Of a stretch of 38,741 bases of DNA, positions 1 to 38,741 are shown piece after piece. Source of the DNA: a virus. Both the position numbers and the translations under genes were made by a program. Positions within the stretch are counted from its first letter, which is position 1. Every line of letters begins with the position of its first letter. Where the stretch lies: positions 1-38,741 of IMG/VR virus record IMGVR_UViG_3300030406_001938. One strand, given 5' to 3'. The notes beneath the pieces were generated by a model that did not search any database, was not told the DNA's origin, and was given only the letters and a program-made list of their open reading frames with translations.

Positions 1-68
1 ACTACACCTTCGGGGTTAACTGCCAAAGCTTCTTCACTAATATCTATTGCCTGAGCTAATTCTTTTGC
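1..68. repeat. Left copy of the 68-bp terminal direct repeat
   Basis: Bases 1-68 match 38674-38741 at 67 of 68 positions; the mismatch is C at 56 against A at 38729. The repeat lies inside a reading frame that continues across it in the same frame, so it looks like an assembly overlap of a circular or circularly permuted genome rather than a functional terminal repeat. The mismatch changes Ala (GCT) to Ser (TCT) and may be a population variant or a sequencing error. Confidence 0.9.
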
Positions 69-2090
69 ATAGTCATTCCTGATTTTTTCTATCGCTTTAA
101 GGTCTTCAAATTCTCTCATTCTTAAAGCTTCTGCATCTTCGCTATAAATTAATGCAGCTACATTTTCCTGAGAAAGCCTATTCTGTAATGCTACAGCTGC
201 TTGAGCATCTCTCTGTGCTTGTGCTATTTGAAGTTGAGTTTGGTTAGAATCTTCAGATATTAATTGAGCTGATAAATTATTTTTAGTAGCAACATTAACA
301 GCACTTTGCATTTGTATTCGAGCAACATCTGTTTGCGCATCAGATTGTATATTTGCTACTTGTGCTTTGGTTAAGTTTGTAGCAGCAGCTATTCTTTCTT
401 GGATATCACCCTTAATTCTTTCTACTTCTCTTTGGTTTAATCCAGTAATTTCAGCTACTTCTTTAGCACTTCTAGTGTTTATCAAAGCTACTTGCTGTTG
501 AGATAGCCCATTAATTTGAGCAACATCTCTGGATGCGTTAGCACTAACTTCTGCTATACGTTCATTAGACTGATTGCTTGCTTGCGCAATCATTTCAGAG
601 CTTCTTAACTGAGCATTGTTAATTCTTTCGTTAGATTGCATTTGCATTTGGTCACTAGCAAATCCTAGTTGAGCTCTGTAGTCATCACTTCGAGCTTGCA
701 TTCCAGCTATATCTAAAGCGTTGTTTACTGCTGCTGTATCAAGGTCTAATCTTGCTTGTTCCAAACTTTCTTGCCTTCGTTGTGTTGCTTGTTCAAACGG
801 CATACTTCTAGCTTGAGCATCGCCAAACTGTCTTACTAATTGTGCAGCAGGCGAGTTGCCTGTAGTGTCACTTATACCTAACCTAACTATGCTGTCTGGT
901 AAACTTGCTGTTCCTCCCTCTTGAACTGTTCTTATTGCTTGCATTGCAGCATTAAAATCTTCTGGAGTTATTTGAGCACCCATAGTTAATTGAGTTTCAG
1001 CTGTTTCTTCTTGATCAGGTTGAGTTGCAGGAGCAGCAGTAAATGTTCTTTCTCGTGTATCTGCTTCTCTTAATGCTCTTTCAGCATCAGTTTCTCCAAA
1101 GATAGAAGGGGCAGGAGCAAACTCTCTTTGTGTAAATATACCTGCGTTTTGCAGTTTATTCATTACGTTATTTAATACATTAGGATCAAAAGAATTAAAT
1201 TCAGCAGGAGTTACGCCTGCATTAAGAATTGCATTATTTTTCCTTACGTCTTCCATGTACATCATAAGAGATTGAGGTCCGCCTGGACCTTGACTCATCA
1301 TTGCCTGTTCAAATGTACTAGGCTCTTGCATAAACTCTCTAAGTTGGAAATCTGTTCTTAAACCTAAATCTTGTCTTATATTTTGCCCTGCCTGTTGCCC
1401 GCTTTGAATTTGGCTAGAAGTTAATTGTCCTCCTGGGCTTTGAGTATATGCTGGCGCAAAGAAATCTTGTCCTGGGAAGTTCATTCCAAAATTACCCATT
1501 GGTCCTGGGACAGAATATCCACCTCCACCGCCTCGGCTTACACCTGGTTCAAATGGAACAGTTTGATCTGTGCCAGAAAATGGCATAGTAGGCGGAGTTT
1601 GCACATCATAAGTTGTAGGTAACTGTGGTGATTCCATTCGGTTGAAGTCATAAGTTGGTGCAGGTGCAAAATTCTGCATATCTGAAAAAATCATTCCAGG
1701 GCTAGAATACTGACTCATTTGTTGAGTAAAAGGAGTTATAGTTTGCCTAGCTCTATTAACATCAATGTTTTGTGTATTAGGTAAAGTAGCAACTGCATAC
1801 GGGTTTGCCATACCATAGTATCTTCCAGTATCTTGAGAAAAATATGGAGTATTTGGACTTGAAGTATTTGTCCTCATCATTTCTTGGAAACTAGGATCAA
1901 TCCCTACAACTTCAGTTCTTATTCTTCCAGGAGTAGTAGGAAAGTTTTTATTATATTCTTCCAAAGCTTTTTGTTCATCTTCTCCGTAAGAAGTTGTGTA
2001 CTGAATCCTGCTACCTATAGCTCTTGTAGGGTCATCAGCATCAAACTGCTGATCTTCAATTAATATTTGATATGGTTTTAGTTCTGCCAT
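1..2090 (-). CDS. Large rod-like virion protein, N-terminal part (gene crosses the window junction)
   Basis: The frame is open from ATG at 2090 to base 1 and continues in frame at the right end of the window (38741 to 38085). After removing the 68-bp overlap the whole protein is 892 aa. Residues 1 to about 480 are rich in Gln, Pro, Gly, Thr and Met with little obvious structure. Residues about 486-672 form an unbroken run of about 17 eleven-residue repeats, mostly with V or I at position 5, often A at 6 and a small or aliphatic residue at 8. That is the pattern of a hendecad coiled coil. The start overlaps the upstream stop (TAATG). Its place between the portal and the giant 2265-aa protein suggests an internal virion, ejection or tail-stem component; this is inferred from position and shape, not homology. 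Confidence 0.8.
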   Translation of the reverse strand, partial: MAELKPYQILIEDQQFDADDPTRAIGSRIQYTTSYGEDEQKALEEYNKNFPTTPGRIRTEVVGIDPSFQEMMRTNTSSPNTPYFSQDTGRYYGMANPYAVATLPNTQNIDVNRARQTITPFTQQMSQYSSPGMIFSDMQNFAPAPTYDFNRMESPQLPTTYDVQTPPTMPFSGTDQTVPFEPGVSRGGGGGYSVPGPMGNFGMNFPGQDFFAPAYTQSPGGQLTSSQIQSGQQAGQNIRQDLGLRTDFQLREFMQEPSTFEQAMMSQGPGGPQSLMMYMEDVRKNNAILNAGVTPAEFNSFDPNVLNNVMNKLQNAGIFTQREFAPAPSIFGETDAERALREADTRERTFTAAPATQPDQEETAETQLTMGAQITPEDFNAAMQAIRTVQEGGTASLPDSIVRLGISDTTGNSPAAQLVRQFGDAQARSMPFEQATQRRQESLEQARLDLDTAAVNNALDIAGMQARSDDYRAQLGFASDQMQMQSNERINNAQLRSSEMIAQASNQSNERIAEVSANASRDVAQINGLSQQQVALINTRSAKEVAEITGLNQREVERIKGDIQERIAAATNLTKAQVANIQSDAQTDVARIQMQSAVNVATKNNLSAQLISEDSNQTQLQIAQAQRDAQAAVALQNRLSQENVAALIYSEDAEALRMREFEDLKAIEKIRNDYAKELAQAIDISEEALAVNPEGV
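75..635 (-). repeat. Hendecad (11-residue) protein repeat array
   Basis: The minus-strand translation divides without gaps into about 17 consecutive 11-residue units from Ser486 to Asn672. Typical units are SAKEVAEITGL, NQREVERIKGD, TKAQVANIQSD and AQTDVARIQMQ. The consensus is roughly x4-[VI]-A-x-[IAV]-x3. The last two units are weaker. The DNA units have diverged, so this is a protein-level repeat, not a recent tandem duplication. Confidence 0.75.
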
Positions 2091-2317
2091 TAGAATCTCC
2101 TAAAAGGTGTGTCATCCCTACCTGCATAGTAAGGCCTATTTGGTTCCCTTCTTACTCTAGTTGTTTTGTTTCTATTAGGATCAGGAACATTTAATCCGCC
2201 CATGCTGTCATTTATATTTTTAAAAGCATTTTCAATCATTTCAAAGTATTTAACAAAACCTGCTTCTATTGGTTTTAAACCTTTTATTGATTTTTTTGTT
2301 TCATCTCGGTATGCCAT
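2090..2317 (-). CDS. Small head/portal-associated protein, unknown function
   Basis: 75 aa, basic, with an Arg-rich C-terminal third (ending RRF) and a short predicted helix around residues 15-40 (FVKYFEMIENAFKNIND). Start and stop each overlap the neighbouring gene by the TAATG arrangement, so it is translationally coupled to the portal gene upstream and the 892-aa gene downstream. No family is recognised. Position next to the portal suggests a small connector or packaging accessory, which is inference only. Confidence 0.7.
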   Translation of the reverse strand: MAYRDETKKSIKGLKPIEAGFVKYFEMIENAFKNINDSMGGLNVPDPNRNKTTRVRREPNRPYYAGRDDTPFRRF

Positions 2318-4248
2318 TATGCTCCTATATTACCAAGTCCTGGTGGGACTGGGCCTCCTGTAGTTGGTTGCGGACCTCTTCTTGGGCTAGCAAGTTGCTG
2401 TCCAATTTGATTTTGTTCTTCTATGCTACCAGGTATTACTGGTCTAACTGGACCAGTTCCTACACCTGATTGATTGCCCATTGCAAAGTTTCCTGCATTA
2501 GGTAACTGCATAGATCCTTGTGTATTCATTATATTCTGTGCCATTTGTGTTGGATCAAATCCTCCAGTTGCACCTTGTTGTGCAGCCTGAACTGCTTGCT
2601 GTAGAATCGGTAAACTTTGTGCAGCCAACATGCTAAACGCTTCTTGTATCTGCGGAAGGTTAAAGAAATCTTCAGCTATTCTATTACCCACAACTTCTAG
2701 TGGGTTAGATACACCAGCTTTACGAAGAGCTGTAGTCCAGTCCACAAACCCTGTTCTCCATGTATCTCTCCATAATGACAATTTTCGTTCTTGTTCTTCA
2801 GGACTTGTAGATGTTAAACGAACTGTGGAAACATAATGACCTCTAATATCGTTTGGTTTGATCTTGGCGTCTATTGCACCAGCCTCTGTGTTTCCAAATA
2901 CGGTAACTGTGTCGCCAATAACATTCTCCACAATTCTAAGCACAATCTCGTTTGCTTCTTGCAAACCACGTTCAGTTGCATCAACTACAGCACCAAAGTT
3001 TAAACTGGCTATACCTGCTAAAACAGCAGTGTGATATCCAGATGCCGCACCTGTAGGCCTTTCACCTCTGGCTACAGCAGGAACTGTATTTGCTTCAATT
3101 GCTCTTTCAAGTGTACCCATCGCAGCAAGAATACTCTGTGGAGCTTCACTTACTGCTTGTGGTTCTACATCAACGTTAGGTGGTACGTAGTTACGTGCAC
3201 CTGGTTCCTGTGAAAATTCTTGCATCACTTCTTCTGTCATACCACGTGGGCCTTTAAAGTTTAGAGATGACCATGCGTTCCTAGATACAATGTCTAAGTA
3301 TTGCGAAGCTAATCTTGATTCTGCTCTAATCATTCCGAAGTTACCTGAGCCAATACCTCTGTACATGTGTTCAGGTTTGTGACCGATAGTTTTAATTCCT
3401 GTTTGCGGATGGAATACAATCCATGGGATTCTTCCGTATGCGTGCCTTCTAGGCTCCATAGCCCATCTGCCACCTGCCATATAACCTACGTGTGTAGATG
3501 TCCAAACTTCTTGGAAATCACATTTACCATCTTTCATTTCACCTTCAAAATCTGGGAAATGTGCCATTACCCATTCAGAATCTATTTCGGTGTTACGTAT
3601 AATCCATCGTGGATGCGTGCTTGCTAAATCCCAAACACATTCCTGTGGATTTACAACTTCAGATATAATTGGAAACTTAAACTTTCGGGCTTCAGTAATT
3701 TCTTTTACGAGTCTTTCGTATTCTGCCATATCGCCACCTTCTTCTGGTGGTTCTGGCATTTCACCCCATTGGTGTCCTGCAAATTCAAACTTAACAAGAG
3801 ATACACCATATAATCCTTGGTGTTTAACAATTTCACGTTTGACAGGAGTATTTTGTTCCAACATGTGATGTGCGCCATTCAAAAACTTTTCAATAAGCTC
3901 TGCTCTTGCAGTAGCTCTTGGGCCTGGTGGCGGAACATCAATGTCCATAAATCTTGGGGAAGCATGAGCAACGAGAGTATCAATGATGGAGTGAAAGGTA
4001 CCTAAGTTTACTTTTGTACCCCCCAAGGGAACCGAGAAGTCAAACTCCCCCAAATAAAATTCATCTGCTTCTGCGCAGTTATCGTAAAATGTTGCAAAAA
4101 AATCAGCAGCTCCACCTCTTGAAAGCTGAGTTTTTACCCATGCTTCACTTAATGTAGGTTCATTTAAAGGTGGGGCAGATAACAAATCAACAGTTTCTTC
4201 ATATGCCGATTCCATTTCGCCTGTATTTGCTCTATAGCTATTTACCAT
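2317..4248 (-). CDS. Portal protein
   Basis: 643 aa, the usual size for a podovirus-type portal, the dodecameric ring through which DNA enters and leaves the head. It follows the large terminase directly (TAATG overlap at 4248). The sequence has a mixed alpha/beta N-terminal body and a long helical central part (about residues 300-480, including a TLERAIEANTVPAVARGERPTG region typical of portal stem/wing helices). The C-terminal tail is rich in Gln, Pro and Gly from about residue 560. The family call rests on size, composition and the terminase-portal order. No single diagnostic motif exists for portals, so it is strong but not certain. Confidence 0.82.
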   Translation of the reverse strand: MVNSYRANTGEMESAYEETVDLLSAPPLNEPTLSEAWVKTQLSRGGAADFFATFYDNCAEADEFYLGEFDFSVPLGGTKVNLGTFHSIIDTLVAHASPRFMDIDVPPPGPRATARAELIEKFLNGAHHMLEQNTPVKREIVKHQGLYGVSLVKFEFAGHQWGEMPEPPEEGGDMAEYERLVKEITEARKFKFPIISEVVNPQECVWDLASTHPRWIIRNTEIDSEWVMAHFPDFEGEMKDGKCDFQEVWTSTHVGYMAGGRWAMEPRRHAYGRIPWIVFHPQTGIKTIGHKPEHMYRGIGSGNFGMIRAESRLASQYLDIVSRNAWSSLNFKGPRGMTEEVMQEFSQEPGARNYVPPNVDVEPQAVSEAPQSILAAMGTLERAIEANTVPAVARGERPTGAASGYHTAVLAGIASLNFGAVVDATERGLQEANEIVLRIVENVIGDTVTVFGNTEAGAIDAKIKPNDIRGHYVSTVRLTSTSPEEQERKLSLWRDTWRTGFVDWTTALRKAGVSNPLEVVGNRIAEDFFNLPQIQEAFSMLAAQSLPILQQAVQAAQQGATGGFDPTQMAQNIMNTQGSMQLPNAGNFAMGNQSGVGTGPVRPVIPGSIEEQNQIGQQLASPRRGPQPTTGGPVPPGLGNIGA

Positions 4249-5816
4249 TAATCTAATGCGTCCATTAATATGGATTCTTGTTGCGTGCTAATCTCTACCA
4301 CTTCTCGTAGTTCTTTTAGCTGTTTTGCCTTTCTTTGCCTTTTCATGCGGGCAATACGTCCTTCTGTATAAGATACACCATTATTGGTCAATGGTGCAAC
4401 AGTTTTTATTGTAAATACTGGTTCGTAGTCTTCTTCCAGAGCTTCTGGAGGGTCGCATGCCATCAATGCAAGTACCTCGGCGTCCACCCAATCATCATGT
4501 GGACTATTAGGATGCCTAAAGCTGTAAGTCAAACCTTGCTGCTTTATTTCTATTGCATCTAATTCATTTTGCAGTTTTGTCCACTCAGGAGGAAAAGTAG
4601 TCGTTCCGTTTTGCAAAGCCACTGCATAATTGAGAAACAGTTGGTATTTAGTTTGGGGAGTAAACTTTTTACCTACAACTGGGACGCCTTGGTTTAAAAG
4701 TTCATCAAACAAAACGTCACCACCCATACCTGTAGAGTCCATCATTACTGCTTCAACATTCCACATTGCAAGTTCAGATATAAGAGTTTCTTTCTGCAAC
4801 ACCCAATCAGTTTTTAACATTTCAACGTAATGCACAGATTCACGTGTAATTCTGTTTTTAATAATTAAAACAGTGGGGTCAACCTGTTTTCCAAGGTCAA
4901 GGCCTGCCACATACTTGTGTCCTTCAATTGGTTTTGACAACTCTTTGCCAACTGCTGCATCTTCAATCTTTTTAAAGAATCCACCACCTACGTCTGGTTG
5001 CTTTGCCATTACCATACGTTCCCATATCCACTCTGCTGTAGTTTCTTTTTGTTTGCGTATGTTTTCTTTTTGCTGTTCTGTTAAATACATATTGTCAAAG
5101 CTAGTTGCCCTGACTGCGTAATTCTGTAGTGATGGGTTGTTTTCTGCATATTTAAACTGCCTAGAAAACCAATGTGATCTTGAGATAGGGGGTATACCTT
5201 CTGCAAAGATTCTACCCATACGACCTGGTGATTCAGTTACCCATTCTACCTTGTCCCAAGCTATTTGCTTGACGTCTTGAGATTCTGCTATGTGTAGAAA
5301 ATCAAGACCCACAGTCTGTAATGTTTCAGGGTTGTCTGCGGATCGCAACTCCCAAAGCACACTCTTGCGGACAGTATCGGGTGCAAACACCCCGTTGGGC
5401 GTCCTTACTTCCAATTCTACATAATATTCATCTTCGTGCCAACAAGATCCACGACCACCTGCACGTGAATAATCTTTCCACATATACCTGGGTATGTATG
5501 CTTTCATCTCATTCCACACCTGACGCATCTGGGCTTTGGTCGGCGCAACAGTCCATATGTGTATGTCAGGTACAAGTGTGTCTGTTACATCGTTGCCGTT
5601 AACTATAAATTTAGTCTTGCTTGCTTCTAGGATAGTGGAGATAGCTTCTTGAATGGCTGCTCTACCTTTACCTGCCCTTCGTCCTGCCCATATCCATTTA
5701 CGTTTTGCTTGATTACGGTGCATGTCCTCCTGCCAAGGAGAAGGGGTATACTTAGGCGTTTTCCTCAGTAACTCCTGCTTCGGCCTCAGACTTGTCTTCG
5801 TTCTCTTTCTTGGCAT
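4248..5816 (-). CDS. terL: Terminase large subunit (packaging ATPase and nuclease)
   Basis: 522 aa. The N-terminal ATPase has a Walker A-like segment WAGRRAGKGR near residues 43-52 and a hydrophobic Walker B-like strand ending in acidic residues (LDFLHIAE, about residue 170). The C-terminal RNase H-like nuclease shows the expected acidic series: GLDLGKQVDPT (about 300), MMDSTGMGGD (about 355) and HDDWVDA (about 440). It cuts concatemeric DNA and pumps it into the head through the portal. The start ATG at 5816 has a close SD (GAGGAAA) and lies inside the end of the small terminase gene, overlapping it by 65 bases. Gene order TerS-TerL-portal supports the call. Confidence 0.92.
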   Translation of the reverse strand: MPRKRTKTSLRPKQELLRKTPKYTPSPWQEDMHRNQAKRKWIWAGRRAGKGRAAIQEAISTILEASKTKFIVNGNDVTDTLVPDIHIWTVAPTKAQMRQVWNEMKAYIPRYMWKDYSRAGGRGSCWHEDEYYVELEVRTPNGVFAPDTVRKSVLWELRSADNPETLQTVGLDFLHIAESQDVKQIAWDKVEWVTESPGRMGRIFAEGIPPISRSHWFSRQFKYAENNPSLQNYAVRATSFDNMYLTEQQKENIRKQKETTAEWIWERMVMAKQPDVGGGFFKKIEDAAVGKELSKPIEGHKYVAGLDLGKQVDPTVLIIKNRITRESVHYVEMLKTDWVLQKETLISELAMWNVEAVMMDSTGMGGDVLFDELLNQGVPVVGKKFTPQTKYQLFLNYAVALQNGTTTFPPEWTKLQNELDAIEIKQQGLTYSFRHPNSPHDDWVDAEVLALMACDPPEALEEDYEPVFTIKTVAPLTNNGVSYTEGRIARMKRQRKAKQLKELREVVEISTQQESILMDALD

Positions 5817-6420
5817 TTTCCTCTGGATTTATATCTCTAACAAATGGTTTTAATCCTTCTTCAACATCTTCCACCACAGATTCAGAATCTATTTTTTGTT
5901 CGTATTTGTCAAGTGCATGCTGTTTTTGACGCCTATATCTTTCGGTATCATACTCAATATTTGCAAACCATCCAGCAGAATCGACAATCTTGTGGTTTAT
6001 TGGTGCTTGTCCGGCATTTGTTTCTAAGTTAATTATAGCAGACACACTCATCTCATTGGCATATTGCTCTACCAGGTTAGGGTGCTTTAGGTATTCTCCC
6101 GTAGTTGCACACTTCGGGTAGTGTCCGTTTTTGCGGATGAACTCCACAACCTTCGCAAAGCTAGGCCTCTTGTTAACCTTGATTATCAAATCAGCAGCAT
6201 CCATGTTTACTTCTTCTGCAATTGACTCTAGATCACCATGTGTCGGCAGCAGGATAAGTATTTTCCTAAACAACCTAGGGTATGACTCCCAATGTGGCAG
6301 TGCATCAATCACACGCTTTCTTAAACCATCAGGTGTTAGGCCAGACAATCGTTTTGATGTCTTACCCTGTGGGATTAATCTCTTTGGTCTTTGTCTATAC
6401 GGGTTATTATTATCAGCCAT
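5752..6420 (-). CDS. terS: Terminase small subunit (putative)
   Basis: 222 aa from the ATG at 6420 (MADNNNPYRQ). In-frame starts at 6429 (ATG) and 6441 (TTG) exist but lie in or next to the promoter -10 element, so 6420 is preferred; no SD precedes it. The sequence has a basic N-terminus, a helical region at about residues 50-100 (LESIAEEVNMDAADLIIKVN) that looks like a helix-turn-helix, and an acidic Glu-rich tail. This matches small terminases, which recognise the packaging site and regulate TerL. It is the first gene of the leftward block and overlaps terL. The function is assigned mainly from position and architecture. Confidence 0.7.
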   Translation of the reverse strand: MADNNNPYRQRPKRLIPQGKTSKRLSGLTPDGLRKRVIDALPHWESYPRLFRKILILLPTHGDLESIAEEVNMDAADLIIKVNKRPSFAKVVEFIRKNGHYPKCATTGEYLKHPNLVEQYANEMSVSAIINLETNAGQAPINHKIVDSAGWFANIEYDTERYRRQKQHALDKYEQKIDSESVVEDVEEGLKPFVRDINPEENAKKENEDKSEAEAGVTEENA

Positions 6421-6427
6421 GTAGGGC

Positions 6428-6457
6428 ATAATAACGCACAAACCCTGAACCCGTCAA
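6428..6457 (-). promoter_or_regulatory. Sigma70-like promoter for the leftward late block
   Basis: On the minus strand TTGACG (6457-6452, one mismatch to TTGACA) is followed after 18 bases by TATTAT (6433-6428, one mismatch to TATAAT). A register using TTATTA gives 17 bases. Seven bases separate the -10 element from the ATG at 6420, so the transcript is expected to begin at or next to the start codon, giving a leaderless small-terminase mRNA. Confidence 0.65.
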
Positions 6458-6480
6458 GAGAGAAGAAACCCTTTCTTTTG

Positions 6481-6497
6481 GATATACGTAGTATATC
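6481..6497. promoter_or_regulatory. Operator-like palindrome in the divergent control region
   Basis: Arms GATATAC and GTATATC are exact inverted repeats separated by GTA. The site lies about 24 bases upstream of the late promoter -35 element, between the two divergent transcription units. A second short palindrome, ATAGTACTAT, lies at 6534-6543. Both could be regulator sites; no repressor gene is recognised in the window. Confidence 0.4.
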
Positions 6498-6766
6498 TTT
6501 TCTTTAGGAAGTAGAGAGTAAGAGCTTAGAACTATAGTACTATCACACTACTCACGCACACACGTACCCCCCTATAGTCCCCCCATTCTAGGATAGAGAA
6601 AAAGTACTCAGCGCTGTGAGAACTACCATAGGTTCTACAAGGGGCGGTCATCGGCGTACGGCGCTAGTTCTAGTAATGAACAGGGCGGGTAGCATACACT
6701 CTATCACGCTTAGTGCTAGCCACAATCCTAGAGCATTGCGTCTGGCACTGCTGTTCCCACAGACGG

Positions 6767-6795
6767 CTTAAGAACCACATGACTAGGTTCTTAAG
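6767..6795 (+). repeat. Perfect 10-bp stem-loop in the control region
   Basis: CTTAAGAACC (6767-6776) and GGTTCTTAAG (6786-6795) are exact inverted repeats around a 9-base loop. No T-run follows, so it is not a normal terminator. The AGAACC/GGTTCT core recurs at 6631, 7736 and 7820. Confidence 0.6.
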
Positions 6796-6952
6796 GATCT
6801 CCTAGCTATCTCTCTCCGATGGGCGAAGATTATCACAACCCTATGGGCAGTCAAGCAACTCACTCTCAGCCTTTCGCAAGGTGTTCGTGCCAGCCAGGTG
6901 CAAGTGCCCTGAGCTGGTGACTGGTGCTATGCACTTGTGATAAGAGCCCAGA

Positions 6953-6977
6953 TTGGTAGAGAGATTTTCTCTATCAA
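6953..6977 (+). repeat. Hairpin directly upstream of the first early gene
   Basis: TTGGTAGAGA (6953-6962) pairs with TCTCTATCAA (6968-6977) with one G-T wobble and a 5-base loop. It sits just upstream of the SD (AAAGGA) of the gene starting at 7001, the same arrangement as the larger hairpin at 8073-8127. Confidence 0.55.
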
Positions 6978-7000
6978 AAGAAGTAAGTGAAAGGAACATT

Positions 7001-7498
7001 ATGACTTACGAAGAAACAACTAACACACTATACAGACAAGGTTTTCAGCCTAAGAATACATTGAAAGACTTGGTTGGCGACAGGGCATCTAGCCTAATCG
7101 CACCTACTTTACAAAATGTAGATACTGGGCTGAAGTCCACGTCTAAACCAAGGGGTGAAGAACTCACTAGGATAACTAATCCGCAAAATGCGTATCTTCA
7201 GCCGTTGGCAAATCCAGTGGAACTTGTCTGTGAAGCAACAAGTGAGAAGCTTGGCGAAGTTACTAAAGTAGTAGCCAAGGCTGTAATTCTCATTAAAGAC
7301 CAAGACACAGGCAAGTTACACGTTGCCAGTGCAAGATACACAGGCGTTGACAAACAAGCCAAGACTGTCTTTAAGAAAGCAGAACATGGAATTCAGAACT
7401 TTACGAATTACATGGGCTTTCATAAGTCACCTTTGCTTTGGAGTCTTGGCGCTGAGTTTGTCATGCCCGAAATCCAACAACAGGAAGTTGGTAACTAA
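7001..7498 (+). CDS. First early protein, unknown function
   Basis: 165 aa from ATG 7001 (MTYEETTNTL). This start has a good SD (GAAAGGAAC, 7 bases away); the longer frame from 6953 begins with TTG inside a hairpin and is rejected. No family is recognised. The middle and C-terminal part (about residues 70-130) has alternating hydrophobic and charged residues suggesting a beta-rich fold (ELVCEATSEKLGEVTKVVAKAVILI). It is the first gene of the rightward block, with the same SD context as the gene at 8144. It may be a host-takeover or DNA-binding protein by position, but nothing in the sequence proves this. Confidence 0.75.
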   Translation: MTYEETTNTLYRQGFQPKNTLKDLVGDRASSLIAPTLQNVDTGLKSTSKPRGEELTRITNPQNAYLQPLANPVELVCEATSEKLGEVTKVVAKAVILIKDQDTGKLHVASARYTGVDKQAKTVFKKAEHGIQNFTNYMGFHKSPLLWSLGAEFVMPEIQQQEVGN

Positions 7499-7608
7499 TG
7501 GTGGATCGCAAGAAACACTGGAGATTGCTGACTGTTGCATGGTTTGGCATTGCGTCAACCAGAAAATGGTTAGCAGAGAATAAAGAAAGGATCGACAAAT
7601 GCCTGTAG
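7498..7608 (+). CDS. 36-aa small early peptide
   Basis: ATG at 7498 overlaps the TAA stop of the preceding gene (TAATG), so translation would be coupled. The 36-aa product is basic with a short hydrophobic stretch (LLTVAWFGIA, residues 10-19) and a charged C-terminus. It lies in the 5' operon before the terminator at 7680. The coupled start supports a real gene; no function can be given. Confidence 0.5.
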   Translation: MVDRKKHWRLLTVAWFGIASTRKWLAENKERIDKCL

Positions 7609-7673
7609 ATTGGACTTGGTTAGATGATTTGGAGTTTTTAGTTGAAGACTTCATGTCTGGCGAACTTATGTAA
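7599..7673 (+). CDS. 24-aa acidic micropeptide
   Basis: ATG at 7599 overlaps the end of the preceding small gene and is preceded by an SD-like GAAAGG with 8-base spacing. The product is acidic and aromatic-rich (WTWLDDLEFLVEDF) and would form an amphipathic helix. It ends 6 bases before the terminator stem at 7680. Such small acidic phage early peptides often bind host proteins, but here that is only a guess. Confidence 0.4.
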   Translation: MPVDWTWLDDLEFLVEDFMSGELM

Positions 7674-7679
7674 GCCAGC

Positions 7680-7718
7680 TAGGGGGTATGCCCGAAAGGG
7701 TGTATCCCCTAATTTTTT
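7680..7718 (+). terminator. Strong intrinsic terminator after the first early operon
   Basis: A 14-bp stem (7680-7693 with 7698-7711, three G-T wobbles) is closed by a GAAA tetraloop and followed by six Ts at 7713-7718. The very stable GNRA-capped stem and U-tract make a textbook Rho-independent terminator for the 7001-7673 genes. Confidence 0.85.
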
Positions 7719-7729
7719 GATCCTTTTTT

Positions 7730-7811
7730 CCTAGGGGTTCTACCCCTAGGTAACCCCAGTCCTAGCACTTTAGTGCTAGGAAATCTAAAAAGTAGACTGG
7801 TCTACTTTTTT
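7730..7811. terminator. Three further tandem hairpins, the last a bidirectional terminator
   Basis: There are three perfect inverted repeats in a row. CCTAGGGG/CCCCTAGG is at 7730-7750 with a 5-base loop. CCTAGCACT/AGTGCTAGG is at 7761-7780 with a 2-base centre. AAAAAGTAGAC/GTCTACTTTTT spans 7787-7810. The last has A-tract and T-tract flanks and would terminate in either direction. With the stem at 7680 this makes four hairpins within about 130 bases. Confidence 0.7.
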
Positions 7812-8072
7812 GCCCCTTGTAGAACCATGCGTGAATCTTTGATTCGCGATGGAGCCTGGGGCTGGCATACACGAATAAAGACAACGACAGGACTGTTCAT
7901 GATTTACACGAACTGATAAACATCAGGTTGATGAGTAACACTTAGTGAAGAACTTAACCACATCCCGTTAATGTTGTAATGCTGCTCTACGAAAACCCAG
8001 GGGCAGTTAAGGGAAGTTCAAGGGAAGTTCAATTACACAATAACATGAAAATGCAGGCGCACATATAAGTAT
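7812..8072. other. Intergenic stretch between the first and second early operons
   Basis: No gene with a ribosome-binding site was found. It begins with GCCCCTTGTAGAACC (7812-7826), the exact reverse complement of 6631-6645. It holds a hairpin CGTGAATC/GATTCGCG around 7830-7848 (one G-T wobble) and a tandem GGGAAGTTCAA-type repeat near 8010-8031. A promoter for the genes from 8144 is expected here or in the hairpin leader, but no clear -35/-10 pair was seen. Confidence 0.5.
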
Positions 8073-8127
8073 TATCTCTTTTATAAAAGTTCTTTAGAGA
8101 AACTGAAAGAACTTTTAAAAAGAGATA
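8073..8127 (+). promoter_or_regulatory. Long 5'-leader hairpin abutting the SD of the second early operon
   Basis: Bases 8073-8095 pair with 8106-8127 over about 21 bp with a single bulged base; the loop is 10 bases (8096-8105). The stem ends immediately before the SD region (AAGGAAAGGAAC, 8128-8139) of the gene at 8144. It is too long and regular to be chance. It could be an mRNA-stabilising 5' hairpin or an RNase III processing site of the kind known from phage early transcripts. Confidence 0.7.
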
Positions 8128-8143
8128 AAGGAAAGGAACACTC

Positions 8144-8437
8144 ATGGAACAGCCTACTAGACCAACTCATGTCAACATTGACGGAGTTCTACACAAACTG
8201 GTTAGTGTGTCTGATTACAACAAGATGCAAACAGATCGTATCAAGTTGCAATTAGAGTACGACACTCATCAGCAAGACATTCGTGACAACATTGACTTAT
8301 GTCGTGTTATCACTGGTGATGACAAGTCGCCATACTTTGGCAAGGCTACTGAAACTATGCGTTGGGATAACGTACAAGACCCAGTAGAATACGCCGACAC
8401 TTACTTAAAACCATACACAATAGTTCAGGAGGACTAA
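8144..8437 (+). CDS. Hypothetical early protein
   Basis: 97 aa; SD AAAGGAAC 5 bases before the ATG. The N-terminal half has a helical stretch rich in D, Q and K (YNKMQTDRIKLQLEYDTHQQDI). The protein has no signal, membrane segment or recognised domain. It is the first gene of an operon after a long leader hairpin and overlaps the next gene by TAATG, so the two are likely co-translated. Confidence 0.7.
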   Translation: MEQPTRPTHVNIDGVLHKLVSVSDYNKMQTDRIKLQLEYDTHQQDIRDNIDLCRVITGDDKSPYFGKATETMRWDNVQDPVEYADTYLKPYTIVQED

Positions 8438-8751
8438 TGAACACAAGAAACATACGTTACGACTTACCAATGAACGAGCCAATCGTTGTAGGTACTGACG
8501 ACATTATCGTGGCTGGTAATGTTGTGGGTAGAGAAGACATTATCGCAGTACCTAACGACAAGTACACAAGTGACATGGAAGAACTTGCTTTGCTTCGCAA
8601 AGAGAAAGACGCATGTCAGTCTGCAATCAGGGACATGGCTGATGACGACCAAGACGTTAGCATGTTTACGGAAGATGTTTGGTTTCCCGATGATGTTGAC
8701 GTAAACTGGCAACCAGACGACAAAGACATAGAAAGTGTATGGTACGAATAA
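8437..8751 (+). CDS. Hypothetical acidic early protein
   Basis: 104 aa with a strong SD (AGGAGG) before ATG 8437. Very acidic, especially the C-terminal 40 residues (DMADDDQDVSMFTEDVWFPDDVDVNW), which could mimic nucleic acid; that is speculation from composition. Coupled to both neighbours by TAATG overlaps. No family recognised. Confidence 0.7.
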   Translation: MNTRNIRYDLPMNEPIVVGTDDIIVAGNVVGREDIIAVPNDKYTSDMEELALLRKEKDACQSAIRDMADDDQDVSMFTEDVWFPDDVDVNWQPDDKDIESVWYE

Positions 8752-9053
8752 TGAGTAACACAATAGACAATTACGCAAAGTTTAGAGGGACACAGCAAGA
8801 AATACACAACATCATAGCGTTCTTGATACAGAACGAAATTCCGTATTTAACGGGAAGTGTACTTGTGGGTGTAGACTCTAGCAACCATTTTGGTAAAGTG
8901 GTTCACGACTTAACTCTAAGGTTTGACACGGAAAACACTCCTGCTGACCTTCTCATGCGAGCTATCACGGATCTCTTTCCTGAGATTACACTCCAAGGGT
9001 GGTTTGCGTTTGATGGTGAGATGACCGAGTGGGCAGACGAGTTGGACTTATGA
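8751..9053 (+). CDS. Hypothetical protein with weak Api92-like features
   Basis: 100 aa from ATG 8751, which overlaps the upstream stop; a longer frame from 8739 has no SD and is less likely. The C-terminal half (LRFDTENTPADLLMRAITDLFPEI, then WFAFDGEMTEW) resembles the pattern F-x-T-x-x-x-P/xFP near an aromatic-glycine strand in Api92-type phage/plasmid proteins with a ferredoxin-like fold. The resemblance is from memory and short. The next gene follows after 10 bases. Confidence 0.65.
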   Translation: MSNTIDNYAKFRGTQQEIHNIIAFLIQNEIPYLTGSVLVGVDSSNHFGKVVHDLTLRFDTENTPADLLMRAITDLFPEITLQGWFAFDGEMTEWADELDL

Positions 9054-9063
9054 AGGGGGACTT

Positions 9064-9309
9064 ATGACAGTATATAGTAGTGGCGGTTGTGTTAGGGGGC
9101 CAGAAGGCGAAGACAAGTATGGCAATATTATAAGACACAACTACGATCCTGATAATACTGATGTGGAGATTTGTGTGATATGCTGTGAGATTATTCATGG
9201 TTATGGTCACAATCCGTATCCACTAGCAAATTTCGGGAAGTGCTGCACGAATTGTAGCGCAAAAGTTCTGAAGTCTAGGCTTCAGAAGAAATGGGGTGCT
9301 GGACGTTAG
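9064..9309 (+). CDS. Small treble-clef-like zinc-finger protein
   Basis: 81 aa; a G-rich SD (GGGGGA) precedes ATG 9064. Cys37-x2-Cys40 and Cys61-x2-Cys64 bracket the segment GYGHNPYPL. This C-x-x-C...GYGHNP.PL...CC..C pattern recurs in small phage proteins and fits one structural zinc site. Such proteins are usually single-domain nucleic-acid or protein binders of unknown role. It is the last gene before a strong terminator. Cys60 and Cys41 are extra cysteines whose role is unclear. Confidence 0.75.
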   Translation: MTVYSSGGCVRGPEGEDKYGNIIRHNYDPDNTDVEICVICCEIIHGYGHNPYPLANFGKCCTNCSAKVLKSRLQKKWGAGR

Positions 9310-9342
9310 GTTCCTTTCTACCAGCACCCTTGCAACTAACAG

Positions 9343-9369
9343 ACGCCCAGCCTTGTGCTGGGCGTTTTT
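9343..9369 (+). terminator. Intrinsic terminator
   Basis: ACGCCCAGC (9343-9351) pairs with GCTGGGCGT (9357-9365) around the loop CTTGT, followed by a run of Ts (9365-9369). It ends the operon 8144-9309. Confidence 0.9.
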
Positions 9370-9375
9370 ATTTAT

Positions 9376-9484
9376 TGGGAGAACAGCATGTTATTGTGCA
9401 ACCATAACGCCTGCACAACCAAGGAGGGCTTATGGCATCTGGAATAGGGTGTAGATCCACACCGTACAATACCCTGTTCTCCCA
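9376..9484 (+). ncRNA. Structured element A (candidate small RNA or leader)
   Basis: TGGGAGAACAG (9376-9386) is exactly complementary to CTGTTCTCCCA (9474-9484), giving an 11-bp closing stem around about 87 bases. Inside are two hairpins: TTGTGC/GCACAA (9394-9399 with 9413-9418) and GGTGT/ACACC (9448-9452 with 9459-9463). Together they form a three-way-junction-like fold. It follows a terminator and an ATTTATT tract. It is not a standard tRNA: there is no TTCRA T-loop and the arm spacing is wrong. A good SD (AAGGAGG) and short frame lie within it, so a coding role is not excluded. Confidence 0.45.
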
Positions 9485-9503
9485 TTTATTTATCGGGGAG
9501 TGA
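9432..9503 (+). CDS. Possible 23-aa micropeptide inside structured element A
   Basis: ATG at 9432 follows a perfect SD (AAGGAGG, 4-base spacing) and gives 23 codons (MASGIGCRST...) ending in TGA at 9503. Other short frames overlap it: 9388-9447 (19 aa) in element A and 9509-9619 (36 aa) in element B. The last two both begin M-L-x-C and share G and HL at the same spacing, hinting at a common origin. Coding status is uncertain because the same DNA forms stable inverted repeats. Confidence 0.25.
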   Translation: MASGIGCRSTPYNTLFSHLFIGE

Positions 9504-9614
9504 GCAGTATGTTGATATGTGGCGTATCTTTGGTGTCAAACCCGAAAGGGACTCACCATCTTAACAGGCGGCGTTTGCTAGTCGTCATGGAGAAGACATA
9601 TCCCCTTGCTCCCC
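9495..9614 (+). ncRNA. Structured element B (candidate small RNA or leader)
   Basis: GGGGAGT (9495-9501) pairs with GCTCCCC (9608-9614) and GATATGT (9514-9520) pairs with ACATATC (9596-9602), giving two coaxial outer stems. Within them GGTG/CACC encloses a CCC-GAAA-GGG hairpin (9532-9557). Like element A it is preceded by an ATTTATTTAT tract and a GGGAG-type 5' strand, then CAG(C/T)ATGTT, so A and B look like diverged copies. It ends shortly before the SD of the gene at 9641. Confidence 0.4.
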
Positions 9615-9640
9615 ACTAAACAACACAGAAAGGAGGCGTT

Positions 9641-9976
9641 ATGCCTTACATACCAATGACTGAGCCCGAGAAACGTGCAATAGTCAAGCAAAAACTAGAG
9701 AAGTTGAACATACCAGTAGACAATGATGACACGTGGTTAGATGTTCAGATACTAGCAAAACAAAATGGCTTGGATATTACGCAGTTACTTAAGCCAGTTG
9801 TACCTGACCACATGATGATGGACAAGAATAGCCAAATCAATCATGAGGTTCCTAAGCCTATCGAAGATAAAGACGTGGCTAAGGTACCTGAGCAACCTAA
9901 AAAGGTCGCTATGGGCTTTCAGCAAGACTCTGAAGCAAAGCAAGATACTACTTCAGAAACAGGCTATTCATTATAA
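9641..9976 (+). CDS. Hypothetical protein
   Basis: 111 aa with a strong SD (AAGGAGG) 5 bases before ATG 9641. The N-terminal half is helical and charged (EPEKRAIVKQKLEKLNIPVDND); the C-terminal half is Lys-, Pro- and Gln-rich and probably unstructured. It starts the operon that leads to the AAA+/VWA genes, so it may work with them, but no domain is recognised. Confidence 0.65.
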   Translation: MPYIPMTEPEKRAIVKQKLEKLNIPVDNDDTWLDVQILAKQNGLDITQLLKPVVPDHMMMDKNSQINHEVPKPIEDKDVAKVPEQPKKVAMGFQQDSEAKQDTTSETGYSL

Positions 9977-10013
9977 ACAATTTGTGATAAACTTCACAAG
10001 AGAGAGAGAAACA

Positions 10014-10178
10014 ATGGCAACTATTGGAGAACATCTGCATCACGTTGCAAGCAAGGCTAACGAGGCCCTGGAACGTGTAGAAGCAGAACCATTAAACGTA
10101 GCAGACTACATTGAAAGCAATGAATGGAAGTCTATACGAGAATACATTAAAAAAATTGCAAACAGAATAAATGACTAA
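10014..10178 (+). CDS. Small helical hypothetical protein
   Basis: 54 aa from ATG 10014 (MATIGEHLHHVASK), preceded by a purine-rich GAGAGAGA stretch as a weak SD. The longer in-frame reading from 9843 overlaps the previous gene extensively and is not favoured. The whole product is predicted helical (SKANEALERVEAE and IREYIKKIANRIND). It lies 11 bases before the AAA+ ATPase gene and could be an adaptor; no family recognised. Confidence 0.55.
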   Translation: MATIGEHLHHVASKANEALERVEAEPLNVADYIESNEWKSIREYIKKIANRIND

Positions 10179-10189
10179 AGGGGGAACTT

Positions 10190-11005
10190 ATGTCACATAT
10201 TAAATTCAATCCTGTAAGCGAAAGAAAACACGTAAACAGGTTCACCCAAGATGGTGAGAACATTATCAAATGGCTTGGCATGGCTAAGCCTTACCTATCA
10301 ATACTCATGGGTCCAGCTGGTTGTGGTAAGACGCAAGCAGTTGAGGAGTATATCAGACGTAACAATCTGACAGCAGAGCACGTAGCCTGCCACCCAGGAC
10401 TTGAGGCAAACGACATTACAGGTGGTTATGTTCCAAGAGTTGGTCCAGACGGACAGCCACAAATACAATGGGTTGATGGCCCTTACACAAGAGCAGCTAA
10501 AGAAGGTCGTGTGATGTTACTTGATGAGATTACAAGACTAAACCAGCAACACGTTGGTAAGCTTATGAGTTCGCTTGACGAAACAAGACTGCTTACAAAC
10601 CCAGAGTCTGGTGAAGAAACAATCAAAATCAGCAAAGGCTTTCACGTGATTGCTACAGCAAACCCACCGGCAACTGGTTACAACACTGTTAACCTTGATG
10701 AAGCGTTGAAGTCAAGAGCAATGATTTACAAATTCATTGACAAGCCATTGTGTGATGAGAGAGCAACTCTTACAGACATACTTGGTGGTGATCAAGCATA
10801 CGTAGATGCGTTCATGAAGTGGGCAGAAGACTTGAGATCAGATGCAAGTACAGCAATATCCACAAGAGATTTGTGTTACCTAGCCAAGATGGTTGGTAGG
10901 GGCTTTACTGCAATGGAAGCGATTGAATTAAATTACAAGGACAAAGTGTCTGACGACAAGAAAGGTGTCGTACTTACTGGTGCATCAGCACACTTTGAGA
11001 ACTAG
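10190..11005 (+). CDS. MoxR-type AAA+ ATPase (CobS-like)
   Basis: 271 aa; SD GGGGGAA before ATG 10190. Walker A is GPAGCGKT at residues 41-48 and Walker B is MLLDE with Asp112-Glu113. The segment after Walker B (ITRLNQQHVGKLMSSLDETRLL) and the sensor-1 strand (FHVIATANPP) are typical of the MoxR/CobS branch of AAA+ proteins, whose members form hexameric remodelling machines with VWA-domain partners. Here the VWA gene follows after 8 bases, giving the classical pair. Annotation as cobaltochelatase CobS would be over-reading, since no cobalamin gene is present. Likely substrates are a phage or host protein complex; which one cannot be told from sequence. Confidence 0.88.
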   Translation: MSHIKFNPVSERKHVNRFTQDGENIIKWLGMAKPYLSILMGPAGCGKTQAVEEYIRRNNLTAEHVACHPGLEANDITGGYVPRVGPDGQPQIQWVDGPYTRAAKEGRVMLLDEITRLNQQHVGKLMSSLDETRLLTNPESGEETIKISKGFHVIATANPPATGYNTVNLDEALKSRAMIYKFIDKPLCDERATLTDILGGDQAYVDAFMKWAEDLRSDASTAISTRDLCYLAKMVGRGFTAMEAIELNYKDKVSDDKKGVVLTGASAHFEN

Positions 11006-11013
11006 GGGGTTCT

Positions 11014-12846
11014 ATGCCAAACAACTTTCTTAAGAAAAGATACAAAAGTCCAAATGATTTGCGTAGAGATCACAGAAACTTTACGAGCCATTTGGCAAAA
11101 GACATGCAAGTGTCATTCAACAACTTTGATGCTGACACAACCCTTGATACTGTAACTGGTATTAAAGTAGATTGGCGACATAATCTTGAAATCATCAGAC
11201 CAAAAGGTCGTTTGACATTCAACTCAAACCTGTTGGCTGCTGGTCAGGTTAAGTTTTCCAATCACAGATTGTCAAGAAATGTGCGTCAAAACTTAGTCAA
11301 AAGACTTATAGAAAAGCACGACAGTGAGCCATACGTTCATGACAGAATGAATGGTAAAGAATACATGGCTTATGATCAGGCTTGTCAAATCTATGATGCT
11401 GTGTACAACATCTTAGAAAACTATCGTACAGCTAAGAAATCGGCTGGGCATTTTGGTAGACCAAAGATGTTGAAAGATCACATCAAAGACGTAACTGCAT
11501 CAAAGACAGACTGTTGGGAAACTGAGATTCAATACCATGAGCATGATGAAACTCGTGAAAAATACCCATCACAAAAGTGGGACGTTAATTACAACATTTC
11601 GTGGTCTGAGCTTCGTAAGTGGATTTATGAGATCATTGGAGAGAGTGAGATCAAAGATCCGTTGGTGCAAAACATTGTGCACAAGCACAGCCAGTTGCTT
11701 AGAAACGCAAGCAGATCTACAAACAACACTTCACCAATACATGCAGCACTAACTGTTGCGTTGGACTTTGAGTCTAGTGTTCAAGACGATCTGGCAAATG
11801 GCCCTACGCAAAGTCCTAACATTGAAGAAGAAGAAAACTTTGATTCAAACTATCCAACATACAATGGCACGTTGCCACCTAGTGAAGCAAAGGACGTAGA
11901 AGAAGATGCACAAGCTATCATAGAAAATGGTGTTGATGATCACTTGAAAGAAGTGAACCAGCAATTCAAAGAGCAAGGTCTTCCAGAGCAATCTGTTGAT
12001 CTTGACGATGATCAAGACTTTGACAGATTGAGAGCTATGCAAGAAACCTACGACAACATGAAAAGACTTGACGTAAAGTGTACTGGCAGTCTTCAAAAGC
12101 CTGAAGGCACATTTCAAATGGCTACAAATAGCAACCTTGAAGGTGTTCAGCTTGACGAAGCCTTAGACAGAAACAACACAAGACTTGGCTCTAATGGTTT
12201 CAGGTTGTCAAGAAAATCTTGGCGATTGCCTTTTCTTGGAGATACAGACGTATTTCACAAGCACCCAGCAACATCAGCTGAGATTATTACAATCATTGAT
12301 GGCTCTGGTTCAATGGGTAGGGTCTTCCCTAAAACAGGACCAAGGGCTAAGCCTGACTACTACAGGGATCGTATTTTCCCAATGGAGCAAGCGGCAGAGA
12401 TGGCACTTGCAATCAAGAAAAGATTTCCTGATTCTCATGCGTACATCTTTGGTGATCCATCAGGAGAAAGGTCTAAGTATGAGATTGCAGGCTTATATCC
12501 AATTGATGGCGATACATTTCCAGAGTTTCCAGCTAGTGGTACGCCATTGTGTGGTGCACTTAAAACCTTGGAAAAGATACACAACCTAGATTCAGCAAGA
12601 ATTATCATTGGCACAGATGGTGATGCTAACTGGTGTATGGGGGAAGACGCATACGAGTGTGTTCATTCTGTGCTTGACAGCTGGAGAAACAAAGGTATCA
12701 GGGTTGCAACGTTGTACACTCCGTTCTATCCAAGTGAAGGCAAAGTGCCTGGTTCGTTGCATGGTGACATCACTGTTACGCTAGATCCTGATAGACCAAT
12801 TACAAATCAAGACATCAAAGATGTCTTTAGTTTCATAGGGGGATAA
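11014..12846 (+). CDS. VWA-domain partner of the MoxR ATPase (CobT-like)
   Basis: 610 aa. A C-terminal von Willebrand A domain carries a complete MIDAS metal site: D429-x-S431-x-S433 (IIDGSGSMG), Thr510 (ASGTPLCGAL) and Asp535 (IIGTDGD). Residues 1 to about 250 are a basic helical region, followed by a Glu/Asp-rich linker (about 265-335), the layout seen in CobT-type proteins. MoxR partners use the VWA domain to dock substrate or activate the ATPase. SD GGGGG before ATG 11014; 8 bases after the ATPase gene and 1 base before the next gene, so the module is surely one operon. Confidence 0.87.
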   Translation: MPNNFLKKRYKSPNDLRRDHRNFTSHLAKDMQVSFNNFDADTTLDTVTGIKVDWRHNLEIIRPKGRLTFNSNLLAAGQVKFSNHRLSRNVRQNLVKRLIEKHDSEPYVHDRMNGKEYMAYDQACQIYDAVYNILENYRTAKKSAGHFGRPKMLKDHIKDVTASKTDCWETEIQYHEHDETREKYPSQKWDVNYNISWSELRKWIYEIIGESEIKDPLVQNIVHKHSQLLRNASRSTNNTSPIHAALTVALDFESSVQDDLANGPTQSPNIEEEENFDSNYPTYNGTLPPSEAKDVEEDAQAIIENGVDDHLKEVNQQFKEQGLPEQSVDLDDDQDFDRLRAMQETYDNMKRLDVKCTGSLQKPEGTFQMATNSNLEGVQLDEALDRNNTRLGSNGFRLSRKSWRLPFLGDTDVFHKHPATSAEIITIIDGSGSMGRVFPKTGPRAKPDYYRDRIFPMEQAAEMALAIKKRFPDSHAYIFGDPSGERSKYEIAGLYPIDGDTFPEFPASGTPLCGALKTLEKIHNLDSARIIIGTDGDANWCMGEDAYECVHSVLDSWRNKGIRVATLYTPFYPSEGKVPGSLHGDITVTLDPDRPITNQDIKDVFSFIGG

Positions 12847-12847
12847 T

Positions 12848-13507
12848 ATGAAATACAATGAATATTCGCCAAGAGTAAGAAAGTATCTCACTTGGTCTTT
12901 AGAATACGCCATTATGCGTAGAATTAACGACATGTTCAAGAAGCATCAAAAGGTGCCAACTCACATGGTTATGGCTGGCAATGTCACGAAAGCTAGCCCT
13001 GAAGCAATTAATGAGTTCAAACAAACAGGTAGAGATGCACTCAATATAATGCCCAAAGCTATTAGGGACAGCATCAATATTGATGAAGCGTGGCAAAGTG
13101 TACCTGTGCCAATTGTTACGCCATTGCCAAATGTAGATGATGACAAAAAAATGTATAGTTTCATGGAATATGCACTTAATCAGTCAGAAGCGTTGATGTA
13201 CATATACGTTACAGAAGCTGTTGGTGTACCAGAAAGCGTTCTAAATCAGAACGAAAAGCTTTTTGCGTCAAAGCCTAGTGATGCACACCCTGACAACATC
13301 AGCAACTATGTTGTCTTGAGCATAATGGCTAACAAATTAAAGCCAAAATTAGTTGCAGCTAAAGTTACACGAAACATAATCAATCGTGAAGGTGAGTATG
13401 GTCGCAAGCTTGGTAGTTGGAAGCAACACCACAATGCAAAACTATTCACATCAAACTTACCAACATCAAAACACTTACAACCAGACTGGAGGAACAATGT
13501 CAGGTAA
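12848..13507 (+). CDS. Hypothetical protein of the AAA+/VWA operon
   Basis: 219 aa; SD GGGGG just before ATG 12848. Mostly helical, basic at the C-terminus (KQHHNAKLFT...). No known domain or catalytic motif was seen. It directly follows the VWA gene and its end overlaps the next gene by 11 bases, so it is probably an additional subunit or substrate adaptor of the MoxR-VWA system; this is inference from context. Confidence 0.7.
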   Translation: MKYNEYSPRVRKYLTWSLEYAIMRRINDMFKKHQKVPTHMVMAGNVTKASPEAINEFKQTGRDALNIMPKAIRDSINIDEAWQSVPVPIVTPLPNVDDDKKMYSFMEYALNQSEALMYIYVTEAVGVPESVLNQNEKLFASKPSDAHPDNISNYVVLSIMANKLKPKLVAAKVTRNIINREGEYGRKLGSWKQHHNAKLFTSNLPTSKHLQPDWRNNVR

Positions 13508-13958
13508 AGCTAAATACTGTGAAGAATGTAAAGGATATGGTGGTCTTTATGTTCAAGTAATCAAAAGATATGGTGATGATCGGATCAAAGAAAGACACCC
13601 CGACAAACCAGCAAAAGAACCATGTGAACCTTGTAAAGGTACAGGTATGCTGTCTGTAACTACAGACAAAGTGCCAGTCTTTGACGTAGACGAAAGAGCT
13701 ACTGCAAAGATGCGAACTCAAAACAATGAAGTGCAGAGTGGGGAAATACACTACTCACCAGAAGAAGATCCTGGTGCTGACGTAGACGTACCATCTGAAG
13801 CACCCGAACCAACAGAAGATGATCTTGCAGACGAAATGGAAGAAATCCTAGCAGATCAGCAAGCAACAGAAGACGAAATGGTTGGGGAAGTAGTTGACGA
13901 AGACGATCCAGTTGTCTTTGAAGAAACTAGGATTGAAGACGAGGAGATGCCATTATGA
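13497..13958 (+). CDS. DnaJ-like zinc-finger protein with acidic tail
   Basis: 153 aa from ATG 13497, chosen because GGAGG ends 4 bases upstream; the longer frame from 13386 lies inside the previous gene. Two CxxCxGxG motifs, C8-E-E-C11-K-G-Y-G and C43-E-P-C46-K-G-T-G, match half of a DnaJ cysteine-rich domain and should bind one zinc. The remaining 90 residues are extremely acidic (Asp/Glu-rich). No J-domain is present, so it is not a full DnaJ. A substrate-binding or protein-docking role beside the AAA+/VWA genes is plausible. Confidence 0.75.
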   Translation: MSGKAKYCEECKGYGGLYVQVIKRYGDDRIKERHPDKPAKEPCEPCKGTGMLSVTTDKVPVFDVDERATAKMRTQNNEVQSGEIHYSPEEDPGADVDVPSEAPEPTEDDLADEMEEILADQQATEDEMVGEVVDEDDPVVFEETRIEDEEMPL

Positions 13959-14422
13959 TGCAAGAAGATTACATCAGGGACATCTTGTGGTACAAATCTC
14001 TAGCTAAGCAAGCAACAGCTAAAGCAAAGCAAATGGAGATTGAATTACGCAAAGAGTTCAGTGAAATTGGGCTAGACGCTACAGAAGTAGGCCCATACAA
14101 ACTAACACTCAGTCATCAGTCAGTTGACTGGGATCCTGATATCATAGATACTATCAAAACAATCAATGGTGTCAGTGATGGTGACAAAGATAAATTGTTC
14201 ATGCCAATTAAACGTAAAGCTAATGGCGTTCATCTCAACTCTATTGCCAAAAAGTATGGCAGAACAGTTGCAGAAAGAATAGACATGGCTAGAAAAGAAA
14301 CTGGCGAAACGTTCAAGATATCAACTGACAGAACAGAAAACAATCTTATCGATAATGCTGCTGCTGAATTTTTACAGCAAGCAGACGATGAAGAACAACA
14401 AGAACAGGGGGACAATCTATGA
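13955..14422 (+). CDS. Hypothetical protein upstream of recT
   Basis: 155 aa. Start ATG 13955 overlaps the preceding stop (ATGA). Residues 1-40 form a Lys/Glu/Ala-rich helix (LAKQATAKAKQMEIELRKEF), followed by a mixed fold and an acidic Gln/Glu-rich C-terminus. It overlaps recT by ATGA, so the two are coupled. Many phages place a nuclease or small accessory gene at this spot, but no nuclease motif is visible here. Confidence 0.7.
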   Translation: MMQEDYIRDILWYKSLAKQATAKAKQMEIELRKEFSEIGLDATEVGPYKLTLSHQSVDWDPDIIDTIKTINGVSDGDKDKLFMPIKRKANGVHLNSIAKKYGRTVAERIDMARKETGETFKISTDRTENNLIDNAAAEFLQQADDEEQQEQGDNL

Positions 14423-15420
14423 GCAACATAGACAAATATGACGACTTAAAAGCAATCGCAAAAGACTTTCATGCGTCTGGCTTTTTTGCGTCAATCAAAA
14501 ATCCACAACAAGCGTTGGTAACAATCATGGCTGGACGTGAGCTAGGCATGGGGCCATTCGAGGCAATGAGTAACATCTATGTCATACAAGGCAGACCAGC
14601 GTATTACGCACATAAATATGGCGATATGATCAAGAGATCAGGTAAATATGATTTCAAGGTCTTAACTCTTACAGACACAGAGTGTGTCATTCAGTTTTTA
14701 CAAGATGGGAAAATCATTGGGAAATCAGAATTTACGATGGAAGACGCTAAAAAAGCAGGGCTTGGGGGTACAAGCTGGACTAAGTATCCACGTAACATGT
14801 TGTACTCTAGAGCAATCAGCAATGGTGCTAAGTGGTACTGTCCTGATGCTTTCAATGGTGCTGCGTACACACCTGAAGAACTTGGTGCTGAAGTTGAGGT
14901 AGACGAACATGGCACAGAAACAGTGATATCTATACCTAGGGAAGATGTCGTAGTTCAAGATGCACCGACTCCTAATGATACGGAGCAAAGGGCAGAAACA
15001 AGTTCATCTTCCCCAGAAGTTGCTGAAGATGTACAGGAAGAACGTTCTGAAGGGGGCGTACAGCTAGAGATTGACGAAACGTTGTCACGACCTGGCGTTA
15101 CTGTTACGAAAGCAGCTGACTTTGAGATAGGTCAGTTCTCAGAAAGAGCATCACAAAAAGGTGATCCAATGGGTTCAATATCTATCATAAGCACATACAC
15201 GCTACCAGCTGGTGTAACTCAATATTGGGACGAATTTACTGTGAGCCCTTTTACTATGCAAGATAAACTTGAATTGTACAGGGGACTTCAAGCTGGCGAT
15301 AAGATAACTGCAAAGCTTATCTTTGAGAGCAAAGGTCCTAAGCAAAATTACCAGAACATAGACGTGGTAATGAAGCACCCATCTGATGACGATAAGTCAG
15401 AAGATGAACAACCTTGGTAA
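14419..15420 (+). CDS. recT: RecT-type single-strand annealing protein with extra C-terminal domain
   Basis: 333 aa. Residues 1 to about 160 show the RecT pattern: ALVTIMAGRELGMGPFEAM, then YVIQGRPAYYAHKYGDMI, FTMEDAKKAGL, YPRNMLYSRAISNGAKWYCP and YTPEELGAEV (Tyr150 onward). RecT proteins anneal complementary strands during phage recombination and replication. After a low-complexity linker, residues about 220-318 form a beta-rich region of unknown family. The protein ends in an acidic tail with a terminal aromatic (DDDKSEDEQPW), reminiscent of SSB-type tails. Upstream gene overlaps by ATGA. The RecT call is strong; the nature of the C-terminal domain is open. Confidence 0.87.
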   Translation: MSNIDKYDDLKAIAKDFHASGFFASIKNPQQALVTIMAGRELGMGPFEAMSNIYVIQGRPAYYAHKYGDMIKRSGKYDFKVLTLTDTECVIQFLQDGKIIGKSEFTMEDAKKAGLGGTSWTKYPRNMLYSRAISNGAKWYCPDAFNGAAYTPEELGAEVEVDEHGTETVISIPREDVVVQDAPTPNDTEQRAETSSSSPEVAEDVQEERSEGGVQLEIDETLSRPGVTVTKAADFEIGQFSERASQKGDPMGSISIISTYTLPAGVTQYWDEFTVSPFTMQDKLELYRGLQAGDKITAKLIFESKGPKQNYQNIDVVMKHPSDDDKSEDEQPW

Positions 15421-15431
15421 ATTCCGTATCT

Positions 15432-15471
15432 GTTCTGCTGCATGTTCACGTGGGGTGCCATGCAGTAGAAC
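15432..15471 (+). promoter_or_regulatory. Intergenic hairpin between recT and the following small gene
   Basis: GTTCTGCTGCATG (15432-15444) pairs with CATGCAGTAGAAC (15459-15471) over 13 bp with one G-T wobble and a 14-base loop. No U-tract follows, so a processing or stabilising role fits better than termination. A short direct repeat AGAACTAGAAC follows it. Confidence 0.6.
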
Positions 15472-15509
15472 TAGAACTTATACAAAAAGAACTAGAACAA
15501 AGGAACAAT

Positions 15510-15719
15510 ATGAACTATAGAACTAAACTGTACAAATCCATATACGAAGAAGTTTGCGATGAAGCTGACGCTATAGACTGGGGTGATGCAACATACGGCG
15601 ACAAAGTAGCATGGATTTCACAAGAAACAAGACGCAGACATGAACAGCGTTACAACAGACCAGATACTCCAGACATAGATTCAATCCAACTTAATAACTT
15701 TGAGAACAGGAGAGCATGA
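15510..15719 (+). CDS. Small hypothetical acidic protein
   Basis: 69 aa from ATG 15510 (MNYRTKLYKS), chosen for its SD (AAAGGAAC); the longer frame from 15414 would start inside recT and run through a hairpin. Contains a conserved-looking stretch EVCDEADAIDWGDATYGDKVAW. No family recognised. Ends in an ATGATG overlap with the next gene. Confidence 0.6.
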   Translation: MNYRTKLYKSIYEEVCDEADAIDWGDATYGDKVAWISQETRRRHEQRYNRPDTPDIDSIQLNNFENRRA

Positions 15720-15916
15720 TGAAATACGCAACACGAGAAGAAAAGATAGAAAAGATACTCCAGTATTGGGAAGAAGGTTGGTACTCTGGCAAACTTCAAG
15801 ACGCTTTTGATGAACTCAAAGGACTTCACACAGGCCAAGAGTTTCCACTCACACAATGGAATGACGAAGAAATAGGTTGGGAATACGAAGAAGCAGAAAG
15901 GTTTTTCAATGAGTGA
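15716..15916 (+). CDS. Small hypothetical Glu/Trp-rich protein
   Basis: 66 aa, coupled to the upstream stop. Helical and very acidic with five tryptophans (YWEEGWYSGK, GWEYEEAERFF). Overlaps the helicase-loader gene by 8 bases. Function unknown; the position between recT and the loader suggests a replication accessory. Confidence 0.6.
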   Translation: MMKYATREEKIEKILQYWEEGWYSGKLQDAFDELKGLHTGQEFPLTQWNDEEIGWEYEEAERFFNE

Positions 15917-16790
15917 TTTTAAACCACTGTTTGACAAAGCTGATCCACGTGAACACCCTAACAGGGATTTCTCTCAACCAGTTTTGCCCGACAGAACAAC
16001 AAAACAAGACCAATTCATAAAAGACGATAGCATTAGGATACGTGATAAATTTCCTGGTCATCGTATGCCACTATCATCTCCATGCTTTTGCGATGGTATG
16101 CTGTGGGTAATGCCCACAATAGATGGCAAGGTCTTTGGTGTAGGACACCCTGACTTCGGTAAAGCCATAGCTTGCAGCTGTTACGCAGCAGAGAGCCAAG
16201 GCAAGAAACGTCAGTATCTCTGGTCTATGTCTGGTCTTAGTCAGACAGACTACATACCAAAACTAGCAGATTACAATGAAAACTTGTCGCAAGACGCTGG
16301 ACACGCTAAGAACAGTGTGATTGAGTGGATTGAAGACAAGACAAACCCATGGCTAATACTTGTAGGGCCACCTGGTCTTGGCAAGACACACTTGTCAAAA
16401 GCAGCAACTGCCAACTTAATCGGGCTTGGAAAGCCTGTTATGTTTGCAACAGTAAGAGATGTGCTCAACAAGAGTCGTAGCTGGATTACGAGTAAGCAAA
16501 GCGATAAATGGGTTGAATATCTTGCAAGTTTAGAGAATATCCAGTATCTTGTGTTAGATGACTTAGGACAAGAATACTCCACCGACTGGAGTAGACAAGT
16601 CTTGTTCGACATTATTGACACACGATATGAAAGCAGAAGACCCACACTTATCACAACAAACATTCAATCATCTGAATGGAATGACTACCTTGGCAAAGCA
16701 TGTGCTGACAGATTGCAGGACTATAATCTTAGCCTTCAAGTAGTTATGCGTGGTAAGAGTGTACGTCAAAAGCTAAACAGAGATGGATAG
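15909..16790 (+). CDS. DnaC-like helicase loader ATPase
   Basis: 293 aa. Walker A GPPGLGKT at residues 153-160 and Walker B YLVLDDLG with Asp217-Asp218. A sensor-1 segment (PTLITTN) and an arginine-finger region (ADRLQD) complete the DnaC/IstB-type AAA+ core. The N-terminal part has CFCDG and CSC cysteine pairs (about residues 59-95) that could bind zinc. Loaders of this type open the DnaB ring and place it on single-stranded DNA. No DnaB-like helicase is encoded in the window, so the likely partner is the host helicase. Confidence 0.85.
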   Translation: MSDFKPLFDKADPREHPNRDFSQPVLPDRTTKQDQFIKDDSIRIRDKFPGHRMPLSSPCFCDGMLWVMPTIDGKVFGVGHPDFGKAIACSCYAAESQGKKRQYLWSMSGLSQTDYIPKLADYNENLSQDAGHAKNSVIEWIEDKTNPWLILVGPPGLGKTHLSKAATANLIGLGKPVMFATVRDVLNKSRSWITSKQSDKWVEYLASLENIQYLVLDDLGQEYSTDWSRQVLFDIIDTRYESRRPTLITTNIQSSEWNDYLGKACADRLQDYNLSLQVVMRGKSVRQKLNRDG

Positions 16791-17166
16791 ATCAACTTGG
16801 AAAAAATGGGAACGCAAGGTTGCTGAATGGTTTGGTGGCGATAAGGTTAATGCAAAAAGAATACCTGTTACAGGTAGAAACTCAGGCGATGTGCCTGACG
16901 TTGAAACAATCAAGTTTGCAATTGAAGTTAAAGCTGGCAAAGTAGTTAGTTCAAGGACGCTAAAGGCTGTAGAACAAGCTAAAAAAGCTGGGGCAACAAC
17001 AAGAAAAATACCTGTTGTTGTACAAGTACACAAGCTTAACAATAGTAAAGCTATACCATTAGTTACCCTTGACCTTGCTACGTTCCTAAAAATTACAGAA
17101 CCAATACGCAAAGAAGAAAAGCGTATAAAATTAAGTTTGGACAACTCTAAAGGGTTGAGTATTTAA
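16783..17166 (+). CDS. PD-(D/E)XK nuclease, Holliday-junction-resolvase-like
   Basis: 127 aa; start overlaps the loader gene's end by 8 bases. Glu10 (WKKWERKVAEWFGG), Asp36/Asp39 (SGDVPDVE) and Glu48-x-Lys50 (AIEVKAGK) fit the PD-(D/E)XK active site. The size and N-terminal acidic helix match small phage/archaeal junction resolvases. It probably trims or resolves branched replicative DNA before packaging and may act with RecT. It is the last gene of the rightward block. An exact substrate cannot be read from sequence. Confidence 0.78.
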   Translation: MDRSTWKKWERKVAEWFGGDKVNAKRIPVTGRNSGDVPDVETIKFAIEVKAGKVVSSRTLKAVEQAKKAGATTRKIPVVVQVHKLNNSKAIPLVTLDLATFLKITEPIRKEEKRIKLSLDNSKGLSI

Positions 17167-17265
17167 CATTCCAAAAAGCATAAAATAAAACTGTCCTACA
17201 ACAGTTGCGAAGCATTCCAAAAAGATTTACAATGGGAATGTTCATATTTGATCCCTTAGATCAAA
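17167..17265. repeat. Short repeats and hairpins in the convergent intergenic region
   Basis: CATTCCAAAAAG occurs twice (17167-17178, 17213-17224) and its CATTCC is mirrored by GGAATG at 17235-17240. Hairpins AACTGT/ACAGTT (17189-17206) and TTTGATC/GATCAAA (17247-17265) lie in the same 100 bases. They precede the main terminator and may assist termination or protect the 3' end. Confidence 0.5.
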
Positions 17266-17278
17266 GTTACTAAATAAC

Positions 17279-17335
17279 AGGGACACACGATAAACGTTTT
17301 TCCTCCAAGAAAAATAATTGTGTGTCCCTTTTTTT
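17279..17335 (+). terminator. Terminator at the convergence of early and late blocks
   Basis: AGGGACACAC (17279-17288) pairs with GTGTGTCCCT (17320-17329), followed by seven Ts (17329-17335). The loop has a second TTTTTC/GAAAAA pairing. It ends rightward transcription after the nuclease gene. The T-run touches the stop of the leftward FmdB-like gene. Confidence 0.8.
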
Positions 17336-17489
17336 ATATCCTGAAATCAAATTGATAGAAACTCTTACGATCCCTAGTCCCCTCACCACAATCAGGACAC
17401 AGCTCTACGCTATCCTCATATCCTGATATAACCTCAAAAGTATCTGTATCGCAGTCAGGGTTATTGCACAAAAATTCATACAATGGCAT
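17334..17489 (-). CDS. FmdB-like zinc-ribbon protein
   Basis: 51 aa beginning MPLYEFLCNNPDC, the hallmark opening of FmdB-type zinc ribbons. Cys8 and Cys13 pair with Cys31-P-D-Cys34 to make one zinc site. Its ATG overlaps the stop of the upstream 364-aa gene (TAATG), so it is translated as the last gene of the late block. The spacing C-x4-C is slightly longer than the usual C-x2-C. FmdB-type proteins are of uncertain function; some are proposed regulators. Confidence 0.75.
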   Translation of the reverse strand: MPLYEFLCNNPDCDTDTFEVISGYEDSVELCPDCGEGTRDRKSFYQFDFRI

Positions 17490-18583
17490 TAGTCTGGCTT
17501 CCTTGTTACTTCTCCCATAAGCACTTCAACGTTACCATTTACTGCCCAATTAGCTGACGCAACTGTACTAGATACTGTCAACGCCTTAGTAACCAAGCTA
17601 TTATCTCCACCCACCCTGTTAAAAGTTATCTCTATTTCACCCACGTCCAGCTTCTTCAAATCGCATGATCCACCACTAGAAACTATGTTAGTAAGGTTTA
17701 GCTCGTTTACGTATGTCTTAGAAGAACTCATGGAATCTAGTGGTGAAATGTGTATTCGGTCATACAACCCACCTTCTGTCTGTAATAGGTCTGACATATA
17801 GTAACCACCCGAAACTCGCAAGTTTGGTATCGTAGAAGACGCTGTTTGGTACACAGAAAGTCCATCGGCCTGATTATCTTTTATTGTAATCTTGTTTGCG
17901 TTAATGTTTTCTAAATTCAAAGTCTTGCAACTATTCCTGCTAAATATAAGCTTACCTATCTCTATCCTAGTATTATTACCATCAATCAATATAGCTTCAG
18001 TTTTACCTGTGGGTAACGCCGAAGCTTGACCATTAGATGCGTAGGACGTACCTACGTTTACATCTGATATAGTAATTGTTTCAACTGGGGTATCGTTCAA
18101 TAAAACTCTTAACGTATTAGTTGTAACTTCATTCTTAAACTGTTCTTCTAGTTCAGAGTTAGGTATTTCAGATGGAGCTAGGTATACTCCTGCGTCACGA
18201 TTGCTAAAAGATCTCTCAGCTAATATAGTTTCATTTACAACTACACCAGTACCTACAGTAGAACCTACAGCTAAGAAGCTCATCGCCATCTGTGGACTAA
18301 AGCCCAGCTTCAGAAGAAAACTGTACGGGCTTGATACAACCTGAAAAAATCTGTGCCACTTCTTACTTTCTTGATCAAGATAATCAATCTTTGCAAATAT
18401 ATAATCACGTATTATGACACCTTTTTTATAGGCCTGGATAGATAACAGTAGCGGAGATTTAACAACGAGAACAATCATTCTTTTAAATGCACGTAATATT
18501 TCATACGCAAAGTTAGCTGCGCCTTTAACTACTGCAAAGGGGATTCCTAGTATTTTTTTAATTATTCTTAATATTTTTTTCAT
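17489..18583 (-). CDS. Membrane-anchored beta-rich protein, unknown function
   Basis: 364 aa from ATG 18583 (MKKILRIIKK), which overlaps the upstream stop (ATGA); a GTG 42 bases earlier in frame would lie within the upstream gene. Residues 1-60 are Lys/Ile-rich and amphipathic, and a hydrophobic stretch (about 95-120, MAMSFLAVGSTVGTGVVV) could span a membrane. From about residue 150 the protein is Thr/Ser/Asn-rich with regularly spaced short strands (LNLENINANKITIKDN), suggesting a beta-helix or beta-solenoid. A late virion or lysis-associated role is possible. No family recognised. Confidence 0.65.
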   Translation of the reverse strand: MKKILRIIKKILGIPFAVVKGAANFAYEILRAFKRMIVLVVKSPLLLSIQAYKKGVIIRDYIFAKIDYLDQESKKWHRFFQVVSSPYSFLLKLGFSPQMAMSFLAVGSTVGTGVVVNETILAERSFSNRDAGVYLAPSEIPNSELEEQFKNEVTTNTLRVLLNDTPVETITISDVNVGTSYASNGQASALPTGKTEAILIDGNNTRIEIGKLIFSRNSCKTLNLENINANKITIKDNQADGLSVYQTASSTIPNLRVSGGYYMSDLLQTEGGLYDRIHISPLDSMSSSKTYVNELNLTNIVSSGGSCDLKKLDVGEIEITFNRVGGDNSLVTKALTVSSTVASANWAVNGNVEVLMGEVTRKPD

Positions 18584-18681
18584 TTTGAGTATACTTCTCC
18601 AATTACAATTATACCCGCTAAACACAAACCAAGTAAAACGCCTGACGCTACAAGGCCTCTTTTAGCTTTGTTCCTATTCAC
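18580..18681 (-). CDS. 33-aa single-span membrane peptide (possible lysis factor)
   Basis: GTG start at 18681 overlaps the end of the holin-like gene; the stop overlaps the next start (ATGA). A basic N-terminus (NRNKAKRG) precedes one hydrophobic segment (LVASGVLLGLCLAGIIVIG), then a short polar tail. The tight overlap on both sides argues that it is real. It could be a small spanin-like, antiholin or lysis peptide; the sequence alone does not decide. Confidence 0.55.
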   Translation of the reverse strand: MNRNKAKRGLVASGVLLGLCLAGIIVIGEVYSK

Positions 18682-18832
18682 TTTCCAGGACCTTCATGCC
18701 TAGAGCTATGATTCCCCCTACACAGCCAGTAGCTATCTCGTTGTATTCATTAACAATACCTATGCAAGATAGTATACCTAAGACAATGATTGCCAAAAAT
18801 ATTTGTGGTCTTAGTTTTCCCATAAACTTCAT
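18674..18832 (-). CDS. Two-span small membrane protein, holin candidate
   Basis: 52 aa, MKFMGKLRPQ, with two hydrophobic segments (IFLAIIVLGILSCIGIV and IATGCVGGIIALGM) and a charged C-terminus. The size, two spans, and pattern of a short basic N-terminus followed by FLAIIVLG resemble small phage holins, which permeabilise the inner membrane at the end of infection. It starts by ATGA overlap with the upstream basic-protein gene. No endolysin is recognised nearby, so the assignment is provisional. Confidence 0.6.
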   Translation of the reverse strand: MKFMGKLRPQIFLAIIVLGILSCIGIVNEYNEIATGCVGGIIALGMKVLESE

Positions 18833-19110
18833 TTCTTTTTCTTCTTCTTGTGTCTAGCTGCAAAGTTCCTGGCTGCTTCTTTGCTGCCAAATCCCCATGC
18901 TTTTAACGCTAGTTTTAATCTTGTTGGTCTGCCTTTCTTGTCTTTTAAAGGCCCTGCCATTCCACCAAATCGTGCAGCAAAGCTTACACGTCTAGGACTT
19001 GTGCCTGACTTTAATGGTCTTTTAAGGTTAGATCCTTCTGTACGCTTAAAGTATGCACGTCCTGCCGCATTTAACCCTCCTTTAGGGTTCTGGTATTTCT
19101 TTTTAGGCAT
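18829..19110 (-). CDS. Lys/Arg-rich small protein, marine-phage DUF6321-like
   Basis: 93 aa, very basic, starting MPKKKYQNPKGGLNAAGRAY and ending in KKKKKK. The segments GLNAAGRAYFKR, SPRRVSFAARFGGMAGPL, and AWGFGSKEAARNFAAR are familiar from small uncharacterised basic proteins in many cyanophage and marine phage genomes (DUF6321 as I recall it; the number should be checked). Probably binds nucleic acid or the virion interior. Overlaps the holin-like gene by ATGA and the previous gene by 8 bases. Confidence 0.7.
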   Translation of the reverse strand: MPKKKYQNPKGGLNAAGRAYFKRTEGSNLKRPLKSGTSPRRVSFAARFGGMAGPLKDKKGRPTRLKLALKAWGFGSKEAARNFAARHKKKKKK

Positions 19111-19345
19111 TTCTTACCGCCTTTCTTACTTTTTTAGAATACTTAGCACGACTGCCTACACCACCAGCTTTACGTTTTTTACGATTGCTTGCAGCTTTTT
19201 CTGATGCAGTCATTCTGTCACGTACAGATTTAGGTAAATACCTTCCACGTTTACGTTTAGGTTTCTTTTCATCACCCTTAGTAACGTAACCCCATTTCTG
19301 TTTTCCCCATTTAGTTAATGATCTTTGTGACTTAGCTTTGGCCAT
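19103..19345 (-). CDS. Very basic small phage protein
   Basis: 80 aa from ATG 19345 (MAKAKSQRSLTKWGKQKWG), overlapping the previous stop (TAATG); a longer frame from 19411 lies inside the upstream gene. The motif KWGKQKWGYVTKGDEKKPKRKRGRYLPKS recurs in marine phages as a conserved basic protein (shown here in part: GRYLPKSVRDRMTASEKAA). More than a third of residues are Lys or Arg. A DNA-binding or packaged role is inferred from charge only. Confidence 0.68.
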   Translation of the reverse strand: MAKAKSQRSLTKWGKQKWGYVTKGDEKKPKRKRGRYLPKSVRDRMTASEKAASNRKKRKAGGVGSRAKYSKKVRKAVRNA

Positions 19346-19548
19346 TATCTGTAGCCTCCACCAGCTTTCTTGTATGCACGAGCAAGCATCTGAGCTTTTC
19401 GTGCAGACCATTTGCCGGCAGCTCCACCTTTACTTCCTGCTTTAATACGTTGAAATATACGTTTTCTCATAGCAGGTTTAGTGTAGTTACCAGCTTCATT
19501 AACCCGTGATTTAGTTTTCTTTTTAGTTGTTTTTTTTCTACTTGCCAT
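19345..19548 (-). CDS. Basic small protein with SARKAQ motif (DUF5872-like)
   Basis: 67 aa. N-terminal poly-Lys/Thr stretch, then SRVNEAGNYTKPAMRKR and GKWSARKAQMLARAYKKAGGGY. This C-terminal pattern is shared by short proteins in cyanophages and other marine phages (DUF5872 from memory). It is the first of three adjacent very basic genes, and its start lies within the end of the upstream 73-aa gene. Function unknown. Confidence 0.7.
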   Translation of the reverse strand: MASRKKTTKKKTKSRVNEAGNYTKPAMRKRIFQRIKAGSKGGAAGKWSARKAQMLARAYKKAGGGYR

Positions 19549-19759
19549 TACCTTTTAATATTCCTAGCCCATTTTTACCTGCAAGTGTCAACCACTCTTG
19601 TGGTGTCACTTTGCCATCTTCAAGTATATCTGCGAATAAATTTCCTATTCTTACAAGTTCTTCTTTTTCGTCTACGTTTTTAAGTGTAGCCAAAAAAAAC
19701 TTAACAATATTCTTGTATGGTTGTGGCATTAAAGGTAGTAGTGATGTAAATAGTTTCAT
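19538..19759 (-). CDS. Small helical hypothetical protein
   Basis: 73 aa. Starts MKLFTSLLPLMPQPYKNIVKF, an amphipathic N-terminus, followed by a helix with charged residues and a Gly-rich end. The N-terminal hydrophobic stretch is short and not a clear membrane span. Overlaps the next gene by 11 bases. No family recognised. Confidence 0.6.
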   Translation of the reverse strand: MKLFTSLLPLMPQPYKNIVKFFLATLKNVDEKEELVRIGNLFADILEDGKVTPQEWLTLAGKNGLGILKGNGK

Positions 19760-19772
19760 GGCTCCTCCTGAT

Positions 19773-19985
19773 TTACTCTACTTTCTTTTCTTCTTTTTGC
19801 CCGAAGACTTTTTTATCTTTATCTTCGGTTTTTTGTACTTGTACGCTTTTCCCATTGGCATGGTTAGCTCCTTTTTGTATCTGTCTGTTTAAGTCTAAAA
19901 CAAGTAGTTCTAGCTCTGCTATTCTTTGATTCCGACCTTGTATCAAAGTTAATAAATCTGCTTTAGTTTGTTCTTCTGATGGCAT
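19773..19985 (-). CDS. Small coiled-coil protein
   Basis: 70 aa. Residues about 10-38 (LLTLIQGRNQRIAELELLVLDLNRQI) form a Leu/Ile heptad coiled coil; the rest is Lys-, Glu- and Gln-rich and unstructured. Start overlaps the previous stop (19985 shared). Likely a late accessory such as a trimeric chaperone or lysis regulator, but nothing specific shows this. Confidence 0.6.
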   Translation of the reverse strand: MPSEEQTKADLLTLIQGRNQRIAELELLVLDLNRQIQKGANHANGKSVQVQKTEDKDKKVFGQKEEKKVE

Positions 19986-20323
19986 TACTCCTCCTGATCT
20001 GCATCATAATCTTCTTGGGTTAAGTATACCTTAATATTCTTTCCGCCCAAACTGTTTACTGTATTAAGTTGTTCTGTTAATACTGTCCAACCATCAGTAT
20101 CATCATATTTAGTAAATCCGCCAAACCATGTATGTATTGCTGGAACATCATGAATAACTTCGTGAGTTGTAGTATTTATATCACCTACAGTAAGAAGTCT
20201 TGCGCCACTTTTCAATGAAATAGTTGCATGGGTACTTGTAAGATTAATATTGTTTATATCAACAAGATTAGTAAAGTAATAAGTTACTACCTTGTTATCT
20301 TTTCTTCGTATAATACTGGCCAT
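19985..20323 (-). CDS. Hypothetical late protein after the tail-fibre genes
   Basis: 112 aa, beta-rich (VVTYYFTNLVDINNINLTST), with an acidic C-terminus (YDADQEE). It follows the 512-aa tail-spike candidate with one base between, so it may be a chaperone or small tail subunit. No family recognised. Confidence 0.62.
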   Translation of the reverse strand: MASIIRRKDNKVVTYYFTNLVDINNINLTSTHATISLKSGARLLTVGDINTTTHEVIHDVPAIHTWFGGFTKYDDTDGWTVLTEQLNTVNSLGGKNIKVYLTQEDYDADQEE

Positions 20324-20324
20324 A

Positions 20325-21863
20325 TTAAGGACTTCCTGTTGTTCCTGGTTCTAATGGTTTAAGCATCCATTGGTCATTAAATCCACCATCCATTGTTATC
20401 ATTCCCATAAGACCTTCTGGTCTTTCGTTTATATTAGTTTCGCCATAAGCACCCATTGTCAACCACTTTGTACCATTGTAAGCTGCACCATATCCTGGAG
20501 GGCGATAAGTGTGACTTAAAACAATAACTCCACCTTCAAGAGAACCTGTATAGCCTAGCTGTATATCTTCTGCTCTTTGTTGAGCATCTGCTGCTGCTCT
20601 AGTTGCGTTCCATTCTAATATAACACCTTTTGCCCTAGCATCGTAAGAACCTGAAATAGCAGCATCGTCATTATCAACAAAAAGAACAACCATACGACCT
20701 CTGCCTTTTACATAGTGTATTGATGCTCCACCATGGTCTGACTGATTATCACCAGGTGCTTGCATGTAATACCATAAGTTTTGTACATCATCGTTGTATC
20801 CACTACCTGATACTTTAGAGTATCCTGAACTATCATTGCCAGTTAGTTTAAAATATCGTATTGCTGTAGTGTCATTACTACCCTGCTGATGAAATATACA
20901 GGTTGATTCTGGGTAATATTGTGCCATAACACCTTCAAAACCACCTTCAACATTAGTAGGAAGTCTGTAATGACTTATCTCACTATCTAAGCTTAAAGCC
21001 ACTCTATCAGAAATACTACTTGTGCCAGTATGTTTTACAACTCTTATCTTACCTGAACTTGATGAATCGTTATACATAAGCACAGTTCTTTCAATATTGC
21101 CATCATAAACTGGAAAAGACATTCTATCATCATAGTCATCAAATTCTACAGCAGTACCTGCCGTTAGACTACCATTACTATTTAAATAGAATGCTTTAAC
21201 ATATTTTTTATTATCACCATCTTGGTTCATTGTCCACATATAAACATCGTATGCTTCGTTATAACTCATAAAACTTGAACAAACCTGTCTAATATTACCT
21301 GAAGTGCCATCAGCAACTTTTACATTAATTATAGTACTATCGCTACTATCAGTTTCTGTAAAATCACCTGAAGCAAAATCATAAGGGTTTGTAGAACTTT
21401 GTTTTGCACCAACATTAACACTGCCTATCCATGGTTGATAATAAGAACCAGTCCACGCTTCAAACCCAAGTACACATCTTGTTTTAGAAGCATCATAAAG
21501 AACCATGTTAAAAATAGTAACGCCTCCACTATGAAATACATAATCAGAGCCTTGATAAACTGTAGTTCCATTCCAAATCATGCACCTTATTGTGCCATAA
21601 TCACTATTACCATCATCACCCCATGCTACTATATGTTGGTCTGTACTAGGATCGTATGTTGTAAAAGTTCCAAAACCTCTTTCATCATCAAATACTCTTG
21701 CTGCTGTAGTTTCAGAACCTATTTCGTTTAAAGAGTAAGATGCTGAAAACGACTGCACTAAATCTAATCCGTTAATATGGTTTATGCTTCCACCTGCAAC
21801 ACCATTTACTTTTTCTATGCTGCCAAAAGCTACTTTATTAAATTCTGCAATTTCATTTCCCAT
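20325..21863 (-). CDS. Tail-appendage/receptor-binding protein candidate
   Basis: 512 aa. The N-terminal 35 residues (IAEFNKVAFGSIEKVNGVAGGSINHINGL) resemble the repeated attachment motif of virion proteins in many phages. The remainder is rich in Gly, Asp, Tyr and Trp with recurring strand-turn units (YDPSTDQHIVAWGD, YNEAYDVYMWT, YVKGRGRMVVLFVD), the look of a beta-propeller. Such proteins sit at the tail tip and bind surface polysaccharide or protein. Function is inferred from composition and from adjacency to the fibre gene (TAATG-type coupling at 21863). Confidence 0.65.
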   Translation of the reverse strand: MGNEIAEFNKVAFGSIEKVNGVAGGSINHINGLDLVQSFSASYSLNEIGSETTAARVFDDERGFGTFTTYDPSTDQHIVAWGDDGNSDYGTIRCMIWNGTTVYQGSDYVFHSGGVTIFNMVLYDASKTRCVLGFEAWTGSYYQPWIGSVNVGAKQSSTNPYDFASGDFTETDSSDSTIINVKVADGTSGNIRQVCSSFMSYNEAYDVYMWTMNQDGDNKKYVKAFYLNSNGSLTAGTAVEFDDYDDRMSFPVYDGNIERTVLMYNDSSSSGKIRVVKHTGTSSISDRVALSLDSEISHYRLPTNVEGGFEGVMAQYYPESTCIFHQQGSNDTTAIRYFKLTGNDSSGYSKVSGSGYNDDVQNLWYYMQAPGDNQSDHGGASIHYVKGRGRMVVLFVDNDDAAISGSYDARAKGVILEWNATRAAADAQQRAEDIQLGYTGSLEGGVIVLSHTYRPPGYGAAYNGTKWLTMGAYGETNINERPEGLMGMITMDGGFNDQWMLKPLEPGTTGSP

Positions 21864-23779
21864 TATGCGTGCTCTATTACATCTAAGCTAGGCATTACTA
21901 AAAACGTGCCATCTCCTACACCTATACCTAACACTTGTATTAAATCTCCAGCATCACTTGGTCTAGTTTTTGTAACTGCTCCTGCTGATTCCCCTACATA
22001 TACTGGTTTACCTTCATCAATAGTTTCATCGTCATTTCTCCATATACCATGTATTAATACATAACAATCATCACCAGCACTACCTGCTGTGTTTGTTGCT
22101 ATTCCTATTGCTGGGTCTGTTGTGCTGCCATTTGCTGCGTTTGCTCGTGTTACCTGACCACTTGAGTTAACGCACACAGCATCACCTAAAGTTACTGAAC
22201 CTGCACTATCAAACCCAACTACTGTACCGTAACCAGTTTGATTAGATGCTGGCTCTGCTGTAGCCATTCGTGAACCACCAAGTCTTAATTGTTTAGCATC
22301 TGCAAGTGATATTGTGCCTGAAGGAGTTAAATCTCCTGTTACTGTTAATGTACTGCCATCAAACGTAAGGTTAGATTCAGATGTAACAGTTCCATCCCCA
22401 TCATCTGTAAGCAATTGGTTGTTTGAACCACTAACACCTGCTCCGTGCAAATCAGTTACGTTATTTGCGTGTATTGTAGCTGTACCACTAATATCGCTAG
22501 ACCAGTCGTAATGTTCTGCCGCAACAAAGTTACTTGCCGCATCGTGGTCTACTGTAAACGTAAGGTCGTATGGATCAGCATCAGTTCCATTATCTGTATC
22601 AGTCCAATCAATATCAATACCAGCACCTTCAACAAATTTAATTTCTTTGTTTTCAGTAATTGTTACTTCTGTTCCATCACCATCTTCTATTACAAACCCA
22701 TCACCCATATCTACTGTGTCGGTGCTTGATGCTGCTATTGTTATTGTTCCATCGGCATTTGTTATTGTTATGTTGCTACCTTCTGTTAGTGTTGATACTG
22801 CTGGCCCACTTGTACCACCAATAAGTAACTGTCCGTTGGTAGACATTGCTGCTGCTGAAACTGTGTCTGTACCAGAATCTTGTGTAATTAGTACAGCTTT
22901 ATCTGCTAAAGATGTTGCGTTTGTACCACCTTTACTTACTGGAACTGTGTCACTAAGAGTAGAACCTGCTGCTGTTACAGTTATTGCTGCTGAACCATCA
23001 AAGTCAACACCATTAATTGCTCTAGCTGTTGCAAGTATTGTTGCTGATGCAGCATTACCAGTTAAAATCTTGGTTGACAAAGTGTCTAGTCCTACTCTTT
23101 TAAGGACTCCACCATCTGAATATAATAGTTCGTCTGCATCTGCTAACCCTGATGATATTTCAGTTTGACCTGAAATAATATTGTCGTTTAACATTCCTGA
23201 TTCAACTGCATCTGCCTGTATTGTTGCAGAGCCAGTTACATTGCCTGCACCTGTAAATGATGCAGATGTCCATACGACATCACCTGTCATACCGATAGTT
23301 CTTCCTGTAGCCAAAGCTGTTGCTGTATCTGCGTTACCTGTAAGAGGGCCTGCAAAAGCATCTGCTGTTACTGTACCATCAAAATAAGCATCTTTAAATT
23401 CAAGTGAACTTGTACCCAAATCTATTTGGTTGTTAGTTGCAGGATATAATGCACTAGCAGTTAATGTTAATCTATTTGCGTTGTCTACTTTAAAATCAAT
23501 TTCATTAGCAGTACCAAAGTCTATAGCAGTTTGTGAGTCTTCACCTACTCTTAAATCAGTAGCAAATATATCTGCTGTCCATTCTGGAGCTGTAGCACCA
23601 GAGTTTACTGCTAGAACTTTACCTGCTGTGCCTATACCTAGTCTTGATAACTGTGTTGTTGAACTTGCGTATACAAGATCACCTGCTGCCTGGGAGTCCA
23701 GTATGTGTCCCCCAACAGCTTCGTATTCACTCTGGGTCATCTGAGTGCCTACTGTTTTATGTTTAAATTCGTTTGCCAT
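21863..23779 (-). CDS. Tail fibre protein
   Basis: 638 aa, very rich in Ala, Thr, Gly, Ser and Asp and low in Lys. Repeats of the type PLTGNADTATALATGRTI (about residue 145) and LTGNAASATILATARAI (about 240) are typical of marine phage fibres. Residues about 520-638 are a compact C-terminal domain (GDDCYVLIHGIWRNDDETID..PVYVGESAG) probably involved in receptor contact or trimer closure. No catalytic motif was found. It overlaps both neighbouring genes by one base, indicating coupled expression. Antisense frames here are long because the codons are Ala/Thr-rich. Confidence 0.8.
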   Translation of the reverse strand: MANEFKHKTVGTQMTQSEYEAVGGHILDSQAAGDLVYASSTTQLSRLGIGTAGKVLAVNSGATAPEWTADIFATDLRVGEDSQTAIDFGTANEIDFKVDNANRLTLTASALYPATNNQIDLGTSSLEFKDAYFDGTVTADAFAGPLTGNADTATALATGRTIGMTGDVVWTSASFTGAGNVTGSATIQADAVESGMLNDNIISGQTEISSGLADADELLYSDGGVLKRVGLDTLSTKILTGNAASATILATARAINGVDFDGSAAITVTAAGSTLSDTVPVSKGGTNATSLADKAVLITQDSGTDTVSAAAMSTNGQLLIGGTSGPAVSTLTEGSNITITNADGTITIAASSTDTVDMGDGFVIEDGDGTEVTITENKEIKFVEGAGIDIDWTDTDNGTDADPYDLTFTVDHDAASNFVAAEHYDWSSDISGTATIHANNVTDLHGAGVSGSNNQLLTDDGDGTVTSESNLTFDGSTLTVTGDLTPSGTISLADAKQLRLGGSRMATAEPASNQTGYGTVVGFDSAGSVTLGDAVCVNSSGQVTRANAANGSTTDPAIGIATNTAGSAGDDCYVLIHGIWRNDDETIDEGKPVYVGESAGAVTKTRPSDAGDLIQVLGIGVGDGTFLVMPSLDVIEHA

Positions 23780-26244
23780 TATGTGGTCTTCACCTCCGTA
23801 AGCTCTAAGATCAATCTCCTAGTTTGGTCAAGTTGTACATTTCTTGTTGATTGTACACGGGATTTGATTAACTCATCCCTATATCGCATACTAACGTAAT
23901 GACTTGAGCCATCAAGGTCAGTATAAAGTATAAATGGTTCTTTTCTCAAGGTTTCTAAATTATTAAGGTCAGCTGTTCGTAGTGTTTTGTTCCTAACTCT
24001 TCGCATAGCTAAGCTACGTTTGTCGCTTAATTTTGCCTGCACACTCCACCTTCTGTACTCAACAGGATTCCAGGCCGAATGAAATACAAAACCAGTAATT
24101 ACAGGAGATGATGATGAATCATTAGTAGACATTACAATCTTAAATCTAATACGTTTAAAGTTAAGTTGTATGCTTGATGTTAAAGTTGTGCTGCTTGATG
24201 TGCATTCACCACTGCTACCAAATAATGTCCAACCTGTAGTGTCATCATCTGTAGCATCGTCAGTCTTGTAATAAACTGTAGCTTTTTTATTAGAGTCTAA
24301 ATTTCTACCTGTAACTGTGATTTTAATAGCTGACTTATCTACGTCAGGGAAATTAAAGTTTACATATGAAGTGTAAAAGTTACCTGTTAACTTATGTTCT
24401 GACAAAGAGTTAAGCGCAGGGTTTTCGTTTCTAATAGGCATTCTAAGCCTGTAAGCTTTTACAACAGTGTCGTTACTAATAGCAGCTAAATCATCTTCTA
24501 CTTTGTTTCCCATGACAAACATGCTAGTTCTTACGGCTTCATTTCCTTTGAATTTACCCATAGCTGTTATCTCAGACACACTAAAGCTAGTCATTGTGTG
24601 AGCTACTTGCTCGGGACTATCTGATGGCGACTCACGTTGTGTTCGTACACCAATAAGTTTTACAGCTTGTGATTTACCTGAACCTGCAAACTGAAAAGGA
24701 AATGTGTACGGAAACCCTGTGTCGCCTTCTAAATCATCAGCTAATGCAACAAACAGATTGTTTCTGTCTTGTGCTACGGCTGACACTCTACCACCAAACC
24801 CTCTAATACCTGCTGCTTTAAATAAATAAGATAAATCTGTCCAGCTTTTAGCACCATCAAAAAAACCATCGCCTATTTGCCAGAATGATTGATCACCGCC
24901 TGATGCAAACAGTTGTCCTGCTCTACCAGTTGATGCTTTAAAGTTATTGCTGTCCGGAAAAAAGTTAGCTTCAGGTTGCAAATCTCTAAATTTTTGAGTA
25001 GCTCTGTCGTAAGAAAACAATCCGTCTTCTCTACCTACATACAATATGTCATTAGCTGACACTAAAGATGTAATAGACCTGTCGCTATCACCAACAGATA
25101 TTTCTGTACCCCAGTTAGCTGTATCGCTTGGATCAGTTGATATAGATACGTTGTTAGCTCTATTCTTAAACAAAGCGTAATTACCACTAGCATTTCTTGC
25201 TCTTTCAAAGAACTCAGCAAATCTTCCGTTACCAGTGTTAGTTGATGGTGCAGCCCAAGTAGAGCCGTCTGTGCTTCTTAAATATACTTGATTAGTCCCA
25301 AAACCTGCATATAATGCACCATTAAAACTAATCATGTCAGTAACATTGTAAGTTGAATCTGCGTAAACAGCGTTAAAAACTTCATTGCTGTCGTCCCATT
25401 TATATATAACTCTACCGCAAGCTGCATAAACATTTCCGTTAAATTCTTGTGGAGTTGTCCAATCAACACCACCAGTAGGACTAACACTTATATCATCTAT
25501 GTAAAATACGTCTTCGTCTGTGCTAGCTGTTAAAGTAAATGTAAGGCTAGTTGCTCCTGAATCTATAGTTCTTGTAGCATAAACAACTTCCCAGTCACTG
25601 CCTGCTGCTGATGTAGATGCAGTTCCAGTTGTTGTTCCAGCACTATCAGTAATCTTAGCCGTAATAGTACCTGAACCACTTTCACGCCTAACAAAAGCAA
25701 CAAATGTTACTTCTCTGCTTCTAAGGACGCTTACAGTTCCACCATAAGCTTGGCTAACTGTGCCACTGTTTGCTGTAACTGTAGCTTTTAAACTATAACT
25801 GCCACTACGCACCGTAGTCGTTTCTACAGCTGTTGTTACATTGCTAGCAGTCCATTCAGATACACCACCGTTTTCAAAAGCACCATTTCTTAAAAGAACA
25901 TTAACTTCATCTTCTTGGTAACCTAACACTAATTCGCCTTTAAACATGCCTAATACTCCCTCAGAGTACGCATAACGGCTTAAGGCAGCATTAGCACTAC
26001 TTGCGTCATCAAAACGTTCTAATAACGCTTGTCCAAAGCCTCTGTGAAAAGAATCCTGGTCTAACACAAGACCTAAGTCAGGTGATTGTTGTTGATAGTT
26101 TGCAGCATCTGTAGCTTGATTAGGTGGTGCAGGGGAGATGTGTTCTACTGCATATCCACCGCTTTCAGTCCCTCGGTCCAAAGTTAATTGTACTTCATTT
26201 GATGAGCCGTCTGTTTTTGTTAGCTTTACATCGTAGTTAGGCAT
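23779..26244 (-). CDS. Large tail protein with jelly-roll and propeller-like regions
   Basis: 821 aa. The N-terminus (MPNYDVKLTKTDGSSNEVQLTLDRG) precedes an extended segment. Residues about 110-255 look like a CBM-type beta-sandwich (LLRNGAFENGGVSEWTASNVT ... FYIDDISVSP). A Tyr/Asn-rich, propeller-like repeat region follows (about 258-520: YACGRVIYKWDD, SFNGALYAGFGTNQVY, NDILYVGREDGLF), then a beta C-terminal part with MS(M)RYRDELIKSRVQSTRN near the end. Placed between the neck/adaptor gene and the tail fibre, it is probably the tail hub or tip. The sugar-binding reading is inference from the fold pattern. Confidence 0.72.
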   Translation of the reverse strand: MPNYDVKLTKTDGSSNEVQLTLDRGTESGGYAVEHISPAPPNQATDAANYQQQSPDLGLVLDQDSFHRGFGQALLERFDDASSANAALSRYAYSEGVLGMFKGELVLGYQEDEVNVLLRNGAFENGGVSEWTASNVTTAVETTTVRSGSYSLKATVTANSGTVSQAYGGTVSVLRSREVTFVAFVRRESGSGTITAKITDSAGTTTGTASTSAAGSDWEVVYATRTIDSGATSLTFTLTASTDEDVFYIDDISVSPTGGVDWTTPQEFNGNVYAACGRVIYKWDDSNEVFNAVYADSTYNVTDMISFNGALYAGFGTNQVYLRSTDGSTWAAPSTNTGNGRFAEFFERARNASGNYALFKNRANNVSISTDPSDTANWGTEISVGDSDRSITSLVSANDILYVGREDGLFSYDRATQKFRDLQPEANFFPDSNNFKASTGRAGQLFASGGDQSFWQIGDGFFDGAKSWTDLSYLFKAAGIRGFGGRVSAVAQDRNNLFVALADDLEGDTGFPYTFPFQFAGSGKSQAVKLIGVRTQRESPSDSPEQVAHTMTSFSVSEITAMGKFKGNEAVRTSMFVMGNKVEDDLAAISNDTVVKAYRLRMPIRNENPALNSLSEHKLTGNFYTSYVNFNFPDVDKSAIKITVTGRNLDSNKKATVYYKTDDATDDDTTGWTLFGSSGECTSSSTTLTSSIQLNFKRIRFKIVMSTNDSSSSPVITGFVFHSAWNPVEYRRWSVQAKLSDKRSLAMRRVRNKTLRTADLNNLETLRKEPFILYTDLDGSSHYVSMRYRDELIKSRVQSTRNVQLDQTRRLILELTEVKTT

Positions 26245-27587
26245 TACACAACTCCATAGCTACTGATGTTGCCAGCAGGTAACAAATTCTTTTTCAAAGA
26301 AGGTGCTACCATTTCACCCCTGCCATTCTGTGTTTTGTTTCTATAATGTGTAATTTGTCTTAATATTGCGTTTTGATCTTCTGCTGATGTTTGATCTAAC
26401 TCACCTTCAAAGAATGTAAGTGCTGCATAATCTAGCAAAAGGTTAACACGATGTGGCTCAAGGGTGATTGTATCTGCACCAGCTGTTAATGTTTCTAATG
26501 CTCCACAACCAACAATATGTAAGTTGTAATGAGATGGTGGTGCAGTTAAAAACGCAAGATAATCTCCTTCTTCTGTCCAATCAAATACAACTGACTCAAA
26601 CCCTTTAGGTATTTCACTAGGGCCAGAAGTTAGGATAGCTTCGTCTGCATAAACAGTGTAAATCGACCCGTTGCTTGCGAAACTTAGGCCCACTTTTATT
26701 GTGCTTCCAACGTTTGAAGATGTAGTAGATACTGTCAATCGCTGCCAACCACCTCCAGAATGGGCTGTACCTGTTACTACACTGTCTGAATCTATTTGCA
26801 CCATTGGTGATACAAGGTCTGCGTATTTCGAATATACCCATATTGAAAAGTTTAACTCCTCTGATTCATAGTTTGTAGGATCAGTTACTGATAAAGTAAA
26901 TGTTCCAGTGCTACTTGCAGCACAAGTTAGCTTAGCAGACCTTTGACCCCTGTAAACCATAAAGTTATTAGGAGATGTAGTGTCTGCCTCTACTGCTGCT
27001 GTTATATTAGCTGAATCTGTCCAGTTTGTTAATGCACTAGAACTGGCTTCCATGTCGCAATTTTGATCATTAATAATATTTTCTGCAAATGTTTTACTTT
27101 CTATTTTAGGCACAATGTATACCTGGCGTATGTAACCAGGCTCTATTGAGCTAGGCCTTTCGTACCTAGCTTGACCAGGAGCAACTGTGTGCGTTCTGTC
27201 ATCAATTCTTTTATACAAAGCTGGAAACGATTGATTAGCTGCATCATTTACAGCATCTCTTAGCTGATCAGGATCATACCTATATATTTCAAAAGTAGCT
27301 TGTGTGCTGCTATCTGATGTTAAAGCAGTACCAGTAACAGTAATTGTGCCACTACTAGCAGTATAATCTGAAATAAGCCTTACATCGTTTAAGTTATTAC
27401 CACTTGTAATTTTAATAAAAGAGTCATTTAATACATCATCATCTGTAAAACCTAAGTCTGTAAGCTCTGTAGATACTACCGATGTGTTTGCTGCAATAGC
27501 AGTTGTAGTGGTAAATGAACCTATGTATGCACCAACCCTTCTTCCGAATTTAGGTAATATTGCTGATAGTGTAGTTGTAGTAGCCAT
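26244..27587 (-). CDS. Neck or tail-tube adaptor with embedded jelly-roll domain
   Basis: 447 aa. The first 165 residues contain a hydrophobic beta N-terminus and a helical segment (LRDAVNDAANQSFPALYKRI), a look common in head-tail adaptors and T7-type tail-tube A proteins. Residues about 172-320 look like a CBM-type sandwich (NCDMEASSSALTNWTDSANIT, RSAKLTC, YSKYADLVSPMVQID, YTVYADEAILTSG). The C-terminus returns to a helical segment (LLLDYAALTFFEGELDQ). A role joining the portal to the tail fits gene order. No strong motif confirms it. Confidence 0.65.
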   Translation of the reverse strand: MATTTTLSAILPKFGRRVGAYIGSFTTTTAIAANTSVVSTELTDLGFTDDDVLNDSFIKITSGNNLNDVRLISDYTASSGTITVTGTALTSDSSTQATFEIYRYDPDQLRDAVNDAANQSFPALYKRIDDRTHTVAPGQARYERPSSIEPGYIRQVYIVPKIESKTFAENIINDQNCDMEASSSALTNWTDSANITAAVEADTTSPNNFMVYRGQRSAKLTCAASSTGTFTLSVTDPTNYESEELNFSIWVYSKYADLVSPMVQIDSDSVVTGTAHSGGGWQRLTVSTTSSNVGSTIKVGLSFASNGSIYTVYADEAILTSGPSEIPKGFESVVFDWTEEGDYLAFLTAPPSHYNLHIVGCGALETLTAGADTITLEPHRVNLLLDYAALTFFEGELDQTSAEDQNAILRQITHYRNKTQNGRGEMVAPSLKKNLLPAGNISSYGVV

Positions 27588-28051
27588 TAAACTGGAACCT
27601 CCGTAGCTTTTCCTGTTTGAGCATCAACTCTAATTCTAAGAGGTCTTACAAATCCACTCTTTTCTGTTTTCATAAAAAGTATGTCAGTTGCAATAATTTC
27701 GCCTGTAGCAGGGTCAGTAATTTGAAAAGTATTAAGCACAGGCATTCTGCCAGCCATTTTCTGCATGGCCATTTGCTTCCTGTGTTCTTCTACCGTAGAA
27801 CCAGATGTAGTTTCTCTTTGTTTTCTTACAGCTTCATAAGCTTTCTCACCAGCTTTAGTGTCGTCAGAATGTTTAGTAGCTAGGTCACCTGCAATCTGGG
27901 CATGTGATTCTTTATCACCATACCCAATCTTGCCTTCAGGTATAACCATTTTTAGCCTTCTGCCATTCTTTTCAACAACATGTTCTGATACAGAAATCTC
28001 TGGTTCTTCTTTAAATATGTTATTTTTGTTGGCTTTAGTATATTTACCCAT
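27587..28051 (-). CDS. Hypothetical head/tail protein
   Basis: 154 aa. Charged and helical in the middle (KHSDDTKAGEKAYEAVRKQRE), with a C-terminal beta part (TFQITDPATGEIIATDILF). Coupled by one-base overlap to the adaptor gene. Nothing else can be said of its function; it lies in the head-to-tail connector region. Confidence 0.6.
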   Translation of the reverse strand: MGKYTKANKNNIFKEEPEISVSEHVVEKNGRRLKMVIPEGKIGYGDKESHAQIAGDLATKHSDDTKAGEKAYEAVRKQRETTSGSTVEEHRKQMAMQKMAGRMPVLNTFQITDPATGEIIATDILFMKTEKSGFVRPLRIRVDAQTGKATEVPV

Positions 28052-28057
28052 AGCCTA

Positions 28058-28363
28058 TTACGTTCCTGATTTAATTGTCACGCAATGGTTTCCTGAGTTT
28101 TTTACACCATAAGCTACGTTTATAACTGCATCTGTGCTTGTTGCTTCAACCATTTTAATCATGTCTAAAGTATCTCTACCTTCTATTTCCATAATTTCTG
28201 TAGCAGCAACCAACACACCTACAGCAGTAGCTGGGTCAGTTCCATCTATTCTAAATCTTATACTAGCCGTTTCAACCTTTATGGTTGCAAAGTTAACGTC
28301 AGAAGGGACTGTTAAAGACCTAACTGTAGCGTCAACTGTTAATTTTTGATGTCCAAATGCCAT
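28058..28363 (-). CDS. Small beta-rich head protein
   Basis: 101 aa; preceded by an SD (AAAGGAG) that lies immediately after a 13-bp hairpin. Beta-rich with a pattern like capsid decoration or stopper proteins (FATIKVETASIRFRIDGTDPATAVGVLV, IEGRDTLDMIKMVEATSTDAVINVAYG). Function is inferred only from size and place downstream of the capsid gene. Confidence 0.62.
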   Translation of the reverse strand: MAFGHQKLTVDATVRSLTVPSDVNFATIKVETASIRFRIDGTDPATAVGVLVAATEIMEIEGRDTLDMIKMVEATSTDAVINVAYGVKNSGNHCVTIKSGT

Positions 28364-28376
28364 CTTATCTCCTTTA

Positions 28377-28438
28377 TGATAAGGCGAGGGGATTCTAACT
28401 AAATAGTCCTATTGTTATGTTAAGACCTCGCCTTATCA
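28377..28438 (-). promoter_or_regulatory. 13-bp stem with 36-base loop before the SD of the 101-aa gene
   Basis: TGATAAGGCGAGG (28377-28389) is exactly complementary to CCTCGCCTTATCA (28426-28438). On the minus strand the stem ends a few bases before the SD and start of the gene at 28363, with no U-tract. It therefore resembles the leader hairpins at 8073 and 6953 rather than a terminator. It could set relative expression or RNA processing after the capsid-proximal genes. Confidence 0.65.
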
Positions 28439-28450
28439 GTTATTCAGTTT

Positions 28451-28834
28451 TTACGCATCAGATGCGGCTACGCCGATCCAACCATTATCAACTCCTGTCC
28501 ATGTAAGGATAGCAGTTTCATTTTGTGTTGGAGTACAGATAGTACCAGTAGTTGATGAACCGTTCCATCCTCTAATAGTAATAACTTCTGATCCATCAGC
28601 AGTATTGCTGATAATAAAGCTTCCGCCTTGTAGGTCTGCATATCTTGCAGTGCCACCAGTTCCAGTTCCTTCAGAGTTAATGTCTGTAGTAGCTGTTCTT
28701 AGATCTGGAAGGTCACAGTTTCTACCAGAACCTCCTGGGTCTAAGAATTGGTATTTTGCGCTAGTGGCAGTTAAAGTTTTTGCGCCTGACAAAGTTTCAG
28801 CATTTGATGAATCGTACTTAGTACCTTGACTCAT
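28451..28834 (-). CDS. Putative capsid decoration or head-fibre protein
   Basis: 127 aa, low in charged residues, rich in Gly, Thr, Ser and Asp. Short beta strands (SAKYQFLDPGGSGRNCDLPDL, GGSFIISNTADGSEVITIRG, ETAILTWTGVDNGW) recur in small jelly-roll proteins on the heads and fibres of marine phages. It overlaps the upstream gene by 4 bases. The role is a reasonable guess from composition and position near the major capsid gene. Confidence 0.62.
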   Translation of the reverse strand: MSQGTKYDSSNAETLSGAKTLTATSAKYQFLDPGGSGRNCDLPDLRTATTDINSEGTGTGGTARYADLQGGSFIISNTADGSEVITIRGWNGSSTTGTICTPTQNETAILTWTGVDNGWIGVAASDA

Positions 28835-29202
28835 AATAATTCTCCTTTAATTTTTTCAGGTTTTGGTTTCTCCGTTTCCATCTTGGGGAGCTGCTCTTTC
28901 TTTTGCGATCTCTGAGATGCTTCTACCTTTGCAGGGAGCTTCATCAGTCCGCCCTTCTCAAGATACCCAACGATGCTTTCTGGAAACATCCTGGCTTTGG
29001 TTTTATCTAACCTAACTGTTTTCCCATCAAGAGATTTAGCAGGTAAATATATGTAAGCCATAGTAGGATCATCAGTCCATTCAGGTTCAGGAAGTTCCTC
29101 AAGGTTGTTGTCTTTAAGATATTTCTCAAGGACTATACCCCAGTTATTCTCAAACTTTAATGATTGTACGATGGTTTCCCATCTGCCTAATAAAGTAGTC
29201 AT
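28831..29202 (-). CDS. Hypothetical head-associated protein
   Basis: 123 aa, basic C-terminus rich in Lys, Pro and Glu; N-terminal helical part (LLGRWETIVQSLKFENNWGIV). Overlaps both neighbours by 4 bases. No family is recognised. Confidence 0.6.
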   Translation of the reverse strand: MTTLLGRWETIVQSLKFENNWGIVLEKYLKDNNLEELPEPEWTDDPTMAYIYLPAKSLDGKTVRLDKTKARMFPESIVGYLEKGGLMKLPAKVEASQRSQKKEQLPKMETEKPKPEKIKGELL

Positions 29203-29522
29203 TTCTTTCTACCTCTCCTACCACGTCTTCGTTTCCCAGCTTTAACCTGACTCTGGGGAGCAACCCCCTCGGCCATGCTGGAAGACGGAGAACCAATAAT
29301 TTCTTTTTCAGTTTTGACGAATGATGGTATCCATTCGCCAGTGAAGACTATATTTTTACCCTGCAACTTAGATTGCCTTCTTACTTTCTTCAAATAGTGG
29401 TCAACCATTTCAAGTTTTACCCTAAAAGGATCTCCGCTAATTGAGTCATAGATAGTTGTATACAAGTGTTCATCATTGTTATCAATAATTTTACTGTAAT
29501 AATCTTGTTGCTGAGTTGCCAT
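29199..29522 (-). CDS. Hypothetical head protein with basic tail
   Basis: 107 aa. N-terminal mixed region (DEHLYTTIYDSISGDPFRVKLEMVDHYLKK) and a C-terminal tail ending in GKRRRGRRGRKK, which would bind nucleic acid or an acidic surface. Lies 8 bases downstream of the major capsid gene. Possible internal or neck component; no homology seen. Confidence 0.6.
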   Translation of the reverse strand: MATQQQDYYSKIIDNNDEHLYTTIYDSISGDPFRVKLEMVDHYLKKVRRQSKLQGKNIVFTGEWIPSFVKTEKEIIGSPSSSMAEGVAPQSQVKAGKRRRGRRGRKK

Positions 29523-29530
29523 CTAATCTC

Positions 29531-30430
29531 CTAAATTGCGTCTGCTGCTCCAAGCATTTCCACGCCCCAAGGGTCAGCAATTTCTGCTTCTCCCCATTCA
29601 CCAACCATTACCATTTCAGTACCTCTAAGTGAAGCATCTCTTTCTTCTTCAGCTTCCATTTCGTGAGCCATAGCTAATGCGATTGCCTGTGGTACAAATA
29701 CTGCACCTTTAACATCACCAGAGCCATCTCTACCTAATACACCTGATTGGTATATTGGAATGCCAAAGATTTTTTCGTTACCTCTGAAGTAGTTTTGTAC
29801 CACTTCTGCTGTAATACCTTCTGGAATTGGTTGAGCTGCCATACCAGTAGAACCACCACCTTGGATGCCAGTTGCTTCTTGTACGAATGCTCTTATTTGT
29901 TCTGGGTGGAATACACCGTTAGGTGTTCCTGGCGCCATACCATATGACGAGTTGTTATCTGTTTTTAAGTAAGATACAGCTCCTGCAACGTGGTAGTAAG
30001 TAAGGTAACTACCAGCTGAACCAATTGAGTTTGAGAACCCATCGAATAAGCTGATAAGGTCGTCTTCAAGTAATCTACCTAAAGCTCCACCTTGTACTTC
30101 ACCAACGTGAGAAAGTATATCTTCGTTGTTTTGCCTAGACAGTCTGTCAGAAACAAAAGTCATGATACCGTGTTCAGAAGCAGTAATGCTTGTCACAGTA
30201 ACAGACAATTGTTGAGGAGCAGTAATGTCCACACCCTCAGTTAATGCTGCTGCATCGTTTCTACCCCAGATAGGAATATTAACTTGCTTTGCACCTTGAG
30301 GGATATCATATCTAGAAACCAACTGGTTTGTAGGACCAGCTGGCTCAATGTTTGAAATAGCCGAAGCTATAACAATGTTTGACATGTCAGATAGACTAGA
30401 ACTAGACGATAATGTCAATCCTGTTGCCAT
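29531..30430 (-). CDS. Major capsid protein
   Basis: 299 aa; the SD AAAGGA precedes ATG 30430. It sits directly after the scaffold-like gene, as in most podoviruses. The sequence fits an HK97-fold coat: a Ser-rich N-terminal arm, central strands and helices (LSVTVTSITASEHGIMTFVSDRL), an E-loop-like region and a C-terminal acidic part (AEEERDASLRGTEMVMVGEWGEAEIADPWGVEML). It has no long basic arm or protease site. Identification rests on position, size and fold-like pattern. Confidence 0.8.
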   Translation of the reverse strand: MATGLTLSSSSSLSDMSNIVIASAISNIEPAGPTNQLVSRYDIPQGAKQVNIPIWGRNDAAALTEGVDITAPQQLSVTVTSITASEHGIMTFVSDRLSRQNNEDILSHVGEVQGGALGRLLEDDLISLFDGFSNSIGSAGSYLTYYHVAGAVSYLKTDNNSSYGMAPGTPNGVFHPEQIRAFVQEATGIQGGGSTGMAAQPIPEGITAEVVQNYFRGNEKIFGIPIYQSGVLGRDGSGDVKGAVFVPQAIALAMAHEMEAEEERDASLRGTEMVMVGEWGEAEIADPWGVEMLGAADAI

Positions 30431-30445
30431 TGTATTTTATCCTTT

Positions 30446-31231
30446 TTAAAGTTGTTTTTTTAAGTTTCTGTATTGTGTAGAATCTATCTGCCCGTTAGCA
30501 AAAGCTTTAGAAAGGTCACCTAAACTATTGTAGGCACGCTTCGGTTGAGTCGGCGCACCCTGTGTAGTAGGTGGAACCTTCTGTGTAGCAGGCTCAGACA
30601 CTACAGTTTTAGTTGTTCCAGCAATCTTTTTAAGGTTTTGGTTAGCTAGTTTTACAGACTGAGAAAAACTCATATTCTGATTCCAACCTTCCCATACACG
30701 ACTGTCACTTCTGACGTCTAAGTTTGTTAAACCTAATGTAGACGCTGTATCTCTTACAACAGAATCTAAGTCTTCAAGATTTTCAGGAGTTAAGCTTGAG
30801 CCTTGGCTCTGAGGGTTATCCATGTTTTCGATTAACCGATCAAGTTTTTCTTCTTTTGCTTTCTTTTCTCTCTCTGCAATCTTTTGGTTCAATACATCTT
30901 TTTGATCTTCATCCAATATAGATGAGAAATCATTCATGAATTCTTGTATTTGAGCCTTAGCTCCATCCTGAATTTCCTGAACCTTTTGATTTGTGTACTG
31001 CTGAGCTCGTCCTTGTGCATTATCAAATGCAGTCTTACGTTCTTCCAGCACTCTATCTAAATCCTGCTGTGTTAAGTAATTAGGTTGTTCAGCCTGATCT
31101 GCCGTAGCTTCTACGTTCTTTGCCGCTTCTGCAACTGGATCAACCTTTTCCTCTACTGCTGTTTCTTCAACAGCTTCTTCAGAAACCGTAGTTTCTTCAG
31201 TTTGTTCAATATTATCTTTTTCTGTGGTCAT
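30446..31231 (-). CDS. Scaffolding protein
   Basis: 261 aa, strongly acidic N-terminal 60 residues (Glu/Val/Thr-rich), a long central helical part with heptads (about 60-150), a Gln/Pro/Thr-rich region and a basic C-terminus (YNSLGDLSKAFANGQIDSTQ). This is the usual layout of phage scaffolds, which guide coat assembly and then leave the prohead. SD GGGAGG before ATG 31231. It directly precedes the major capsid gene, supporting the call. Confidence 0.75.
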   Translation of the reverse strand: MTTEKDNIEQTEETTVSEEAVEETAVEEKVDPVAEAAKNVEATADQAEQPNYLTQQDLDRVLEERKTAFDNAQGRAQQYTNQKVQEIQDGAKAQIQEFMNDFSSILDEDQKDVLNQKIAEREKKAKEEKLDRLIENMDNPQSQGSSLTPENLEDLDSVVRDTASTLGLTNLDVRSDSRVWEGWNQNMSFSQSVKLANQNLKKIAGTTKTVVSEPATQKVPPTTQGAPTQPKRAYNSLGDLSKAFANGQIDSTQYRNLKKQL

Positions 31232-31263
31232 AGCCGTAGCCTCCCAATGATTATCTAATTTTG

Positions 31264-31292
31264 ATTATAATACCCAATTTATTGTCCTGCAA
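31264..31292 (-). promoter_or_regulatory. Candidate promoter for the scaffold/capsid genes
   Basis: On the minus strand a perfect -10 element TATAAT (31269-31264) lies 17 bases from TTGCAG (31292-31287, three matches to the -35 consensus). It lies between the giant virion gene and the scaffold gene, overlapping the giant gene's 3' end, where extra transcription for the abundant coat protein would be useful. The weak -35 means this is only a candidate. Confidence 0.45.
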
Positions 31293-34200
31293 CCCTCCAT
31301 TTAGGAACATACTCTTCAAAAGGGAATCTAGACTTCAATTCATCTTCTCTTCCAAAGTTAGCAGGATTAGCTAAAGATTCAGCAAAACCCCACCTGTAAA
31401 GAAAAGCATCTAGCTCTGGATTAAACCTTCTAAGCTCTAATCTAAGTCTTTCCCATTCTTTCAAAGCCTGTTTAAAACCTTGGTTGTTTTCTTCAATTAA
31501 TTGTCTTTTTCTATCGTCATATTTAGATAAATACCATTCACGGTATATATCATCAAACTGACCTTGGTATCTTGTTTGGAATATTTCTTTCCTAGTATCT
31601 TCCCAATACTGAGGAAAGTATTCATCTCTTCTTCTGTAAAATTCTTGGTTAAATCCTGTTGAATCCCATCTTCCTCCATAAAGCTTGTCTTTGGCGTATG
31701 ATTCATATTCAGAGCTACCCCATCTTTGCCTCCATCCTTCTAGCTCTGTTTCTCTGCCTTCAAAGTCAAACATGTAACCTAAGTCCCATTTGTCATCAAA
31801 CATTATTTCAGCGTATTCGTCAGCAGCAAAATCTTCTACTCTTTCAAAGTCCCCTAAATTGCCTTTTATTGCCATTAGGTATGCTTCAACATCTGGATAC
31901 TTTTCTGATATATTTTGAACATCATATCTGTATTGAGTTCTAGCTTTTTGTTCTCGTAATATATATTGCTCTAAACTAATTTCGTAACCTCTAAGAGAAG
32001 ATTCAGCAGCTTGCACAGCATGGTTGTATAAAGCTCTTGCATCATCAACTTCATTAGCTTTAAGTTCAAAGTTTCTATCTAAACTAGAACCTCCAACAAT
32101 TCTTCTCTTTTCAAATATTTCTGATTCAAGCTCTCTTAATCTTTGAACATTAGGGTCAGCTTCTACATCATTAGATTCAGTTATTAATCTTTTCTGAACA
32201 TCATTTAAACTTCTCCAATTAGTTTTGTAGTATTGCTGAGCTAACATATCTCTAACTTCTTTTCTTTTTTCATAGTCACTAATTGGGTTGGTTCTTAGTC
32301 CTATAAACTCAGTACCACCACCTAGCACTCCGTTCTCAAACAAAGAGTCTAACCAGAATGGAGTAGCACTTGATCCTAATTCCTGGAACCAGTCACCTCT
32401 AAATGGTTTTAATTCTTCTCCTAAAAAGTTAGCACCCATTCCTAAGTCCCACATACTAGAACCAGCTGGTGAGGTTCTTGATCGCAACCAGTATAATATC
32501 TGGTTATTTTGTAAATAGTCTTTAATGCCTGTTTCATCAAATCCAGCCCTGCCTCTGCCAGACCCTGTAAGCAATAAAGGAGAGTCAAGTATATCGCCTC
32601 TAAATGCAGGATCATTAGCTATTTTACCAACCAATCTTGCCATAGATGTCCAAGCTGAACCAAACCCAACATTTACGTTTCCAATTTGTGTTGTTAAAAA
32701 CTTACCACTTGTTGGGTCAAGGTTTATGTGTTGGTTTATGTCCTCACCTCTTACCTTAGCATTTAATGCAGCAAACCCAAGATGAGTTGCTATTCCAGCT
32801 CCCATCATAGATTGTAATGCTCTCCTTGCTTCTTGGCCTTGTATGTCACCTTTTACAACAGAACCTATTAATCCTAATGTAGCTCTTGTATATGAAGGAG
32901 AAAAGAATATTACAGACCTTTCTATGTTAGATTGTCTAGCGCTTATTCCTGCTCGTCTGCTTGAAAATGCTCCTGTCATTCCGTTTATGTATTCAGCTAA
33001 CTGAGTTAATTGCTGATCTATTACATCATCTCCAAGATTATTTGCAGCACCACTTCTTAGTATTTGTTGATAATGTGCATCCCATAATCCTTCTCTTATC
33101 ATATCTCCGTATGCTTCAAAGCTGGCTTGAAACCCATCTAATACATCTGCGCCTTTGTCTATTGCAGCTCTTGATTGTTTAAATCCAGGAACAGAGTCTT
33201 TAGCTTGCAAGTTATTAACTCTACCTTCTGAAAGTAATTTATTAAACACAGTCCTGTTGTTTGCTGCCCTAAAGTAATCGTTACCAGCATTACTTATCAA
33301 GACTCCATAGTTTGCCATCAAAGCAAAGTTCTTTCTTTTTTTATTAATTAACTCGGCATGTAATCTTGGAGCATCACCATCTTTTACACCTCTCCATATC
33401 AACTGCCCCATTGTTTTAGTTCCATTAACCCAAGAACCTAAATACGCCTTTTTTAGTTTCATATCTGTTGTGCCAAGACCTCTTAAAAGAGTCGGTAATC
33501 CATGTAAAAATGCTGTACCTGCGTCAAAACCTGTTTGAACTAATCTAAAGTAGTCGTTTACAGTTGCTGTCTTTGAAGCTGCAATATCAAAAGGGTTTTC
33601 TTTATTTATGTTTAAAAACTTCTCAATATTACTAGCTGTTTTGTCATCAAAAAACAAGTTTCTTTTAGCCAAAGCTTTTACTTCGTTTTGTATTTGACCT
33701 CTTTGGTCTGTTACCATTCTAAGCTCTACAGCTTCTGGCCCATATAAACCTGAAAGTTTCCTCTGCGTTTTGTTTAGCTTTATATCTTTGCCACCCATCT
33801 TTGCTATTTTGTTTTTGTAGTAAAGAACATCTTTATCAAAATCTCGTTCTAATTCGTCTAAATAATCTTTAATTATTCGTTGAACATCTCCCTGAACTTT
33901 ATCATCAGGGTTCTTTAACATTTCTTTTATTTTGTTGTATTCTTTGTTCCAGTTTTTAGCGTCTGAAGGAATAAGGTTTGCTTGGTTTTCTCTCAAAGCC
34001 CTGTCTAAGTCATCAACTATGTCATTGCCAAGATTCCCTCCAACACTAACAAAGTTTTGAATTTTTTGTATTTCATCAGCTTTTTTACGGAACTCTTTTA
34101 CTTTGTCACCCCATTGTTGAAGTCTTGTTACATCAAATTTAGCTGCTGTTAATTGTTGATGAGAAATGTTTTCTAATCTTCTTACTACTTGTTCATCTGC

Positions 34201-37200
34201 AATTTCTTTATAAACAGAATTTAAAAATTCTTCTGCCATTTGAGCTGGGTCTTGGTTGTACACTAAACTTCTTTCATCTATACCATCTATTACGCTGTCA
34301 AAAAACCTATTTCTGCTAATTGTTGTTGGTTTAAGTGCACCATTAGAAAGCCTTGACCAGTCTTGCCTATCAATTAAATCTTGATACTCAGCTAAGTTTT
34401 CAACGATGTGATGGACATAATTTCCTGTAGTGTTTACAAATAAGTTATTAGGGGGTATTCCTTTTCTTGATAATAAATGAGCTCCTTCATCAAACAAAGT
34501 GTAGTAATTTTTAAGATAGTTAACCATGTCAGGTGGCAAATTAAAATACTGTTCGTACAACCTAATTGGTTTACCAAAAGGCCCGTTGTAATCTACTACG
34601 TATCCAGCCATATCTAAAAAGTCAGCAACGTTCATTGTAATGTTATCTGCATCTTTTGGAAGATCAGGGTATTTTTTTGCAAACAGATTTAAAACATCAT
34701 TAGGTATAGCATTCATAGCTTTTAGGTTAGCCCATTTAAATTTATCTTTATCTATACCATCAGCTAAAAAGTTATCTCCAAAGTGATGAATTTGTTTTAC
34801 ACCATCATCGTTTGCCCAAGAAAACGCATCTGCCTTTTTACCAGGATTGTGCAATACACTGTCTATGTTTTCGTAAGCAGCATCCAAATCTCTTTTTATG
34901 TTTCTTGCTATAGCATTAAGAGCAGATCCGCTGTCTTCAGTTACATCAATAACACTATCAAGACCTTTGAGTCTTCTTTTTGATGGCGTAGTTATTATTA
35001 ATTTATTGTTACCTATACCTCTCCTTAAAGCGTTTATCATGCTCATTGCTGATGTATAACTTTGAATTGGAGCTCTTGCTTTTCCACCAATAGATACTGC
35101 TCCAGGATTAACTCCTCTTTGTGGAGGAAAGATTTGATCTCTGATTTGATCTAGGTTGGCAAACTGATCTATATCCACTTCCTCTATATTTTTAACTAAT
35201 TTTCTTGCATCACCATAAGCATCAATAAGTTCTTGTGCTTGTTGAGGACTAAAACCGCCTTCTACTAAGCCTTCACGCTGAACCATAGTATTTGCCCAAT
35301 TCATAAAAGCTTGTTTATCAACAATGCTTTCTTCTCGTGGATTAAAACCTATTCTTATGCCCTCTTCTATTTGATCCATACCGCCTAGGAAAAATTCTTC
35401 TGCTGCTTGTGCTGCTTTAGGATTTCTAAAATGTTGCCATTCGTGTTCTAATACAAAATTTTCATAATCTTCATAAGTAGGAAAAAGTTCTTTACTTGGT
35501 CTTACTCTTTCCCATATTCTGTCACCTTCCTGTAAAGGAGCATCAAATTGTCCAGGAGCAGGTTGTCTTTTAGCTCCTGTTACAGGATCTATTGGTGACA
35601 CTACAATTCCATCTGGTGCTCCTGCTGCTGTTTCTCTTAAACCTTTATTGTAATCTCTTCTTATTGCTTCTCTGTTTATTGTAATTTTATAAGGAACGTT
35701 TTGTTTTGCGCTTAAAGGAGCTGACCCTTCTACATATTTACCAGTATTCCTTTCTGCCGCAGTAATAATAATTTTTTCTGCTTTATCAGGCCTTACTGTT
35801 ATTGGTGCTTGTTCTCGGTAACTTGCCATAGAGCCTTTGTCTAAACGAGCTAACCTAGGGTTATCAACCACTGGTATACCTTTATATAATTTTTGTTTAG
35901 AAGGAGTTTTAGCAAAGTCTGCAAATCTAGCTCCATTGTCAGTTAACTTTGTAACATCATAGTTTTTAACAGCATCAAATAAATTTTGTTGCAAAAAAGG
36001 ATCTTGATCATATCTATCAAAAACATTTTCTACTAGCTCAGCATATACTTGATTAACGTTTGCTTTGTTTTTGTTAATTGAATCAATTGCTTCATTAAAT
36101 TCTCTAGGCCTTCTGCCTACTGCTTTTCCTCTAGCTTTTTTTAATTCGGCAAACGCTTCTTCAGATTTTCTTAATTGTTCTGCTGCTGTTTCTAGTCTTG
36201 ATAAATCTTTTTTTACAAATTGTTTTAAAGTTTTTGGATATCTTGGATCAGTTTCTTTTCCACCTACACTTCTAGCGTATGCTTGAGCACGTTTAATTTG
36301 TTCATTAGATGGCGCAAAATCAATTGCATAAGTATCTACATAGAAAGCATCACCATCATTGTATTTAATATAATGCCCTTTGCCTGGCTGTAAAGCAGTT
36401 TCTACAGTTGAATCTATCCTGCTAGTTGCTTCCCAAGCACTCATGTTATCTGCGCTAGCATTTAGTTTTGCAGTTAATGCTTCTATTCCTTCATCTGTAA
36501 GCCCTGATTGTTCTCCTATTTCTTGCGCAGTCTTTTTTATACTGCCTCTAGTGCTAGCACCTAATCTTCCCATTGCACGAAAACCACCATTTACTTCACC
36601 TATAGACCATTCGCCAGTAAGTTCGTCTAAGAAAAAAGCAATTTCTCCTTCAAGAATTCTTTTATCTTCGTAAGCAAAATAAGACTCCATGGCTTTGTTT
36701 CTTTTTGCAATTACTTTTTCTTTTCTTATAGGAACTGTTAAAGCTGTGTATTTTTCTAAAACATCAAGACCATCTTTTTTAACAGTCCTTTCTACATCTC
36801 CTATTGTCATGCCATTTTTTTTAGCTATATCTTCAAAAGATTGGCCAGGTGCTCTAAGTTTTGCTATAGCTCTAGTAACCCAACCTGCTCCACCTATTGC
36901 ATCTGCATGAAATGCTAATTCAGCTCTGCCTTCTAGTGTTGCACCGAGAGTATATGCAGGATTCCACAGCTTGTGTATGTTTTTAACACCCATTAAGAAA
37001 TGTCTGCCAGGATTTAATTTACTTAATCTTTTTGCTTCATCGCTATTGGCATATCTTAAGAAATCACCAATTAGTCCTTCTCTATTGACACCTGCTCTTT
37101 CTATAGCACTGTCATAATTTGAAGGATCCATTACTTGAGTGTTAACTTTTGTGTCTAACCTAACATTGTCAAGGTCTATTACTCTTCCATTCTTAACTCT

Positions 37201-38076
37201 AAGCCTTACATCACCACCTGTTCTAATTTGAGTTTGTTGATGTTTTGACAAAGTGTTCCAAGTACCCTTGGCTTTTAAAGACTTTATAAAATCTCTGGTA
37301 TTTTCTTTAACTAGGTCTAAGTTTCTAAGTTGTGCGTCAAATCCTTGTCCTTTTTCTAAAAGCCTTTGACCTTCTTTTCTTATACCCTTAACACCAGGGA
37401 GAAGGCTAGTTACTGTAGACACTCCTTTTCCTATAGGTCTAAATATTGCTCCTACAGGTATTGCCATAGTTGCTAGACCAACAGGGTCAACCAGCATTTC
37501 TACTGCACCCTTAACACCTACGTTAAAGCCAAAGCCATCTTCTCCTTTATCAGGGTCTGCTCCAAATCTTTTTGTTGCAAACTGTGATTGCCTCCACGCT
37601 TCACCTGGACTCATACCCTTATTCATATTTCTTTTAACTTGCTGACTAAATGGGGATGCAACTACACCAGCTGTAAACTCAGTAGCTTTTTGCCAGCCTT
37701 CAAGACCTTTCATTAATCCTTGACCAATATAACTAAAAGGGTTTAGGTTAATTCCATCATCATTAGGTAACTCTACTCCAGGTTGCATCTGTAAGGGTTC
37801 ACTTACGTTACGTCCTTTGTCATGCAAACCAAACCCATGAGAAGCGCTTAATAAACCTCTGTATGTTTTATTTTGAGAATCTTGCCTTGCTTGTATTTCT
37901 TGTCTTAAAGCTTGTGTTTCAGGGTTGTCAAAAAATTGACCTGTACGTTTAGATTGTTCTAATAGAGCTTGAAGCCTTCTTATTTTTTCATCTTCTTTTT
38001 CTTTTTCTCGTGTTCTATTTTGAAAAGCTGTAGAGCTTTCCCATGGTGATCTATCTCCGAATGGTGTTCTTGGCAT
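31279..38076 (-). CDS. Giant virion protein with embedded HEXXH zinc-protease motif
   Basis: 2265 aa, by far the largest gene. The first 130 residues are charged and helical. A hydrophobic stretch (about 190-215, VEMLVDPVGLATMAIPVGAIF) may insert in membranes. Near the middle is the zincin signature H878-E879-W-Q-H882, followed 34 residues later by E915-E916-S-I-V-D920-x2-A923, which resembles the third-ligand motif ExxADxxA. The C-terminal third has a membrane-like region (SVIFFSPSYTRATLGLIGSVV, SMMGAGIATHLGF) and ends in a charged repeat-like tail rich in Tyr, Arg and Glu. Large ejection proteins of this size travel with the DNA in many podoviruses. An activity on cell envelope or virion protein is plausible but unproved. 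Confidence 0.82.
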   Translation of the reverse strand: MPRTPFGDRSPWESSTAFQNRTREKEKEDEKIRRLQALLEQSKRTGQFFDNPETQALRQEIQARQDSQNKTYRGLLSASHGFGLHDKGRNVSEPLQMQPGVELPNDDGINLNPFSYIGQGLMKGLEGWQKATEFTAGVVASPFSQQVKRNMNKGMSPGEAWRQSQFATKRFGADPDKGEDGFGFNVGVKGAVEMLVDPVGLATMAIPVGAIFRPIGKGVSTVTSLLPGVKGIRKEGQRLLEKGQGFDAQLRNLDLVKENTRDFIKSLKAKGTWNTLSKHQQTQIRTGGDVRLRVKNGRVIDLDNVRLDTKVNTQVMDPSNYDSAIERAGVNREGLIGDFLRYANSDEAKRLSKLNPGRHFLMGVKNIHKLWNPAYTLGATLEGRAELAFHADAIGGAGWVTRAIAKLRAPGQSFEDIAKKNGMTIGDVERTVKKDGLDVLEKYTALTVPIRKEKVIAKRNKAMESYFAYEDKRILEGEIAFFLDELTGEWSIGEVNGGFRAMGRLGASTRGSIKKTAQEIGEQSGLTDEGIEALTAKLNASADNMSAWEATSRIDSTVETALQPGKGHYIKYNDGDAFYVDTYAIDFAPSNEQIKRAQAYARSVGGKETDPRYPKTLKQFVKKDLSRLETAAEQLRKSEEAFAELKKARGKAVGRRPREFNEAIDSINKNKANVNQVYAELVENVFDRYDQDPFLQQNLFDAVKNYDVTKLTDNGARFADFAKTPSKQKLYKGIPVVDNPRLARLDKGSMASYREQAPITVRPDKAEKIIITAAERNTGKYVEGSAPLSAKQNVPYKITINREAIRRDYNKGLRETAAGAPDGIVVSPIDPVTGAKRQPAPGQFDAPLQEGDRIWERVRPSKELFPTYEDYENFVLEHEWQHFRNPKAAQAAEEFFLGGMDQIEEGIRIGFNPREESIVDKQAFMNWANTMVQREGLVEGGFSPQQAQELIDAYGDARKLVKNIEEVDIDQFANLDQIRDQIFPPQRGVNPGAVSIGGKARAPIQSYTSAMSMINALRRGIGNNKLIITTPSKRRLKGLDSVIDVTEDSGSALNAIARNIKRDLDAAYENIDSVLHNPGKKADAFSWANDDGVKQIHHFGDNFLADGIDKDKFKWANLKAMNAIPNDVLNLFAKKYPDLPKDADNITMNVADFLDMAGYVVDYNGPFGKPIRLYEQYFNLPPDMVNYLKNYYTLFDEGAHLLSRKGIPPNNLFVNTTGNYVHHIVENLAEYQDLIDRQDWSRLSNGALKPTTISRNRFFDSVIDGIDERSLVYNQDPAQMAEEFLNSVYKEIADEQVVRRLENISHQQLTAAKFDVTRLQQWGDKVKEFRKKADEIQKIQNFVSVGGNLGNDIVDDLDRALRENQANLIPSDAKNWNKEYNKIKEMLKNPDDKVQGDVQRIIKDYLDELERDFDKDVLYYKNKIAKMGGKDIKLNKTQRKLSGLYGPEAVELRMVTDQRGQIQNEVKALAKRNLFFDDKTASNIEKFLNINKENPFDIAASKTATVNDYFRLVQTGFDAGTAFLHGLPTLLRGLGTTDMKLKKAYLGSWVNGTKTMGQLIWRGVKDGDAPRLHAELINKKRKNFALMANYGVLISNAGNDYFRAANNRTVFNKLLSEGRVNNLQAKDSVPGFKQSRAAIDKGADVLDGFQASFEAYGDMIREGLWDAHYQQILRSGAANNLGDDVIDQQLTQLAEYINGMTGAFSSRRAGISARQSNIERSVIFFSPSYTRATLGLIGSVVKGDIQGQEARRALQSMMGAGIATHLGFAALNAKVRGEDINQHINLDPTSGKFLTTQIGNVNVGFGSAWTSMARLVGKIANDPAFRGDILDSPLLLTGSGRGRAGFDETGIKDYLQNNQILYWLRSRTSPAGSSMWDLGMGANFLGEELKPFRGDWFQELGSSATPFWLDSLFENGVLGGGTEFIGLRTNPISDYEKRKEVRDMLAQQYYKTNWRSLNDVQKRLITESNDVEADPNVQRLRELESEIFEKRRIVGGSSLDRNFELKANEVDDARALYNHAVQAAESSLRGYEISLEQYILREQKARTQYRYDVQNISEKYPDVEAYLMAIKGNLGDFERVEDFAADEYAEIMFDDKWDLGYMFDFEGRETELEGWRQRWGSSEYESYAKDKLYGGRWDSTGFNQEFYRRRDEYFPQYWEDTRKEIFQTRYQGQFDDIYREWYLSKYDDRKRQLIEENNQGFKQALKEWERLRLELRRFNPELDAFLYRWGFAESLANPANFGREDELKSRFPFEEYVPKWRVAGQ

Positions 38077-38084
38077 TAATCACC

Positions 38085-38741
38085 TCACGAAATCATTGCT
38101 GATAATTGTCCAAATGGTCCTGTTTCCTGAAACGCTTGTGGAGTTACATCTTGTGCCATTCTAATAAACGTTTGCGGATCAATTCCTAATGCAGATAATG
38201 CGCCCTGCAAGTATTCAATCCTGCTTGGAGTCATTTCTGTTAATTGCCCCATAGTTGGAACAGTTTCAAACGGAAGTTCTCCGGAGATTATAGTTACGAA
38301 AGCACCAAGTGCTTGTGGGTTAGTAAGCAAAGCCATCAAAGAATTCATTTCTTGCGATCTACTTTCAGCTGAAATCTCAGCTAATCTTTGCTCTGGAGTT
38401 AATCCACCAGCAGCTAATAAAGCTTGTAAGCTTCTATCTTCATCTTGAGTTAAGCCTCCACGACCTATTTCTATTTGAGCAGCTTTAAATTCTTCTGGGG
38501 TTTCATATCCACCCTGAAACTGCATTTGTGCTAATTGTCTTTGGAATTCTAGTTGCTCTGGCTGTGCATCAAGCTCAGCTTGATACTTATCTTTTTCAAA
38601 CTGTAACTGTGCGTCTTGAAAGTCTTTAGTAGCTTTAGTATTTATTTCAGCAATATACTGCTCCATATTCTTTACTACACCTTCGGGGTTAACTGCCAAA
38701 GCTTCTTCACTAATATCTATTGCCTGAGATAATTCTTTTGC
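38085..38741 (-). CDS. Rod-like virion protein, C-terminal part (continues from base 1)
   Basis: This 218-residue frame is open to the window end and is the continuation of the gene at 1-2090. In this copy the repeat reads Ser where the left copy reads Ala. The TTG at 38699 (LAVNPEG) is an internal codon, not a true start. The fragment is helical and Gln/Glu-rich (QFEKDKYQAELDAQPEQLEFQRQLAQM), then has a Pro/Gly-containing globular part with small helices (FVTIISGELPFETVP, LQGALSALGIDPQTFIRMAQ). It ends 8 bases before the giant gene, which has an SD (GAGGTGA) over that junction. Confidence 0.8.
   Translation of the reverse strand, partial: AKELSQAIDISEEALAVNPEGVVKNMEQYIAEINTKATKDFQDAQLQFEKDKYQAELDAQPEQLEFQRQLAQMQFQGGYETPEEFKAAQIEIGRGGLTQDEDRSLQALLAAGGLTPEQRLAEISAESRSQEMNSLMALLTNPQALGAFVTIISGELPFETVPTMGQLTEMTPSRIEYLQGALSALGIDPQTFIRMAQDVTPQAFQETGPFGQLSAMIS
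38674..38741. repeat. Right copy of the 68-bp terminal direct repeat
   Basis: Same sequence as bases 1-68 except base 38729 (A here, C at 56). See the left copy for interpretation. Confidence 0.9.

Follow-up and report, generated by a model that had tools for sequence, protein, structure and literature searches.

A NorQ/NorD-like AAA+ ATPase and VWA protein pair in the replication/recombination operon of an uncultured virus of bacteria

A small uncultured virus of bacteria with an apparently complete genome of 38.7 kb encodes a AAA+ ATPase and an adjacent VWA protein that resemble NorQ and NorD. We propose, as a tentative reading that falls somewhat short of probable, that the pair is a NorQ/NorD-like ring-plus-adaptor machine that remodels a DNA replication or recombination complex. 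The evidence for this type of machine is good; its target is suggested by the operon, which runs straight into genes for RecT, DnaC, and RusA, and by related pairs in the non-structural regions of other viruses.

Results

Overall organization of the operon

Four intact ORFs span positions 10190–13958 of the window (the whole stretch of DNA analysed, 38,741 nucleotides), with spacing of 8, 1, and −11 bases. An earlier note described them as an ATPase, a VWA protein with a complete MIDAS, a 219-aa protein, and a CxxCxGxG protein, and this description is right, with the spacing exactly as given. The note ended the block at 13958. The four genes are as it stated, but they belong to a single early-looking plus-strand operon, which goes on with a gene for a 155-aa protein, followed by RecT, DnaC, and RusA. 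Overlaps of 4 bases join the zinc-finger gene to the 155-aa gene and the 155-aa gene to RecT. The terminase and putative tail-fibre genes are on the strand opposite the ATPase–VWA pair.

9341–9367, plus strand: strong hairpin resembling an intrinsic terminator, located upstream of the operon
10190–11005, plus strand: MoxR/NorQ-type AAA+ ATPase, 271 aa, without N-terminal extension (AAA_5, CbbQ_C, and PDB profile matches)
11014–12846, plus strand: VWA protein, 610 aa (AlphaFold model, structural matches)
12848–13507, plus strand: 219-aa protein, no family assigned (relatives beside ATPase–VWA pairs only; dN/dS 0.12–0.21)
13497–13958, plus strand: zinc-finger protein with two CxxCxGxG motifs and an extended acidic tail; 153 aa when read from an ATG that has a good ribosome-binding site (C8, C11, C43, and C46 conserved in 13 phages)
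13955–14422, plus strand: 155-aa protein, no family assigned (overlapping the zinc-finger gene by 4 bases in 12/13 phages; a run of N in the 13th)
14419–15420, plus strand: RecT-like single-strand annealing protein (PHROG 561, 7e-27)
15909–16790, plus strand: DnaC-like helicase loader (PHROG 50, 2.5e-43)
16783–17166, plus strand: RusA-like Holliday junction resolvase (PHROG 244, 8e-9; PHROG 2002, 1.4e-7)

Structure prediction and sequence analysis of the ATPase–VWA pair

In Pfam searches, the ATPase matches AAA_5 (2.2e-26; 93 bits, cut-off 22) and CbbQ_C (21.6 bits, above the cut-off of 20.6). PDB profile matches include CbbQ (5c3c), NorQ (9qh4), and Midasin, and the NorQ alignment covers residues 30–256. 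The motor motifs are complete: besides Walker A and Walker B, the protein has sensor-1 residue N158, residue R176, and a sensor-2 STRDL motif, and the key residues are invariant in 13 phages.

10310–10333, plus strand: Walker A GPAGCGKT, residues 41–48 (G41, A43, G44, G46, K47, and T48 invariant in 13 phages)
10523–10528, plus strand: D112–E113 of Walker B LLDE (invariant in 13 phages)

By its AAA_5 core, CbbQ_C region, and intact motifs, the protein is predicted to be a MoxR AAA+ ATPase of the CbbQ/NirQ/NorQ type; judged by sequence profiles, it is nearest NorQ/CbbQ/Midasin and not CobS. When 84,980 cellular genomes were searched with the alignment of the ATPase, no match was found.

The VWA protein is composed of a helical N-terminal part, an acidic linker, and a C-terminal VWA domain (about residues 420–610). 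The full-length model has a mean pLDDT of 59, with low confidence outside the VWA domain. The VWA domain model matches the VWA domain of NorD (9qh6; Z 13.7, rmsd 3.7, 208 residues) and Rea1-MIDAS (6qtb; 181 residues), and matches of the VWA model in BFVD include phage CobT-like/VWA proteins and ATV ORF892 (E 2.7e-3). The N-terminal part has no recognised similarity.

12298–12312, plus strand: MIDAS DxSxS, D429, S431, and S433 (invariant in 13 phages)
12541–12543, plus strand: MIDAS T510 (invariant in 13 phages)
12616–12618, plus strand: MIDAS D535 (invariant in 13 phages)

The protein thus has the C-terminal VWA domain and complete MIDAS of a MoxR partner (NorD/CobT/CbbO-like) and adjoins a MoxR ATPase in 13/13 phages. 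The Pfam, PDB profile, and VWA fold matches together bear out the MoxR-class AAA+/VWA pair that had been proposed from the letters of the sequence.

NorQ and NorD interact by means of a VWA-domain finger placed in the pore, and the MIDAS has been proposed to bind the client (PMC13036017). NorQ/NorD and CbbQ/CbbO share with the phage pair an ATPase of 270–280 aa with AAA_5 plus CbbQ_C and a partner with a C-terminal MIDAS-containing VWA domain. However, NorQ/NorD acts in nitric oxide reductase maturation and CbbQ/CbbO is a rubisco activase, whereas the phage has neither enzyme; the phage also has the extra 219-aa and zinc-finger genes, and the N-terminal part of its VWA protein shows no recognised similarity to theirs.

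Conservation in related phages

The four genes occur in the same order in 13 phages, the window and 12 relatives. The earlier note left it to be seen whether all four co-occur and whether relatives keep the active sites. Every relative with a contig covering the region carries all four genes (the distant TerL relatives L041–L047, 48% identity, are fragments outside the region and are uninformative on presence), and the Walker A, Walker B, and MIDAS residues are invariant in all 13 phages even though VWA identity falls to about 31–36%. Identity across the group is 83% for TerL, 54% for the ATPase, and about 30–35% for the VWA and 219-aa proteins. Purifying selection acts on all of the genes (dN/dS mostly 0.1–0.4), and the VWA gene (0.22–0.39) has no gene-wide sign of positive selection. 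The VWA-to-RecT block contains no inserted gene in any of the 13 phages, whereas RecT and DnaC are separated by 273 to 1439 bases, depending on the phage.

The two companion proteins

Conserved motifs of the 219-aa protein are VPxP..PLP, MY..xTEA.G, HPD, and I..R.G. Comparison with Pfam, PHROG, NCBIfam, and PDB gives no convincing match: DinB/DUF2153 for the family (E 0.05–0.09) was not accepted, and the best PDB fold match of the model (mean pLDDT 62.6; Z 4.7) is not meaningful. In BFVD, the top match is a 210-aa protein from Mycobacterium phage Catdawg that has not been characterised. Catdawg gp79, which has the matching length in the stretch read, was rejected as a relative; hhalign gives no alignment and no AAA–VWA pair lies alongside. 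The concern that the gene might occur independently is answered in favour of linkage: relatives were found only beside an ATPase–VWA pair. The start/stop spacing between the VWA and 219-aa genes is kept at 1–5 bases in 13 phages, suggesting translational coupling. Its most likely role is that of a co-factor or client of the VWA protein, specific to this lineage.

DnaJ has four CxxCxGxG motifs and a J domain. The zinc-finger protein, previously called DnaJ-like, has two motifs (one predicted zinc site) and no J domain, and scores 17.5 bits against a cut-off of 32.7 for Pfam DnaJ_CXXCXGXG; that name is therefore rejected.

13518–13529, plus strand: CEEC of the first CxxCxGxG motif (sequence, conserved cysteines)
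13623–13634, plus strand: CEPC of the second CxxCxGxG motif (sequence, conserved cysteines)

The zinc-finger protein may serve the recombination genes of the same operon. The conservation of its last residues, EMPL, is probably due to the ribosome-binding site of the gene that follows and not to a function in the protein. An apparent fusion of the zinc-finger and 155-aa proteins in phage L058 was discarded, because the joint is a stretch of N, translated as X.

The tblastn searches of 50,697 phage records gave no match for the 219-aa, zinc-finger, or 155-aa protein and no detectable sequence match for the VWA protein.

Related pairs in other viruses

ATPase–VWA pairs recur in many unrelated viruses. 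In cyanophage Syn19, a related pair lies between gp46/47 and gp45/44/62, in a non-structural region; in Gordonia phages, a related pair lies between primase/helicase and SSB. No recognisable 219-aa or zinc-finger gene is found near the pairs of GMA6, ChisanaKitsune, Big4, Mosig, Syn19, KSY1, HCTV-1, and N4. Therefore, the pair belongs to a known kind, and the 219-aa and zinc-finger genes are companions specific to this lineage, which by sequence comparison have so far appeared only in this virus group.

Viral pairs have already been reported as ‘cobST’ or ‘MoxR-vWA’, and cobST clusters are reported to be widespread in tailed viruses (PMC8651126). Those of cyanophages, haloarchaeal tailed viruses, Gordonia phages, and Roseobacter CRP-810-type phages likewise place a AAA+ gene next to a VWA gene in a non-structural region; the window ATPase is homologous to CobS-like phage proteins, and the VWA protein is structurally similar. 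However, the window ATPase has 271 aa and no N-terminal extension, compared with 345–445 aa in the compared phage proteins, and the window pair has other neighbours.

The cellular vWA–MoxR ternary conflict systems, which carry VMAP and effector domains (PMC7159879), also place MoxR, VWA, and a third component in one operon, but the 219-aa protein, for which Pfam gives no convincing family, has no recognised relation to them.

Discussion

Proposed mechanism

In the machine that we propose, the AAA+ protein of 271 aa would assemble into a hexameric ring, on which the C-terminal VWA domain of the partner would dock, leaving the MIDAS metal free for an acidic residue of the client. The long N-terminal region and acidic linker of the partner would hold the client, or be pulled by the ring, and ATP hydrolysis would strain and remodel the client. 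Both proteins would be made early, alongside RecT, DnaC, and RusA. The client would most likely be a protein complex on phage DNA, namely machinery for replication or recombination that belongs to the phage or to the host. The adjacency to replication genes is guilt by association as far as the client is concerned, and, to our knowledge, such complexes have not been shown to be the client of any MoxR–VWA system.

Pair or four-gene machine

Whether the pair alone is the functional unit is almost evenly balanced. According to this explanation, the linkage of the 219-aa and zinc-finger genes reflects the synteny of one group, with the zinc finger serving the recombination functions of RecT and the 155-aa protein. 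In accordance, pairs in the eight viruses listed above have no recognisable companion nearby, and the 155-aa and RecT genes are linked as constantly as the companions. In addition, phage L063 carries a 219-aa/zinc-finger cassette of different ancestry from its own VWA and 155-aa alleles, which argues against tight co-adaptation. On the other hand, the 219-aa gene is never found away from the pair, and its spacing to the VWA gene suggests translational coupling. Given the observations on the other viruses, the downstream genes, and L063, the earlier reading of the four genes as one functional module is unsupported or too strong. We consider it unlikely that a NorQ ring, a VWA adaptor, the new 219-aa family, and an acidic protein with one zinc site form a four-part machine that acts with RecT on recombination or replication complexes; the roles given here to the 219-aa and zinc-finger proteins are inferred. 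The 219-aa family, although strictly linked to the machine, lacks annotation. The pair-alone explanation concerns gene grouping and is compatible with all hypotheses on the target.

Other targets

Counter-defence and virion maturation were both offered as functions in the earlier note. The machine could instead dismantle a host complex (defence, respiratory, or transcription), with the VWA protein as an exchangeable target-recognition subunit; we regard such counter-defence or host takeover as a minority possibility. Early operons also carry host-takeover genes, and the pair has an early operon location. Conservation is far lower in the VWA and 219-aa proteins (about 30–35% identity) than in TerL (83%) or the ATPase (54%), and divergent VWA alleles (dS about 0.88) occur in genomes with ATPase and RecT regions that are 92–98% identical. 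However, the VWA dN/dS values indicate purifying selection, and the pair is apparently a fixed feature of the group; a counter-defence gene would usually be expected to have a patchy distribution.

A role as a virion assembly chaperone is improbable. The ATV pair p618/p892, in archaeal virus tail development, is also a virus-encoded MoxR ATPase with a VWA partner; p618 binds p892 and virion proteins in experiments (PMC4124505), and ATV ORF892 is among the structural matches of our VWA model. Virion assembly has likewise been proposed for the jumbo-phage MoxR–vWA(metallopeptidase) pair (PMC7824862), which, as N4-like gp24/gp25, combines a phage AAA+ protein with a VWA-like protein in a middle/early region. 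However, the ATV proteins act on virion tails, whereas the pair described here lies inside the replication/recombination operon in 13/13 phages and, in the window, does not share a strand with the terminase and putative tail-fibre genes; this location argues against virion maturation. Moreover, N4 gp25 is a DUF2201 protein with a metallopeptidase domain (match 3e-87), and this domain (DUF2201_N) is not matched by the VWA protein of any of 6 group members.

That the pair supplies cobaltochelatase subunits CobS/CobT, borrowing host CobN and raising cobalamin synthesis as proposed for viral cobST, is very improbable: although the pair resembles the widespread cobST clusters (PMC8651126) and PHROG 249 is labelled ‘porphyrin biosynthesis’, neither the window ATPase at E 0.1 nor a distant relative at 0.01 matches TIGR01650 (CobS), whereas Syn19 CobS matches at 4e-18 in the same search; among the scanned ORFs of the 38.7-kb genome, neither a ribonucleotide reductase nor a further cob gene is recognised; an Rfam search gives no cobalamin riboswitch; and the ATPase scores 57–73 bits with NorQ/CbbQ and up to 54 bits with the viral CobS tested, on profiles that differ. 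The cobalamin reading is not supported and is disfavoured, in agreement with the earlier view that a CobS/CobT label is misleading. AAA+–VWA pairs across many phages and archaeal viruses are routinely classed as auxiliary metabolic genes for cobalamin (cobST). Here, in a compact genome, the pair looks like NorQ/NorD, lies within a recombination operon, and comes without any cobalamin signal, so that the B12 reading can be tested and is probably wrong in this case; the pair in this phage group points to a common, unexplained phage function.

Organization of the operon

At this locus, a viral MoxR–VWA pair is accompanied by two conserved genes specific to the lineage. The four genes (10190–13958) are intact and spaced by 8, 1, and −11 bases, as the earlier note described; its observation is confirmed and its interpretation partly supported.

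9341–9367, strong terminator-like hairpin, upstream of the operon
10190–11005, + strand, MoxR/NorQ-type AAA+ ATPase gene, intact
11014–12846, + strand, VWA gene, intact; 8-base gap from the ATPase gene
12848–13507, + strand, 219-aa protein gene, intact; 1-base gap from the VWA gene
13497–13958, + strand, zinc-finger gene, intact; spacing −11 from the 219-aa gene
13955–14422, + strand, 155-aa protein gene, family not known; 4-base overlap with the zinc-finger gene
14419–15420, + strand, RecT annealase gene; 4-base overlap with the 155-aa gene

Genes for a DnaC-like loader and then a RusA-like resolvase lie 3′ of RecT, and the terminase and putative tail-fibre genes are on the opposite strand. 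A direct terminal repeat of 68 bases (1–68 and 38674–38741, one mismatch) indicates that the ~38.7-kb record probably represents a complete phage genome, assembled as a circle; a single gene probably accounts for the two ORFs truncated at its ends. A 14-bp terminator-like hairpin (7680–7711) precedes small early genes. A 2265-aa protein (31279–38076, − strand) has no PHROG match and may be a large component of the virion or an internal protein.

The ATPase–VWA pair

Walker A (GPAGCGKT), Walker B, sensor 1, and sensor 2 are all present in the ATPase, and the VWA protein has a full MIDAS, bearing out the intact pair that had been proposed. The ATPase scores above the cut-off for Pfam AAA_5 and CbbQ_C, and its matches among solved structures are CbbQ, NorQ, and the AAA domains of Midasin. 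At 271 aa, it is shorter than the phage CobS-like ATPases chosen for comparison (345–445 aa). The VWA protein has no match in PHROGs or, by tblastn, among GenBank phages. Its model contains a clear VWA domain that matches the NorD VWA (Z 13.7 over 208 residues) and Rea1-MIDAS (Z 13.7 over 181 residues); its matches among viral models are phage VWA/CobT-like proteins and, at a weaker level, ATV ORF892. Based on these profile and structure matches, the pair very probably works like NorQ/NorD-type MoxR–VWA machines, with which its ATPase places it. In the VWA protein, residues C513, C541, and C549, close to the MIDAS, and H20, H26, H146, H156, and H225, in the N-terminal part, do not vary among 13 phages; there may be a second metal site.

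Conservation across the phage group

Scans with the VWA protein, the 219-aa protein, and the ATPase, with terminase as an independent anchor, all converge on one phage group. The order ATPase–VWA–219-aa–zinc-finger–155-aa–RecT is identical, including strand, in 13/13 phages (12 relatives and the window), which are every record whose contig spans the region. The stretch from VWA to RecT is free of inserted genes in all of them; in one phage (L007/L065), the ATPase–VWA gap is 215 bases and holds a small ORF. The RecT–DnaC interval, from coordinates, varies from 273 to 1439 bases. In the relative L013, an ORF that by eye resembles a DNA cytosine methyltransferase lies downstream of the resolvase gene (16092–17178, − strand).

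The lowest identities among relatives are ~54% for the ATPase, 31–36% for VWA, and 29–32% for the 219-aa protein, with TerL near 83%. Purifying selection acts on all genes (dN/dS mostly 0.09–0.39; outliers have very few changes), and the MIDAS and ATPase motor residues are invariant. Throughout the group, the 155-aa gene keeps its place between the zinc-finger gene and RecT, and its product is possibly a RecT partner.

Viral AAA+/VWA pairs as such are already known, with precedents in phage 0305phi8-36 (PMC2147016), Hardycor1 (PMC7911831), and jumbo phages (PMC7824862); N4 core gene 25 has a vWFA domain (PMC4193335), and the function of the Roseobacter phage pair was termed uncertain (PMC11288001). 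Profile searches of the neighbourhoods of Syn19, Mosig, Big4, GMA6, ChisanaKitsune, KSY1, N4, and HCTV-1 found no relatives of the 219-aa, zinc-finger, or 155-aa proteins. Therefore, the pair is the widespread core and the other genes are companions particular to this phage group; the four-gene co-occurrence holds within the group, but not for the pairs of the other viruses compared.

Mechanism and client

By analogy with NorQ/NorD (PMC13036017), the AAA+ ring would twist its VWA partner, which would bind the client through the MIDAS. The likeliest client, tentatively, is a DNA-transaction complex, because the operon lies among RecT, DnaC, and RusA and because unrelated phages offer similar settings: the Syn19 pair lies between gp46/47 and clamp/clamp-loader genes, and Gordonia phage pairs between primase/helicase and SSB. 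Counter-defence or host takeover is less likely, and virion assembly improbable; ATV p618/p892 have been given a role in tail development (PMC4124505). A B12 role has been proposed for cobST clusters in tailed viruses (PMC8651126), but cobalt chelation is very unlikely here, since the CobS model TIGR01650 is matched by cyanophage CobS but not by the ATPase, and the CobS/CobT label is indeed misleading.

Companion genes and allele mosaics

No relative or fold match of the 219-aa family is convincing, and a final scan seeded with the protein itself recovered only loci of the already-known group, consistent with the suggested linkage to the pair. The zinc-finger protein combines two CxxCxGxG motifs with a long acidic tail; carrying only two such motifs, it is not a DnaJ.

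Compared with L060 and L059, otherwise near-identical phages, L063 carries mosaic alleles in the module region. Its 219-aa gene and the 5′ part of its zinc-finger gene are of one lineage, and its VWA and 155-aa alleles of another. Given this mixed ancestry, a single event, the 219-aa/zinc-finger cassette can function alongside either VWA allele, and the argument for tight co-adaptation is weakened. VWA alleles differ by a dS of about 0.88 between genomes 92–98% identical in the ATPase and RecT regions, a strong divergence as expected if, as we infer, the VWA adaptor is an exchangeable specificity part.
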